49,528 bases of DNA from a virus (IMGVR_UViG_3300019458_000048:1-49528); one strand, 5' to 3'; shown: positions 1 through 49,528, counted from the first letter of the stretch. Made by a program: numbers and translations. The notes: generated by a model not told the origin, from the sequence alone.

Positions 1-56
1 AGCACGGTCAGGTAATCAGTCAGCGTGGGGTTTTTGTAGACGACGTATTCGATCAC
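1..56 (-). CDS. T7 gp13-like virion protein, first 18 codons (rest at 49103-49528)
   Basis: The GTG at 56-54 overlaps the TGA of the nozzle gene (GTGA), the junction type used throughout this operon. Eighteen codons are open to the window edge and end in TDYLTVL. The right window edge opens with ADLCPDEIDQYEAF in a frame that has no start of its own. Joined, they give a normal start for the DUF2833/T7 gp13-like family (acetyltransferase fold, internal virion protein). The two parts are out of register by one base if the ends are ligated directly, so 3n+1 bases are missing or an error sits at the joint. The gene order nozzle, gp13-like, gp14-like also fits T7. Confidence 0.75.
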   Translation of the reverse strand, partial: MIEYVVYKNPTLTDYLTV

Positions 57-1861
57 GCACCCATCCTCATATCTTTGACGTACAGCACCGCCGCGTTCCA
101 CTGCCATTTGCCGCCACCCCCGTTAAAGGTAATTCGCATGTCAAAGCTCGGGCCGCCAACCGGCATCGGCACCATCTGTCCTGGCAGCGTGTCGGCGGCC
201 ATTTCATATTCCTCCGTGCGTGCGTCACGATCTCGCTGATCGTAGCCGATGCTCACGCTAAGTCCCTCTGGCGCATCTGCGACGAGATCGAAACCGACAA
301 GCATTTTCTCAACGCCAAGCGCATTGAAATCCAGGTAAGGCCACCAGACAGTGCCATTGAACACAGCATCCGTACCGCCCGCCTCGCCGCCCGGGATTGC
401 TTCGTCGTCGTACACTGCCTGGTCAGAGAAGCGCCAAATGCGATGATTCTCGGTACGTACCAGGAGCGTGTTGCCTTCGAGCGCCCAGTCGGTAATCGCT
501 TCCGGGAAGATATATCGTGACCACGACAGCTTCTTCACATCGCTGATGGTAAGCACAAAGGCTTCATTGCCAAAAAACAGCCAGTATTGACCGTAGGCCG
601 GAACGAAAAGGCCGAGCGGCTCGTATACGTCTTCGCGGATCTTTGCAAGCACCAGCGGGTCGATCGCTTCACCAAAGGTGCCGGCCTGAAGGTTCGTGCT
701 GCCGCCTGCGATACTGATGTTTCGAATGCCGACGCCGCTCAGGAATACCAGGTCGTTTTGCACCGGCAACACAGAGCGCGGATAGATACAGCCAACAGGC
801 ACTGCATCGAGCAGCGCCATGTTCGCCGGATCTTCGTCAATCTGCCACATTTGGAAGCCTTCCGAGTTGAAGGCCACCAGGTTCGAGCGATAGAGTCCGA
901 GCGCAGTCACGGGACTCGAGCCGAAACTTTGCAGGCCGAAAGGCAGGTATCCTGCGTCGTCGGCCGTGCTCCAATCGAGCGGATTCACCGTCGCTGTGAA
1001 GCCAATGATGTCATCATCACCGGCGAAAACTTTTGATGCGCCGATTGCAACAATTGCTGTGTTGGGGCACTTCTCGTCGGTTACTTGCCGCGAGAGCGCA
1101 GTCCAAACGATCGTGTTGTCAAGAATTTGCCCATCAATACTTAGCGGCCAATCTGGCTCATCGTAGTCGGAAACCAGAATCGGATTTGCCTGCCATACAA
1201 CGTGCGACGCTGTGACGGCCTCCCAAATGACTTCATTGTCGATGACTTGCTGACCATTAACATTCGGCCATACGGGCTCATTTGAGCCAGAGAAACCGGC
1301 ATCCACCTGTACGGCGCGGAACACAAGCCCTGATGCCGCGATGGTGGGCGTCGTATAGTTCCAAGTCACGGCATCGAATGCGACACCAAAGCCGAATACG
1401 ATGAGGGCAAACATGGAGACTGCAACAAATGCAGCCTGCGGCGGTGCTGCGCCCGAAACGGTCACTTCACGGAACACATTGTCGCCGCCGCTTAATGCCT
1501 GTCCTTCAGTGCGAGAAATGAATATCTGATTTTCGTCATACCACTGAAGCTCAATGCGGGCGAATGACCCAAATCTTGCATTACAGCGCGCCCTCGCCGT
1601 GAGGGACTGACCCGGCACAATTGGCTTCAAATCATTCGACGCAAGCCTCCCTGCGCCCCCCGTATTCCAGGCCGCGGCTTTCAAGCCCTGAAATACGACA
1701 GTAGAAGTTATTGCCCAACCGGGGTCGGGCGTCCAATCAGTGAAATCTGACTCGAAGCCCGCATTGCTGATGCTCTCGCTGACAGAGCCGACCTTGCTCG
1801 TTGGTTGAACAACGGCTCCTGGATTGTAGAGCGTCCCTGGCTTCCAGACGGGCGTAGCCAT
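53..1861 (-). CDS. Tail nozzle protein, large C-terminal part (P22 gp10 / T7 gp12-like)
   Basis: A protein of 602 aa. It follows the portal-adaptor genes and precedes the gp13-like gene, which is the position of the tail nozzle / DNA stabilisation protein (T7 gp12, P22 gp10) that closes the tail tube after packaging. Residues from about 250 on look like a beta-propeller nozzle, with repeated short hydrophobic strands and segments such as GLYRSNLVAF and PRSVLPVQNDLVFLS. The first 250 residues differ: they contain a carbohydrate-binding-like start (NAGFESDFTDW) and repeated NEPVWP / DEPDWP segments, so a host-surface-contacting domain may have been inserted. The start ATG is 13 bases after the stop of the previous gene, whose product looks like the missing N-terminal part of a nozzle. 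Family assignment is by fold-like pattern and synteny. Confidence 0.6.
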   Translation of the reverse strand: MATPVWKPGTLYNPGAVVQPTSKVGSVSESISNAGFESDFTDWTPDPGWAITSTVVFQGLKAAAWNTGGAGRLASNDLKPIVPGQSLTARARCNARFGSFARIELQWYDENQIFISRTEGQALSGGDNVFREVTVSGAAPPQAAFVAVSMFALIVFGFGVAFDAVTWNYTTPTIAASGLVFRAVQVDAGFSGSNEPVWPNVNGQQVIDNEVIWEAVTASHVVWQANPILVSDYDEPDWPLSIDGQILDNTIVWTALSRQVTDEKCPNTAIVAIGASKVFAGDDDIIGFTATVNPLDWSTADDAGYLPFGLQSFGSSPVTALGLYRSNLVAFNSEGFQMWQIDEDPANMALLDAVPVGCIYPRSVLPVQNDLVFLSGVGIRNISIAGGSTNLQAGTFGEAIDPLVLAKIREDVYEPLGLFVPAYGQYWLFFGNEAFVLTISDVKKLSWSRYIFPEAITDWALEGNTLLVRTENHRIWRFSDQAVYDDEAIPGGEAGGTDAVFNGTVWWPYLDFNALGVEKMLVGFDLVADAPEGLSVSIGYDQRDRDARTEEYEMAADTLPGQMVPMPVGGPSFDMRITFNGGGGKWQWNAAVLYVKDMRMGA

Positions 1862-1873
1862 CAGCTTTTATTC

Positions 1874-2656
1874 CTATGGAATGAAGTTGCCATAGCGCTC
1901 ACGTCGCCGCACCGTCGGACGATCTGAACTCGGGGGCGTCGGGGCCGTAGTTGCCGTCTCGACTTCACCGCCATCCGCAGTCTCGATGACCGTAGCACCG
2001 TCCTCCGTCGGCCAAGTGGGCTCCACCAGGCCGGAGCGAGGATTGGTACCGAAAGTCTCGATACAGACATAATAGAAGTCGTTGTAGACAGTTGGCTCGA
2101 TGACGCTCTGTTCGTAGTTGCCGGTGCCATCAAAGCGCATAACGTTTGGTGCCCAGGCCGGATACGGATCGCCCACGCGTGAGGCACGATAGACAAACCC
2201 ATTAGGCACGCTTGGCCGCACCAGGTCTGCGTGCTTGTAAACCGTATCGGCCTCCCACACATCGGGATCTTGTAGCCAGTAGTGAAAGATGCCGCCATCA
2301 GCAAATTCGGCCACGACATAGAGTGCACCCATCATTGGCGCAGCAAAGTGGATGCGCTCAAGCTCCACCGGATAATTCTCGGTGGCGTCTGGATGCACCA
2401 GAATGTTCAGCGTGTAGCCGTCAGGCACCACCACCGATTCATGACAGAAGGTATGCCGCGAGCCGTTGAAGGCGACGAGGCCGCGCGTAAGCTCATTGAG
2501 CGTGGTGTCGCGGAAGCAGCCGTCGCGCGCGACTACAGTCTCGGCGTCGGTTACATAGCCATTCACCAGATCGTAGAGCGTATCGGCCCGCGCACCGCCC
2601 TTGGTGCGCTGCCGATTGATGCCGCCCTTGATGACCGTGAGGGGCGCAGGGCGCAT
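1874..2656 (-). CDS. Tail nozzle protein, N-terminal part
   Basis: A protein of 260 aa. The N-terminus (VIKGGINRQRTKGG, then DLVNGYVTDAE and VARDGCFRD, then LTRGLVAFNG) has the opening pattern of podophage nozzle/stabilisation proteins, in which a short lead-in is followed by propeller blades. It ends after about 260 residues in a Pro/Thr-rich tail. The DPYPAW and VEPTWP segments echo the W-P repeats at the start of the next gene. The start overlaps the adaptor stop (TAATG). I infer that the nozzle is made from two polypeptides or that an ancestral gene was split; no frameshift joins the two frames cleanly. Confidence 0.5.
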   Translation of the reverse strand: MRPAPLTVIKGGINRQRTKGGARADTLYDLVNGYVTDAETVVARDGCFRDTTLNELTRGLVAFNGSRHTFCHESVVVPDGYTLNILVHPDATENYPVELERIHFAAPMMGALYVVAEFADGGIFHYWLQDPDVWEADTVYKHADLVRPSVPNGFVYRASRVGDPYPAWAPNVMRFDGTGNYEQSVIEPTVYNDFYYVCIETFGTNPRSGLVEPTWPTEDGATVIETADGGEVETATTAPTPPSSDRPTVRRRERYGNFIP

Positions 2657-3381
2657 TACGGCACCTGTAACGGCAAGAAAATCGGCGGCGTTTCCGGCGG
2701 CAGTTCGATGGTGCCCGGCACATAGCGCGCGGTCCCGTGCGAGCCGGCGACGAGTTCGCGCAAGTAAGCCTGAGCCTGCGTCGCCACGTCGGCGGCGTCA
2801 GGCTGGCCGTAGTGATTCTTCGCATTCGCCAACGCCCACAAGAATACAAGCTCGCTGTCGAGCGTAGACGTGTCGGTGTCCTCGGTGAAGCGGTTCATGC
2901 CGAAGTGGCCCTTCACCCACAGCGTGTATTCTGCGCTCGGGGCGGGAAAGATTTCGATGCACTGTCGGATTTCGTAGCGCACCGGCAGGCCGTTGAAATT
3001 GACTGACGTGTAGAACGTGGGCGGGATGCCCTTGCGCAGCGGCGTCCACACACCGTTGAGATCCTCGACATAGACGCCGCTGATCTTGTATGCGTCGAGG
3101 CGCTTCGTGCAGCCATCCAGTTCGTTGTCGGGGATGTCGTAGAAGCGCTCGCCGACCACCATCGGCCACTGGAAAAATCGCTCGGTCTGAAGTGCTCGAT
3201 GCCGACGATAGAGGAATTCCTGTCCGCGCCGCAGGAAGTTGTCCATAAGGCGGGCCATGCCGGGCGGCGGATTATCCGCCTGCGATGCGTAGCCGAGCCG
3301 CTCCAACAACGACGTGCGAAGGTCCAGCAACGTCTCAGTGCCGTAAAACCCTTCATCGCAAGCGCAGTTGAACGAAACCAT
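2656..3381 (-). CDS. Head-tail adaptor (T7 gp11 / P22 gp4-like)
   Basis: A protein of 241 aa, mostly helical at the N-terminus. The segment MDNFLRRGQEFLYRRH followed by TERFFQWPMVVGERFYDIPDN is typical of the adaptor ring that sits under the portal: a helical bundle, then a beta domain that docks the nozzle. It lies directly before the nozzle genes and its stop overlaps the next ATG. A hairpin with a short U-run stands just upstream (3393-3428), so this may be the first gene of a tail transcription unit. P22 gp4 has a lysozyme activity; I see no such domain here. Confidence 0.6.
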   Translation of the reverse strand: MVSFNCACDEGFYGTETLLDLRTSLLERLGYASQADNPPPGMARLMDNFLRRGQEFLYRRHRALQTERFFQWPMVVGERFYDIPDNELDGCTKRLDAYKISGVYVEDLNGVWTPLRKGIPPTFYTSVNFNGLPVRYEIRQCIEIFPAPSAEYTLWVKGHFGMNRFTEDTDTSTLDSELVFLWALANAKNHYGQPDAADVATQAQAYLRELVAGSHGTARYVPGTIELPPETPPIFLPLQVP

Positions 3382-3392
3382 GTCGGTCCCTC

Positions 3393-3428
3393 AGAAAAGA
3401 GGGCCGGCCAGCTTGCGCCAACCGGCCC
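3393..3428 (-). terminator. Candidate rho-independent terminator between head and tail genes
   Basis: On the minus strand, a G+C-rich stem (CCGG at both ends, wobble pairs inside, GCAA loop) is followed by CCCTCTTTTCTGAGGG, which gives a U-run and a second short stem. It stands in the only real gap (90 bp) between the small head genes and the adaptor. The long stem and U-run support termination or partial read-through. Not tested by a folding program. Confidence 0.5.
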
Positions 3429-3470
3429 CGGCATTGCCGACACGCAGGAGGGAACGTGTCAGCGCACCAC

Positions 3471-3905
3471 TTAGGCCGGAATCTCCTGCGCCCCCTCCGC
3501 ACTGGCCTGGTCGCCAAGCAGGGCGTCCAGGTTGGAGATTTCCGTGGCGTCGTCAGTCGGGAGTTCAACTTCCGACTCGACTGCACCAGTGTCGCCGTCG
3601 CGCACCACCGCGTCAGCAATCATCTTCTCGATGATCTTGACTGCGGTCGCCGCGACGCCGTACACGCGAGTTACGTACGGAACTTCGGAGTTTTCACCGT
3701 GCTTGTAGCGGTTGATGAGCCGCTGAAACTCGGCGCTTGCCTCCGGCAGTTCCTTTCGGTTGACCACGGTGGTCCCGACTTCACTGATGAGGCTCTTGCT
3801 GTGAGCCTCGATCAGCACAGGCACTTCCCACGGAGCCACTGTAAGCGGCGTTGAAAAGCGCTCGTTCTTTTCGAGCAGGACCTTCGTGTATCGGATCTTC
3901 ACCAT
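3471..3905 (-). CDS. Unrecognised head-region protein
   Basis: A protein of 144 aa. I do not recognise a family. The N-terminal two thirds are basic with alternating hydrophobic stretches; the C-terminal 40 residues are acidic (VELPTDDATEISNLDALLGD) and may be a flexible tail or partner-binding segment. It lies between the small capsid-associated gene and the tail genes, where many podophages keep a head-completion or capsid accessory protein. The start has a strong AGGAGG five bases downstream of a perfect hairpin (3918-3933). Confidence 0.75.
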   Translation of the reverse strand: MVKIRYTKVLLEKNERFSTPLTVAPWEVPVLIEAHSKSLISEVGTTVVNRKELPEASAEFQRLINRYKHGENSEVPYVTRVYGVAATAVKIIEKMIADAVVRDGDTGAVESEVELPTDDATEISNLDALLGDQASAEGAQEIPA

Positions 3906-3917
3906 CGTCGTCCTCCT

Positions 3918-3933
3918 GTCCGCGTGTGCGGAC
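3918..3933 (-). other. Perfect 6-bp hairpin before the ribosome-binding site
   Basis: GTCCGC, a four-base loop, then GCGGAC. The inverted repeat lies between the stop of 3934-4203 and the AGGAGG of the next gene. It could act as an RNA processing or stability element, or modulate initiation. There is no U-run. Confidence 0.4.
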
Positions 3934-4203
3934 TCAGTTACCGAGCAGGGAGACCGGATCGTTTGACGCGCTGGTGCGGATATACCGCTTGCGCAACGTC
4001 ACGGCCTGAATGGCTCCGGCTGCACCGGAAGCCGCCAGGGTTGCCAGCGTCTCGACATTCTCGGTGAATGCCGCGTCGTCGGCATCCTGAATGACGCGCT
4101 GTTCGGCCGAACCGTTGAGGGCCACCACCGTGTTGCTGGTCTGGAACGGCGCATCCTGAGCATTCAGGTCGATCGCCGTGTTGTTGATTTCGAGCACTCG
4201 CAT
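3934..4203 (-). CDS. Small capsid-associated (decoration or cement-like) protein
   Basis: A protein of 89 aa directly downstream of the major capsid gene. It is Ala/Thr-rich with a beta-type opening (MRVLEINNTAIDLNAQDAPFQTSN) and a C-terminal basic strand (TLRKRYIRTS). The position and size match the small outer-shell or cement proteins found after the capsid gene in BPP-1-like and related podophages. That role is inferred from synteny only. A strong hairpin separates it from the capsid gene. Confidence 0.65.
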   Translation of the reverse strand: MRVLEINNTAIDLNAQDAPFQTSNTVVALNGSAEQRVIQDADDAAFTENVETLATLAASGAAGAIQAVTLRKRYIRTSASNDPVSLLGN

Positions 4204-4220
4204 TTGGGCTTCTCCACATT

Positions 4221-4240
4221 CCCGGCCCCGAAGGGCCGGG
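4221..4240 (-). other. UUCG-type 8-bp hairpin after the major capsid gene
   Basis: On the minus strand the RNA would be CCCGGCCC, UUCG, GGGCCGGG: a perfect 8-bp G+C stem closed by the very stable UUCG tetraloop. It has no U-run, so it is more likely a 3' stability element for the capsid mRNA or an attenuator than a simple terminator. It would set capsid protein apart from downstream products. Confidence 0.6.
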
Positions 4241-4257
4241 ATGCTTCAGGTTGAGGA

Positions 4258-5313
4258 TCAGTATTCGAGCGACAGAACCGCGTGGGCGTTCCGCTTGCCG
4301 GTCGTCAGCGCCGCCTTGCTCGTCAGAGCGAAGTAGTGGACGTAACGATCGTACACGCGCGGGGGTCGCCGCGAGACCATCCAGTGGCCCGAGATCGGCC
4401 GCAGCTTCAAGAACTTCGTGTTCAGGAAGTAGCAGCGCTTCGCCCAGGGCACTTCCGGCGAATCCGCAGTGTCGAGGACATCGAACACCGGGTCCCACAC
4501 CAGTTCGACGCCCTTGAAGAAGGCTGCCGAAGTGGATGCGTCGATGGAGACGCCGCCCTTTTCAAGGCCCTTCACGCCGTTGATCTGGCGGTTGACCGTC
4601 AGCGCAGCCGCAGCGCGGTATGCGTCGAGGAACTCGCCACCGACGAGAATGAAGTTCGGAGCAGTGCCGCCGAAGCGGATGCACTCACGCCAGGCGATCT
4701 CCATGCGATCGACGAGTTCCGCAACCGGGATGCCCAGATCGGCATAGTTGCGCCAGTACGGATTCGTCGCCTGGTTGATCGTGCCGACCACAGACGAAAT
4801 CTGCGGGTCCAACTGCACCAGGTGGTCCAGTCCTGCGATGTCGTCCTCGTCGGCCGTGCCGTCGCGATGCAGCATCAGGTCGAAGTTTTCCTCGAAGCCG
4901 AGCTTGAGGGTTTCCATGTTCTCGGTGAACAGGTTCGTGAGCGCGACCTTCTCGCTCGCCGTCGGCGAAGCGTTCCGGTCATCGACCATCGTGATCCCGT
5001 TCTGGACGAGTTCATCTTCGTCGAGACCGAAGCCGTCGTGGAACGCGCCGTAGGCGTACTTCGCCTGGTCGATCGTGCGCTTCCGGTTGTACGTCACCTG
5101 GCCTGCGCCAAAGTACGACTGGAAGTTCGAGTCATTCGACGTGCGAAGCTGCTCGACGACGTACTGCAAGCCGCCCACATAGGGCTGCTTCTCGGAAACC
5201 AGCTTCTTGATGAGCGGGCGTTCGGTGTTGATCTGGTCGATCGGCGTGTTCTTCAGGAAGAAGTCGATCGCCAGCTTGCCACCGTAGGCAAGTTGTTCGG
5301 CATTGAAAGGCAT
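4258..5313 (-). CDS. Major capsid protein
   Basis: A protein of 351 aa, the size of podophage HK97-fold capsid proteins. It starts MPFNAEQLAYGGKLA. The first 100 residues are helical, and a long middle section has the alpha/beta mix of an HK97 A/P domain (FILVGGEFLDAYRAAAA). It ends with hydrophobic strands. It has its own 160-bp leader with a candidate promoter and is followed by a UUCG hairpin, both suited to the most abundant virion protein. The scaffold gene is 4 kb upstream instead of adjacent; the gap holds the enzyme cassette 5474-8946 and the small genes 8969-9321. The family call rests on size, composition and context. Confidence 0.8.
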   Translation of the reverse strand: MPFNAEQLAYGGKLAIDFFLKNTPIDQINTERPLIKKLVSEKQPYVGGLQYVVEQLRTSNDSNFQSYFGAGQVTYNRKRTIDQAKYAYGAFHDGFGLDEDELVQNGITMVDDRNASPTASEKVALTNLFTENMETLKLGFEENFDLMLHRDGTADEDDIAGLDHLVQLDPQISSVVGTINQATNPYWRNYADLGIPVAELVDRMEIAWRECIRFGGTAPNFILVGGEFLDAYRAAAALTVNRQINGVKGLEKGGVSIDASTSAAFFKGVELVWDPVFDVLDTADSPEVPWAKRCYFLNTKFLKLRPISGHWMVSRRPPRVYDRYVHYFALTSKAALTTGKRNAHAVLSLEY

Positions 5314-5448
5314 GGTCGTGTACCTCTGAAAGTTGAAAGCACTACCGCTTTCGACTGAGGGCCGTGGAAGCCTCGGTACACACGTCGGAGCCCGGTACGC
5401 CGGTCGGACCCCTTGCGGGGCACTCCGTAGAGTCGATTCGTGGGCAAA

Positions 5449-5477
5449 CGATTACATAACCTTCCCCTGGCTGTCAA
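5449..5477 (-). promoter_or_regulatory. Candidate sigma70 promoter for the capsid gene
   Basis: On the minus strand there is a perfect -35, TTGACA, at 5477-5472. It overlaps the stop codon of the upstream gene. A weak -10 (TAATCG, with TATGTAAT around it) follows 17 bases later. The transcript would start about 130 bases before the capsid ATG. That leader contains small inverted repeats such as CCCCGCAAGGGG. The -10 is poor, so the site could need an activator. Confidence 0.45.
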
Positions 5478-6298
5478 GCGCGGGGCTCGGCCAGCCCTCG
5501 CGCGCACCACAAGGCCGCCTCTGCGGGGCTGCACGCCACGATTGCGCCAGCCGGGATCTCTGTAGCCTTGCCTGAGTCACGGAATGCCTTGAGCACCCGC
5601 ACCCGCTGTGTCGGCATCTTCTCATAGGCGAGAAATACCGCAGGCATGACTTCGCCGGTGAAGGTCTCGGCAGGATTGTACTTGCCGAAGGTCTCGGCAA
5701 CCTGGCCTGACAACGCGCGAATTCGCACCTGGCATCGGAACCGCTCAGCGAAGCGCCGGAAGCGATACTGCCAGTAGCCGGGGTTCCTGCCCGCGCTGAC
5801 ATTCGGGCCGTCGCTATGGAAGTACGTCGGGCCCTGAAAACAATCGAAGCCGACGCCGATCACTGGCGCACCGCCCATCAGTACGCCAACCGCGAGTGCG
5901 TGCTGCCCGCTATTGCCCTGAAAAGGCCACGACGCACAGCGGTAGTCGGCCCAATACTGAAGGCTGATGATAGGCACACCGAAAACCCGCATCTGCGGCT
6001 CCATCAAGGGAAATGGTCCTGCGCGCGGGTTGCGCGGGCGCGGAGGGCACTCGGCATTGTCCTTCGTGAAGATGAAGCTCGGCCGCGCCTCTGGTAGTTT
6101 AAACGCATGGCCGTTCGCCGAAATCTGTACCATCGACTGCCAGCCGGAAATCTGCGACAGGTCCGTGAGCACGCTCGGGCCACCGCCGATTACTAGGATC
6201 GGCTGCCCGGCGTAGGCGTTGTAGAGTTCGGAGACGCACCGCTTCAGCGGTAGTGCTGCAAGATCCACGGTGACTGTTCCTGTGCGCTCGGATCCCAT
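5474..6298 (-). CDS. MptE/DUF115-like protein of the head-operon enzyme cassette
   Basis: A protein of 274 aa. Near residue 35 it has LVIGGGPSV, a glycine-rich nucleotide-binding turn, followed by a predicted Rossmann-like half; this is the pattern of the MptE-like (DUF115) / glycan-transferase superfamily. Members make or transfer nucleotide-activated groups, including sugars, in surface-glycan and flagellin modification. The last of five cassette genes, it overlaps the glycosyltransferase gene by 55 bp. A later GTG inside the overlap is a possible alternative start. The substrate is unknown. An N-terminal motif match alone does not prove activity. Confidence 0.6.
   Translation of the reverse strand: MGSERTGTVTVDLAALPLKRCVSELYNAYAGQPILVIGGGPSVLTDLSQISGWQSMVQISANGHAFKLPEARPSFIFTKDNAECPPRPRNPRAGPFPLMEPQMRVFGVPIISLQYWADYRCASWPFQGNSGQHALAVGVLMGGAPVIGVGFDCFQGPTYFHSDGPNVSAGRNPGYWQYRFRRFAERFRCQVRIRALSGQVAETFGKYNPAETFTGEVMPAVFLAYEKMPTQRVRVLKAFRDSGKATEIPAGAIVACSPAEAALWCARGLAEPRA
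6097..6104. repeat. GTTTAAAC copy 1
   Basis: One of seven exact copies of this 8-bp palindrome. It lies inside the MptE-like gene, where it reads TTT AAA (Phe-Lys). Confidence 0.9.
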
Positions 6299-7134
6299 GC
6301 TTTCGGCTCGCCGTAGAAGAAAACCATGCGCGCATCCGGCGGCAAGTTGCCTGCACCATGCGGACGCACCGGCGGCCCTTCCTTCCCGGCCGCTGCAAGC
6401 GCAGCCGCGCGAGCTTGACGCGCCTCCTGTTGCCGTCGCAAGAGGGGATTCATTCCGAGAAAATCCGGCCGATTGCTGCGTGGCGGCACTATGGGGATTA
6501 TGCGCGGAGGTCTGCCGAGCCTGCGCCTTGGTGGTTTCACGCCGATCTCATCCTGCCAGCCGTAGATGCCGTCCGCAGCCGTCCACACCGGCGCATCTGG
6601 CAGTTTGTACTCGAACCATGCCTGATCGCTGCCTTTCAGCCCGGCTTCGTGTGTCAAGCGGGGTGAGCGGAGCGGATCGAAGTCCGTGAATAGCTGCGGC
6701 GTCGCACCGACACGGCCACCAAAGAGCGAGCCGCAGAAACGGCCGCGAATTTTCCACACGATGAAGTCGCGCCAATGCTGAATGAATTTCGTCACGTCGC
6801 CGGTGATGACGACATCCAGGTCGATGCTCAGGAAATACTCTTGTAGGCCGTAAGGATTGCTCGGATCGAACAATGTGAGGCGCGGGTAGCAGTTCGGTCG
6901 CGTAAGGCTAGTCGGGTTTCGCAGTCCACGAAAAGCCGGCAGGATAGGGCGCGTGAACACGTCCGACATCAGCCCCTTCTTGTCGTCGGTAATGCACACA
7001 AACTCGAACGGCACGTCAGGGCCGACATTACGTGCGAGCCCGAGGAATGTCTTGTTCACCATCGTCGCCGTGAACCGCGTGCGGTAGCCGGGAATGTTGT
7101 ACTTGAAACAGACGACGGAAACACGAGCGATCAT
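6244..7134 (-). CDS. Glycosyltransferase, GT-A type with DxD motif
   Basis: A protein of 296 aa, starting at the ATG that overlaps the methyltransferase stop (ATGA). It opens with a strand-turn (ARVSVVCFKYNIPGY). Near residue 115 it has FLSIDLDVVITGD, where DLD is the DxD that binds the nucleotide-sugar metal ion, with the hydrophobic strand before it typical of GT-A folds (GT8-like). The later SDQAWFEY and DGIYGW segments resemble acceptor-side motifs of phage and capsule transferases. The C-terminal 90 residues are Pro/Arg-rich and probably a separate extension. Donor sugar and acceptor are unknown. Confidence 0.65.
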   Translation of the reverse strand: MIARVSVVCFKYNIPGYRTRFTATMVNKTFLGLARNVGPDVPFEFVCITDDKKGLMSDVFTRPILPAFRGLRNPTSLTRPNCYPRLTLFDPSNPYGLQEYFLSIDLDVVITGDVTKFIQHWRDFIVWKIRGRFCGSLFGGRVGATPQLFTDFDPLRSPRLTHEAGLKGSDQAWFEYKLPDAPVWTAADGIYGWQDEIGVKPPRRRLGRPPRIIPIVPPRSNRPDFLGMNPLLRRQQEARQARAAALAAAGKEGPPVRPHGAGNLPPDARMVFFYGEPKAWDPSAQEQSPWILQHYR

Positions 7135-7742
7135 CGCTGCACCAGGAGTCCAGAAGTTTGCGTGATCCACTGGAAGCGCACGTCCTGACGCTCATCGAGA
7201 AAGCGCGCGACTGCGCGCGCCGGGCCGTAAAAGCGGTCGAAGCCTGGCTTCGGCTCGAAGTCGAACGGCTGCACGTCGTCGAGAAAGATCAGTCCGCCGG
7301 GGCGCAGCTTATTGAGTGCTGCGCGAATTTCGTCATACACGCGGAAATCTTCGTGCCAGCCGTCGATGCTTACCAGATCGAAACTGCTGTGCGCGCCGTG
7401 CAGATAGTCGAGCGAGTCGCAAACGTAGTACTCGATGCACTGCACGTCGGCGGCGCGCCACAGCGCCGGGGGGTCGTCGTGCTGCTGAACGTCCATGGTG
7501 ACGACGCGGCCACCCTGCCCGACGGCAAGCGCGAAATTGAGTGCCGAGTAGCCGGTATAGGTGCCGATGTCGAGGACGTGCTTGAAGTGGCACGCACGCA
7601 CTAAGTTGAACAAGATCTCCCGCTGATGCAATGACATGCAGCACGGAGCTTCAAGTGCGCCGACGCGCTCCATGACGGCCAGCGCCGCTTTGAATTCAGC
7701 AGCCGGGAACTGTATGTCCGGCACACGTTCGCGCAAATTCAT
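7131..7742 (-). CDS. SAM-dependent O-methyltransferase (class I)
   Basis: A protein of 203 aa; the ATG at 7742 overlaps the preceding stop. Motif I, VLDIGTYTGYSAL, and the acidic end of the next strand (VVTMD) bind S-adenosylmethionine. DLVSIDGWHEDFRVYDEI followed by LRPGGLIFLDDV matches the caffeoyl-CoA O-methyltransferase-like/TylF-like group, which methylates small molecules or sugars. Such enzymes are often next to glycosyltransferases in glycan modification clusters. It probably acts on the product of the neighbouring transferases; that link is inference. Confidence 0.75.
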   Translation of the reverse strand: MNLRERVPDIQFPAAEFKAALAVMERVGALEAPCCMSLHQREILFNLVRACHFKHVLDIGTYTGYSALNFALAVGQGGRVVTMDVQQHDDPPALWRAADVQCIEYYVCDSLDYLHGAHSSFDLVSIDGWHEDFRVYDEIRAALNKLRPGGLIFLDDVQPFDFEPKPGFDRFYGPARAVARFLDERQDVRFQWITQTSGLLVQR

Positions 7743-8029
7743 TCGTAGCCGAGGGTGCGACGCGCCTCCCACTCCGACGTAGCGGTCTGATAGCAGTGCA
7801 TGTGCTCGCCCCGGTGCATAACGTCAATCACCCATTCCAGCACGCGCCAAAAACGCCCGCCGCGCACTTTGGGCTCGTTTGGCTCCCACATGGCGAGATC
7901 GTAGGCTTTACGTCCGGCAAGGCCGCTGATCGTTTCGCGCGGTTTCACACCGGCCCAACAAAAAATAGTCGCGCAACAGAACATATTGAAGGCCAGACGG
8001 AACGGCTTTGTTTTTTGCTTCAGGTCCAT
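7739..8029 (-). CDS. Unrecognised small protein of the enzyme cassette
   Basis: A protein of 96 aa, start at the ATG at 8029 (GGGA upstream, 10-bp overlap with the ATP-grasp gene). One hydrophobic stretch near residues 11-27 (LAFNMFCCATIFCW) could be a membrane-contacting helix. The rest is basic/aromatic with several Trp residues. No family recognised. Its fixed place between an ATP-grasp enzyme and a methyltransferase makes it a candidate substrate or carrier for them. Confidence 0.65.
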   Translation of the reverse strand: MDLKQKTKPFRLAFNMFCCATIFCWAGVKPRETISGLAGRKAYDLAMWEPNEPKVRGGRFWRVLEWVIDVMHRGEHMHCYQTATSEWEARRTLGYE

Positions 8030-8946
8030 GTCCCGGCCTCGTATTCGTCGAGCATCAGATCCCAAATGTCGAGCCAGTTGTACGGCCTGTCAAGCAGGTC
8101 GCCGAAGAACGGGGCCTCGTTGCACCGGCCGGGCGATGGCCACGGCCACGCAAGACTCGTTTCGATCAGCTTCCATGCACGTCCCTGCCGAAGCACGTCG
8201 ATCGCACACCACTTCGTGCCGATCGCCTCGAAAATTCTGTCGGCGAAGAATAGAAGCGATTCGGTTTCGTCGTCAAGCACCATGACGGGCTCGACGTTGC
8301 CCGTTTGCGCCGTGCCTTTCTTCGGATGATTGAACCGTTTGAAAATGGCACGCGCGCGGCCCACGATATTGACCCGCCAAGTGAAGGTGTTCGGGACGTA
8401 CTCTTGCAGAAGAACATAGCCTTGCTGCCTCGATTCCACGTCGTGATCGCCCGCGCCGCCGGCGCTGTGTGTGACACGAATGCCGGTGCCGAAGCACTGG
8501 CCGACGTGGTAGCGCTGCTCGTCTGGTGTTTTCAGGATGCGCACGTTGTTCGAGGACGCACCGACATCAGCCTTGCTGACGAGCCAGCCGTCCCACTGAT
8601 GCACGAATTCGAGCGCCTCGCTCCGGTTCGTGAAGCGGCGCGTCAGCGGCATGTACTGACCCCACCGTGCGAACTGCTCGCTCTTGTTGTCGTAGACTTC
8701 GACTTGCGCGCGGTCCTGCACCATAGTCAGGCGTGCGCGCATTTCCGGATCGTCGAAGTCAATGTTTCGGCGCAGGATGCCGGGCTTCGCGTGCGGTCGA
8801 ATGAATCCGAGACCGGATCGGCCTTGCAATTCATCGAAAGTTCCCAGGGGGATGCGCTTGGCGTCGTACCCGCGGGCGCGCGCGGCGTCGATCATCGGCC
8901 CGTGCCAGACGTGACGTTCGTCCAGCACGGTCAGTTGCTTGTGCAT
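8020..8946 (-). CDS. ATP-grasp-fold ligase-like enzyme
   Basis: A protein of 308 aa. It has the order expected of ATP-grasp enzymes: WLVSKADVGASSNNVRIL (ATP-binding lysine and glycine-rich loop), VLLQEYVPNTFTWRVNIVG (hinge and adenine-binding strand with Glu), then KWCAIDVLR and WKLIETSL (metal-binding Asp/Glu). These enzymes join a carboxylate to an amine or thiol through an acyl phosphate (RimK, peptide ligases). The target is unknown. First gene of the five-gene cassette, 22 bp after the secreted protein gene, with GGAGGGGAC before its ATG. Confidence 0.7.
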   Translation of the reverse strand: MHKQLTVLDERHVWHGPMIDAARARGYDAKRIPLGTFDELQGRSGLGFIRPHAKPGILRRNIDFDDPEMRARLTMVQDRAQVEVYDNKSEQFARWGQYMPLTRRFTNRSEALEFVHQWDGWLVSKADVGASSNNVRILKTPDEQRYHVGQCFGTGIRVTHSAGGAGDHDVESRQQGYVLLQEYVPNTFTWRVNIVGRARAIFKRFNHPKKGTAQTGNVEPVMVLDDETESLLFFADRIFEAIGTKWCAIDVLRQGRAWKLIETSLAWPWPSPGRCNEAPFFGDLLDRPYNWLDIWDLMLDEYEAGTWT

Positions 8947-8968
8947 AGTCCCCTCCTGCGGGATTCTG

Positions 8969-9247
8969 CTACTGATTGATGTTCAGATCGAACGTAATCC
9001 ACACCGGGATTGTGCCTGCAACATCGAGCGCATAGCAACGAATTGCAGTTGCGTTGAATTCACGAACGCAACCATGATTCAAAATTGTAGCTCGCGGCGG
9101 CACGGGCAATGCCACGACTGCGAATTTAGGTGGCCCATCAATTTGCAAATGGATGACGGGAACTAATTCATGGCCGGGCGGCGGCTCAATTGCTCTTGCC
9201 GACATTGACGCCAGCAGCAAGAGCAACATCCAGACCGGGCGCATCAT
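8969..9247 (-). CDS. Small secreted or periplasmic protein
   Basis: A protein of 92 aa with a clear Sec signal peptide: basic MMRP, hydrophobic core WMLLLLLASM, cleavage after SARA near residue 19. The mature 73-residue part is beta-rich, with two Cys residues (HGC and IRCY) that could form a disulphide. The ATG overlaps the stop of the 25-codon gene (ATGATG). A secreted protein inside a head operon suggests a host-envelope role such as superinfection exclusion. Alternatively it belongs to the enzyme cassette that follows. Confidence 0.7.
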   Translation of the reverse strand: MMRPVWMLLLLLASMSARAIEPPPGHELVPVIHLQIDGPPKFAVVALPVPPRATILNHGCVREFNATAIRCYALDVAGTIPVWITFDLNINQ

Positions 9248-9321
9248 GATGCTTCCTCGATGCCGTCATCGATAGCATCCTTGCGCTCTTGCTTCGACAG
9301 CTTAATGTCGTACTGTTTCAT
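9244..9321 (-). CDS. 25-residue protein between scaffold and secreted protein genes
   Basis: The ATG at 9321 overlaps the scaffold stop (ATGA) and the TGA overlaps the next ATG. The reading frame is thus coupled at both ends in the same way as its neighbours, which is the main evidence that it is translated. The product (MKQYDIKLSKQERK, then an acidic end) is charged and helical. Function unknown. Confidence 0.5.
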   Translation of the reverse strand: MKQYDIKLSKQERKDAIDDGIEEAS

Positions 9322-10493
9322 CCGCGTGTTCCCATCTGGATTCCGAGTTCGACCGCCTCCGCCATCGTTTTCGGCGCGGGTGTCGCGCCTCCGGCCGGCT
9401 GGTTCGCGCGCAGCGGCTGCCGTGCCGGCGGCTTGCCTCCGCGCGCGGCCGCGAGCGCACGGCCCGCGTCCGACGGTGACGGCTTGCGCGGCGTCGGCAC
9501 CACAGAGTATAGGCGCTTGAATTCCGGCAGCCATTCTGTCGGCCGGAGCCTGCCGGAACGAATCTGCGGGAGAATCAGCTTGAGAATCAGCGGCCGCTTC
9601 GCCTTGTAGTCCGGGTCGGCCGTCATGAGCCTCGTTTCCTCGGCATTGAGTTCGCTCTGCGCAGCCTGCACCGCGCGCTGGTGCGCGACACGCTGCTCAT
9701 TGATCTGCGTGTTGTGCTTGTCGCGGTTTGACGTGAATTCCTGCGCTGCGCGCTGCGCAGCGAGTTCTTCGGCGCGCTCCGGCGTGATCTTGCCGGCTCT
9801 CAGTTCAGCGGCGATGTCCGGGTAATCCCCGACCATTGACACGCCGGGAAGCGCGACGCCGGCCATACGCGCTAGTGCGATGCGCTCGCCCTCGATGAAT
9901 TCGAGCGCCTTCACGATGTCCTCGCGCCGGCCGCTGTTGACCAGCGACAAGTAGCCTAGCGCCTGCCCGTATTGCTCGGGCGATGCGCCGGTCTCGCGCA
10001 CTCGCTGCACGATCGTGCCGAAACGTGTCTCGGCCTGATCGGCGCGCGTCGTCTGATCCTTGCCGATCTTGATGAGGTCCTGAATGCGCTTCGTCGTGGC
10101 TTCCTTGAGCCCCGCCGGAATCGGATCGTTCAGCGCATCGGGCTGCTTGTCTCCCGGCTTTGCAACCTTGTCACCAGGCTTCGCAGCATCCTTTCCCTTG
10201 TCCTCGCCAGCCTCATCTTCGCCGTCAGTTTTGCCAGCATCCACGTCGCCCGCAGCGGCAGTTTCTCCATCGCCTCCATCTTTGCCATCTGGTGCTCCAT
10301 CCGGTGTGCCACCAGAAAGCGCTGAAATGTCGCGCTGATCGTCGCCCGCATCAGCATCCGTTCCAGCCTCGCTCGAAGGGTCATTGCCTGGTTCCTCCTG
10401 CGCCGTTGGTGCGATGCCTGCATCCGCATTGGCTGCGGCAACGCCGGCGTCGATAGCTTCAGCAAGCGTTGTCGGGGCGGTGGGGGTCGTCAT
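9318..10493 (-). CDS. Scaffolding protein
   Basis: A protein of 391 aa, directly after the portal gene. It is highly charged. Residues 35-130 are acidic and low complexity (Gly, Asp, Ala, Lys) and the C-terminal 100 residues are basic and helical (FKRLYSVVPTPRKP). Scaffolds line the inside of the procapsid and leave or are cut on maturation. A short motif is repeated at the two ends: TLAEAIDAGV near the N-terminus and TMAEAVELGI near the C-terminus. No protease gene is seen nearby. Confidence 0.75.
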   Translation of the reverse strand: MTTPTAPTTLAEAIDAGVAAANADAGIAPTAQEEPGNDPSSEAGTDADAGDDQRDISALSGGTPDGAPDGKDGGDGETAAAGDVDAGKTDGEDEAGEDKGKDAAKPGDKVAKPGDKQPDALNDPIPAGLKEATTKRIQDLIKIGKDQTTRADQAETRFGTIVQRVRETGASPEQYGQALGYLSLVNSGRREDIVKALEFIEGERIALARMAGVALPGVSMVGDYPDIAAELRAGKITPERAEELAAQRAAQEFTSNRDKHNTQINEQRVAHQRAVQAAQSELNAEETRLMTADPDYKAKRPLILKLILPQIRSGRLRPTEWLPEFKRLYSVVPTPRKPSPSDAGRALAAARGGKPPARQPLRANQPAGGATPAPKTMAEAVELGIQMGTRG

Positions 10494-10511
10494 GAAATCT
10501 CTCCTGTTCCG

Positions 10512-12674
10512 TTATGCCGGGGGCGCGATGACCGGCGCTTCAACTGCCGGTGCTGAAAGTTCTGGTGCCACCAAATCTCCAATCGGGGCTTCGGATGATA
10601 CGCCGGGATCTCCTGCGGGTCCACCTGCGGCCGGATCGCCCGGCATTCCGGGCGCACCGGGTGCGCCGACAGCCGGCAATTCCGGCGCGGCCGGGATGAA
10701 GCGCTCTGGATCGCTGTCATCGCCCAGGCGCACAAGCGTCTCGCGGATCAGTTCGCGCAGCGCCAGCGCCAGCGGCAGGTTGCCCTGCTGCTCGGCAAGC
10801 TGAATTTCGACCATCGTCTGCTTCAGCATCGGCATGATCGTGGCCCATGCGTCGCGATCGCCAGCCGCCTTCGGCTTGCCGGTCGTACCTGCCTGGATCG
10901 TGATCTCGACCATCGTGAGCAGATCGTCCACGGCCATGCCGTACGGCCAGAATGCTTTCATGCCGACCATGCGCACGGCGTCGGCGTGCTCCAACCCGCC
11001 TAGCGCCAGTTCGCCCGTGTAGTTCGCCAGATCGGTCAGCACACCTTCGAGCATGTCGCGGTCGGCAGTCGTGCGCGAGGCGAATCCGGTCTGCTGGATC
11101 TCCGCTTCGGTCGCCGTCTTTTCCGTCGTCACGGCAGACTGCAACGCTTCCTGCACCCCGCTGATGCGCTCCATGTCCTGCAACACGCTGGTCGTGTCGA
11201 ACAAGCGCATATCGGCCACGGCAACCGGCTTCGCTGCAAACAGCTTGGTGATGTCGGCCGCCGGATCGGTCGGATTGATGCCGATGAATTCCTGCTGGAC
11301 GCTCTGCTGAATCTTTTTCGCTTCCTCCGGCGGCACGCCGCTCGCATTGAAAAGCGTCGCTGGCACTGCACGATCGCGCGTGAGGCGCGTGCTCGACCGC
11401 GACGAGTTGTACTCGTCCATGAGCTTGAACAGCCGCCAGGTCAGCGACTGCGGATGCCGCGAGCCATCGACCGGGAACAGCACCAGGAGGAAGTACGGAT
11501 AGAAGCGCGTCGTCGGGTAGTCGGGCTGGAAAGGCTCTACGGCCCATCGCTTGCACCCCTCGACCATCGTCTCGATGAATCCGGTCACGCGATTCCAGCG
11601 CTCGACGATCTTGTAGAACTCGATCTGGTTTTCATCGACCGGGCCGGTGCCGCCGGCGCTCTTGTCACTGACGAACTGATCCGCCTGCGCCGCCTGCATG
11701 TCGTTCGACATGCCCGACATGCCCGGCAGGCCAGTGAGCTTCGTGATATCGTCCAGCGGTTGAAGATCGCGATTGTTGCGCTGGTAGTAGCAGGTCGCAC
11801 CGACGAGATCCTGCGCCGTCAGACGCGGACACATGGCGAGCGTGTCGTCCTTGGTGCGGTAGATCGCGTTCGCGATCCAGTTGGCGCTCTTGTAGTCGGC
11901 CAGGTCGGTCACGTCGAGCGAAACCTGAATGTCCTCCGCGCGCACGAAGTCGAAAACCATCGCCTTGCGCAGCGCGACCTCCATCTTCGCGCTCAGCGAT
12001 TCCTCAAGCTCGCGCATCTGCAAAAGCTGCTCGTCGATTTCCTCGGGCGTCTGCGCCTCGCCGGCGTAGAGCGGGTCATCGGACAGCAACTGCTCGCGCT
12101 CGGCTTCGAGTTGCGCGATGTTGTTGCGCTGATCGTTCAACTGGGTCTGCATCTGCGGCATGTTGGTGCCCTTGCAAAGCAAGGTCGCCTTCATCCAGCC
12201 GACGCCGACCGACAGCGTGGAGCGGACCATCTTCTGCGCCGCGCCTTTCAGCGTCGAAGTCTGCGAGCGCCACAGCGTCGAGATCATCAGTTCCATCGTG
12301 CGCGCGAATTCTTCCTGTTGCTTGGTTCCCCTGTTGTCCACCTGCGGCGCTTTCTTCACGCTCACGTCAGGGTTACGCGCGTACAGGAACGAAACCAGGA
12401 TGTCGATGAAGCTGCCGATCAGGTTCGCGCTCACGGCCCAGTTGATGTGGGCCGTGCCTGCGGCGTAGCGGCGGTCGATCGCGTACTGTGCGCGGGCGGC
12501 CTTGTCGAACGATCGGGCGTCGTTGTACGCCTTCATGATCGCTTCGATCTGGTTCGCTTCCTGTTGCCGGGCCTCCGCCTCGGCCTCCCCCTGCGCTTCG
12601 ACGTTCGCGGCCTGGACGCCCGCATCGACTGCGCCGAGCATCCCTGGATTCGGTTCGTTACCGGAGTGCAGCAT
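10512..12674 (-). CDS. Portal protein
   Basis: A protein of 720 aa, the size of podophage portals (P22 gp1 is 725). A long helical N-terminus with a repeated Ala/Glu/Gln segment comes first, then a core with DILVSFLYARNPDV and the wing region. A coiled stretch (QLNDQRNNIAQLEAEREQLL, residues about 175-200) and TGLPGMSGMSND follow, then a Pro/Gly/Ala-rich tail. It forms the dodecameric DNA gate and terminase dock. Gene order TerS, TerL, portal, scaffold, capsid is standard apart from the inserted genes. GGAG lies eight bases before the ATG; the start overlaps the HNH gene by 17 bp. Confidence 0.85.
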   Translation of the reverse strand: MLHSGNEPNPGMLGAVDAGVQAANVEAQGEAEAEARQQEANQIEAIMKAYNDARSFDKAARAQYAIDRRYAAGTAHINWAVSANLIGSFIDILVSFLYARNPDVSVKKAPQVDNRGTKQQEEFARTMELMISTLWRSQTSTLKGAAQKMVRSTLSVGVGWMKATLLCKGTNMPQMQTQLNDQRNNIAQLEAEREQLLSDDPLYAGEAQTPEEIDEQLLQMRELEESLSAKMEVALRKAMVFDFVRAEDIQVSLDVTDLADYKSANWIANAIYRTKDDTLAMCPRLTAQDLVGATCYYQRNNRDLQPLDDITKLTGLPGMSGMSNDMQAAQADQFVSDKSAGGTGPVDENQIEFYKIVERWNRVTGFIETMVEGCKRWAVEPFQPDYPTTRFYPYFLLVLFPVDGSRHPQSLTWRLFKLMDEYNSSRSSTRLTRDRAVPATLFNASGVPPEEAKKIQQSVQQEFIGINPTDPAADITKLFAAKPVAVADMRLFDTTSVLQDMERISGVQEALQSAVTTEKTATEAEIQQTGFASRTTADRDMLEGVLTDLANYTGELALGGLEHADAVRMVGMKAFWPYGMAVDDLLTMVEITIQAGTTGKPKAAGDRDAWATIMPMLKQTMVEIQLAEQQGNLPLALALRELIRETLVRLGDDSDPERFIPAAPELPAVGAPGAPGMPGDPAAGGPAGDPGVSSEAPIGDLVAPELSAPAVEAPVIAPPA

Positions 12675-13164
12675 TTAGGTGACTCCATGAGCGCCCGGCA
12701 TGAATGTCGCACACCGATGTCAGATTAATTTTGAACCACTTTGCGGCATCCGTTCCTCGAACACCGCAGGCGCGCATATCGCGAATTCGCTCTACGTCAC
12801 CGACAGTCAGTTTGCGCAATCCGTGAAGTGATTTATCTTTCATGTTGCGACTTCGCGAAGCCCAAGAGAGATTCTCCACGCAATTGTTAGTCGGGTTTGG
12901 ATCTGGAAAGTGCCGCGTATCTGCGCCTTGCGGACGAGGTCCCACAAAGGCTTCCAATACCAATTGGTGAACATAGCGTAACACTAGGTGGTTGTCTTTG
13001 CACAGTCCCACATGCAGGTGTCCAGAGCGCGAACCCTTAAACGGCTTCAATATGCGGCCTGCCGCCCATTTGCCTCGCGCTGTCAAGCTTCGCACGCACC
13101 CCTGATCCGAGACTTCGTACAGCCCCTCGTACCCGACTACAGGCTTCCAATTTTCTGTGGTCAT
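12658..13164 (-). CDS. Free-standing HNH homing endonuclease (NUMOD4-HNH)
   Basis: A protein of 168 aa. It begins WKPVVGYEGLYEVSDQGCVRSL, the NUMOD4 DNA-recognition module. The beta-beta-alpha HNH core follows (VHQLVLEAFVGPRP, then RHFPDPNPTNN and VENLSWAS), with an extra residue in the His-Asp turn. A helical C-terminus (VGDVERIRDMRACGV) resembles the helix-turn-helix used for site contact. It is wedged between terminase and portal, overlapping both, so it has captured the coupling signals. It probably cleaves an uninfected homologue of this region and spreads by repair. Confidence 0.85.
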   Translation of the reverse strand: MTTENWKPVVGYEGLYEVSDQGCVRSLTARGKWAAGRILKPFKGSRSGHLHVGLCKDNHLVLRYVHQLVLEAFVGPRPQGADTRHFPDPNPTNNCVENLSWASRSRNMKDKSLHGLRKLTVGDVERIRDMRACGVRGTDAAKWFKINLTSVCDIHAGRSWSHLNAALR

Positions 13165-15809
13165 GTGTAGCGGGGCTTCATTTCAGCCTGCTCCGTGTGC
13201 TCGACCCAAGCCCCGGTGAACGGGATCAATTCCTTTCGCTCCGGTGCGCGCGGGCGGTGGGGAGAAATCATGCTGTCGATTCCTCGCCCGAGCAAGCCGC
13301 AAACGTCGCAGGCGTCGTCGTTCTGCACGGCGGGAAAAGCGCAAAGCTGATCCACCAGCCGGGTCGCCCAGGCCCGCTTCAGGGGCATGTACACCTGCCC
13401 GCCGGCGACGCGCGCCTGGAACGAGGCCAGCTTCAGGGTCTTGTTCTTGATCGAAGGCTTCGACTCAAGCTCGACGTAACACGGCGGTTGTGACGCGCGC
13501 ATCGCGGCCGTGAAGTGCGGGCGAATGGCGTTGTCGATCGGGCCGCCCTCGTCCCACCAGCGCCACGGATGCCAGCGCAGGATCAGCGCGATCGCGTTCG
13601 CGATGCTCACGTCCGTCGTTTTTTGCCCGTACCACCAGTCGCGGAACCAGAAATTCATGTCCGTGTCGAGACCGATGATCCCGTGCTCGCTGAAATCCGA
13701 CTTGTCCTCTTTCGTCGCAATGTCGGTCGCGCCGTAGATCGTGAGCAAGTCGGGACAGCCGCCGGGCTTGCCCGGCTCGATGTCCGGGTCGTACCACTTG
13801 AACCACTCGCGCCGGATTTCCAGGCCCTCGCCGAGCGTCGGGCGCTGCTGGAACAACGCGGCCCAGGTGCGCGCCGTGCGCGGATTGGTTTCCCACTTCG
13901 CCCAATGGGTCCCGTCGGTCGGATCTTTGGTCTGTGAAAACCACTCCGGCCAGATGTAGTGCCCGATCGGCCGCCCGAGCGGGTCGTCGATGCGCTCGCA
14001 TTTCGCGGGGAAGTTGATGACACGCCACACCTGGCCGTCGCGACACAACACGTCCCCGCTCTGGCCGTCGTAATCCTCGGGCAAAATGCGCCCGGCCAGG
14101 TCGTCGGGGCTCCATCGTGTTTGAATTAGGCATATCCACCCGCCCGGCATCAGTCGCGTCGTCACCGCGTCCGCATACTCGTCGTAAATCTTCTCGCGAA
14201 TGGTCTCCGAGTCCGCCTCCTCGCGGTTCTTCACCGGGTCGTCGATCACGACGCCGTGCGCGCGCGAGCCGGTGATGCCCGACTGCAAGCCCGCGGCCAT
14301 GAACTCCGACCCGTTCGAGAGCGCCCACTGGTCGATCGCCTTCTGGTCGCCGGCCAGGAACGGCCGGTCGTCCCAAATCGAGATCTCCTTGTCCTGCCGC
14401 GCCAACTGCCGCGCGCGGCGTGATTGCTTCGCCGCGATCTTCATGTTGTAGCTGCCGAGGATGATCCGGTAGTTCGGCGTTTTCTTCATCTTCCACACCG
14501 GCCCGACGACGGATGCGTAGGTGCTATTGTGCGTCGGCGTCATGGATCGCCCGCACAGAAACAAATGGCTTGGAGAATCCACCTCAATGCACACGGTATC
14601 TGCGACGCCGGCCGGCGTGGCTTCCAGATAGGTGTTCGGCGTTCGGTACTGATCCCGAGTCCAGCGGCGCTTGCGCGCCAGCCTCGCTGAATCCTTCAGG
14701 TAGAAACTGACCCTGTACACCGGCCCGCAATCCTTGCCGTTGACTCGCGCGATGCTCTCCGACCATCCCGCCTTCACGCCGAGTGAGCGCACTAGCTCTC
14801 GTACTCCGAGCGCAAGTTCAATCCTGGTGCTGCAAAACGTCGTGCAGCCCCGCTTGCGGCACACCGTTCCGTCCGTGTCGATCAAACCTTGCAAAAGCGC
14901 CATGCGCTGTGCACGCGACGCGCGCAGATATTGCGGCGGGATATGCTTGCGCCCGTCTTCCAGGTGATCTTTTATCAACCCCAGGGAGACGAAATTTGCG
15001 CGTTGTCCAATGACCTGAAACGTAATTGGGATCGTAGTGTCCCGCGTCTCGATGCCAATGCCGGTCAGATACTCCCGGTAATGCTTCTGGTCCTCTAATG
15101 CTGCGGTAATACGCAAGCCGCTACTGTGCCCGTCTCCGAGCCATAGCCCGAGCAGGTAGGGGTCAATGGGCAGCTTGACTTTCGGCAGGTCCAGCGCACC
15201 GGCCCTGTCCACCAGCGAGCGCTTACCCCGTGGAAGGGCCAAAGTGGCTGTGTCGATGATGCTGCGACGTTGCGACTTTCTGCAAAGTTGTACTCGCCAC
15301 TCATGATCGCGGTCGGCGATGATTTCGTCGCCGCAGTCGGTACGCACCACATAAACGGGGCGCTGCCGGTGAACTGGACTAACCCACGTCACCGAGCACA
15401 CTTTTCCCCGCTCGTCGAAGATCTGATCGCCGACCCGCAACATGCCCATCTTCTTCCAGCCGTCTGGTGTCGGGATCGGCGTATCCAGTGCCAGCGCCTT
15501 CGCCGATCCCGGCGGCGCAAGAATAATCAGCCGCCCGCCGTAGGTCTCCATGCAGCGCTGCACTTCGGACATGATGATCCGGTGGTGCAGCGCCACGTCC
15601 GACTCGACCGGCGTGAACACGTCGCAATCTTCATCCGTCTCGCTGAGCGGCGCGCCCGGAATGTCGATCGCCCGCGCGTACTCGACCAGCGAATTGCGCG
15701 CACGCACGCGACGAATCAATTCACGCGCTGCGGCTTCGCGGGTTACAGCCTGCGGCGCGTCATCTTCCAGCAACGGATCGTCGGGCAATCCCGGTAGCGG
15801 CGTCGTCAC
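13161..15809 (-). CDS. Terminase large subunit with a class 3 intein
   Basis: A precursor of 882 aa; after removal of a 324-residue intein the terminase is about 558 aa, normal for the family. The N-terminal ATPase has Walker A split by the intein (PPGSAK at 99-104 continues as STYASV at 429) and a Walker B VVIDDPVKNREE. The C-terminal RNase H-like nuclease begins YGATDIATKEDKSDF and continues through GIIGLDTD. It cuts and pumps DNA through the portal. Splicing is needed to make a working P-loop, so packaging depends on it. TerL genes of this type usually go with headful packaging, in line with the circular joint; that is inference. Confidence 0.9.
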   Translation of the reverse strand: MTTPLPGLPDDPLLEDDAPQAVTREAAARELIRRVRARNSLVEYARAIDIPGAPLSETDEDCDVFTPVESDVALHHRIIMSEVQRCMETYGGRLIILAPPGSAKALALDTPIPTPDGWKKMGMLRVGDQIFDERGKVCSVTWVSPVHRQRPVYVVRTDCGDEIIADRDHEWRVQLCRKSQRRSIIDTATLALPRGKRSLVDRAGALDLPKVKLPIDPYLLGLWLGDGHSSGLRITAALEDQKHYREYLTGIGIETRDTTIPITFQVIGQRANFVSLGLIKDHLEDGRKHIPPQYLRASRAQRMALLQGLIDTDGTVCRKRGCTTFCSTRIELALGVRELVRSLGVKAGWSESIARVNGKDCGPVYRVSFYLKDSARLARKRRWTRDQYRTPNTYLEATPAGVADTVCIEVDSPSHLFLCGRSMTPTHNSTYASVVGPVWKMKKTPNYRIILGSYNMKIAAKQSRRARQLARQDKEISIWDDRPFLAGDQKAIDQWALSNGSEFMAAGLQSGITGSRAHGVVIDDPVKNREEADSETIREKIYDEYADAVTTRLMPGGWICLIQTRWSPDDLAGRILPEDYDGQSGDVLCRDGQVWRVINFPAKCERIDDPLGRPIGHYIWPEWFSQTKDPTDGTHWAKWETNPRTARTWAALFQQRPTLGEGLEIRREWFKWYDPDIEPGKPGGCPDLLTIYGATDIATKEDKSDFSEHGIIGLDTDMNFWFRDWWYGQKTTDVSIANAIALILRWHPWRWWDEGGPIDNAIRPHFTAAMRASQPPCYVELESKPSIKNKTLKLASFQARVAGGQVYMPLKRAWATRLVDQLCAFPAVQNDDACDVCGLLGRGIDSMISPHRPRAPERKELIPFTGAWVEHTEQAEMKPRYT
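14526..15497 (-). mobile_element. Class 3 intein with LAGLIDADG homing endonuclease in terL
   Basis: Residues 105-428 of the precursor. Residue 1 is Ala, not Cys/Ser. The class 3 marker set is complete: Trp171 two residues after block B His169 (RDHEW), Cys407 in block F (VCIEVDSPSHLFL), and Thr426 just before the terminal His-Asn (TPTHN). Ser429 is the +1 residue. In class 3 inteins the block F Cys makes the first attack. The endonuclease has both LAGLIDADG helices, LLGLWLGDG (219-227) and LLQGLIDTDG (305-314). The insertion is between Lys and Ser of the Walker A motif. Confidence 0.88.
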
Positions 15810-15822
15810 GCACGCGCTCCTG

Positions 15823-16236
15823 TCAACTCAGCGGGTCCACATCGTCGCCTGAAGTGGCGGCCGGTACAAGTACCGGGCCGGGAGTCCCGCTTTGGGGCCC
15901 CCTTTTCGGGCGGCCTCGGCGCGCGGGCGTCGGCAGGGTGCGCTCCGGCACAGTCCCAATGCACGTAGGGTTGTCCTCACGCTCGCGTATGGGACCCGTT
16001 TCTGGGACTCCGCTCACGGGTCCCCTTTCCGGGGGTGTACCCCCCTCCCCTCGTGCGATCGCCTCAAGCTCGGCGTCAGTCATCAAGCGGGCAACCCTAC
16101 CCCCGACCGGCATTATGTCATCGCTGCGCAGGAGGGCCTCAGCGGCGCGCAGCCGGTCGGCGGGCCTGGCCCTAGGGTCATCGACGATCGCCGCAAGGTA
16201 GGCTCGTGCGGCGGTCCTAGAGGCATTCTTGGTCAT
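15823..16236 (-). CDS. Terminase small subunit (probable)
   Basis: A protein of 137 aa from the ATG at 16236, chosen because AGGAGG stands nine bases before it; an upstream in-frame start at 16350 would add a membrane-like segment that does not fit. The N-terminus is helical (ARAYLAAIVDDPRARPADRLRAAEALLRSDDI), like the DNA-binding domain of phage small terminases. Then come LMTDAELEAIARGEG and a 60-residue Pro/Gly/Arg tail. The call rests on position, just before terL and first in the late operon. The tail is encoded by DNA with many GGGNCCC-like words. Confidence 0.65.
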   Translation of the reverse strand: MTKNASRTAARAYLAAIVDDPRARPADRLRAAEALLRSDDIMPVGGRVARLMTDAELEAIARGEGGTPPERGPVSGVPETGPIREREDNPTCIGTVPERTLPTPARRGRPKRGPQSGTPGPVLVPAATSGDDVDPLS

Positions 16237-16350
16237 GTCGGTCGGCCTCCTGGCCGTAGGGTTGAGCGCTGCCAGGGCGCACAATGCCGAGATTATGGCG
16301 AAAACACAAGTCACTAGAAGGGCTACACGCAACCCCTTGATAAATAACAA

Positions 16351-16458
16351 GTTACCGAGTGTTACCTGTCCGTAGCCGATGTTTTAATTTAAGGGTTACG
16401 CGCAAGTCGTTGAAGGTATTGGGGTTTTAGCCTTTTGCGATTTTGTTACCTTGTTACC
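16351..16458. repeat. Two pairs of GTTACC direct repeats
   Basis: GTTACC at 16351 and 16361 (ten bases apart) and at 16445 and 16453 (eight bases apart). A fifth copy is at 16760. The spacing near one helical turn suits paired half-sites on one DNA face. Downstream of the leftward promoter, they lie in its transcribed leader. Confidence 0.5.
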
Positions 16459-16517
16459 TAAAAATTCGCCCCACCTCCCCCTATATACTACTGTATACAT
16501 ATACACCTATTTTACAT

Positions 16518-16545
16518 ATTATATTTACTTCCTTTTAAACTACAA
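16518..16545 (-). promoter_or_regulatory. Leftward promoter for the late (packaging and head) operon
   Basis: Minus-strand TATAAT at 16523-16518 is a perfect -10. TTGTAG at 16545-16540 is a half-matching -35 with a 16-base spacer, which includes the word TTTTAAAC read on the plus strand (16532-16539). It points at the small terminase gene about 280 bases downstream. Confidence 0.5.
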
Positions 16546-16697
16546 TACTAAGGTAAATAGGAAACCCTACTAGCCCAGGCCACTACCAATCAACAACTTG
16601 CAAAGGTTCCCCATCTTGTAACCCTCCCGCCAAAAAGCCACCGAAAATAAGGCTACGGCTACATTGCGCGGCCGCGCTACCCTTCTGGTAAACTGCC

Positions 16698-16742
16698 GTA
16701 GCCTATGTTGCACGGCACAGTTAACATAAAAATATAGGCTAC
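16698..16742. repeat. GTAGCCTAT / ATAGGCTAC inverted repeat
   Basis: Perfect 9-bp arms at 16698-16706 and 16734-16742 with 27 bases between. The right arm extended to ATAGGCTACA recurs exactly at 20281-20290, before the primase-helicase gene. Candidate operator or initiator-binding site. Confidence 0.55.
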
Positions 16743-16809
16743 AAAAATCGCTTGCATTTGTTACCCTTCGGGTGCAGATTGCGACTAGGACAATTTGGAG
16801 GGCTAGACC

Positions 16810-16965
16810 ATGACACTCGAAACATTCGACCCGATGCGCCCGGGCGCTACCTGGGTCAGGCCGCGCAGTAAGCGCCGCGCCCGGCTTGAGGATCGCTTGG
16901 CCGATGCGATCGCCAAAGAGGAGCGCACCCGTCGCAAGATGCGCCGCGCTAGGAATGACAAGTGA
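16810..16965 (+). CDS. Small basic protein, first early gene
   Basis: A protein of 51 aa, with GGAGGG nine bases before the ATG. The same word GGAGGGCTAGACCATG also precedes the gene at 17072. Residues 18-51 are highly charged and mostly basic (RPRSKRRARLEDRL, KEERTRRKMRRAR), helical, and could bind nucleic acid. Codon use and the strong ribosome-binding site support it as the first gene of the rightward early region. No family recognised; early phage genes in this position often encode small host-takeover proteins, which remains inference. Confidence 0.6.
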   Translation: MTLETFDPMRPGATWVRPRSKRRARLEDRLADAIAKEERTRRKMRRARNDK

Positions 16966-16967
16966 GC

Positions 16968-17048
16968 ATGACCGCGCGCGAGTTCAAGCTGTTGCGTTTA
17001 TCTGGTCGCCGCCGTGCCGTGAAGTCGCGGCGCGAGGCGTGGCTTTAA
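16968..17048 (+). CDS. Very small basic protein
   Basis: A 26-residue reading frame (MTAREFKLLRLSGRRR and a basic end). The ATG is two bases after the previous stop; a GTG three bases after the last sense codon begins would couple the two genes as GTGAGCATG. Ten of 26 residues are Arg or Lys. Only the tight spacing supports it. Confidence 0.4.
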   Translation: MTAREFKLLRLSGRRRAVKSRREAWL

Positions 17049-17071
17049 CTGACTGAACGGAGGGCTAGACC

Positions 17072-17467
17072 ATGATCGGCTATCATTTCGTAGGCAAGAC
17101 ACTGCGCGACGGCCGACCCGTTCCGCGTAACGGCGTAACGCTCAAGCATAAAGGGCCGTTGCGGATTTGCGAGTCAGGCTTGCACTTTTCCAAGCGCATT
17201 ATCGATGCGCTCAAATACGCGCCGCCAGACTGGACGCATTGCTGCAAGGTCGAATGCTCCGGCGTCGGCGAGCGCCAGAAGGATAAGGCGGTCTGTCGTC
17301 GCCGGCGCATCGTAAAGCGCGTCACGCGCGCACGGTTCGAGCGCATCGAGGCACCAGCACGGGCCGACTACGAGCGCGCCAGGACGGCCGCATGGGCCGA
17401 CTACTGGCGCGCCAGGGCGGCCGCACGGGCCGACTTCGAGCGCGCCTTGCGGCGGCTTTTCGATTGA
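17072..17467 (+). CDS. Hendecad-repeat protein A (short paralogue)
   Basis: A protein of 131 aa with GGAGGG before the ATG. Residues 1-90 form a compact domain (MIGYHFVGKTLRDGRPVP, CESGLHFS, DALKYAPPDW, HCCKVECSG, then an Arg-rich CRRRR segment) seen in phage and prophage proteins of unknown function, possibly the DUF7666 group. Three 11-residue repeats follow (RIEAPARADYE type) and a cap RALRRLFD. A paralogue at 19199 has nearly the same first domain and cap but ten repeats. The repeat fits a right-handed coiled coil. Cys pairs in the first domain could bind metal. Function unknown. Confidence 0.8.
   Translation: MIGYHFVGKTLRDGRPVPRNGVTLKHKGPLRICESGLHFSKRIIDALKYAPPDWTHCCKVECSGVGERQKDKAVCRRRRIVKRVTRARFERIEAPARADYERARTAAWADYWRARAAARADFERALRRLFD
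17342..17440 (+). repeat. Three 33-bp coding repeats
   Basis: Three tandem 33-base units encode 11-residue repeats with conserved Ala-Asp-(Tyr/Phe) and Arg at the unit start. They match the longer array at 19478-19807. Confidence 0.85.
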
Positions 17468-17480
17468 AGGGGGCCAAGCC

Positions 17481-17672
17481 ATGAACAATGAACGCGCCGC
17501 CACGATGCTCGCAACCCTACAACCCGGCACCCGAGTCAGCGTGCGCGCAGCCGGCGGCATGATTGCATATGGCCGCGCGGAGCGTGCACGGGGACAATGG
17601 CGCGTCCGCTACGGCGCGCGACTCGGGCCGGAGATTACGTCAGCTAACTTAATAGGAGTATTTGCACCATGA
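17481..17672 (+). CDS. Small early protein, unrecognised
   Basis: A protein of 63 aa, AAGGGGG 8 bases before the ATG. The middle (GTRVSVRAAGGMIAYG, then WRVRYGARL) is a short beta-barrel-like pattern, comparable to SH3-like or KOW-like folds that bind nucleic acid, with strongly basic composition. The stop overlaps the next start. No family recognised. Confidence 0.55.
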   Translation: MNNERAATMLATLQPGTRVSVRAAGGMIAYGRAERARGQWRVRYGARLGPEITSANLIGVFAP

Positions 17673-17755
17673 CGGACACAATCGTAAGAAGCGGCGACGC
17701 GCAATCGATCGCCTGGCTCGATGAAATTCCAACTGCCGAGAGGGTACCGGAATGA
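17669..17755 (+). CDS. 28-residue early protein
   Basis: The ATG overlaps the previous stop (ATGA), and AGGAG stands upstream. The TGA overlaps the next ATG. The product is acidic (MTDTIVRSGDAQS, then WLDEIPTAERVPE). Coupling on both sides is the evidence for translation. Confidence 0.45.
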   Translation: MTDTIVRSGDAQSIAWLDEIPTAERVPE

Positions 17756-17961
17756 AAAACTTTACAAGCGTCGCCGATGCCATCGCGCTAGAGCGCAAGC
17801 GCGCGGAGCTTGCCGACAAGCTCGCCGCGCATCGGGCGCGCCTGTCTCGCGATGCCGCCGGCAATGCGTCCGATGCCACGCAGCGCGTGATTGATCGCAA
17901 CAAGTATTTGTCGCGCGTCCTGGAAGGGCCGCGCGCATTGCTCGGGCCGGGCGCAAAATGA
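17752..17961 (+). CDS. Small helical early protein
   Basis: A protein of 69 aa. Residues 8-50 form a charged amphipathic helix (VADAIALERKRAELADKLAAHRARL) that could be a coiled coil. It begins and ends with ATGA overlaps, so it is translated with its neighbours. No family recognised. Confidence 0.6.
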   Translation: MKNFTSVADAIALERKRAELADKLAAHRARLSRDAAGNASDATQRVIDRNKYLSRVLEGPRALLGPGAK

Positions 17962-18140
17962 ATCAGTCAAGCGCGCGGCGCTCGCTTAAAGCAACCCGTC
18001 GGCCGACTAGCCCCGGCCCGGCTGCCGGAGCGCCGCGCGCCCTTTCACAGTGGGACAGGGCTATATCGGGCATTGATACTCGCGCGTGCGCACGTTTAAA
18101 CGTCGCATTGCGCGCTACTTGGAAACTTCAGGAGGGCTAA
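17958..18140 (+). CDS. Small basic early protein
   Basis: A protein of 60 aa, basic and Ala/Arg/Pro-rich at the N-terminus. The C-terminal half (WDRAISGIDTRACARLNVALRATW) is helical. The stop lies in the strong AGGAGGG of the next gene. It carries GTTTAAAC copy 2, which gives a rare TTA leucine codon. No family recognised. Confidence 0.5.
   Translation: MNQSSARRSLKATRRPTSPGPAAGAPRALSQWDRAISGIDTRACARLNVALRATWKLQEG
18094..18101. repeat. GTTTAAAC copy 2
   Basis: Extends to a perfect 12-bp palindrome ACGTTTAAACGT. Reads CGT TTA AAC (Arg-Leu-Asn) in the gene at 17958. Confidence 0.9.
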
Positions 18141-18144
18141 CGTC

Positions 18145-19128
18145 ATGAGACATTCAGTCAAAGTGGATCAAGTCGGGCACTTGTGGGTGCACCAGGCGCA
18201 GTCGCACGCGTACTGCGGCAATGTGCGTTTCGAGGGCGAGTACTTTTTTAGCTACGCAACACCTGTCGGGCGCATTGTCCAGGATGCGCGCGGCGAACGC
18301 GTCGCGCTTTTCTCGGCGCATCGGTACTCACAGACTACCGAAGGGCGGCACAAGCACATAATGAGGCGCGCCGCGTCACACTTGCCAAGCTTCACAGTGC
18401 CGGCGCTCGACGCCGGGAGCCGTGGCCGCCATTCGGAGCGCTCGCGCACGCTTGCGGAAGCGCACGCTATCAATCGCGAGTATTTGATCCAGGAATACCG
18501 TGATTACGGCGCGCGACTCATGCGAGCGCAATCGCGGCCGCGGTCCTTTCAATGGCTGGAAGGGCTCGCCGAAGCCGCGCGCGACTACTGCAAGCGGTTC
18601 AAATTGCCGAAGCCGAAAGGCATTGATACGGCCGCCGTAGCGGCGCAAGTCACGGCCAGGCATGACAGGCTCGAAGCGATGCGCGCCGTGCCGGGCTATG
18701 ACGACAGGCGCCGCAAGGCTCGCGAAGCTCGCGAGGCATTACAGGAGCGCAAGCGCCAGGAGGCCGCCGAGAAAGTGCGGCGCGAGCATGCCGAAGCGCT
18801 GTCCGAGTGGCGCGCCGGGCTCCGGCATTCACTGCCCTACTCTTACAGCGGACAAGGCAAGGGCGCGGCTTTGCGGCTGTCACTAAGGCGCGACGTTGTG
18901 CAAACATCTTTAGGCGCGGAAGTACCGGCCGCCGATGCGAGCCGCGCTTGCGCTTTCGTGGCGAGCGTGCGCGAGCGCGGCCAGGAATGGCAACGCAACG
19001 GTGCGACGTTCAAGGTCGGCGCGTTCCAGTTGGACAAGGTGACGGCTGGCGGCGATGTCAAGGCCGGATGTCACTTTATCGAATGGGCCGAAGTCGAGGC
19101 CCTAGCGGCTGTGCTCGGGTCGGCTTGA
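18145..19128 (+). CDS. Early protein with central coiled coil, unrecognised
   Basis: A protein of 327 aa with AGGAGGG before the ATG. The N-terminal 90 residues are His/Tyr-rich and beta-like (WVHQAQSHAYCGNVRF, YFFSYATPVGRIV). Residues about 170-225 are a charged coiled coil (RKAREAREALQERKRQEAAEKVRREHAE in pieces). The C-terminal 100 residues end with FKVGAFQLDKVTAGGDVKAGCHFIEWAEV, a pattern I have seen in phage proteins of unknown function near the replication genes. There is no catalytic motif I can name. A strong hairpin follows the stop. Confidence 0.65.
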   Translation: MRHSVKVDQVGHLWVHQAQSHAYCGNVRFEGEYFFSYATPVGRIVQDARGERVALFSAHRYSQTTEGRHKHIMRRAASHLPSFTVPALDAGSRGRHSERSRTLAEAHAINREYLIQEYRDYGARLMRAQSRPRSFQWLEGLAEAARDYCKRFKLPKPKGIDTAAVAAQVTARHDRLEAMRAVPGYDDRRRKAREAREALQERKRQEAAEKVRREHAEALSEWRAGLRHSLPYSYSGQGKGAALRLSLRRDVVQTSLGAEVPAADASRACAFVASVRERGQEWQRNGATFKVGAFQLDKVTAGGDVKAGCHFIEWAEVEALAAVLGSA

Positions 19129-19137
19129 CAGAATCGA

Positions 19138-19161
19138 CCGCGCAGGAAGCTCCCTGCGCGG
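19138..19161 (+). other. Perfect 9-bp hairpin after the coiled-coil gene
   Basis: CCGCGCAGG, six-base loop, CCTGCGCGG. It sits in the 70-bp gap before hendecad protein B. No U-run follows, so it is more likely an RNA processing or attenuation element than an intrinsic terminator. Confidence 0.5.
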
Positions 19162-19198
19162 CGATCGACAGGCTACCAATAGCGGAGGATGGGTCAAA

Positions 19199-19834
19199 AT
19201 GGACAATATGATCGGCTATCATTTCGTAGGTAAGACACTGCGCGACGGCCGACCCGTTCCGCGTAACGGCGTAACGCTCAAGCATGACGGGCCGTTGCAG
19301 ATTTGCGAGTCCGGCTTGCACTTTTCCACGCGTATCGTTGATGCGCTCAACTACGCGCCGCAAGACTGGACGCATTGCTGCAAAGTCGAGTGTTCCGGCG
19401 TCGGCGAGCGCCACAACGATAAAGCGGTATGCCGTCGCCGCCGCACAATCAAGCGCGTCACGCGCGCCCGGTTCGAGCGCGCCGCGGCGCCCGCACAGGC
19501 CGACTATGACCGCACCGAGGCGGCCGCACGGGCCGACTACCAGCGCGCCACGGCGCCCGCATGGGCCGACTACCAGCGCGCCACGGCGCCAGCATGGGCC
19601 GACTACGAGCGCGCCAGGGCGGCAGCATGGGCCGACTTCAAGCGCGCCAGGGCGGCCGCATGGGCCGATTACGAGCGCGCCGCGGCGCCCGCACAGGCCG
19701 ACTATGACCGCACCGAGGCGGCCGCACGGGCCGACTACCAGCGCGCCACGGCGCCCGCACGGGCCGACTACCAGCGCGTCATGGCGCCCGCATGGGCCGA
19801 CTACGAGCGCGCCTTGCAACGGCTTTTCGACTGA
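19199..19834 (+). CDS. Hendecad-repeat protein B (long paralogue)
   Basis: A protein of 211 aa; the first ATG is kept because GGAGG lies upstream, but the homologous start is the internal ATG at 19208. From there the first 90 residues match hendecad protein A with few changes (MIGYHFVGKTLRDG identical). Ten 11-residue repeats follow (RATAPAWADYQ type) and the cap RALQRLFD. Conserved Ala-Asp-Tyr and Trp/Gln variation suit an extended right-handed coiled coil or filament of about 110 residues. The two genes are a recent duplication that then changed repeat number. Function unknown. Confidence 0.8.
   Translation: MDNMIGYHFVGKTLRDGRPVPRNGVTLKHDGPLQICESGLHFSTRIVDALNYAPQDWTHCCKVECSGVGERHNDKAVCRRRRTIKRVTRARFERAAAPAQADYDRTEAAARADYQRATAPAWADYQRATAPAWADYERARAAAWADFKRARAAAWADYERAAAPAQADYDRTEAAARADYQRATAPARADYQRVMAPAWADYERALQRLFD
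19478..19807 (+). repeat. Ten 33-bp coding repeats with internal higher-order duplication
   Basis: Ten units of 33 bases. Units 1-2 and 7-8 encode identical residues, and units 9-10 resemble 3-4, so a block of six units (198 bp) has been duplicated in part. This points to recent expansion by slippage or recombination. The reading frame is kept throughout. Confidence 0.85.
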
Positions 19835-19845
19835 ACAGAGACAGC

Positions 19846-19992
19846 ATGAAAAGTTACTGGCTACTAGTCATCGCGACGAATGTCTACGTCTGGATCAGTT
19901 ACGCGGCCGACTATCTACCGTTGAAAGTGGGCACGCTGGCCGCCGCCCTTGTGCTCTTTGCGCTTGCGTGTCGCGCTTTGTCAAAGGCATAG
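19846..19992 (+). CDS. Small two-segment membrane protein
   Basis: A protein of 48 aa. Two hydrophobic stretches, SYWLLVIATNVYVWISY and KVGTLAAALVLFALACRAL, are joined by a short polar loop, so it should insert as a hairpin in the inner membrane. The start is 11 bases after the hendecad gene stop. Small early membrane proteins of phages often change host membrane or exclude other phages; nothing here proves either. Confidence 0.55.
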   Translation: MKSYWLLVIATNVYVWISYAADYLPLKVGTLAAALVLFALACRALSKA

Positions 19993-20002
19993 TAGGGCCC
20001 TC

Positions 20003-20284
20003 ATGAGCCTGGCCGAACTACTCGGGCCGCCGCGCCCGCGCCCAAAATGCCGCAACTGCGATCAGGGCCCATGTGCGCCGGGCGCGCTCTACTGCGAGCT
20101 ATGCCTAGACGATATGATGAGCCTGGTGCGCATGGCTCAGCGGCGGAAACATCCGGCGGAGTGTTTTTGCGTGGACTGTATGTCCATACATCAACGTCAG
20201 TTCCGGCACAATCAGGCACTCACTCGGAAAGCCCGTGAGTCGCAGCCCGAGCCCCCGGACCCTTTCGGACCCCGGCGCGCATAG
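20003..20284 (+). CDS. Small zinc-ribbon-like protein
   Basis: A protein of 93 aa. Cysteines occur in pairs: CRNC, then C-APGALYCELC, then CFCVDC, which would bind one or two zinc ions. The N-terminus is Pro/Arg-rich and the C-terminus is polar. Such short zinc proteins near phage replication genes can be transcription or replication modulators, but I cannot name a family. The start is the ATG at 20003, ten bases after the preceding stop. Confidence 0.6.
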   Translation: MSLAELLGPPRPRPKCRNCDQGPCAPGALYCELCLDDMMSLVRMAQRRKHPAECFCVDCMSIHQRQFRHNQALTRKARESQPEPPDPFGPRRA

Positions 20285-20292
20285 GCTACAAT
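20264..20292 (+). promoter_or_regulatory. Candidate promoter and ATAGGCTACA site before the primase gene
   Basis: TTCGGA at 20264-20269, 17-base spacer, TACAAT at 20287-20292. The -10 overlaps ATAGGCTACA (20281-20290), the same ten bases as in the divergent control region (16734-16743). A shared regulator or promoter class is suggested. The -35 is weak. Confidence 0.4.
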
Positions 20293-20323
20293 CCGCGATC
20301 GCTGTCAGGAGGAAATAGATCCA

Positions 20324-20365
20324 ATGCGCCCCCGCTCGCTGTTATTCGCACGCAGTCCTGAATGA
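20324..20365 (+). CDS. 13-residue leader peptide before the primase-helicase
   Basis: A reading frame of 14 codons with AGGAGG ten bases upstream. Its TGA overlaps the primase-helicase ATG (ATGA), while that ATG has no good ribosome-binding site of its own. Translation of the leader would therefore feed ribosomes to the primase-helicase start. Confidence 0.4.
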   Translation: MRPRSLLFARSPE

Positions 20366-22479
20366 ATCCGGGCCGCCCCGTTCTGGCCGAATACGCCAGA
20401 TTCGGCTGGTTCCTGGTCGAAATTCCTCCGGGCAAAAAAGGTCCGGTGATCGACCGCTGGAACCTCAAGGAAATGTGCATCTCGGACCCGGACGTGGCCG
20501 AATGGATGCACGGCAACGTCGGGCTCGCACACGCATACAGCGGAACATGCGCTATCGACATCGACGACATGGCGCGTACGGTCGATTGGATGAAGGGGAA
20601 GGGCATAGACCTTCCCTCGCTGCTCAATGCGCCGGATGCTATTCGCATCGAGTCGCGACCCGGGCGAGGCAAGCTCCTGTATCGAGTCTCGAAGCCGCTG
20701 CCGACGTTTAAACTGTCTGGCGCGTTTGAGCTTCGTTGTGCAAGCGGCAACGGACTCACGATGCAAGACGTGCTGCCGCCTTCCATTCATCCCGATACGG
20801 GTAAGCCTTACGCCTGGAAGTACAACGCGCCCGGCGCGCACTGGTCGAAGCTGCCGCCGCTGCCGCCAGCACTAGCGACGTTGTGGGCCGGCTTCATCCG
20901 GCCGACCCCGGCCACGCCGACGCTAGGCAAAAAGCGCGGCGAACCCATCAACGCCGCAGCGCTGCGCGCATCGCTGGCACTGTGGAGCCCGGATGCCAGT
21001 TACGACGACTGGATCATGATCGGCATGGCGCTGCACTACGAGACACGCGGCTCTGATGAGGGTCTCGGATTGTGGAACGAATGGTCAGCGCGCGGGAAGA
21101 AGTACAAGGGCCTTGCGGATCTCGACTTCCACTGGCGCAGCTTCAGGCACGATCACCAGACACCGAAAACGCTGGCATCGCTGCGCAAGGAAACGGCAGC
21201 CGAGGCTGACGAATTTCCGGACCTGACAAAGCCCCAGGCTCCAATTGTGCGCACGCCCGCTGTTCCTCCGCCTTCGCAATACAAGCGGGAAATGGCCGAA
21301 GAAATAATCAGGTCACTGTCGAAAACAAAGCTCGGAAAGTACGAGGCCAAAATCTCAAACGTCACCAGCATTCTCGGACTTGCAGAGATAAGCGGGCATG
21401 AGCTTGCGCTCGATGTATTCCTCGACCTGATCGTGATAATGAGCAAGGATTCAAGCCAGTGGCGGCCGCTTACTGACACCGATTACACGGCGCTGCGCAT
21501 CTGGCTCGAAACAATCGGCAACTGCGAGCCGATCACGCACGACATGATGCGCCAAGCGGTCCACCTAGTAGCGGAGCAGCAGCAATTCGACTCTGCACAG
21601 GCTTGGCTCAACGGCATTCAGTGGGACGGCCGCAAGCGCGTTACTGAATTCTGCTCGAACTATTTTGGCACCGAGGACACTGAGTACACGCGCCGTGTCG
21701 GGCAGTACCTGTGGACCGCGCTCGCCGGTCGCGTATTGAATCCCGGCTGCCAGGCCGACATGGTGCCGGTGCTGGTCGGGCCGCAGGGTGTCGGCAAGTC
21801 GCGCGGGGTCATGGCGATGTCGCCGGCCCCGGAGCATTTCGCAGAGGTCCGCATCGACGAGACGGACGACACGATCGCCCGCAAGATGCGCGGTGTGCTC
21901 GTTGCGGAGCTTGCTGAAATGCGCGGGATGCGCGTCGCCGACGTAGAGCGCATCAAGGCGTTCATTACGCGCATCTTCGAGAAGTGGGTGCCGAAGTACA
22001 AGGAGTTCGCGATCAGTTACCCGCGCCGATTTATCATGGTCGGCACCACCAACGACGAGGAATTTTTGCCGATGGATACGGAACATCGGCGTTGGCTGCC
22101 GCTGCAAACATCGGCCGTGGACGTAGCCGCGATAGCGCGCGACCGCGAGCAGCTTTGGGCCGAGGGCGCGACGAAATACGCGATCGAAGGCATCGCGTGG
22201 CAGGAACTTGACATACTCGCGCTACCGGCGCGGGCGGAGGCGGCAGGCATGGATACCTGGACTGACGAAGTGGCGGCATGGCTTCAGGCCCGCGAAGGCG
22301 AAGCGCCCTTGCGCTTGCAGGAGGTCATGACGCAGGCTATCGGACTGGACCCGCGCATCATCAACCGCACACACGAACTGCGCACTGGGCGCATCCTGCG
22401 CAGCCTGGGCTACACGCGGCGCAATATGCGCCATGAGGGCCGGGTGCAGAAAATGTGGCTCCTGGACCCGCTCAGTTGA
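20362..22479 (+). CDS. Primase-polymerase / VapE-type helicase
   Basis: A protein of 705 aa in three parts. Residues 1-175 resemble the bifunctional primase-polymerase domain (ARFGWFLVEIPPGKKGP, AIDIDDM metal-binding Asp, RPGRGKLLYRV, QDVLPPSIHPDTG). A PriCT-2-like linker follows (SPDASYDDWIMIGMALH). The C-terminal virulence-associated-E ATPase has Walker A GPQGVGKS at 473-480, VLVAELAEM as Walker B, a TTNDEEFL sensor and EHRRWLPL. It makes primers and unwinds the phage origin in one protein. Probably the first replication gene, preceded by the control motifs and leader peptide. Confidence 0.85.
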   Translation: MNPGRPVLAEYARFGWFLVEIPPGKKGPVIDRWNLKEMCISDPDVAEWMHGNVGLAHAYSGTCAIDIDDMARTVDWMKGKGIDLPSLLNAPDAIRIESRPGRGKLLYRVSKPLPTFKLSGAFELRCASGNGLTMQDVLPPSIHPDTGKPYAWKYNAPGAHWSKLPPLPPALATLWAGFIRPTPATPTLGKKRGEPINAAALRASLALWSPDASYDDWIMIGMALHYETRGSDEGLGLWNEWSARGKKYKGLADLDFHWRSFRHDHQTPKTLASLRKETAAEADEFPDLTKPQAPIVRTPAVPPPSQYKREMAEEIIRSLSKTKLGKYEAKISNVTSILGLAEISGHELALDVFLDLIVIMSKDSSQWRPLTDTDYTALRIWLETIGNCEPITHDMMRQAVHLVAEQQQFDSAQAWLNGIQWDGRKRVTEFCSNYFGTEDTEYTRRVGQYLWTALAGRVLNPGCQADMVPVLVGPQGVGKSRGVMAMSPAPEHFAEVRIDETDDTIARKMRGVLVAELAEMRGMRVADVERIKAFITRIFEKWVPKYKEFAISYPRRFIMVGTTNDEEFLPMDTEHRRWLPLQTSAVDVAAIARDREQLWAEGATKYAIEGIAWQELDILALPARAEAAGMDTWTDEVAAWLQAREGEAPLRLQEVMTQAIGLDPRIINRTHELRTGRILRSLGYTRRNMRHEGRVQKMWLLDPLS
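20706..20713. repeat. GTTTAAAC copy 3
   Basis: In the primase-helicase gene, read as TTT AAA (Phe-Lys). Confidence 0.9.
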
Positions 22480-22545
22480 CTTCTACCCCGGCAGGGCGCA
22501 CGATGGCCCGGCCATTGATCGTGACGAATTAGGAGGAAATCGCAA

Positions 22546-22920
22546 ATGTCACTCGAAAAGGCAATTGAAGCGCTCACCGCTGCTGTCATCGCGAACACTG
22601 CCGCACTGACTGTAACCGGCACCGCTCCCGCTGCTGCCCCTGCTTCCGCCGCCCCGGCCGCTCCGCGCACTCGCGCAAGGCCCGAGACGGCTCCCGCTCC
22701 TGCCCCCACTGCCGCGCCGGCAGTGGACAAGAAGGCCCTCATCGGCAAGCTCACGGAGCTTTGCAACATCCCGAATGGTCGGGCTACCTGCACTGCGCTG
22801 TGTGTGAAGTACGGCTCGGCCACGAAGAATGCGTCAGGGCTCGATCCTTCGACGTATGCGACCGTAGCCGCCGAGGCGCAGGCACTGATCGACGAGGCCG
22901 CCAGCAATCCGGCGGGCTAA
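22546..22920 (+). CDS. Unrecognised protein with low-complexity Ala/Pro linker
   Basis: A protein of 124 aa, AGGAGG nine bases upstream. A short N-terminal helix (LEKAIEALTAAVIANTAAL) is joined by a 45-residue Ala/Pro linker to a compact C-terminal domain (KKALIGKLTELCNIPNGRATCTALCVKYGS). It lies just before the DUF2800 and DUF2815 genes, a position where BPP-1-like phages keep a small protein of unknown role. The modular build suggests a tether or oligomer linker for recombination or replication proteins. Confidence 0.7.
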   Translation: MSLEKAIEALTAAVIANTAALTVTGTAPAAAPASAAPAAPRTRARPETAPAPAPTAAPAVDKKALIGKLTELCNIPNGRATCTALCVKYGSATKNASGLDPSTYATVAAEAQALIDEAASNPAG

Positions 22921-22937
22921 TAGGTACGTACTAGGTC

Positions 22938-22981
22938 GCCGGGTGCTACGTCGTCTCCTTCGTAGCTGATACCCGCCCGGC
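22938..22981 (+). other. Nested stem-loop before the membrane peptide and DUF2800 genes
   Basis: Inner stem GCTACG (22945-22950) with CGTAGC (22961-22966); outer arms GCCGGGT (22938-22944) and ACCC-GCCCGGC (22971-22981) with a small bulge. The gap of about 80 bp is otherwise empty. Candidate RNA control element. Confidence 0.4.
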
Positions 22982-23002
22982 GGCCGATTTCCTGGGAGGG
23001 AA

Positions 23003-23089
23003 ATGCAAGTGCTACTGAAAATCTACAGCGTAATCGTATTGATAATCGTCGCAACAGCTTTCGCGCTCTACATGGGCACTCACCGATGA
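23003..23089 (+). CDS. 28-residue membrane peptide
   Basis: ATG preceded by GGGAGGG; the TGA overlaps the DUF2800 ATG. The product is one hydrophobic helix (LLKIYSVIVLIIVATAFAL) with short polar ends. Coupling to the next gene supports it. Confidence 0.5.
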   Translation: MQVLLKIYSVIVLIIVATAFALYMGTHR

Positions 23090-24357
23090 GCGCCCACGCC
23101 ACCTTCGCGCCGTCGAAAGGGCATCAGTGGATTCCGTGCCCCGGCTCCATCGCGCTCACGCGCGACATTCCGCGCACGTCCTCACCCTATGCCGATGAGG
23201 GCACGGCGGCGCACCATTTCGCTCAGGCGGCGCTTTCGGCCGGGAAAGACGCCGCGTTCTACATCGACGCGCCTGTGGATATCGACGGTCGCGAGTGGCG
23301 TTGCACCGAGGACATGGTGCGCTACGTCCAGGACTACATCGACGACGTGCGCCGGCGCTCGGCCGGCGGCATCCTCATGATCGAGCAGCGCCTGAATTTC
23401 TCCGAGACCATCGGGATCGACGAACAGTTCGGCACCGGCGACGCCATCATCCTGTCGGCCGACATGAAGCGCCTGACGGCCGAGGATCTGAAGTACGGGC
23501 TCGGCGTTAAGGTGTTCGCGAAGGACAACTATCAGGGCCTGATCTACTTGGTGGCCTGCCTCGAAACCTACGCGCCACTCATGGGTGACGTGGAAGAATT
23601 CGAGTTCGTCGTCCATCAACCCCGACTCGATCACGTTGATTCGCACGTCTACACGCGCGCCGAGATCGAGGCATTCATCGAGCGCCTGAAGCTCAGCGGC
23701 AAGTACGGCATGGAAGGGCTGCGCACGCTCGAAATCGACGGCATGCAGGCCCTGCTCAAGCAATCGGAGCTTTTCAGCCCCGGTGACGAGCAGTGCCGCT
23801 TCTGCCCCGCGCTCGCGACCTGCCCGTTCGCCGCGCGCAAGGTGGCCGAGGAAGTCTACGCGGACTTCGCGGCGCTGGAAAAGCACGACGAGCTACTGAT
23901 CCGGCCCGAGCCCGCCGTGCCCACGGCCGATTCGCTCGGCGCAGCCTACGGCCAGATCGACTTCATCGAAAACTGGTGCCGCAAGGTGCGTGCCGAGTGC
24001 GAGCGCATGGTGCTCGGCGGCATGACCGTAATTGGCCCCGACGGGCTGCCCATGAAGGTCATAGAGGGCAAAAAGGGCAACCGCTACTGGTGGGATGAGC
24101 AGGGTGCCGAGGCCGCCCTGGTGGGCCTCCTGTCGCCTGACAAGGCATTCAAGCCGCGCGAGATCGTATCGCCGGCGCAGGCACAGAAAGCACTCGGCAA
24201 GAAGCGCCTGGCAGATTTCGAGACCGCTCTGGTGCCGTTCATCCGGCAGAAGGACGGCGCGCTGAAAGTGGTGCAGGGCTCGCACCCGGCACCGGCCTAT
24301 TCTGGCGAGGCGAGCGCCAGCGAGTTCGAGACCATCAACGCAAACGAGGAAAGCTGA
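23086..24357 (+). CDS. DUF2800 family Cas4/RecB-like nuclease
   Basis: A protein of 423 aa that begins FAPSKGHQWIPCPGSIAL, as DUF2800 members do. The PD-(D/E)XK core is visible as FGTGDAIIL followed by LTAEDLKYGLGVKV, and a helix NYQGLIYLVACLE. The CRFCPALATCPF cluster, with the first-domain Cys, would hold an iron-sulphur cluster as in Cas4 and AddB. It probably resects DNA ends for recombination, together with the DUF2815 protein that follows. The stop is one base before the next ATG. Confidence 0.85.
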   Translation: MSAHATFAPSKGHQWIPCPGSIALTRDIPRTSSPYADEGTAAHHFAQAALSAGKDAAFYIDAPVDIDGREWRCTEDMVRYVQDYIDDVRRRSAGGILMIEQRLNFSETIGIDEQFGTGDAIILSADMKRLTAEDLKYGLGVKVFAKDNYQGLIYLVACLETYAPLMGDVEEFEFVVHQPRLDHVDSHVYTRAEIEAFIERLKLSGKYGMEGLRTLEIDGMQALLKQSELFSPGDEQCRFCPALATCPFAARKVAEEVYADFAALEKHDELLIRPEPAVPTADSLGAAYGQIDFIENWCRKVRAECERMVLGGMTVIGPDGLPMKVIEGKKGNRYWWDEQGAEAALVGLLSPDKAFKPREIVSPAQAQKALGKKRLADFETALVPFIRQKDGALKVVQGSHPAPAYSGEASASEFETINANEES

Positions 24358-24358
24358 A

Positions 24359-24937
24359 ATGTCAACCATCATGCTGCGGGGCGTGCGCCTCGCGTTCGCG
24401 CAGGGACTGTGGACTGCGCGCTCCGGCAACAAGGACGGCACCGGCAAGAAGAAATTCGGTTGCTCCCTGATCCTGCCGAAGAATCACCCGCAGGTGGGCG
24501 AAATCAACACGCTCATCGACAAGGTGGCGGCCGAAAAGTGGGGCGCGAAAGCCGAAGCGATCCTGAAGTCGCTCCGCGCGTCCGACAAGGTACTGCTGCA
24601 CGACGGTGACCGCAAGGCTGACTATGCGGGCTTCGCAGGGAACTACTTCATTTCCTGCCGCAGCGATGTCAAACCGAGCGTCCGTGGGCTGGACCCGAAC
24701 CAGCTTATCTCGGAGGATGCGGGCATCGTCTACTCCGGCTGCTACGGCAATGCGTCGATCGCGGCGTGGGCCCAGGACAGTTCAGACTTCGGCAAGCGCG
24801 TGAATGCGCAGATCCGGGGCTTCCAGTTCGTACGCGACGGCGACGCCTTCGCTGCGGGCACGTCGGCCGGTGCCGAGGAATTCGAGACGGTCGCAGCCAC
24901 CGAAAACGCCGGCGAGGAAGGCGATCCGCTCGGTTGA
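24359..24937 (+). CDS. DUF2815 family ssDNA-binding protein
   Basis: A protein of 192 aa, matching DUF2815: MSTIMLRGVRLAFAQGLW at the start, KKKFGCSLILPKNHP, WGAKAEAILKSL and the aromatic YFISCRSDV. The fold is related to T7 gp2.5-type single-strand-binding proteins. The C-terminus is acidic (EEFETVAATENAGEEGDPLG), as in proteins that recruit polymerase or helicase through an acidic tail. It follows the DUF2800 nuclease by one base, a pair conserved in many phages. Confidence 0.85.
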   Translation: MSTIMLRGVRLAFAQGLWTARSGNKDGTGKKKFGCSLILPKNHPQVGEINTLIDKVAAEKWGAKAEAILKSLRASDKVLLHDGDRKADYAGFAGNYFISCRSDVKPSVRGLDPNQLISEDAGIVYSGCYGNASIAAWAQDSSDFGKRVNAQIRGFQFVRDGDAFAAGTSAGAEEFETVAATENAGEEGDPLG

Positions 24938-24939
24938 GC

Positions 24940-25016
24940 ACATCCCCGGCCGGCGGGTGTCGGTGGCGTCGCGGATACACGGCTCCATCGTTCTTTCGCC
25001 CCGCCGGCCGGGATGT
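24940..25016 (+). other. Long inverted repeat after the ssDNA-binding protein gene
   Basis: Arms at 24940-24957 and 25000-25016 match over 17 bases except for one extra C (ACATCC..CGGCCGGCGGG). The 42-base loop and long G+C stem would form a strong RNA structure between the DUF2815 gene and the next gene. It might slow exonucleases or attenuate transcription. Confidence 0.5.
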
Positions 25017-25029
25017 CCAGGAGGAAGCA

Positions 25030-25230
25030 ATGGATTGGGGCCGCATTCGTCACAAGCTGACCCTGCCCTTCTGCCGCGTGTTTAAACACAACTGGCAGCG
25101 GATCAAGCTCGGGCATCTGCTCGACATGCAGACCGGGAAATTCTTTCTGGCGCGCATTGACCGATGCACCCGCTGTCACGGAACTTGGGTAGAGAAGGCC
25201 GATGGCCCGCGTGCTCCCGACCGCGCATGA
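25030..25230 (+). CDS. Small CxxC protein
   Basis: A protein of 66 aa, GGAGG six bases before the ATG. It is basic, with an aromatic patch (FCRVFKHNWQRIKL), a hydrophobic middle (HLLDMQTGKFFLARI) and a single CTRCHG metal-type motif near the C-terminus. It contains GTTTAAAC copy 4. Overlaps the next gene by 29 bp. No family recognised. Confidence 0.55.
   Translation: MDWGRIRHKLTLPFCRVFKHNWQRIKLGHLLDMQTGKFFLARIDRCTRCHGTWVEKADGPRAPDRA
25080..25087. repeat. GTTTAAAC copy 4
   Basis: Extends to a perfect 12-bp palindrome GTGTTTAAACAC. Read as TTT AAA (Phe-Lys). Confidence 0.9.
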
Positions 25231-25456
25231 CTCGCCGCAGCCGCAAGACTATGCCTGCATCGTCTGCGGCGCGGTCGTCGGCTCCGAGCCTCATGCGATC
25301 GTGCCTGACCGGAACACTGTACTTCCGGCAGGCCGCACCCATGTCGTCCACGACGGGCAACCGTGGGAAATCTGGTTCACGCCGACATCGCGCTACTGGT
25401 GCGCAGCGGGCATACTCTGTGGGGCGGCGTGCTCGCTGAGCAGGAGCGGAATTTGA
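25202..25456 (+). CDS. Small Cys-containing protein
   Basis: A protein of 84 aa with CIVC near residue 19 and two later cysteines (RYWCAAGILCGAAC). These could form a zinc ribbon, with His-rich spacing (GRTHVVHDGQPWEIWF). It starts inside the preceding gene in another frame. No family recognised. Codon use is similar to its neighbours. Confidence 0.5.
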   Translation: MARVLPTAHDSPQPQDYACIVCGAVVGSEPHAIVPDRNTVLPAGRTHVVHDGQPWEIWFTPTSRYWCAAGILCGAACSLSRSGI

Positions 25457-25551
25457 GCAGGCGGCGTAACCCTCCCTTCGCGCACGCCCGCTCGGATCGT
25501 GTGTTTGCCGAGCACGCAGGGCACCATCCCCGCCCGTCGGCTTATTCATGA
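25453..25551 (+). CDS. Possible 32-residue protein with TTG start
   Basis: A TTG overlaps the previous stop and the TGA overlaps the next ATG, so the frame fills the gap with coupling at both ends. The product is basic and His-rich. No ribosome-binding site is needed for a coupled start, but the unusual TTG leaves doubt. Confidence 0.3.
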   Translation: MSRRRNPPFAHARSDRVFAEHAGHHPRPSAYS

Positions 25552-25790
25552 GCACACCCATCAGTGACGCAATCCGCACGCTGAGTCAGGCGTGCATGAC
25601 CGAATACCAAATGGGCAGCATGCAGCTTGGCTTCTACAGCCGACTCAAGCTCGAAGTGCCGCGCGAAGTTTTCGACCGCCTTCTGCTAGAGGCGATGAAG
25701 ATGTCACGGGACAACTGGAAGCGCTTGGATCTGCCGGGCGAGGCCACGTCCATGACAATCGGATGGGTCACGGTGAAGCCGGTCAAATGA
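25548..25790 (+). CDS. Small protein before the DNA polymerase
   Basis: A protein of 80 aa. It has helical ends (SDAIRTLSQACMTEYQMG, REVFDRLLLEAMKM) around a short strand and ends TSMTIGWVTVKPVK. It overlaps the polymerase ATG by four bases, suggesting equal synthesis. A processivity or regulatory role is possible, but no family is recognised. Confidence 0.65.
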   Translation: MSTPISDAIRTLSQACMTEYQMGSMQLGFYSRLKLEVPREVFDRLLLEAMKMSRDNWKRLDLPGEATSMTIGWVTVKPVK

Positions 25791-27874
25791 TTCAGCCCCG
25801 AGACCTCTTCCTCGACACCGAGACCTTCAGCCCCGTAAACCTGACTACACGGGGCCTGGTGCCCTACGCGGCGCAGGGCGAAGTCATGCTCCTGGCATGG
25901 GCCACGGAGCAGGCGGCCGTGGCATTGTGGGATCACAGCTACGAGCCAGCGCTGCCGGCGCAGTTGCTGCTCGAAGCTGAGCAATGCACGCGAGTCATTG
26001 CACATAATGCGGGCTTCGACCAGACCATGATCGAGACCGACCCGAAGCTGCGGCCGCTCGCCGACCGTCTGGCCGGGAAGTGGTACTGCACGATGGCGAT
26101 GGCGCTGCGCCACGGCCTGCCCGGCGGCCTGGAAAAGCTGTCGCATGTGTTCAAGCTGCCCGAGGAATTTCACAAGATCACGGGCAAAGAATTCATCAAC
26201 CTGTTTTGCAAGGTCGCGAAGGGCGAGCCTCGCGCGACGCGGCACACGCACCCGGAGAAGTGGGAGGAATTCCGCGTCTACGCGATGCAGGACATCCGGG
26301 CAATGCGCGAGATCTACTACCAGTGCCCGTCATGGAATGACTCACAGTTCGAGCTTGACCTGTGGGCGCTCGACCAGCGCATAAACCGGCGCGGCGTTGG
26401 TGCGGACGTGGAGTTCGCCCGCCAGGCCGTGCGTGCGTGCAAGCAGGAGCAGGACCGCAACGCCGACAAAACGAAAGACTTGACCGAGGATCAGGTCGAT
26501 CGCGCGACGCAGCGCGACCGGCTGCTACAGTTCATCTTCGTCGAGCACGGCGTGGATCTGCCCGACCTTCGCGCCGACACCGTGGAGCGCCGGCTGGACG
26601 ACCCGGAACTGCCGCCGCTGCTCAAAGAGCTTCTGCGCGTGCGTCTGTCGTCAAGCAAGGCATCCACGGCCAAGTACAAAAAGGTGCTCGACCTTCAATT
26701 CGGCAGCCGCATGTACTGGCTGCTCCAATACTGCGGCGCGAATCGCACGAAGCGGTGGTCCGGGCGCAATTTTCAACCCCAGAACATGCAGCGGCCGAAG
26801 CTGAAATTCCCAGAGATCGAGCAGGCGATCGAAGCCGTGCTCGCCGAAGCCGAGGACATTCTGCTCGACGACGTGATGGAGTCGATGTCGAGCGCCGTGC
26901 GAAGCGTTATCGTGCCGGCCGACGGCCACAAGCTGGTCGGCGCGGACCTGTCCAACATTGAGGGCCGCGACCTGCCCTGGCTCGCCGGCGAGGAATGGAA
27001 GCTGCAAATGTTCCGCGACTACGATCGCGGCGCAGGTCCTGATCTCTACAAGGTGGTTTATGGCAACGCATTCGACGTGGACCCTGCTGACGTTGACAGC
27101 TTTCAGCGACAGATTGGAAAGGTGCTTGAGCTTGCATTCGCAATCGGGGGTGGCGTGGGTGCGTGCGTCACAGCGGCAGCTACCTACAAGATCGACCTTG
27201 AGGCGCTCGCCGAGGCGGTGCACCGGACGGCTCCGCGTGAAGTCCTGCTGGATGCAGAAGGCGTCTGGCAGTATTGGGCCAAGCAAAAACACCGTACATT
27301 GGGCCTCGACCAGCGGATCTACGTCGCCTGCGAAGCGCTGAAGCGCATGTGGCGGGATGCGCACCCGGCGACAGTGCGCTTCTGGCAGGAGTGCGGCGCG
27401 GCTGCGCAGCTTGCCGTGCAGATCCCCGGCAGAGTCCAGAAGGTCGGCGACTACATCAGCTTCGACAAGCGCGGCGTGTGGCTCAGGATGCGCCTGCCGA
27501 ACGGCGGCTACCTGAGCTACCCGAACGTGAAGGTCGAGTACGACGAGAAAGATCGCCCGTCGCTGACGTACATGGCCTGGAACGTCTATCGGAAGGGATG
27601 GTACAAAGAGCGCACCTGGGGCGCGAAGTTCGCCAGCGATGCGCGCCAGGCCGTCGCCCGCGATGTCATGGCGAGCGCGATGCAGCCGGCCGAGGATGCG
27701 GGCTACCCAATCGTGCTGACGATCCACGACGAGCTTCTCACGGAGGCACCTGATTCGCCGCGCTTCACAGCGGACGAATTGAGCAGTATCCTAGCAACGA
27801 ATCGCGACTGGAACCGGGGTCTGCCGCTCGCTGCGGACGGCCACGAAATGAAGCGGTATCACAAGAGGGACTAA
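25787..27874 (+). CDS. Family A DNA polymerase with 3'-5' exonuclease
   Basis: A protein of 695 aa from the ATG at 25787; the longer upstream frame lacks homology. Exonuclease motifs: LDTETF at 9-14, AHNAGFD, and YAMQDI. Polymerase motif A GADLSNIEGRD at about 386, motif B with RQIGKVLELAFAIGGG near 445, and motif C IHDELL near 647. It lacks a 5'-3' exonuclease domain, as most phage family A polymerases do. It replicates the phage genome with the PrimPol-VapE protein. The motif A (DLSNIEG in place of DYSQIEL) is the variant seen in BPP-1/BcepC6B-like phages. Confidence 0.9.
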   Translation: MIQPRDLFLDTETFSPVNLTTRGLVPYAAQGEVMLLAWATEQAAVALWDHSYEPALPAQLLLEAEQCTRVIAHNAGFDQTMIETDPKLRPLADRLAGKWYCTMAMALRHGLPGGLEKLSHVFKLPEEFHKITGKEFINLFCKVAKGEPRATRHTHPEKWEEFRVYAMQDIRAMREIYYQCPSWNDSQFELDLWALDQRINRRGVGADVEFARQAVRACKQEQDRNADKTKDLTEDQVDRATQRDRLLQFIFVEHGVDLPDLRADTVERRLDDPELPPLLKELLRVRLSSSKASTAKYKKVLDLQFGSRMYWLLQYCGANRTKRWSGRNFQPQNMQRPKLKFPEIEQAIEAVLAEAEDILLDDVMESMSSAVRSVIVPADGHKLVGADLSNIEGRDLPWLAGEEWKLQMFRDYDRGAGPDLYKVVYGNAFDVDPADVDSFQRQIGKVLELAFAIGGGVGACVTAAATYKIDLEALAEAVHRTAPREVLLDAEGVWQYWAKQKHRTLGLDQRIYVACEALKRMWRDAHPATVRFWQECGAAAQLAVQIPGRVQKVGDYISFDKRGVWLRMRLPNGGYLSYPNVKVEYDEKDRPSLTYMAWNVYRKGWYKERTWGAKFASDARQAVARDVMASAMQPAEDAGYPIVLTIHDELLTEAPDSPRFTADELSSILATNRDWNRGLPLAADGHEMKRYHKRD

Positions 27875-27876
27875 CA

Positions 27877-28329
27877 GTGGGCGTCCTCACCATTCTTCAG
27901 GACGGCGCGCCAGTGCTGCGCCAGGTGGCGAGCGAAGTCAACGCGGGCGACACGCATATCTGCAAACTGGCGCTCGACATGATTGAAACGCTGCACGCGG
28001 CGCGCGGCGTCGGACTCGCAGCGCCCCAGGTCGGCCAGAGTGTGCGACTGATCGTGCTGAATTTCGGCAAGGCGGGCCCCAACGTGGCGATGGTGAATCC
28101 AGTCATCATTCGCAAAAGCGACGACATCCAGATCAGTTGCGAGGGCTGCCTGTCGATTTCCGGCGGCCGTCGGTACATCAAGGTCAAGCGCGCTTGCAAG
28201 GTGTGGGTCGAATTCAACGCGCCGGGCTCGGCGACGCGCGAAGTCCTGAAGCTCAAAGGCCTCATGGCTGCGGCCGCGCAGCATGAGTGCGACCACCTGG
28301 ACGGGAGGCTTCTGACCGACTATGCGTGA
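27877..28329 (+). CDS. def: Peptide deformylase
   Basis: A protein of 150 aa with all three deformylase motifs: GVGLAAPQ (44-51), EGCLS (89-93, metal ligand Cys91) and QHECDH (135-140, ligands His136 and His140, catalytic Glu137). It removes the N-terminal formyl group from new proteins. It is about 20 residues shorter than the bacterial enzyme and lacks the C-terminal helix, as other phage and marine-virus deformylases do. GTG start with AGAGGGA eight bases upstream. Bacteriophage deformylases may raise translation capacity or act selectively on abundant phage proteins. Confidence 0.9.
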   Translation: MGVLTILQDGAPVLRQVASEVNAGDTHICKLALDMIETLHAARGVGLAAPQVGQSVRLIVLNFGKAGPNVAMVNPVIIRKSDDIQISCEGCLSISGGRRYIKVKRACKVWVEFNAPGSATREVLKLKGLMAAAAQHECDHLDGRLLTDYA

Positions 28330-28606
28330 GAAATTCATCGAAAGGCAACTGCGACTCGCAATCGAACGCAACGGCGGGACGTGCGAGAAGTTTTCCTCGC
28401 CGGGTCGGGCGTCGGTGCCCGATCGAATCTGCTCCCTGCGCCCCGGCGAAGTCTTTTTTGTCGAATGCAAGCAGCCCGGCGAGAAGGCGACACCTGCTCA
28501 GCTTCGCGATCATGAGCGCCGCCGGGGGCGTGGCTTCCGCGTGTTCGTAATCGACAACGTGCAACAGATCAATCGTCTGGTACACACCCGGGGAGTGCTC
28601 TCATGA
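28322..28606 (+). CDS. VRR-NUC domain nuclease
   Basis: A protein of 94 aa. FSSPGRASVPDRICSL, EVFFVECKQPGEK and PAQLRDHERR give the D..E-x-K core of VRR-NUC, with the conserved Gln and His after it. These stand-alone phage proteins act as structure-specific or Holliday-junction nucleases that clear branched DNA before packaging. It overlaps the deformylase gene by eight bases, and its stop overlaps the next gene start. Confidence 0.85.
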   Translation: MREKFIERQLRLAIERNGGTCEKFSSPGRASVPDRICSLRPGEVFFVECKQPGEKATPAQLRDHERRRGRGFRVFVIDNVQQINRLVHTRGVLS

Positions 28607-28794
28607 GGAAGTCGCTGAACGAAAAGCGGCCCGACGAGCGGTGGGTCAAGAACAAGCGCGGCGAGTGGCGCTACCGCATCGACGAAGTTGAAGGCCATAT
28701 TTTCAATCACCGGGCAATGCGACAGCCTCCGGGCTTCGCTCGCGGGGCGCGGATCAAGCAGGATTGGCAGCATGCCTGGAACGTACTACAATGA
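28603..28794 (+). CDS. Small basic protein before the methyltransferase
   Basis: A protein of 63 aa, basic and Trp-rich (RPDERWVKNKRGEWRYRI). The start overlaps the VRR-NUC stop (ATGA) and the end overlaps the methyltransferase start by 23 bp. No family recognised. Its basic composition suggests nucleic-acid contact. Confidence 0.55.
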   Translation: MRKSLNEKRPDERWVKNKRGEWRYRIDEVEGHIFNHRAMRQPPGFARGARIKQDWQHAWNVLQ

Positions 28795-29689
28795 AATTGA
28801 CCCATTCTGTGCCGACTGGCTGCGGAATCTCATTTTCCACGGCCTGATCGCCGACGGCGACGTAGACACGCGATCGGTCGAGGATGTACTGCCGAGCGAT
28901 TTGAAAGGATATACTCAATGCCACTTTTTCGCAGGAATTGGCGTGTGGAGTCTTGCGCTTCGCAACGCCGGATGGAGGGACGATGAGCCAGTCTGGACCG
29001 GAAGCTGCCCCTGCCAACCTTTCAGCGCGGCAGGCAAAAGAGGCGGGGTTGCTGATGAGCGGCACCTATGGCCCGCTTGGTTCCACCTCATCGAGGAGTG
29101 CCGCCCTCGCGTCGTCTTTGGCGAGCAGGTTGCAAGCAAGGCTGGCCTCGGTTGGCTCGATCTTGTTCAAGCTGACCTGGAAGGCGCGGGTTACGCCAGC
29201 GCGGCGGTCGATCTCTGCGCTGCGGGCGTCGGCGCACCGCACATCAGGCAGCGGCTTTACTTCGTGGCCGACTCCGACGAAAGGAAACGCGGACGGCTCT
29301 CAGATGGCGAAGGGTGCGAGCGCAACAGGGCGGCGGCCGGATGGCAGCAAAGCTACGGTGTCGTTAAATCAGGTGGCGAGCCTAGCGTCTTGGGCGACGC
29401 CGAGCGCAAGGGATTGGCGCAGCAACGAAGCAAGCGAGGAGCACCATGCGGCTCGGCTGGCGCAAATTCGCGGCAAACCGTTAAACGAGCAGGCGCACCA
29501 GTTAGCTTCTGGTCCGATTGCGACTGGCTCCCCTGCATCGACGGAAAAGCGCGGCCAGTTGAACCCGGCACACAGCCGCTGGCTTATGGGATTGCCGGGA
29601 GAGTGGGACGCCTGCGCGCCTACGGAAACGCGCTCGTCGCGCCGTGCGCGACGGCGTTCATCCGAGCGTATCGAGAAATAGCACCTTAG
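28772..29689 (+). CDS. C5 cytosine DNA methyltransferase
   Basis: A protein of 305 aa from the ATG at 28772. Motif I FFAGIG (52-57) binds S-adenosylmethionine. Motif IV is SCPCQPFS with catalytic Cys81. Motif VI Glu118 is in FGEQV (ENV-like). Motif VIII is QRLYFVA (160-166) and the C-terminal motif X region is YGNALVAPCA. The target-recognition region between is short. It methylates phage DNA, which can block host restriction. A second gene lies fully inside it in the +1 frame (28983-29681), so most of the codons are constrained twice. Confidence 0.88.
   Translation: MPGTYYNEIDPFCADWLRNLIFHGLIADGDVDTRSVEDVLPSDLKGYTQCHFFAGIGVWSLALRNAGWRDDEPVWTGSCPCQPFSAAGKRGGVADERHLWPAWFHLIEECRPRVVFGEQVASKAGLGWLDLVQADLEGAGYASAAVDLCAAGVGAPHIRQRLYFVADSDERKRGRLSDGEGCERNRAAAGWQQSYGVVKSGGEPSVLGDAERKGLAQQRSKRGAPCGSAGANSRQTVKRAGAPVSFWSDCDWLPCIDGKARPVEPGTQPLAYGIAGRVGRLRAYGNALVAPCATAFIRAYREIAP
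28983..29681 (+). CDS. Gene nested in the methyltransferase in another frame
   Basis: A protein of 232 aa; GGAGGG four bases before the ATG. The sequence opens SQSGPEAAPANLSARQAKEA, then GTYGPLGSTSS, SRLQARLASVGSILFKLTWK, WATPSARDWRS and LNPAHSRWLMGLPGEWDAC. This reads like a real protein of the kind found as an independent gene next to phage cytosine methyltransferases. Alternative-frame translations of G+C-rich genes do not normally contain such long conserved-looking runs. Both frames thus appear coding. Function unknown; it may assist or modulate DNA modification. Confidence 0.7.
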   Translation: MSQSGPEAAPANLSARQAKEAGLLMSGTYGPLGSTSSRSAALASSLASRLQARLASVGSILFKLTWKARVTPARRSISALRASAHRTSGSGFTSWPTPTKGNADGSQMAKGASATGRRPDGSKATVSLNQVASLASWATPSARDWRSNEASEEHHAARLAQIRGKPLNEQAHQLASGPIATGSPASTEKRGQLNPAHSRWLMGLPGEWDACAPTETRSSRRARRRSSERIEK

Positions 29690-29704
29690 CATAGGAGTTA
29701 TAAC

Positions 29705-30169
29705 ATGCGTATTACAGGCACAGCGGCATTTTTGCTTGGCTTCATCATCGTTTGCGGCATCGCGTACTGCACCGAGGCTCGCGGCGACGAGATCCGCATG
29801 AACGTGGGCGCGACCGTCGTGCGCAATGAAGCACCCTCGGTCGGCTTCTCGATCGTATGGGAGGAGGCAGCGCCCGGTGACGCATTCATAGAGTGCGGGG
29901 CACAACTTGTCGCGACATCGAACTACTCCGGCCAAGGTGCGGGCTACTGCATGCTTAAAGACGGCTTCGGCCGGCTGGAACTGGGCATGGGCCTTGCAGC
30001 ACTCATGAAAGAGACCGACAAAAACAGCACCAAGCTCAACTTCGCGCTCGGTCTCGGCTGGTGGTTCACCGATCGCCTCGGTCTAGGCGCGCTGCACTTC
30101 TCCAACGGCAGCATCAAGTATCCCAACAAGGGCTGGAACATTCTGGCAGTCGTAGGGCAGTTCAAATAA
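29705..30169 (+). CDS. PagL-like lipid A deacylase / acyloxyacyl hydrolase family protein
   Basis: A protein of 154 aa, the usual size for PagL. The N-terminus has a signal-type hydrophobic stretch (GTAAFLLGFIIVCGIAYC, cleavage near 27). Beta-barrel strands alternate aromatic and polar residues (LGLGWWFTDRLGLGALH). The catalytic signature HFSNGS (His131, Ser133) with PNKGWN follows. In PagL the third residue is Glu; the aligned position here is Asn145, as in several family branches. It should sit in the outer membrane and remove an acyl chain from lipid A, changing the receptor or the permeability of the host surface. Confidence 0.7.
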   Translation: MRITGTAAFLLGFIIVCGIAYCTEARGDEIRMNVGATVVRNEAPSVGFSIVWEEAAPGDAFIECGAQLVATSNYSGQGAGYCMLKDGFGRLELGMGLAALMKETDKNSTKLNFALGLGWWFTDRLGLGALHFSNGSIKYPNKGWNILAVVGQFK

Positions 30170-30330
30170 TGGCTGTCAAGATTCAGCCGTATTGCCTGAA
30201 TCGCTGGCACCATCCGACGGCACTCGTTGACGTGGACCAGATACGCATAGCCCATGAAAAGACGCGACGGTTCCGGTCCCGACACCCGGAGCTAATGCGC
30301 GAAGCGCGGGCAGCGAAGCTGCGCAAATGA
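30169..30330 (+). CDS. Small basic protein
   Basis: A protein of 53 aa; the start overlaps the PagL-like stop (TAATG). Basic and His-rich (LNRWHHPTALVDVDQIRIAHEKTRR). No family recognised. Its stop overlaps the next ATG. Confidence 0.55.
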   Translation: MAVKIQPYCLNRWHHPTALVDVDQIRIAHEKTRRFRSRHPELMREARAAKLRK

Positions 30331-30431
30331 GGCAGTGGACTTCGACTCATGAAGGGCTCTTTTGGCTTCTGGCAGTGCCCGCCATGACCGGCGCGCTGCT
30401 CTGGCCCCTGTGGGTGTGGCTGTCGCTGTGA
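30327..30431 (+). CDS. 34-residue membrane peptide
   Basis: Single hydrophobic helix rich in Trp and Leu (LFWLLAVPAMTGALLWPLWVWL). ATGA overlap at the start and GTGA overlap with the helicase GTG at its end. Coupling supports translation. Role unknown. Confidence 0.45.
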   Translation: MRQWTSTHEGLFWLLAVPAMTGALLWPLWVWLSL

Positions 30432-31807
30432 GCCGCGATTTCATTCCGCACGAATACCAGACTATCGCGCGCGACTTCCTGCTCGCGACGCCGCGCGGCG
30501 CGCTCTATGCCGACATGGGTATGGGAAAAACGGGCGCGTCGCTCATGGCGCTCGAAACGTTGCGCTTCGCTGGTTTCGACGACCCGATGCTCGTCATCGC
30601 CCCGCGCCGCGTCGCTCTCGACACCTGGCCGGATGAAGTTGCCAAGTGGGAGCAGACGAAGCATCTGCGCATCGCGCCGATGGTCGGCACGCCGGAGCAG
30701 CGTTTAAACGCCCTTCGCACGCCCGCAGACATCCACACGATCAACTATGAGCAGTTGCCGTGGCTGATCGAGACCGTCGGCACCGACACCTGGCCGTGGC
30801 GCGCCGTGATCGCGGACGAAAGCACGAAGCTCAAGGGAATGCGCACGAAAGGCCAGGGCGGGCTGCGCACGAACGTGCTCGCCACCATTGCGCGCCTGAC
30901 CGATTACTGGTGGAACCTGAGCGGCACGCCGTGCCCGAACGGCCTGAAGGATCTGTGGGGCCAATACTGGTACGCGGACTTCGGCCGCCGGCTCGGGACG
31001 ACGCACACTGCATTCATGCAGCGATGGTTCCAACGGGAATGGAGCGGCTACGGAGTCAAGCCGCTGGCGCACGCGAACGCGGAGATCCATCGGCTCATCG
31101 CCGATATCACGCTGTCGCTGCGCGCTCGCGACTGGTTCGACCTGACCGAGCCGCTTGTGCAAAACGTCGTCGTCAAGATGCCGGAAAACCTGCGCGGCCA
31201 GTATTGTGAGCTTGAGCGCGATATGTTCACGGAGCTTGAGTGCGGAACCGAGATCGAAGTGTTCAACGCCGGCGCGCTCACCGGGAAGTGTATGCAGTTC
31301 GCGAACGGCGCGGTCTACTGCCCGCACCCTCAATGGCGGCCCGTACACACGTTGAAGCTCGAAGCCCTTGAGTCGATAGTGAACGAATCGGGCGGCGCGC
31401 AAGTCATGGTGGCCTATGGCTTCCAGAGCGACCGCGATCGCATCCTGAAGGCGATCCCCGACAGCGTGGACATTTCGACGCCGAAGGGCCTGGCAGCCTT
31501 CAAGGGCGGCGCAAAGCAGGTGGGCGTCGCACACCCGGCCTCGATGGGCCACGGGCTCGACGGCCTTCAGGATAATTGCTGGACCCTCGTCTACTTCGGG
31601 TACACCTGGAAGCTCGACGACCACCAGCAAATTCTCGAACGCATCGGGCCCATGCGCCAGGTGCAGTGCGGACACCCGGAGCGCCTTGTTCGCGTGTTCA
31701 ACATAGTCACCGAGGACACGCTGGACGACGTGGTGCTTGACAGGCACCGTACAAAGCGTAGTGTGCAAGACCTGTTGATGGAATATATGACCAGGAGGAA
31801 ATCATGA
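30428..31807 (+). CDS. SNF2-type helicase
   Basis: A protein of 459 aa from the GTG at 30428. Walker A ADMGMGKTGAS, motif Ia LVIAPRRV, DEAH-like box IADESTKLKG, motif III NLSGTPCPNG, and the second RecA lobe with MVAYGFQSDRD, VGVAHPASMGHGLDG, and motif VI QILERIGPMRQ. Phage SNF2-like helicases remodel forks or act in recombination-dependent replication, next to the VRR-NUC nuclease. It contains GTTTAAAC copy 5, in Walker-lobe codons with a rare TTA. Confidence 0.88.
   Translation: MSRDFIPHEYQTIARDFLLATPRGALYADMGMGKTGASLMALETLRFAGFDDPMLVIAPRRVALDTWPDEVAKWEQTKHLRIAPMVGTPEQRLNALRTPADIHTINYEQLPWLIETVGTDTWPWRAVIADESTKLKGMRTKGQGGLRTNVLATIARLTDYWWNLSGTPCPNGLKDLWGQYWYADFGRRLGTTHTAFMQRWFQREWSGYGVKPLAHANAEIHRLIADITLSLRARDWFDLTEPLVQNVVVKMPENLRGQYCELERDMFTELECGTEIEVFNAGALTGKCMQFANGAVYCPHPQWRPVHTLKLEALESIVNESGGAQVMVAYGFQSDRDRILKAIPDSVDISTPKGLAAFKGGAKQVGVAHPASMGHGLDGLQDNCWTLVYFGYTWKLDDHQQILERIGPMRQVQCGHPERLVRVFNIVTEDTLDDVVLDRHRTKRSVQDLLMEYMTRRKS
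30702..30709. repeat. GTTTAAAC copy 5
   Basis: Extends to a perfect 12-bp palindrome GCGTTTAAACGC. Read as CGT TTA AAC (Arg-Leu-Asn). Confidence 0.9.
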
Positions 31808-32352
31808 GCTTCGTCCCGGCATTCCGTATTCCTGCGCGCGAAGTGCGCAACTGGACTGACGGTAGCATGACGCTGCAAAGGCTCTGGTGCGTCGAGATCT
31901 TCGGCAAGCGTTTCGGCTTCGAGCGCGCACCTATTTCCATCAACGGCGAAAAGTACATGACACGCTACATCATGTACCTGGGCTGGATCAATCTGCGGCT
32001 GCATCAGTTCTTCCGGGGTGACGATGATCGTGCGAGCCATACGCATCCGTGGTGGTTCATTACCTTCCCATTCACCAATTACAGCGAGGCGGTGTACGAG
32101 AAAGGCATGTATGTCAAGACGCGCGTAGTGAAGCGCTTTCGGTTCCACTACCGAGCCGCCGACCATGAGCATATTGTACTCGGGCCATGCCGCGTTAAAG
32201 TCAGGTTCTATGGCTTACACATTTTTCCCGGTTTGCCAGACATGCCGGGTAAGCCTTTCTGGACGCTCGTGATCGCCGGCTCGAAGGTGCAGACGTGGGG
32301 CTTCTATCCCGAGCCGGGCGTATTCGTGCCGTGGTGGGAGTTCAATCCATAG
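31804..32352 (+). CDS. Cupin-like phage protein
   Basis: A protein of 182 aa. HQFFRGDDDRASHTHPWWF, then FPFTNYSEAVYEKGMY, and a C-terminal WTLVIAGSKVQTWGFY give the double-stranded beta-helix pattern of the small cupin-like proteins in phage genomes, with the HTHPW metal motif. Such folds bind a metal and often a sugar or oxo-acid. It begins with an ATGA overlap of the helicase stop. The substrate is unknown. One His usually found in the second cupin motif is not obvious (EHIVLG). Confidence 0.6.
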   Translation: MSFVPAFRIPAREVRNWTDGSMTLQRLWCVEIFGKRFGFERAPISINGEKYMTRYIMYLGWINLRLHQFFRGDDDRASHTHPWWFITFPFTNYSEAVYEKGMYVKTRVVKRFRFHYRAADHEHIVLGPCRVKVRFYGLHIFPGLPDMPGKPFWTLVIAGSKVQTWGFYPEPGVFVPWWEFNP

Positions 32353-32364
32353 CCGGAGTGGGCC

Positions 32365-32706
32365 ATGATTGCCGACATCGAAAAACAGAAGCCCGCGCAA
32401 CAGCTTGTCGTCCTCGACAAGTACTTCCGCAAGTTCCTGAAGTGGGCGCTGAAGCTGCCACTGAAGGACAAATTGGTGCTGGCGAAGTTCATGCTTACCG
32501 TTCAGCACGCGCACAAGATGGGGGAGCAAAAGGCCGGGGAGGCTGTGTCCGCGCTTGATGAGTCTGAGCACCAGGGCTCGCCCTTCTTCCTGCCGGAGCG
32601 GAGCTTCATCAAGCACCAGCGGCAAAAGGACACTGGCGCGAGCTACGGCGATCTGGACTCGATGCTTTCGGGCCGTCGGCCCGGTGAATCAACCGATGAG
32701 TCGTAA
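32365..32706 (+). CDS. Unrecognised early protein
   Basis: A protein of 113 aa. The N-terminus is helical and basic (YFRKFLKWALKLPLKDKLVLAKFMLTVQ); the second half is polar and ends with a Ser/Arg tail. No family recognised. It overlaps the next small membrane gene by 11 bp. Confidence 0.6.
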   Translation: MIADIEKQKPAQQLVVLDKYFRKFLKWALKLPLKDKLVLAKFMLTVQHAHKMGEQKAGEAVSALDESEHQGSPFFLPERSFIKHQRQKDTGASYGDLDSMLSGRRPGESTDES

Positions 32707-32785
32707 CGCTTTGCGACTGCTTCTGGAAGTGGCTCGGACAGTCGCCGCAATCGTCACTGTGTCAATCCTGCTTTGGAAGCTATAG
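32696..32785 (+). CDS. 29-residue membrane peptide
   Basis: ATG inside the end of the previous gene. One hydrophobic helix (LLLEVARTVAAIVTVSILLW) with a basic N-terminus, so N-in orientation is expected. The stop is followed by AGGAG for the next gene. Third of this kind in the early region. Confidence 0.45.
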   Translation: MSRNALRLLLEVARTVAAIVTVSILLWKL

Positions 32786-32794
32786 GAGTACAGC

Positions 32795-33310
32795 ATGGGC
32801 CTGCCAACCGACTGCAACGAGCGCAAGGCGCTTCCGGTTTACACGTTCCTGACGAAGTATTTCCCGCTCGCCTTCCTAGAAGTCGTGCGGGTCGCCGTAG
32901 CCGGCGACAAGCAACACCTGAACAACAGCGAGCCGGGCGAGATCCGGTGGGCGCGGGAAAAGTCCACAGACCAGTTGAACACGGCGCTGCGGCATATCAT
33001 GGACTACGGCATGGGCGAAGCGATCGACACTGACGGCCGCGCGCACCTGGCGAAAGCAATCTGGCGGCTGAGTGCGCAGCTTCAGCTTGACGAGGAGGCG
33101 CGCGCGCATAATGCCGCGCTCCTGGAAGGTCGCAAGCCTGCTCCGCCCGCCTATGAGTTCCGTAGCGACCCCAACGATTTTTGGATGCCTAACTCGACAA
33201 AGTTGGGCTTTAGCGTAGGTACGGGGCCTGTCAAGCCGCGCATCTGCTCCGACTGCGGCGCGGATCTCGATGAGGGCGGACACGCAGCCACCTGTCTGTT
33301 AAACTCTTAA
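32795..33310 (+). CDS. dATP/dGTP diphosphohydrolase-like protein (DUF5664/MazZ-like)
   Basis: A protein of 171 aa. YFPLAFLEVVRVAVAGDKQHLN, DQLNTALRHIMDYG and DTDGRAHLAKAIWRLSAQLQ carry the conserved Glu, His and Asp/His residues of the phage dATP/dGTP diphosphohydrolase group. These enzymes trim purine dNTPs. In some phages they feed 2-aminoadenine synthesis with PurZ, but no PurZ gene is visible here, so pool adjustment is the simpler role. The C-terminus ends in a possible zinc site (CSDCGADLDEGGHAATC). Last early gene before the plus-strand fibre genes. Confidence 0.7.
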   Translation: MGLPTDCNERKALPVYTFLTKYFPLAFLEVVRVAVAGDKQHLNNSEPGEIRWAREKSTDQLNTALRHIMDYGMGEAIDTDGRAHLAKAIWRLSAQLQLDEEARAHNAALLEGRKPAPPAYEFRSDPNDFWMPNSTKLGFSVGTGPVKPRICSDCGADLDEGGHAATCLLNS

Positions 33311-33316
33311 TCGAAT

Positions 33317-34894
33317 ATGAGTATTCTTCCGACTATTACTTATGGCACTACCGCAGAGGGCACTCAAGCCGCTCAAGCCGGCCCGACAATTTATGTCGGG
33401 TCGAATAATCCAAATGGGGTGCTTGAAGGGCCGGTGGGCTCCTTGTTTATCGACGTTTCGGGCTCTGTAATCTATATAAAAATAGCTCTCGGCATTGCTG
33501 GCTGGGCAACGATTGTTGGTGCCGGCGGCCCTATTACCTGGGAGCAAATTACTGGCGATCCAGAAGCCTCGGCAGCGCTAACTACGGCAATTGACGCACA
33601 TACGGATACGGCGATTGTTGAGCACACCGATGAACCAAACCCTCACGCGGTATACTTAACGGAGGCAGAAGCAAATGCCCTTTATGAAGCAATTGGTGCC
33701 GCTGCGGCGGCCGTGGCTGCACACAGTGCGGCAAGCAACCCCCATCCGGTTTATGTCACTGAGGCAGAAGGTGCAGGTCTTTATGACTCGTTGGGTGCTG
33801 CGACCGCAGCGGTGGCTGCGCATGAAGCGGCTGGCGATCCGCACCCGGGCTATCTCACTCCGGCAGAAGGTAATGCTGCATATCAGACCCTTGACGCGAC
33901 TCTCACCGCGCTGGCTGCGCTTAATGCCACCGCTGGTCTGGTTGAACAGACCGGAGCGGATACGTTCACGAAACGGGCTCTCGGCGTCGGAGCGAGCACG
34001 AGCATTCCGACCCGAGCCGACGCCGATGCAAGATACGACGCAATAGGTGCTGCGACTGCTGCGGTAGCCGCGCATGAAGCGGCTAGTGATCCGCATCCAA
34101 CCTATCTTACTGCTACTGAAGGCAATGCAGCGTATCAGGCTACGGATCCGACTCTCACCGCGCTGGCAGGTCTCAACTCCACGGCCGGACTGGTTGAACA
34201 GACCGGAGCGGATACGTTCACCAAGCGGGCGATCGGAGTAGGCGCTTCTTCGTCGATACCAACGCGGGCCGACGCTGATGCACGATATGACGCAACGGGC
34301 GCTGCGACTGCTGCGGTGGCTACGCACGAAGCAGCCAGCGATCCTCATGCAGGGTATCAAAAAGAGTCCGAAAAGGGCGCCGCCAATGGCTATGCCAGCT
34401 TAGACGGCAGCACATTGGTGCCCGTCGCCCAACTCGGTACAGGCACCCCCACAGGAGCAAAGTTTTTACGCGATGATCGCGTATTTGCCTCTCCTACGGC
34501 GACAGTCAGTGCTGCAACGGTTGAAAAAGACCTCGGCAGTACGCCGGTGTTTCGGGGACAATTTACAATTACAGACGCGGCTATCGGCGCCTCAAGCAAG
34601 GTGCTATGCTGGCAGGCACCCGGTCCATATACAGGTAAAGGTACCCGAGCCGATGAGGCTGAAATGCAGCCCGTACACGTTATCTCAACCGAGCCGTCTG
34701 CGGGCTCGGCTATTGTGAAGTGGCAAACGCCACCAATTGCAGGAGCGCCACAAGAAACAGGCTTAAGTAGGTTTCAGGCTGCGGGCGCAACTTTTGACCG
34801 ACTGATTAACCAGATAGGGCCGAGCGTATTTAATTCTCGGCGAATTGGTAGAATCAGAGGAAATGCGAAATTTTCTTATGTGGTTTTCGGATAG
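33317..34894 (+). CDS. Repeat-built tail fibre on the early strand
   Basis: A protein of 525 aa. After an N-terminal 90 residues it has a series of Ala-rich segments with DPHPGYLT-type motifs (five copies of AHxAAxDPHPxY type), typical of trimeric fibre shafts. Two exact-length tandem repeats of 84 residues (160-243 and 244-327), each ending in the ADTFTKRALGVGAS / RADADARYDA segment, are followed by a partial third. The C-terminal 170 residues are a different beta-rich tip. Base composition is more A+T-rich than its neighbours, a sign of transfer. It is on the strand opposite to all other tail genes. Confidence 0.75.
   Translation: MSILPTITYGTTAEGTQAAQAGPTIYVGSNNPNGVLEGPVGSLFIDVSGSVIYIKIALGIAGWATIVGAGGPITWEQITGDPEASAALTTAIDAHTDTAIVEHTDEPNPHAVYLTEAEANALYEAIGAAAAAVAAHSAASNPHPVYVTEAEGAGLYDSLGAATAAVAAHEAAGDPHPGYLTPAEGNAAYQTLDATLTALAALNATAGLVEQTGADTFTKRALGVGASTSIPTRADADARYDAIGAATAAVAAHEAASDPHPTYLTATEGNAAYQATDPTLTALAGLNSTAGLVEQTGADTFTKRAIGVGASSSIPTRADADARYDATGAATAAVATHEAASDPHAGYQKESEKGAANGYASLDGSTLVPVAQLGTGTPTGAKFLRDDRVFASPTATVSAATVEKDLGSTPVFRGQFTITDAAIGASSKVLCWQAPGPYTGKGTRADEAEMQPVHVISTEPSAGSAIVKWQTPPIAGAPQETGLSRFQAAGATFDRLINQIGPSVFNSRRIGRIRGNAKFSYVVFG
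33794..34297 (+). repeat. Two 252-bp tandem coding repeats
   Basis: Units 33794-34045 and 34046-34297 encode 84 residues each with about three quarters identity. A partial third unit starts at 34298. Slippage or recombination between them would change fibre length without a frameshift. Confidence 0.85.
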
Positions 34895-34903
34895 GAGATA
34901 CCC

Positions 34904-35593
34904 ATGGCAGTAATCGAAGGTGGCGCAAGCGGCAATTTAGTAGAAGTGGGACAGGTTGCATTTTCGCCGCAACACGTAACTTGCAAACCCGTCGCGCCTT
35001 CCTCTGTACTGGGCAGCTATCGTCTTGCCGCGACAACGAGCACCCTTGCGGCAGCGCTCGCGGCCTCTGCACAACTCTTTTACTTGCGGTGGACCGATGC
35101 AACCCGCTTTTTGGTGCTTCATAAATTCGCTGCGCGCTTTCAAACACTGACCGCGTTCACGGCGAATACCCTGACGGACTTTGGTTTTGACTTATTCAAG
35201 GCAACCGCTGTCTCCGCTGGCGCTGGCGGCACTGATTTAGGTGCTCTCGCAAAAACGAAAATGCGCGCCTCAATGGGTGCCTCGCTTTTGGATACGGCCG
35301 GCCTGATGCGTATTTCCACTACCGCCGCATTGACCGCGTTAACTACACTGGACGCTACCGCTATTGCACAATCGCTAGGCGACTCACAAACAGTTAATCC
35401 CGCTGCGGCGACCGAAGAACAGCGGGTTAATGATCCGACACTTATTTATGTTGCTGATTTGGCCTCGGGAGAATACCCGTTGGTGCTGGCGCAAAACGAG
35501 GGATTGGTTCTGAGAAATCGCGCTGTATGGCCCGCAGCCGGCACCGGCATCGTTCAAGTTGAACTGGCTTGGTCCGAAGTTAGTGCGTTCTGA
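34904..35593 (+). CDS. Virion-type partner of the plus-strand fibre
   Basis: A protein of 229 aa. FYLRWTDATRFLVLHKFAARFQTLTAFT followed by FGFDLFKATAVSAGAGGTDLG resembles small virion or fibre-associated proteins coded beside fibre genes in some phages. It is Ala/Thr-rich and shares the fibre gene's composition, so the two moved together. The start is nine bases after the fibre stop with GGAG upstream. It might be the receptor-binding tip or a chaperone for the fibre. Confidence 0.65.
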   Translation: MAVIEGGASGNLVEVGQVAFSPQHVTCKPVAPSSVLGSYRLAATTSTLAAALAASAQLFYLRWTDATRFLVLHKFAARFQTLTAFTANTLTDFGFDLFKATAVSAGAGGTDLGALAKTKMRASMGASLLDTAGLMRISTTAALTALTTLDATAIAQSLGDSQTVNPAAATEEQRVNDPTLIYVADLASGEYPLVLAQNEGLVLRNRAVWPAAGTGIVQVELAWSEVSAF

Positions 35594-35620
35594 ACTATTC
35601 AAGGGGATCCCTTCGCTATG

Positions 35621-35660
35621 GGCGGCAGGCTAATTGACGCGGGCGATGAGCCGCCGTTTT
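35621..35660 (+). terminator. Rho-independent terminator of the early region
   Basis: Stem GGCGGC (35621-35626) with GCCGCC (35650-35655), followed by GTTTT. It stands between convergent operons. Two more stems follow: GGCGG/CCGCC at 35671-35685 and CCTGAG/CTCAGG at 35702-35717. Confidence 0.55.
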
Positions 35661-35701
35661 AGGGGGATCAGGCGGTATTGCCGCCCCCGGCGATCGCCGC
35701 T

Positions 35702-35717
35702 CCTGAGCCTTCTCAGG
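35702..35717 (-). terminator. Hairpin at the end of the lysis operon
   Basis: Perfect CCTGAG, four-base loop, CTCAGG just downstream of the peptidase gene stop on the minus strand. No U-run on that strand, so termination here may need Rho or the neighbouring stems. Confidence 0.35.
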
Positions 35718-35730
35718 CGGTCGGTTATTG

Positions 35731-36150
35731 TTAAATGGCCCTTCCGACCCAGGTAAGCCCCATTTCCCTTGCACTTGCCTCAAGCGCGGAGCGCGGCGCG
35801 ACCTGATGCTCGACCAGCAGCGTCAGGTAGATTCCGAAGAACTCCGGACCGTGATCCTCGCAGGTGCCGTCATCGTCCCACCAGTCCAGGATCGCGTGTG
35901 CCGCCTCATGGCAGGCGAGTGCATGATTGCAGTGCTCCCAGTTCATCGAGATCACTTCATCGGCGCTGTCATAGAAGCTCCACTCGCGAGCAGATCGGGG
36001 CATGAAAGTGATTCGCGGCACGGGCGCGCCGTAACGGCGGCAGCAACGGCGGATGACGCGCCGGGTCTCGGCCGGCGTCAGCGAGCGCTCGCCGAAGAAT
36101 CGAAAGAGATCCTCCCAGGCATAGACGGCAGCCTGCTGTCGATCGTCCAT
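35731..36150 (-). CDS. HExxH zinc metallopeptidase-like protein
   Basis: A protein of 139 aa from the ATG at 36150, chosen for the GGAGGAAAC before it. HEAAHAILDW supplies two His ligands and the catalytic Glu. A further His in EDHGPEFFGIYL, 20 residues on, is the third ligand, as in SprT-like phage proteins. The position at the end of the lysis operon suggests action late in infection on envelope or virion proteins. The substrate is unknown. Confidence 0.65.
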   Translation of the reverse strand: MDDRQQAAVYAWEDLFRFFGERSLTPAETRRVIRRCCRRYGAPVPRITFMPRSAREWSFYDSADEVISMNWEHCNHALACHEAAHAILDWWDDDGTCEDHGPEFFGIYLTLLVEHQVAPRSALEASAREMGLTWVGRAI

Positions 36151-36164
36151 GTTTCCTCCCCGGA

Positions 36165-36398
36165 CTAGAGACCGCGCAAGATGCGCTCCAAGCCGGCCTG
36201 GTCGGTGCAGCCCACATACCTGCCGTCTTTGTAAATCTGCACGCCGCCCAGTTCCTCGCACTCCTGTGGCGTCGGCTTTCTTGGTTTGGGCTTCTGAGAG
36301 CAGTGCGAGATCGTGTGTGCGTATTCCGTTTTGCACTCGGGCGGGAGGCTTTTACAGCCTGCTACCAGAAGCGCCACTATGAGAAGCCCGATACGCAC
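36165..36398 (-). CDS. Small lipoprotein
   Basis: A protein of 77 aa with a GTG start at 36398, ten bases after the previous stop. A hydrophobic stretch ends in a lipobox (LLIVALLVAGC), so it would be lipid-anchored. The mature part is Cys-rich (four Cys: ECKTEY, HCSQ, ECEE, GCTD), which could form disulphides in the periplasm. Near the end are YKDGRYVGC and a basic C-terminus. It may block superinfection or take part in lysis. Confidence 0.6.
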   Translation of the reverse strand: MRIGLLIVALLVAGCKSLPPECKTEYAHTISHCSQKPKPRKPTPQECEELGGVQIYKDGRYVGCTDQAGLERILRGL

Positions 36399-36408
36399 GG
36401 GCCCTATA

Positions 36409-37872
36409 CTACGCCCGCCAGCGGCCGTCCACAATAATCACGATCTGACGCTTCCCGTCCGCGTGGACGATGCAGTGAGCATTGAGCCAGGACGACGGCC
36501 CCTTGTTGTAATCCAGGCGCAGGAGTGTGCTGGTGCCGGTCTGGTAGCAACCCTCGTCAATCGCGGGTGAGTGGCTGTGGCCGATTACCGACTTCACGCC
36601 AATGCGCCGCAGGTTGCGGGCCGAGCCACGAGCGCCATTTGGGCCGCGATGGCCGTGCATCCCTAGCTCGACACCGCCGAGCATGAAGCTCTCATCCTCG
36701 TCGAGCACGCGCACATTCGGCAGCTTTCGATCGGCAACGAGCGTGGCGAACGGGTCCGGATAGTCGGCACCTTTGCGAAGCAGTACTGCTTCCTCGGCCA
36801 GCCGCAGCGCCGTGCGCAGGTAGAAGCGGGCATTCAGCGGGTCCAGCTTCCAGTCGGCCCGCTTGAGCCAGCGCCCGAGCATGTCATTGTGGTTCGAGCC
36901 GACGACTACCGAGATACGGTCGCCCGTCGTCCGGTCCTTGATGAATTTTATGGCTTGCTGGACTTCATCCTCCACCGTCTGTCCAGTCTTGGCGATGGCG
37001 ACGCCTATGAACGGGTCGGCCAGGTGGTGCGGCGATGACAGGTAGGAGTCGAGCACGTCGTGGAAAATGACGTATTCAGGATTGAGCACTTCGATCATGC
37101 CGTCAGGGCCAAAAGTCGCACGCTCAACGGCCGGGTCGATTGCCCGCACATGGGTATCGCCCATCACTATCGCCAACGGGCGGGGCGCGCAGGTCGCACC
37201 TTTGAGTGTGTAGCGCACGCTCAAGTCGGTCGCGCTTTTCGTCTTTTTGTCGAAGTGAATATGCCGCAGGTGGAACTGCGTGTCCCCGGCCAGTTCGACA
37301 ATCACACAGGACAGCGAATGGTGGAATGCGGAGATGCGCCCGGCCCGGCTGTCGGTGTAGTTGGCGACGGTGCAGGCTCCGGTCGTGGTCAGGATTTTCG
37401 CCATGCGCGAGGCTGGCGTGGCGACTGACTTCATTTGCAGCTTTGTGTGGCCGATGATGCCGGAGGCGGCCAGAGACAGGGCCTCAGCGCCGGTCAGCGG
37501 GTCGGAGGCTGTCGGCTGAATCTTGAAATCGCCGAGCACCATGACTTTTTTGTTCAGGCTATGGCTGGCGCTCCACAAGTAATCGCGTACTTCCTCCGGC
37601 CACCACTCCGCGCCCTGCTGGCTGGCCGACCACTGCGAAGTCGGATTCTTGTAGCGCACCGGCAGCACCAGGATTTCCGCTTTGCGGTGCTCGGCAATCC
37701 GCCTGATGACCCTCCACCAATCGGCCTCGACCGGCGTGCCGTTTTGCGCGGCGACGATGATGAAGTTCTTGCAGCCCTTGCGCAGCTTGCGACTGAATAC
37801 TTCCGGCTGCGCGACGAGAAAGGTCGGGTCGTGCTGCTCCCGGAACTTGTCGAGGTTGCTAGGCTTGCCCAT
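36409..37872 (-). CDS. Calcineurin-like metallophosphoesterase (T5 A1-like)
   Basis: A protein of 487 aa from the ATG at 37872 (GAAAGG upstream). The first 230 residues are an N-terminal region of the T5 A1 type. The catalytic domain has GDTH (239-241), HD (271-272), GSNHND (325-330), MHGH (405-408) and GHSHS (431-435), the five metal-binding blocks of this fold. In T5, A1 is needed for the second step of DNA entry and host DNA breakdown. Its presence in a lysis operon is unusual; late host-nucleotide recycling or DNA cleavage is a guess. Confidence 0.65.
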   Translation of the reverse strand: MGKPSNLDKFREQHDPTFLVAQPEVFSRKLRKGCKNFIIVAAQNGTPVEADWWRVIRRIAEHRKAEILVLPVRYKNPTSQWSASQQGAEWWPEEVRDYLWSASHSLNKKVMVLGDFKIQPTASDPLTGAEALSLAASGIIGHTKLQMKSVATPASRMAKILTTTGACTVANYTDSRAGRISAFHHSLSCVIVELAGDTQFHLRHIHFDKKTKSATDLSVRYTLKGATCAPRPLAIVMGDTHVRAIDPAVERATFGPDGMIEVLNPEYVIFHDVLDSYLSSPHHLADPFIGVAIAKTGQTVEDEVQQAIKFIKDRTTGDRISVVVGSNHNDMLGRWLKRADWKLDPLNARFYLRTALRLAEEAVLLRKGADYPDPFATLVADRKLPNVRVLDEDESFMLGGVELGMHGHRGPNGARGSARNLRRIGVKSVIGHSHSPAIDEGCYQTGTSTLLRLDYNKGPSSWLNAHCIVHADGKRQIVIIVDGRWRA

Positions 37873-38152
37873 TGGCGGCCTTTCGGCACTGCGCGGCGAA
37901 TTCCTTGGTGCCACACCAGACGCGCTGCGGTGATTTGCCGGCTTTCCTGACTTCGAGCCAGAAGTCGGCGTACTGATCCCGGAACGCCGAAAACTTGATC
38001 GGGGAAATGCCGCAGCGCTTGATGAAGGCTCCCTCGACCTGGAAATCTTCGCCGAGGGCCTTGAGCCCGGCGTCGATCGCTCTTGGGATGGTCACGGTCT
38101 CGTCCCACTCGTCTCGGAAGTCTGCGAGCCGGTCACGTTTGGCGGTTGCCAT
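37859..38152 (-). CDS. Unrecognised partner of the A1-like gene
   Basis: A protein of 97 aa, starting two bases after the Rz1 stop and ending 14 bases inside the A1-like gene. Helical, with a charged centre (RDEWDETVTIPRAIDAGLKALGEDF) and a Cys-Trp end (VWCGTKEFAAQCRKAA). A helix-turn-helix is possible at residues 25-60. Such small genes commonly precede A1-like genes, so it may act with that protein. No family recognised. Confidence 0.55.
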   Translation of the reverse strand: MATAKRDRLADFRDEWDETVTIPRAIDAGLKALGEDFQVEGAFIKRCGISPIKFSAFRDQYADFWLEVRKAGKSPQRVWCGTKEFAAQCRKAANGQA

Positions 38153-38153
38153 G

Positions 38154-38456
38154 TCAATCCTCCTGCGTTGAACGAATTTCGGCGAGTTGCTTGCGGCATA
38201 GTGCAAGCGCGTCCTCGACCGCTGCGAGTCGATCGAGCGCATCGCTGACGGGCAGGCTGCCGCTCGGCGGCAGCACGGTCTCGGGGGCGCAATCGGCTGT
38301 CAGCATGGGGTCCAGTTTGGCGGGGACAGGGAGCGGGACTTCGACTACCCGATCACGGTAGACGACTCGCTCGGTCGCGCAGCCCGGCAGCGCGAGCAGG
38401 GCACAGAGCGGCAATGTCACTCGCCAGAAGCGCTTCACAGTCGGGATTTGTGTCAT
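38154..38456 (-). CDS. Rz1-like outer-membrane spanin lipoprotein
   Basis: A protein of 100 aa from the ATG at 38456, inside the Rz gene in another frame. A signal sequence ends in a lipobox (LLALPGC), and the mature part is Pro-rich with RVVYRDRVVEVPLPVP, the form that bridges to Rz. Lipid-anchored in the outer membrane, it fuses the two membranes with Rz in the last step of lysis. The Rz/Rz1 overlap is about 100 bp. Confidence 0.8.
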   Translation of the reverse strand: MTQIPTVKRFWRVTLPLCALLALPGCATERVVYRDRVVEVPLPVPAKLDPMLTADCAPETVLPPSGSLPVSDALDRLAAVEDALALCRKQLAEIRSTQED

Positions 38457-38769
38457 CAGCCTTTTCCGCCTCCTTGAGGGCCTTCGCCTGCGCCGCAATC
38501 AGGGCCTGGTAGTTGCCGAGGGCGATTGCCGCTCGGGCAACCGCTGCGGCACTGTCTGCGGCCACGCTGCGGGCCTGGGCGACGCCCGCTTCGAGGCGCG
38601 CGATAGTATCGTCCTTCCCGGCCGTCGCGTCCAGAAGGACCGCGTATTCGGTCTGAAGGGCCTTCAAGTTGGCTTTTGCCGTGCCGACACGGGCGGTCTG
38701 GATTGCGCCGAAGGCCAGGGCCCCTAGCAACGCCACGCCGAGCCCCGGAATCAGGTACTGTTGAAACAT
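38353..38769 (-). CDS. Rz-like inner-membrane spanin
   Basis: A protein of 138 aa. An N-terminal membrane segment (LIPGLGVALLGALAFGAI) is followed by a periplasmic coiled coil (TAKANLKALQTEYAVLL and on). Two C-terminal Cys (NPDCEALL, AALCPAR) match other spanins and may give disulphide-linked dimers. Its gene overlaps the Rz1 gene. Confidence 0.8.
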   Translation of the reverse strand: MFQQYLIPGLGVALLGALAFGAIQTARVGTAKANLKALQTEYAVLLDATAGKDDTIARLEAGVAQARSVAADSAAAVARAAIALGNYQALIAAQAKALKEAEKADDTNPDCEALLASDIAALCPARAAGLRDRASRLP

Positions 38770-38780
38770 ACAGTGTCCTC

Positions 38781-39245
38781 CTAGTCGTTCGCCAGGAACA
38801 GGTTGCGTTCAGCTTCGCGGCGGATCACCAGGCCCTTGAGCACCTTGCCGCCGGCTTTGGTCCACTTCCGAAATTCATTGGCTGCGCCGATGTAATCGCC
38901 GCCGTTTAAACGCTTCAACAGGGTCGAGTCGCCGAGCCCTTCGGGGATCGTGTCGGCATCCTCGTCGGAGCCAACGTTAAAGGCGAAGCTCACCAGCGCA
39001 GAGAATTGGTTGTCGGTGATCGGCACCTTCACCAGCCGGGTCACGGCGGCCTCGAACTCCGCGCAGTCATCGCGCAGGAACTTCTCGGCCTCGATCACGG
39101 TGCAAGTATCCCCCTGCCGGACGCCCTTCGTGTGACCCCATCCGATCGTCCAAACGCCGGCCGGGCAAAGGTAGGCTTTGAGCCGGAGGGACTCGGCATT
39201 CTTCAGGATCGTAAGGCCGCGAAAATTGATGCGGCGAGCGGTCAT
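38781..39245 (-). CDS. GH24-type endolysin (lysozyme)
   Basis: A protein of 154 aa from the ATG at 39245. AESLRLKAYLCPAGVWTIGWGHT has the exact E-8-(D/C)-5-T spacing, with Cys at the Asp position, a natural variant of the phage lysozyme family. The substrate is the MurNAc-GlcNAc bond of peptidoglycan. It has no cleavable signal and no clear SAR segment, so it depends on the holin. It contains GTTTAAAC copy 6. Confidence 0.9.
   Translation of the reverse strand: MTARRINFRGLTILKNAESLRLKAYLCPAGVWTIGWGHTKGVRQGDTCTVIEAEKFLRDDCAEFEAAVTRLVKVPITDNQFSALVSFAFNVGSDEDADTIPEGLGDSTLLKRLNGGDYIGAANEFRKWTKAGGKVLKGLVIRREAERNLFLAND
38904..38911. repeat. GTTTAAAC copy 6
   Basis: Extends to CGTTTAAACG (10 bp). 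In the lysozyme gene it reads CGT TTA AAC (Arg-Leu-Asn) on the minus strand. Confidence 0.9.
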
Positions 39246-39421
39246 TCGTCTTTCTCGCGATCCTGCTGCGCCGCCCATTCCTGCGGCGTCAACACGTCCT
39301 CACCCATCGCGATCGCCTCGCGGCGGTACGCGGCGTAGCCGGGATGCTTGAGCGTGACGACGCCCTCGGCGAGTTCATCGCCCAGGGCTTTGTCCTTCGG
39401 CTTTTTGGGCTTGTCGGACAT
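39242..39421 (-). CDS. Small basic protein between holin and lysozyme
   Basis: A protein of 59 aa, Lys-rich at the start (MSDKPKKPKDKALGDEL), then HPGYAAYRREAIAMGED and a polar acidic end. ATGA overlap with the lysozyme start. Possible holin partner; no family recognised. Confidence 0.6.
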   Translation of the reverse strand: MSDKPKKPKDKALGDELAEGVVTLKHPGYAAYRREAIAMGEDVLTPQEWAAQQDREKDE

Positions 39422-39422
39422 G

Positions 39423-39605
39423 TCACTTGTCCTTGCGGAACGCCTTGACGATGTAGTAGATCGCCGCCCCCAGGCCGCCGAGCGCGGAGCCGACGTAGGC
39501 GGCGATCTGCGCGATCGCCGTCACGTCCGCGACCGTGACGCCAGCCGCCAGTATAGGGGCTGCGATCGCAGCACCGATTGCAGTTTTTTCGGTGACTGGG
39601 GTCAT
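39423..39605 (-). CDS. Holin-like membrane protein
   Basis: A protein of 60 aa with two membrane segments (AIGAAIAAPILAAGVTVA and IAAYVGSALGGLGAAIYYI) and a short basic tail (KAFRKDK), the build of a class II holin. ATGA overlap with the gene before it. It should open the inner membrane at the set time of lysis. Confidence 0.6.
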   Translation of the reverse strand: MTPVTEKTAIGAAIAAPILAAGVTVADVTAIAQIAAYVGSALGGLGAAIYYIVKAFRKDK

Positions 39606-39850
39606 GTGGCTGACTTTTCCTGACCGCCATTCGCCTTTGCGGACTGCTTGGGCCTGGCGTCCTGTTTATCTTTCTCCTGCGCCGCCGCAAGACTTTGCGC
39701 CACGAACACCGAAAATCGCCGTTGAAGCGCCATCAGTTCGCGCGCGACTTTCAGGTTCTGCACCTGCTGGTTGTCGAGGATTTCCAGGATCACATCAGCG
39801 TCCCGTTTGGAAAACTTCTGAGTTTCGCCGGGGGCTAGGTCGGATAGCAT
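39602..39850 (-). CDS. Small protein of the lysis cassette
   Basis: A protein of 82 aa from the ATG at 39850, chosen because GGAGGAAG lies eight bases before it; an upstream ATG at 39865 would give 87 aa. A charged helix (DADVILEILDNQQVQNLKVARELM) is followed by a basic C-terminus. It could be a coiled-coil regulator. No family recognised. Confidence 0.6.
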   Translation of the reverse strand: MLSDLAPGETQKFSKRDADVILEILDNQQVQNLKVARELMALQRRFSVFVAQSLAAAQEKDKQDARPKQSAKANGGQEKSAT

Positions 39851-39864
39851 GACTTCTTCCTCCA

Positions 39865-40071
39865 TCAGACTTTGTTGCTGTTTATGAAGCCGCGCCAGAA
39901 GGTCAGGACCGCGATTCCGGCCATGTAGTACTTCAGGTGTGCTTCGGGGATGATGCCGGTGACACCAGCCACCGCCGAGATCGTGCCGGTCACGAAACCG
40001 ATCACCTTGGTCCCGTGGTCGTCGATGAATTTTTTGACGCGCGCAGCGCCGGCTTTGAGTTGAATCAACAT
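39865..40071 (-). CDS. Second holin-like membrane protein
   Basis: A protein of 68 aa from the ATG at 40071, which overlaps the lipoprotein stop (TAATG). Two membrane segments are seen (VIGFVTGTISAVAGVTGII and YYMAGIAVLTFWRGF) after a basic N-terminus. With the protein at 39423 it could form a holin/antiholin pair. Confidence 0.5.
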   Translation of the reverse strand: MLIQLKAGAARVKKFIDDHGTKVIGFVTGTISAVAGVTGIIPEAHLKYYMAGIAVLTFWRGFINSNKV

Positions 40072-40523
40072 TACGATGCCTGCACGTTGCCTGGCTCGCG
40101 TGGCGGCGACAACGGAACGCAATCACCGGCAGCGTTGACGCGCTGCGCCAGCGGGCATTTTTCGGTAAAGACGGTTGCCGAGTCCGGTGAGATCAGGCCG
40201 GTCGTGTCCACGGTGCGCAGCTTGTAGCATTGTCGGCCGTCGGGACGATTCGATCGCGTGAACGAGAGTGGCGACGGCCCCACGGTCTGAAGCAGCGTGA
40301 ACGTGCCCGTACACACCTTTGCCGTCAGCACCTGGTACTGAAGGATTTCATTGGGTGCGAGCGCGCTGCCATCGACACGCTGCGTCGGCGCAGTCCAGGT
40401 GAGATTGTCGTTCGTGACCTGTGCTTTAGCCGGATCGCAACTCGACATGAGTACCGATGCAGCGATAAGTCCCAGGATGAGCAAGGCAACGCGGAAGTTG
40501 GGTGACGTTCGGCTCATGGTCAT
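40071..40523 (-). CDS. Lipoprotein with fibronectin-like domain
   Basis: A protein of 150 aa. A lipoprotein signal ends LMSSC. The mature part has the strand pattern of a fibronectin III-like domain (LTWTAPTQRVDG, ILQYQVLTAKVCTGTF, CYKLRTVDTTG). Candidate promoter about 70-100 bases upstream. The role is unknown; early-lysis or exclusion lipoproteins occur in this position in other phages. Confidence 0.65.
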   Translation of the reverse strand: MTMSRTSPNFRVALLILGLIAASVLMSSCDPAKAQVTNDNLTWTAPTQRVDGSALAPNEILQYQVLTAKVCTGTFTLLQTVGPSPLSFTRSNRPDGRQCYKLRTVDTTGLISPDSATVFTEKCPLAQRVNAAGDCVPLSPPREPGNVQAS

Positions 40524-40594
40524 GTCCTCTGGCCCGCTCCTGAAAAATTAACAGTCGTGATTTTCATGTCGGGCGCACTTTGCTACGTGGGGCC

Positions 40595-40624
40595 ATCTTA
40601 GCACCAACTTTTAAGCCTGCACAA
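40595..40624 (-). promoter_or_regulatory. Candidate promoter of the lysis operon
   Basis: Minus-strand TTGTGC (40624-40619), 18-base spacer, TAAGAT (40600-40595), pointing at the lipoprotein gene. Both boxes are half matches. It stands in the 370-bp gap between fibre and lysis genes; the rest of that gap holds the fibre-tip remnant. Confidence 0.35.
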
Positions 40625-40670
40625 CCGCTATCCGTGAGCAGAGCTAAATGCCAAGATGCAGATGCGAGCC

Positions 40671-40847
40671 TCAGGCCGCAATCCAGTTAGTGCCGTTGAA
40701 AAACACCGAAATTGTCACTGCCCCGCCACCAACTACCGGCGCCCCGAAGGCGGGCGCAAGAGCGTCCGTCACGTACGCTTTTGCACCAACTGCACCAGCC
40801 GGTAGGGTTGCAACTGTAAAGCCCGCTAGCGCCGGTGCGTAGCGGAC
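40671..40847 (-). pseudogene. Remnant of a tail-fibre C-terminus
   Basis: 58 codons open from a stop at 40848-40850 to a TGA at 40671, with no start. They read ...APALAGFTVATLPAG, VGAKAYVTDALAP, FGAPVVGGGAVTISVFF and NGTNWIAA, which is the standard last 50 residues of many phage tail fibres. The gene for the present fibre stops 46 bp upstream, after a LamG domain. The remnant is thus the tip of a previous fibre, displaced when the LamG tip arrived. Confidence 0.7.
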
Positions 40848-40892
40848 TCAGCGATGGGTGAGTATCCGCGGCAGGTAAATACTACTTGACTT

Positions 40893-43739
40893 TTACGCAG
40901 TGGGCAAGAAGCCGGCCGCCCGCGCATGGGCTCGAATTCGAGCCTGGGATAGTGCCGAGTTGTACAGCGCGACGTGCGCCATGCCGACCGGGTTAGTCGT
41001 GCCTCCGACGACGTTTCCGTGCAAGTCAGTCGTAGCGCTCGTTCCCCCCGTCGGCTCGTTGCTGTAACTAATGATGTCCATGATCTGCCCGTCGCGGTAG
41101 ATCGTCACAGTATTGGCCGTTCCATTTTTTACGAGTGCCAAGTGCATCGGCATTCCGAGCGGCTGCGCCGTCCCAACAACCGAAACTTGCGATTCGTTGG
41201 TTCCTGCTCCAAATTCCCAAGTATTATTGATGAGCGCCCCAGTGTTGACCGCAGCAAGAATTTGGTAGTTAGCAGCTTCCGTCTCTCCGCTCGCGCCGAT
41301 GGCAAACAGTGTGCTCTCGTTCGTCGTGAAGCTGCGAAACACTGCAATGCACTCAAACGTCCAATCGGCACTGGCCGGGATGCTCAAGCCAGACTGGTCC
41401 GTGCGAGTCGCATGATCGCCGGAGGCATCAAAATACACGAACCGCGTCGTTTCCCGAGGCACCCACGCCCCGTACTGATAAGAGGGCGAGCCGACCGCCG
41501 TAAGAGTGCGACTGTTGCCAGACGAATCGGCAAAATTCCCGCTGGCTTCATCCAACTTCCAATATGCTACCGGATTATCTGCAAGAATTTCGCTCGCCAG
41601 CGTGGCCGTGTCGATGCTGACAATCGGGTTGGCCGGGTCCGAATCATCAACAGCAATCCCGTCTCCGGGGACAATTGTATCGACCGTGCCGCCACCGGCG
41701 CCCGGCAAGTTGTCCAGCAACACTTTCTTGAGTGTGGCGGCCGAGGCGTCATACGTCATGACGTAATCGGTGGAGCCCACCGGAGTAGCGTCGGCAGTCA
41801 GACCATTAATATCCACAGAGACGATTGGCTCTGTAGGATCAGTCGCATCCACCGCAATGCCCGTGCCGGCCACAATTGCGTTTACGCTGCCGCCACTGCT
41901 GCCCGCGTCCTTGAGTGTGCGCCACCGGGCAGATGTCGGATCATAGCGCAAGAATTGCGATTCCTCAGTGCCGAGGACAAGATCGGCCCCGTCATCAAAC
42001 AAGAAGCGATTGGCTGCACTTGACCCTGTATTTTCGTGTTGCAAGACAATCGGGAAGCTGCCGACATTCGTGATGATGAGCCAGCGGCCCTCCGCACCCG
42101 TTGCCAAACCCGTGACATTCCGCGAAGCGTCAGACGACACGCGCAGAAAGCCTGCTGTCGCAAGATCCGCCGGCGAGTAGTCATTCTGAGTCGCCGTAAT
42201 CTGCGCCGGGGTCAGAGTCGTGAAACCTTGTACCGGCTGCCAAGTCGGGGCTGCACTACTACCGCTCGACAAGAGGGCGTGACCGGCCGTGCCGTAATTA
42301 GCTCCTCCGAGGCCCCATGCGCCATTATCCTCAATGCGAAACCGTTCGGTGAGCGTCGTCGAGCCGGCAGGCGTCGTCTGCACAAGCATGCGCGTCGGCT
42401 GCGAGCTTACGGTCCAGCCGGCGACCGCCTGAAATGTCACCGCACCGCCGACCGCGAACGCCGTGCCGTTGTACCCGGCACCCTCTAGGCGCGCCAAATT
42501 ATCGGCACTCGACAGGGCTGCCGGTGCAGCTAGCGTGCCAGTCGAGCCGTAGGCTACGCCACGGATGTTTGGCGAATTGGTCCGAATAATCTTTAACGAC
42601 CGCTCGACGAGAACTTGTGGCGTGTCCGTAGACGGGCTCAGAAAAACTGAGTGGACAAAAGCCGTCTCGGTATCTGAAAGATATGCGCGACGTGCTCCGG
42701 CCGCCGTAAACCCGATTGTATTGGAGTTGTTCGCCGTCAGGAAAAGGCCAGTATTGGTGTCGCCACTAAAGCTGATCGACGGCCCCGCTGCGGACCCGTT
42801 CTCGGCATGAAGTGGGACGCGCAAATCGACAAGACTGGCGGTAATAATCATTCGCACGCCGCCACCCATCGCAAAGCCGATTTGGTCGTTTGCAGGGAAG
42901 TAGATGCCGCAATTATCGTCACCGATATGACTTAGGACCGGCTCTAGAGCTGATCCGCTTGCATAAAGAAACTGGCTCGCGGCACGGGCAATCTTCATCA
43001 TCAAAACGCCCGGCACGCTGCCATGATGTCGGTAGAAGTTCAAGTCACCAGTGCCAACAACCGTCCCGTCATGATGGAAGCGGAAGCCGACAGAAAACGG
43101 AGTGGGCGGATCGCCGCCAGTGCCCGTCTCCCAAAACGCGAGGGTGTTGCCCACGCCGTCAGCGAGTGGATTGGGCCCGGATTCCGTCGTCAATTGAATG
43201 CCGGCGTCGGATGGAAAGTCAGGGTTCGAGACCCAAATTCCGGCATACGAGCGCACAATCAACGGAATGTTTTGCTGCACGCGCGCCGTGTTGATGTCCC
43301 ATCGTGCCGCGCCGGCCGTTGCAAATCCAAAGTTGTCTATGCCGAGTCGATAGATGCCGGTATTCGGATCGGCGATGAACGTGAGCGAGGGAGTTGCCGC
43401 CGAGCCATCGGCGAAACGTGTGATATTTTGGAAGTCCCACTGCCCGGTAATGTCCTCATCCTGCACCCACTGCGTGTACTGTGGGTGATCGTCACCGAGC
43501 TTCAGGCCCTGAAGCAATCGATGGTGCTGCGTGCCGCCGGCAGTGTCCTCCTCGACACCTGGCGGCGACAGCAAGGTGAGCCCGAGCCACTCACGCACCG
43601 TGTTTGGCGTGCCGACCCTCCCATCGGGTGTAAAGACATCCATCCCGAGCGTCGCGCCGCGCGTCGCCGTCGGATCGATGAACACGGTCTTGCCGACCGT
43701 GCCAATCACCGGAATTTTTACTTTGCGGCCTATCGCCAC
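40893..43739 (-). CDS. Tail fibre with C-terminal LamG domain
   Basis: A protein of 948 aa. The N-terminus (GRKVKIPVIGTVGKTVFID) is a virion-attachment type domain. The shaft has repeats of the TPSLTFIADPNTGIYRLG / GPSISFSGDTNTGLFLT form, plus the segment KLGDDHPQYTQ. Residues about 700-948 make a LamG-like fold (VAYWKLDEASGNFADSSG, WTFECIAVFRS, VTIYRDGQI), a sugar- or glycan-binding tip. Gene position after the ejection proteins is that of T7 gp17. A remnant of another fibre end lies just downstream. Confidence 0.8.
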   Translation of the reverse strand: MAIGRKVKIPVIGTVGKTVFIDPTATRGATLGMDVFTPDGRVGTPNTVREWLGLTLLSPPGVEEDTAGGTQHHRLLQGLKLGDDHPQYTQWVQDEDITGQWDFQNITRFADGSAATPSLTFIADPNTGIYRLGIDNFGFATAGAARWDINTARVQQNIPLIVRSYAGIWVSNPDFPSDAGIQLTTESGPNPLADGVGNTLAFWETGTGGDPPTPFSVGFRFHHDGTVVGTGDLNFYRHHGSVPGVLMMKIARAASQFLYASGSALEPVLSHIGDDNCGIYFPANDQIGFAMGGGVRMIITASLVDLRVPLHAENGSAAGPSISFSGDTNTGLFLTANNSNTIGFTAAGARRAYLSDTETAFVHSVFLSPSTDTPQVLVERSLKIIRTNSPNIRGVAYGSTGTLAAPAALSSADNLARLEGAGYNGTAFAVGGAVTFQAVAGWTVSSQPTRMLVQTTPAGSTTLTERFRIEDNGAWGLGGANYGTAGHALLSSGSSAAPTWQPVQGFTTLTPAQITATQNDYSPADLATAGFLRVSSDASRNVTGLATGAEGRWLIITNVGSFPIVLQHENTGSSAANRFLFDDGADLVLGTEESQFLRYDPTSARWRTLKDAGSSGGSVNAIVAGTGIAVDATDPTEPIVSVDINGLTADATPVGSTDYVMTYDASAATLKKVLLDNLPGAGGGTVDTIVPGDGIAVDDSDPANPIVSIDTATLASEILADNPVAYWKLDEASGNFADSSGNSRTLTAVGSPSYQYGAWVPRETTRFVYFDASGDHATRTDQSGLSIPASADWTFECIAVFRSFTTNESTLFAIGASGETEAANYQILAAVNTGALINNTWEFGAGTNESQVSVVGTAQPLGMPMHLALVKNGTANTVTIYRDGQIMDIISYSNEPTGGTSATTDLHGNVVGGTTNPVGMAHVALYNSALSQARIRAHARAAGFLPTA

Positions 43740-43742
43740 GGC

Positions 43743-46292
43743 TTACTCCCGGCCGCGCGAAAGGATGATTTGAATTTCCTGCGGCGTAAAGCCAAGCTCT
43801 GTGAGCATGTCGATCGTGGCCTGAATGGACGCATCGCGCACCTGCGGCGTCTCGAACATGCCCTCCGGCTCAATCAAGTCGCCCACTTCATCGACCTGCG
43901 CCGCTTCACGTCGCGCGCGAGCGTCGGACAGTCGCACGACCTTCCCTTGCGGCGTCACGGGTGTCGCGAACTCTGCCGGCGCTACTTCCAGCGCGAGCAG
44001 ATCTTCGTCCGTCAGGTTGCGCACCGGGGACTGTTCAAAGTCCACCATGTCGCTCGCCAACGGGCCTCGCGTTGCGCCTGCTGCAATACCGCCCTGCGGC
44101 AAGTCATCACCCGGATTCAGTCGGCTGCGATTCGCCGCGCTATCCGCCTCCACGGCCGCACGCATGCGCGGGTCGGCAAGCAGGTCATCGGCCAGCGTGA
44201 AGTCACGCTGCCGCCCGCGCAGAATGTCGGCGCGTCGCTCGCCTTCACCGATGTCGCGACCCACACTGCGCCGGCGCTCGATAGGTTGATCGGTGACAAA
44301 CTCCGTCAGTGCAGCTTCCTCCGGCACTCGCGCACCGGGGAAACTGCCGACATCTTCGGCGAGCGTGAGCAGACCTTCCGGCACCAGATCCGTGCCCTCG
44401 AACGGGATGCCTTCGAGCGGCGGCACTTCGCTGGCCGTCAGGTCACCTATGCGGCTCTCGGCAGCCGGGATCGCTGCATCGCCAGCCTCATCGCGCGCGA
44501 ATTCGATCCGCTGACCGGGACGCAGCGCCGCAGCCGGCGGCACGTTCGGGCTGCCAGAGAAATCGACGCTGCCACTGCCCTCTGGACCTGCACGGCGCGG
44601 CACGGGCGCCACCGGAGCGGGCGAGTCGAAGTACGCACCGAGCGGCGAGCCGGGGCCCGGACTTGGGTCCACGTCGCCGAATTGACGCTGGTAGCGTTCG
44701 CTGAAAAGAAGCTCATCGACCGGCCGCCTGCCGATGACCTGGACCGCACGGCCGAGCGCCGTGCGCCACCAGGGCGGCATACGCTCGGACGGAATGCGCA
44801 CCATCGAGCCCTGCTGAGTCTCGGGGCCAAACCACCGGCCGATGTCCGCGAGCATGGCTGCGCGACCACTCAGTGGCGCGCCGGCTTCCTTCATCTTGGT
44901 GAGCACGCTGATGTCGATGTTGCCGTCCACCATCGCGGATTCGTAGTCATGGATCTTCGCGAGCGACTTGCGCGCGTCGCGAAATCGCTGCCCGAGATCG
45001 CCCTTGCCTCCCGCCGCAGCCTGCCGCTCGATCGCATTTTCGAACGAATCTGCCGCCGACTGGAAAGCGGCCGCCTGTTCATGCTTGGCCGGGTCGTCGA
45101 TAGACTGGTAGAGCTTGCGTGCTTTGAAGCGCCAGTCGCGAACCGCAGCCATGACATCGGCAGTTTTCAGAGTGCCGGCCTGCTCGGCGAGCCTCTCTTG
45201 CAACTTCGTGACGGCCGGGCCCACTTCGAGCAGCGGATTGTCGCGTTGTGCCTTGCCGATACCGTCGATTGCAGCCGCCAGTTGTTCGTCGATGACGAGC
45301 GCCGGTACGGAATTCCGAACTTCGTCGTACACCGCGTGCTGCGGCTTTTCCAGATTGCGGAACGTCTGCTCGGAAAACTTCTGCTCGCCCTTCAAGCCGA
45401 GTTCGGCTGCTGCGTGTCGGTTGATCGTGGGCTGGTTACGCAGTGACGCCTTCGCCTGTGCTTGGGTCGAGCCGACGGTCGATTCAAGCGCAGTGCCTTT
45501 TGCGCCCGGCTTCGCACTCGGCGGAATTTTGATGTCGGCCGCGCGGGCCACTTCAGAGGGCTCCGTGGCCGCGCGCGGCAGCTTCGGACCCGGAAGCTCA
45601 GGCACTTCCTGCGCAAGCAACTCGGCAGTTTTCGGAGCGACACGACGCCCCACAGCCGCAGCGGCTCGCGCCGCCTGCGGAGCCGCCGCACCGACCGGGA
45701 TCGTGCCGAGCAGCGGGCCCAACTTATCGCCCAACTGCTGCGCCGTCTCAGGATCTGCGCCGTAATCCGCCGCCGCAGAGCCCACGACATCAGGCGAGAG
45801 CAAGTCGCCGAGCGGTTTAAACACCGCGCCGAGGGCCTCATTGAAATCCTGTCCCGTCTCCGTGCGCGGTGAGTAGGTGTACTTCTCCATTGCCGTGAGC
45901 AGCGACTGCTCGGGATTGCGCGGATCAGGGAACAGATTGGTAGCGGCAAGATCCACTGCACCAGGAACGATCGACGCTGCGCCCGTCAACGCAGAAGTCA
46001 AACCTTCCAGAGTGCCTACCGCACGCTCAGGGATGCGACTCGGATCAAGCGGCCGGTCGTAAAGATTACGAAAGGCGCTTGCGATGCCGCCACCGACCTC
46101 GCCCAGGTACTGCCGCACGGGATGCTGCGCAGCGCGCTCACGCGCGGCGACGGACTCCGGTGAGTTGCGCGAGCGTTCAAACGCCTCACGCGCCTTCGCG
46201 GGCGCGGCCTCACGCCGCGCAGCATTTTCCGATGCCCGGACCCACGGTGCTGACTGCCCTCCCTGCGCTGCAACTTCCCACGGCTTCGCCAT
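43743..46292 (-). CDS. Large internal virion (ejection) protein
   Basis: A protein of 849 aa in the place of T7 gp16. The N-terminal region carries an amphipathic hydrophobic stretch (GTLEGLTSALTGAASIVPGAV, about 100-125) that could enter a membrane. A helical middle (VRDWRFKARKLYQSIDDPAKHEQAAAF in pieces) and a Pro-rich, acidic C-terminus follow. No transglycosylase motif is visible, unlike T7 gp16. It contains GTTTAAAC copy 7. Probably ejected with DNA into the host envelope; the call rests on position and size. Confidence 0.6.
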   Translation of the reverse strand: MAKPWEVAAQGGQSAPWVRASENAARREAAPAKAREAFERSRNSPESVAARERAAQHPVRQYLGEVGGGIASAFRNLYDRPLDPSRIPERAVGTLEGLTSALTGAASIVPGAVDLAATNLFPDPRNPEQSLLTAMEKYTYSPRTETGQDFNEALGAVFKPLGDLLSPDVVGSAAADYGADPETAQQLGDKLGPLLGTIPVGAAAPQAARAAAAVGRRVAPKTAELLAQEVPELPGPKLPRAATEPSEVARAADIKIPPSAKPGAKGTALESTVGSTQAQAKASLRNQPTINRHAAAELGLKGEQKFSEQTFRNLEKPQHAVYDEVRNSVPALVIDEQLAAAIDGIGKAQRDNPLLEVGPAVTKLQERLAEQAGTLKTADVMAAVRDWRFKARKLYQSIDDPAKHEQAAAFQSAADSFENAIERQAAAGGKGDLGQRFRDARKSLAKIHDYESAMVDGNIDISVLTKMKEAGAPLSGRAAMLADIGRWFGPETQQGSMVRIPSERMPPWWRTALGRAVQVIGRRPVDELLFSERYQRQFGDVDPSPGPGSPLGAYFDSPAPVAPVPRRAGPEGSGSVDFSGSPNVPPAAALRPGQRIEFARDEAGDAAIPAAESRIGDLTASEVPPLEGIPFEGTDLVPEGLLTLAEDVGSFPGARVPEEAALTEFVTDQPIERRRSVGRDIGEGERRADILRGRQRDFTLADDLLADPRMRAAVEADSAANRSRLNPGDDLPQGGIAAGATRGPLASDMVDFEQSPVRNLTDEDLLALEVAPAEFATPVTPQGKVVRLSDARARREAAQVDEVGDLIEPEGMFETPQVRDASIQATIDMLTELGFTPQEIQIILSRGRE
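45815..45822. repeat. GTTTAAAC copy 7
   Basis: In the large ejection protein gene, read as TTT AAA (Phe-Lys) on the minus strand. Confidence 0.9.
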
Positions 46293-46295
46293 GCG

Positions 46296-47807
46296 TTACT
46301 CCATCACCACCGGGAACCAGTCGTCGGGATTTGTCCCGTCGCCGCCCTCGGGGCCGCCGTACTCGTAAATCTGCCCGTCTTCAGGGTCAGTGTACCGATA
46401 GCCCTGCGGAATCCGCGCCGGAATTTTCGACACGCCGCCACCGATGTCGGCGTTCTGTCCGGTCGTGCGCTTGCCGGGCGCGGCGACGGCCACTTCAACC
46501 GGCAACCCATCCGGGCCGATAGGCACATTTGCGCCGGCTTCGTTCACGATGTCGGCGATCGTGAGCCGACTGCCGTCGGGCTCAACAGAGAGCAGTGCCA
46601 CGTCACGCGGACTGAAGGGCACCGCTTGCTTGACCGCAGCGATCAGGTTGCCGACGTAGGCTTCTAACTCGGGGGGCAACACGTTCGAGTACAGGTGCGG
46701 CTCAAGGCCGTTTTCCACAGCCTGTCGTACCAGCGCCAATTTGCGCATCTTCGTTTGCACAGTGTCCTCGGGGCGCAAAATCAGCGTCTCGTATTGCGCA
46801 GACAACGTATCAGAGCCAGGCAAGCCCTGCCGCTCTATTGTGCCAAGCGCTGTCGTAAAGCCACCGAGCATGGCGTTGTAGTCGCGCGTTTCTTCGTCGG
46901 CGATACGATTTTTCAGTGAGTCCACAGTGGCGTCCAGGATTGACGCACCGGGCGAGCCGCCGATGCCGGTACCGAGCACACCGCGCGACGCGCCGGAAGG
47001 CAGCGACATGATGTTCTGCAAGTCCGACACGGTGTTCCGCGCCGCACCGATCACCCGCAGGATTACCTGGCGCTCGCGCGAGCCGAGTTTGCCCGGAGTG
47101 TTAGGGTCGGCCGGGCCGCCCGAAATTGGAATCAGCCGCGTATTGGTAGCGGACTGCGGCTGTGTGTCGTCGAATTCAGGATTGAGCATGTAGCCGGTGG
47201 GGGCTTTTATGCCGCCCGCGCCGGTCATGTACCGCTGCGGATTCAGCCGTTCATCCTTGCGGCGCAATGCAAGCTCCGTGCTTGCCTCGGCGGAGGCCAG
47301 ATTTTCATCAGCCATCGTCTCGCCGAGTGGCGTCGTCATGAGCGACGGGACATCACCTTCCTGACGAATGTCCAGGAAGTCACCCGCACCCATCATGTCG
47401 TAGGGGTTGAGCGCCTTGCCCTGCACGCCTTGGCCGGCGGCGAACTGCGCCTCCCGAGAGGATGCTGGATCGCCCAAGATGGCGCGAAAATCCATTTCCT
47501 GCCGTCCTGCCAGGCCTTCGACTCCGGACCTGAAATCACTGCCGCCTTCACCGACCACCAAGTTGCCGAGCAGTCGCGCGTCCGCTGCCTCGAATCCTGA
47601 GTCGATAGCAAGCTGCTCGGTTTGCTCCCGCGCCTTCAACTTGCGCAGCGAACTCTCAGCGTCAAGCTGCTTCTCGCGTGCAGATGCAAGCGCGCTTTCG
47701 GTCTGTGCCGTGCGGTAACGGCCTTCCTGGTAGGCTTGCTCCCGCACGCCTCCGGCACCGCCGCCGAGCACGAATCCGAGCTTTTGCCAGCCAGTGTTTT
47801 CAGCCAT
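46296..47807 (-). CDS. Internal virion protein
   Basis: A protein of 503 aa in the place of T7 gp15. It opens with a Gly-rich hydrophobic stretch (LGFVLGGGAGGVREQAY) and a long charged helix (SAREKQLDAESSLRKLK). A mid-section has two Asn/Asp-rich turns, and there is a C-terminal helix (PPELEAYVGNLIAAVKQA). It ends in a Gly/Pro/Asp tail. Four bases separate it from the next gene. Likely part of the inner core that is injected; family not recognised. Confidence 0.6.
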   Translation of the reverse strand: MAENTGWQKLGFVLGGGAGGVREQAYQEGRYRTAQTESALASAREKQLDAESSLRKLKAREQTEQLAIDSGFEAADARLLGNLVVGEGGSDFRSGVEGLAGRQEMDFRAILGDPASSREAQFAAGQGVQGKALNPYDMMGAGDFLDIRQEGDVPSLMTTPLGETMADENLASAEASTELALRRKDERLNPQRYMTGAGGIKAPTGYMLNPEFDDTQPQSATNTRLIPISGGPADPNTPGKLGSRERQVILRVIGAARNTVSDLQNIMSLPSGASRGVLGTGIGGSPGASILDATVDSLKNRIADEETRDYNAMLGGFTTALGTIERQGLPGSDTLSAQYETLILRPEDTVQTKMRKLALVRQAVENGLEPHLYSNVLPPELEAYVGNLIAAVKQAVPFSPRDVALLSVEPDGSRLTIADIVNEAGANVPIGPDGLPVEVAVAAPGKRTTGQNADIGGGVSKIPARIPQGYRYTDPEDGQIYEYGGPEGGDGTNPDDWFPVVME

Positions 47808-47816
47808 TACCAGTCC

Positions 47817-48497
47817 TTAAATCACGATCGGGGTGCGCCGTGCACGATGCAGCCCTTCCATGATCGTTTCCATGCCTGCCCGCTGACCCGCAACCAGCTC
47901 CTCGCTCGATACGCCAGTGCCCCATCCACCACCTGCCATGCCTTGTGCTGCGCCCGACAACAGTGGGCCCGCTATCGACAATGCCGTATTCGGCCGTACC
48001 GACTGCGCCAGCAACTGTGTCAGGAACGCATCGCCCTGGGCGTTGCGCGCAATGCCTGCTACATCAGACCCTGCGCGACGCAAGCCGACCTTCTCACGAT
48101 CCCGCTGCCGCGCAGGCGCGTTGATGCGCGAAGTAATGTCAGCAAGCTGACCGCCGTACCTCTGGATGTCCGCCTTCGCACCAGCCGCTTCCGTCTGGTA
48201 CCGATCGCTGCCCGCAGGGCCAGACGCATCGCCCTCGGCACTTGCCTTCGAGGCACGAAGCTGTGACGTGAAATTATCCAGCGCTTCGGCGCGCTCTGCC
48301 TCCGGCGATGAACGCCCGATCTCGCGCGTCGCGTCGGCGAATCGGGCGTCTGCTTCCGCCTGACGGCGTGCCTGCGCAGCAATACCGCGAACTTGAATAC
48401 GTTCCTGTTGCTTTGCCACGTTTCGCGCATTAATGGCCCCGGCTCCTGCGCCGAGCGCGGCAAGTGCGTATGGGACCCAAACAGCTTCTGTACCCAT
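47817..48497 (-). CDS. T7 gp14-like internal virion protein
   Basis: A protein of 226 aa. N-terminal hydrophobic WVPYALAALGAGAGAI followed by the charged helix NARNVAKQQERIQVRGIAAQARRQAEA is the usual start of gp14-like podophage proteins, which enter the host outer membrane during ejection. SSPEAERAEALDNF and a C-terminal Gly-rich region (SIAGPLLSGAAQGMAGGGWG) follow. Gene order agrees. Confidence 0.7.
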   Translation of the reverse strand: MGTEAVWVPYALAALGAGAGAINARNVAKQQERIQVRGIAAQARRQAEADARFADATREIGRSSPEAERAEALDNFTSQLRASKASAEGDASGPAGSDRYQTEAAGAKADIQRYGGQLADITSRINAPARQRDREKVGLRRAGSDVAGIARNAQGDAFLTQLLAQSVRPNTALSIAGPLLSGAAQGMAGGGWGTGVSSEELVAGQRAGMETIMEGLHRARRTPIVI

Positions 48498-48500
48498 GTA

Positions 48501-49103
48501 TCACCCAGTAAACGGTTTGCCGTACAGCGATACTTGCGCATCGCGAGCGCCCCGGCGGCGAGCCGCCGCATCCTCGGAACGCAGATACACGTCGGTAGTC
48601 CCGGCAAAGATGTCGCCGAGCCCGTCTGTAAGGGCACGAGACCTTGCGCCCTCTGCATTTGCTGCACCCAATGACATCATGCGAGACGCCGCCGTGGTCG
48701 CATCCGCGCCCGAGCGAATCATCGAAATGAGCGCCTGTCGAGTGTTCTCGTCGTCAGCTTTCAAGTCAGCAAGCGCTCCCTGCGCCCGATTTTCAGAGCC
48801 GATGATGCCCTTCGTGAATTCCTCGCCGAGCGTGCGCTTCTGATCGGTCTCGACACTGCCGCGAGTTTGCCCGGCGCGGGCGAGTGCGAACTTCAACCGG
48901 CGATCGGCAACAGCCTTTTGCCTGTTCGCATCGAGCATGAAGCCCTCGCGAATAGCTTTCAGGAAGTCGGCATACTGTTGCTGGCGTGCAGGCGTGTCAT
49001 AGGCCGCATTGACGCGCGCCTCACCGATGCGCATTTGCTCTTGCCGCTCGGCTTCCGCCTGTTCGGCACGCCGGGCTGCACGGTCGCTTGATCCTGCACC
49101 CAT
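48501..49103 (-). CDS. Small internal virion protein
   Basis: A protein of 200 aa from the ATG at 49103, which overlaps the gp13-like stop (TAATG); the longer upstream frame is a shadow of that gene. It is a long charged helix at the start (SSDRAARRAEQAEAERQEQ) and helical elsewhere (FLKAIREGFMLDANRQKAVADRRLKF). It resembles the small core proteins next to gp14-like proteins. Probably a virion core part. Confidence 0.6.
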   Translation of the reverse strand: MGAGSSDRAARRAEQAEAERQEQMRIGEARVNAAYDTPARQQQYADFLKAIREGFMLDANRQKAVADRRLKFALARAGQTRGSVETDQKRTLGEEFTKGIIGSENRAQGALADLKADDENTRQALISMIRSGADATTAASRMMSLGAANAEGARSRALTDGLGDIFAGTTDVYLRSEDAAARRRGARDAQVSLYGKPFTG

Positions 49104-49528
49104 TAGAGGGGCCTCACTCTTGAGAAAATGAGCGCGTCCTGACCGCCAGCGCCATACCGACGCAGGGGCCCCTCCAATTCCAGGCCGATCGCACCATACC
49201 ACCTATGTGCGGCCAAGCGCGACGCCAACGAGACACATTGTAGCCGATGGGCCACAGTCTGCAACATGACAGTCATGGTTCGCTTGCATTCTCGCGTAAC
49301 GCGCCTCCAATGCTGCGGGCTCCACGCGGCGGGAACACTAAAAAGCCAGTCCTGCCAGACACCTTTGCGCAGTTCATCAAACCCGGCAATGACGATAGGT
49401 GACTCATCGGCTGTCAGGACCCACCGGGGGCCCTGATGAAGTGAGTACAGGGCTGCGACCCGCCCCACATCGAATGCCTCGCCCGCGAAGGCTTCGTACT
49501 GGTCAATTTCGTCAGGGCACAGGTCTGC
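49103..49528 (-). CDS. T7 gp13-like virion protein, main part (runs off the right end)
   Basis: 141 codons open from the right edge to the TAA at 49103. ADLCPDEIDQYEAFAGEAFD, VLTADESPIVIAGF, GVWQDWLFSVPAAW, RRVTRECKRTMTVMLQ, RLQCVSLASRLAAHRWYGAIGL and YGAGGQDALIF match the acetyltransferase-fold DUF2833/gp13-like family, which forms or helps build the internal core in T7-like phages. The only internal start (a GTG at 49468) would drop conserved residues. The first 18 codons are at 56..1 of this window. Confidence 0.8.
   Translation of the reverse strand, partial: ADLCPDEIDQYEAFAGEAFDVGRVAALYSLHQGPRWVLTADESPIVIAGFDELRKGVWQDWLFSVPAAWSPQHWRRVTRECKRTMTVMLQTVAHRLQCVSLASRLAAHRWYGAIGLELEGPLRRYGAGGQDALIFSRVRPL

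Follow-up and report, generated by a model that had tools for sequence, protein, structure and literature searches.

An ATP-grasp-centred set of enzyme genes, located between the scaffold and capsid genes of an uncultured phage, recurs in the late genome region of phages that represent three or more unrelated backbones. The stretch of DNA analysed here, referred to as the window, is the IMG/VR viral record IMGVR_UViG_3300019458_000048 with a length of 49,528 bases. We interpret the set as a mobile, phage-borne, late-expressed glycoconjugate module which more likely decorates virions than the host envelope, and we put the probability of this reading at roughly 0.45, slightly below even odds. 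The recurrence of the set within structural genes suggests that these phages chemically modify their own virions, or else the surface of the host, at a late stage of infection.

Gene layout and protein families

A preliminary description of this DNA had proposed an enzyme cassette between scaffold and capsid, and all open reading frames were indeed found there on the minus strand (Table 1). The genes are also as tightly coupled as it had claimed, with overlaps of 4–55 nt between neighbours. The 96-aa gene overlaps the stop of the ATP-grasp gene by 10 nt, 4-nt ATGA overlaps connect the 96-aa gene to the O-methyltransferase gene and the latter to the GT8-like gene, and the GT8-like and GT42/Maf/MptE-like (in the following GT42-like) genes overlap by 55 nt, provided that the first ATG of the latter is its start. 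A fusion of these two genes in L005/L007 was considered and rejected in favor of two overlapping genes with long frames. The 92-aa gene precedes the enzyme genes, lying ahead of the ATP-grasp gene. The module genes have a GC content of 0.58–0.63, similar to the remainder of the window (0.61); the value for the 92-aa gene is lower (0.52).

Table 1. Positions of the module genes and their flanks in the window, counted from its first base.
Feature	Position	Strand	Role	Remarks
Portal	10512-12674		Flank	Beyond scaffold
Scaffold-like protein	9318-10493	-	Upstream flank	Between portal and capsid, position kept in relatives
92-aa protein, N-terminal hydrophobic signal-like segment	8969-9247	-	Accessory	Start refined from sequence
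ATP-grasp ligase, RimK/LysX/ArgX-type fold	8020-8946	-	Core	308 aa, AGGAGG upstream
96-aa protein, one predicted membrane helix	7739-8029	-	Core	ATG start
Class I O-methyltransferase (catechol/caffeoyl-CoA type)	7131-7742	-	Optional	203 aa
GT8-like glycosyltransferase (GT-A, DxD)	6244-7134	-	Core	296 aa
GT42/Maf/MptE-like protein, ~50-aa C-terminal beta domain	5474-6298	-	Core	274 aa, start codon uncertain
Major capsid protein	4258-5313	-	Downstream flank	phrog_9953 major head protein, E 5e-26

The four enzyme assignments made earlier (ATP-grasp, O-methyltransferase, glycosyltransferase and MptE/DUF115-like) are supported by profiles, folds and motifs, the motif residues being invariant across 11–16 relatives. 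The ATP-grasp protein has no match in Pfam or PHROG. Its AlphaFold model (pLDDT 85, pTM 0.86) retrieved ArgX in Foldseek (1.7e-12) and aligned in VIA-align over its full length (262–265 residues) with RimK (Z 21.9), ArgX (Z 21.8) and LysX (Z 21.3). Residues K88, K125, R191, R204, D250 and E262 are invariant in 11/11 members. These include the ATP-binding lysines K88 and K125 and the metal-binding D250 and E262, roles which are assigned by motif and not from a bound structure. Position 264, the Asn of the terminal E-x-N motif, is S in ten members and T in one. Because this metal ligand is replaced, the modelled protein is best described as RimK/LysX-like in fold and not as a RimK or LysX; despite the shared fold (Z about 21–22) and the invariant ATP and metal residues it is only 12–18% identical to the RimK/LysX/ArgX ligases. 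In contrast to these, the family has so far been found only in phages: it was not detected in 84,980 bacterial and archaeal genomes (GTDB) or, with three query sequences, in 50,697 phage records, in searches with short patterns or single-sequence tblastn that may miss distant relatives. dN/dS of the gene is 0.16 compared to 0.11 for the portal gene (window versus L002), values typical of purifying selection, and together with the invariant motifs this rules out decay.

The DxD enzyme matches the glycosyltransferase family phrog_1962 (2.4e-9). A profile built from 14 relatives reached glycogenin-2 at E 0.022, and one of the 14 members matched PF01501 (GT8) at E 0.02. D117 and D119 of the DxD motif as well as G180, D182 and Q183 of the G-SDQ motif are invariant in 14/14 members. 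We refer to the enzyme as GT8-like, a likeness at sequence level, because of the glycogenin match and these two invariant motifs. An F-G-W motif is likewise conserved among the 14 members. Of the C-terminal metal-binding motif HxxGxxKPW, G and W are kept in 13/14 members, while the His position holds H in only 2/14. The O-methyltransferase is matched by PF13578 (8e-15) and PF01596 (4e-14; 52.9 bits against a gathering score of 22) and by the catechol-type structure PDB 2avd (2e-14).

The model of the GT42-like protein (pLDDT 86.5) matches Maf with Z 11.9 over 185 residues, MptE/HPPK with Z 10.6 and the sialyltransferases Cst-I/II with Z about 10 (Cst-I 10.4). The family profile reached Cst-II at E 0.0012, all 16 members matched PF01973 (E up to 0.1, best 3e-10) and the window protein matched phrog_4603, 'alpha-2,3-sialyltransferase' (2e-4). 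The nucleotide-site motif GGGPS and the SG...GxD motif are shared with Maf and Cst-I/II (GT42), as is the fold. The family has conserved His residues at positions 64 (16/16) and 161 (14/16, window numbering). However, none of the conserved His clearly matches the catalytic base of Cst-II, and for this reason no sialyltransferase activity is claimed. A function as MptE proper (6-hydroxymethylpterin kinase) is judged unlikely, the gene travelling with glycosyltransferases and the best structural match being Maf.

The C-terminal beta domain of the GT42-like protein shows a weak structural likeness to the C-terminal domain of lambda gpFI (Z 4.2). A gpFI-like capsid-docking domain was considered on this ground; at sequence level, however, the profile connected the protein with neither gpFI nor D3 orf6.5, and we keep the likeness as a lead only. 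If the GT42-like protein, and perhaps others of the set, had lost catalysis and now served in the structure or assembly of neck or head, such a domain would fit, as would the presence of the GT42-like gene alone in the slot in many relatives and the homologous PAJU2 ORF010, which carries the label 'structural protein' in the wording of its database record. Yet the structural relatives Mae-Yong1326-1 and RHph_N65 lack the module, and the DxD, ATP-grasp and SAM motifs are retained, so that we regard such a loss of catalysis as very improbable.

The two small proteins differ from what had been described. A 96-aa protein does lie between the enzymes, where it had been suspected to be a substrate, but it is a predicted one-helix membrane protein; the secreted protein is a separate 92-aa open reading frame. 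The 96-aa family shares a conserved RET(I/V)SG motif and a Kyte-Doolittle maximum of 1.3–2.45 (9 members). The window protein is phrog_3342-like (E 7e-5) and three query sequences found no match in 50,697 phage records. Anchor, partner or acceptor are candidate roles. Relatives of the 92-aa protein, which belongs to no Pfam or PHROG family, were found only in L002 (48%) and L003 (38%), with a dN/dS of 0.22 (window versus L002). Since most module carriers lack it, its membership in the set was given up and a role as general substrate was rejected.

Recurrence of the module and of its slot

The gene set is not a single occurrence but recurs in other phage loci. Of the observations that the preliminary description had named as refuting its view, single occurrence, decay of the genes and loss of active-site residues were thus all contradicted by the data. 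Among 23 IMG/VR loci containing the ATP-grasp gene and enough flanking sequence, the 96-aa family and the GT8-like gene were present in all 23 and the GT42-like gene in 22, while a methyltransferase was found in only 3. With a core present in 22–23 of 23 loci and a recurring gene order, the view of the enzymes as one functional set is upheld. Its membership had to be revised: ATP-grasp, 96-aa, GT8-like and GT42-like genes form the core, the O-methyltransferase does not belong to it.

Searching with the capsid protein yielded 71 related loci. In the clade of the window the gap between scaffold and capsid showed 53 distinct slot layouts and is a hot spot. Nine layouts contain the module and 7 a GT42-like gene but no ATP-grasp gene. 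In 19 the slot is occupied by another set that includes a GT2 enzyme and/or an additional GT-like protein, and in 2 by the 96-aa family alone; 16 contain none of these genes. Genes for a sugar C-methyltransferase, a histidine phosphatase and a PIG-L-like protein were also seen in this slot. The cultured relatives Mae-Yong1326-1, RHph_N65 and Mx8 show no such insertion. Capsid relatives in genomes and prophages (Stenotrophomonas, Achromobacter, Polynucleobacter and others) are likewise without the module, with the exception of one Rhizorhabdus bin (L168) that carries a GT42-like gene. Because of this distribution and the absence of the ATP-grasp family from the GTDB genomes, a lytic late use suits the data better than lysogenic conversion.

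An alignment-based search with the ATP-grasp protein gave 44 loci, about 30 distinct ones of which lie off the backbone of the window. At least 10 are situated on HK97-like siphovirus genes in the order terminase, prohead protease, capsid, portal, collagen-like protein, head-tail adaptor, module, tail terminator and tape measure. A third backbone is represented by L099, with the module upstream of PhoH and portal phrog_145; a scaffold (phrog_206) and a capsid gene (phrog_247) adjoin it as well. When 40 ATP-grasp proteins were placed in a tree, carriers of the window type appeared in two places, and none of 200 bootstrap trees recovered a single origin. One common clade of the window-type genes was not rejected in an AU test (p 0.06), and the case for exchange between backbones therefore rests on the tree and its bootstraps.

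Possible products and targets

Beyond the folds we infer the reactions, their order, a single pathway on a single acceptor and the virion as target. The GT8-like enzyme would transfer a sugar from a host nucleotide-sugar to the acceptor, and the GT42/Maf-like enzyme would add a second sugar or use it as a cap; this sugar may be a nonulosonic one. The RimK/LysX-like ligase could then attach an amino acid to a carboxylate, either on the glycan or on the acceptor protein itself. In loci with a methyltransferase, this enzyme would cap the product, and the 96-aa membrane protein might serve as partner, anchor or acceptor. The acceptor is most likely a virion protein produced concurrently, because the module lies inside the structural operons of unrelated phages. 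Glycosyltransferase genes adjoin the structural genes and are conserved with them across backbones. The filling of the same slot by GT2-type, other GT-like and sugar C-methyltransferase genes in the clade also speaks for a glycoconjugate module.

Other observations count against decoration of virions. Every complete module includes a membrane protein, which is unexpected for a reaction on cytoplasmic virions, and the window genes examined included none for sugar-nucleotide synthesis. DNA hypermodification was considered as well and set aside; the window genes scanned showed only an ordinary DNA methyltransferase.

The membrane protein, present in 23/23 modules, would be more easily explained if it anchored the enzymes at the inner membrane, where LPS or a lipid-linked glycan could be altered late in infection; readsorption of progeny to debris would thus be prevented or rival phages excluded. 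GT42, GT8 and O-methyltransferase enzyme types are frequent in surface glycan pathways. The window also encodes a PagL-like lipid A deacylase (29705-30169), which points in the same direction, and glycosyltransferase clusters of jumbo phages have been interpreted as surface modification (PMC7824862). However, the module resides inside head operons and not in early or moron regions, it was not found in the prophages or bacterial genomes searched, and a search of 10 related phage records gave no PagL gene. A late change of the host envelope thus appears possible but rather doubtful.

The solved folds closest to the ligase belong to enzymes that modify carriers of protein or peptide nature (ArgX-LysW, RimK), and its profile also matched, weakly, the macrocyclase-type ligase 5ig8. 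Together with the position of the 96-aa gene directly 3' of the ligase gene, which it accompanies in all full loci, this would be consistent with a peptide or protein modification as in LysW/ArgX or graspetide systems, in which the 96-aa protein is the substrate and is also decorated by the glycosyltransferases and the methyltransferase. But its family contains a membrane helix and lacks an acidic C-terminus of the carrier type, and neither ligase nor glycosyltransferases accompany it in L022, L042 and three further partial loci, which makes a substrate of this kind improbable.

Within the preferred reading of virion decoration, a more specific version can be formulated: a phage-only mobile system of glycopeptide type, in which the RimK-like ligase would aminoacylate a glycan built by the GT8-like and Maf-like enzymes on capsid or neck proteins, resulting in an amino-acylated glycan coat. 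We consider this version unlikely, and we know of no description of such virion glycan chemistry for any virus.

If virion or late-surface glycosylation by such modules holds true, it would be far commoner in phages than the few mycobacteriophage cases suggest. It would also come in transferable form, together with an amino-acid-type ligase apparently missing from bacteria. Other modification genes of unknown kind may be sought in the slot that recurs between scaffold and capsid.

Comparison with known phage systems

It had been stated that no described phage system has this set in this place. In agreement with this view, we found the full set described at this position nowhere in the open-licence literature; partial precedents are known.

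P1-like phages encode a GT42-like protein in the pmg region, and from this match P1 PmgO is probably a member of the GT42-like family. The P1 gene pmgO is non-essential (PMC10695390), an observation that would then point away from virion decoration.

The Pseudomonas phages D3 and PAJU2 (orf7/ORF010 to orf13/ORF012) carry a GT42-like protein (profile E 1e-43 to 2e-57) among their head-tail genes, accompanied by a methyltransferase and another enzyme-like gene in a comparable position. They differ from the window in lacking the ATP-grasp, 96-aa and GT8-like genes, and their methyltransferase belongs to another family (phrog_6564). As cultured relatives with part of the set they make the idea testable now, with mass spectrometry as a readout. 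A head-gene cassette of Tetraselmis viridis virus S20 contains a GT8-like gene with 37% identity to that of the window, together with a methyltransferase and a pair of GT42-like genes, but it is located on another phage backbone and has no ATP-grasp gene. The ATP-grasp gene was not found in D3, PAJU2, S20 or P1-like phages.

In the mycobacteriophages Che8, Corndog and Myrna, phage-encoded enzymes glycosylate the capsid (Freeman et al. 2023, as reported in PMC12363180 and PMC11256854). Phage-encoded glycosyltransferases are common to these systems and the module, as would be the virion context, a likeness at the level of description; an ATP-grasp and GT42-like set is described in neither of the two articles. 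In Maravista, a relative of Che8, the genes lie near the 3' end of the genome. The 'structural protein' label in PAJU2, the gene placement in D3 and the glycosylation of mycobacteriophage capsids are all in line with a virion target. Phage-encoded glycosylation itself is already known; the new element is the ATP-grasp-centred module.

Genes at the module in HK97-like carriers and the 96-aa family

In the HK97-like carriers, a family of collagen-like proteins is encoded directly before the module, and these proteins are possible acceptors of glycosylation. Some of the HK97-like module copies also contain an inserted gene resembling glycerophosphodiester phosphodiesterases. The 96-aa membrane protein family occurs outside the module as well: the scaffold-capsid slots of L022 and L042, two IMG/VR loci related to the window, hold a member of the family without ATP-grasp or glycosyltransferase genes, and in both slots it is adjoined by an M78-like peptidase gene.

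Features at the module and elsewhere in the window phage and other loci (L118, an HK97-like carrier)
Feature	Record	Positions	Strand	Detail
Collagen-like protein	L118	6039-6947		G-X-Y repeat and portal-type C-terminal part
Glycerophosphodiester phosphodiesterase-like gene	L118	10242-10901		PF03009, E 2e-21
96-aa family member	L022	7815-8123		scaffold-capsid slot
96-aa family member	L042	6717-7025		scaffold-capsid slot
PagL-like lipid A 3-O-deacylase gene	window	29705-30169	+	PF09411, E 1.6e-7
Terminase large subunit with insertion	window	13161-15809	-	LAGLIDADG domain inside insertion
948-aa protein	window	40893-43739	-	C-terminal Laminin_G_3/concanavalin-like domain
C-terminal beta domain, 5474-6298 protein	window	5477-5626	-	residues 225-274

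Other genes of the window phage

The Walker A motif of the terminase large subunit is interrupted by an insertion of about 320 aa with junctions APPGSAK / ALALDTPI ... THN / STYAS. This LAGLIDADG-containing insertion is an intein with Ala as its first residue, and it is absent from the terminases of the relatives L005 and L007. The replication half of the genome holds the PagL-like gene, which was not found among 10 related records searched. The 948-aa protein is probably a tail fibre or spike.

C-terminal domain of the GT42-like protein

The C-terminal beta domain of the GT42-like core protein showed a weak likeness to the C-terminal domain of lambda gpFI (Z 4.2), unconfirmed by sequence profiles, and structural comparison also revealed a likeness to GINS B domains (Z 5.1).
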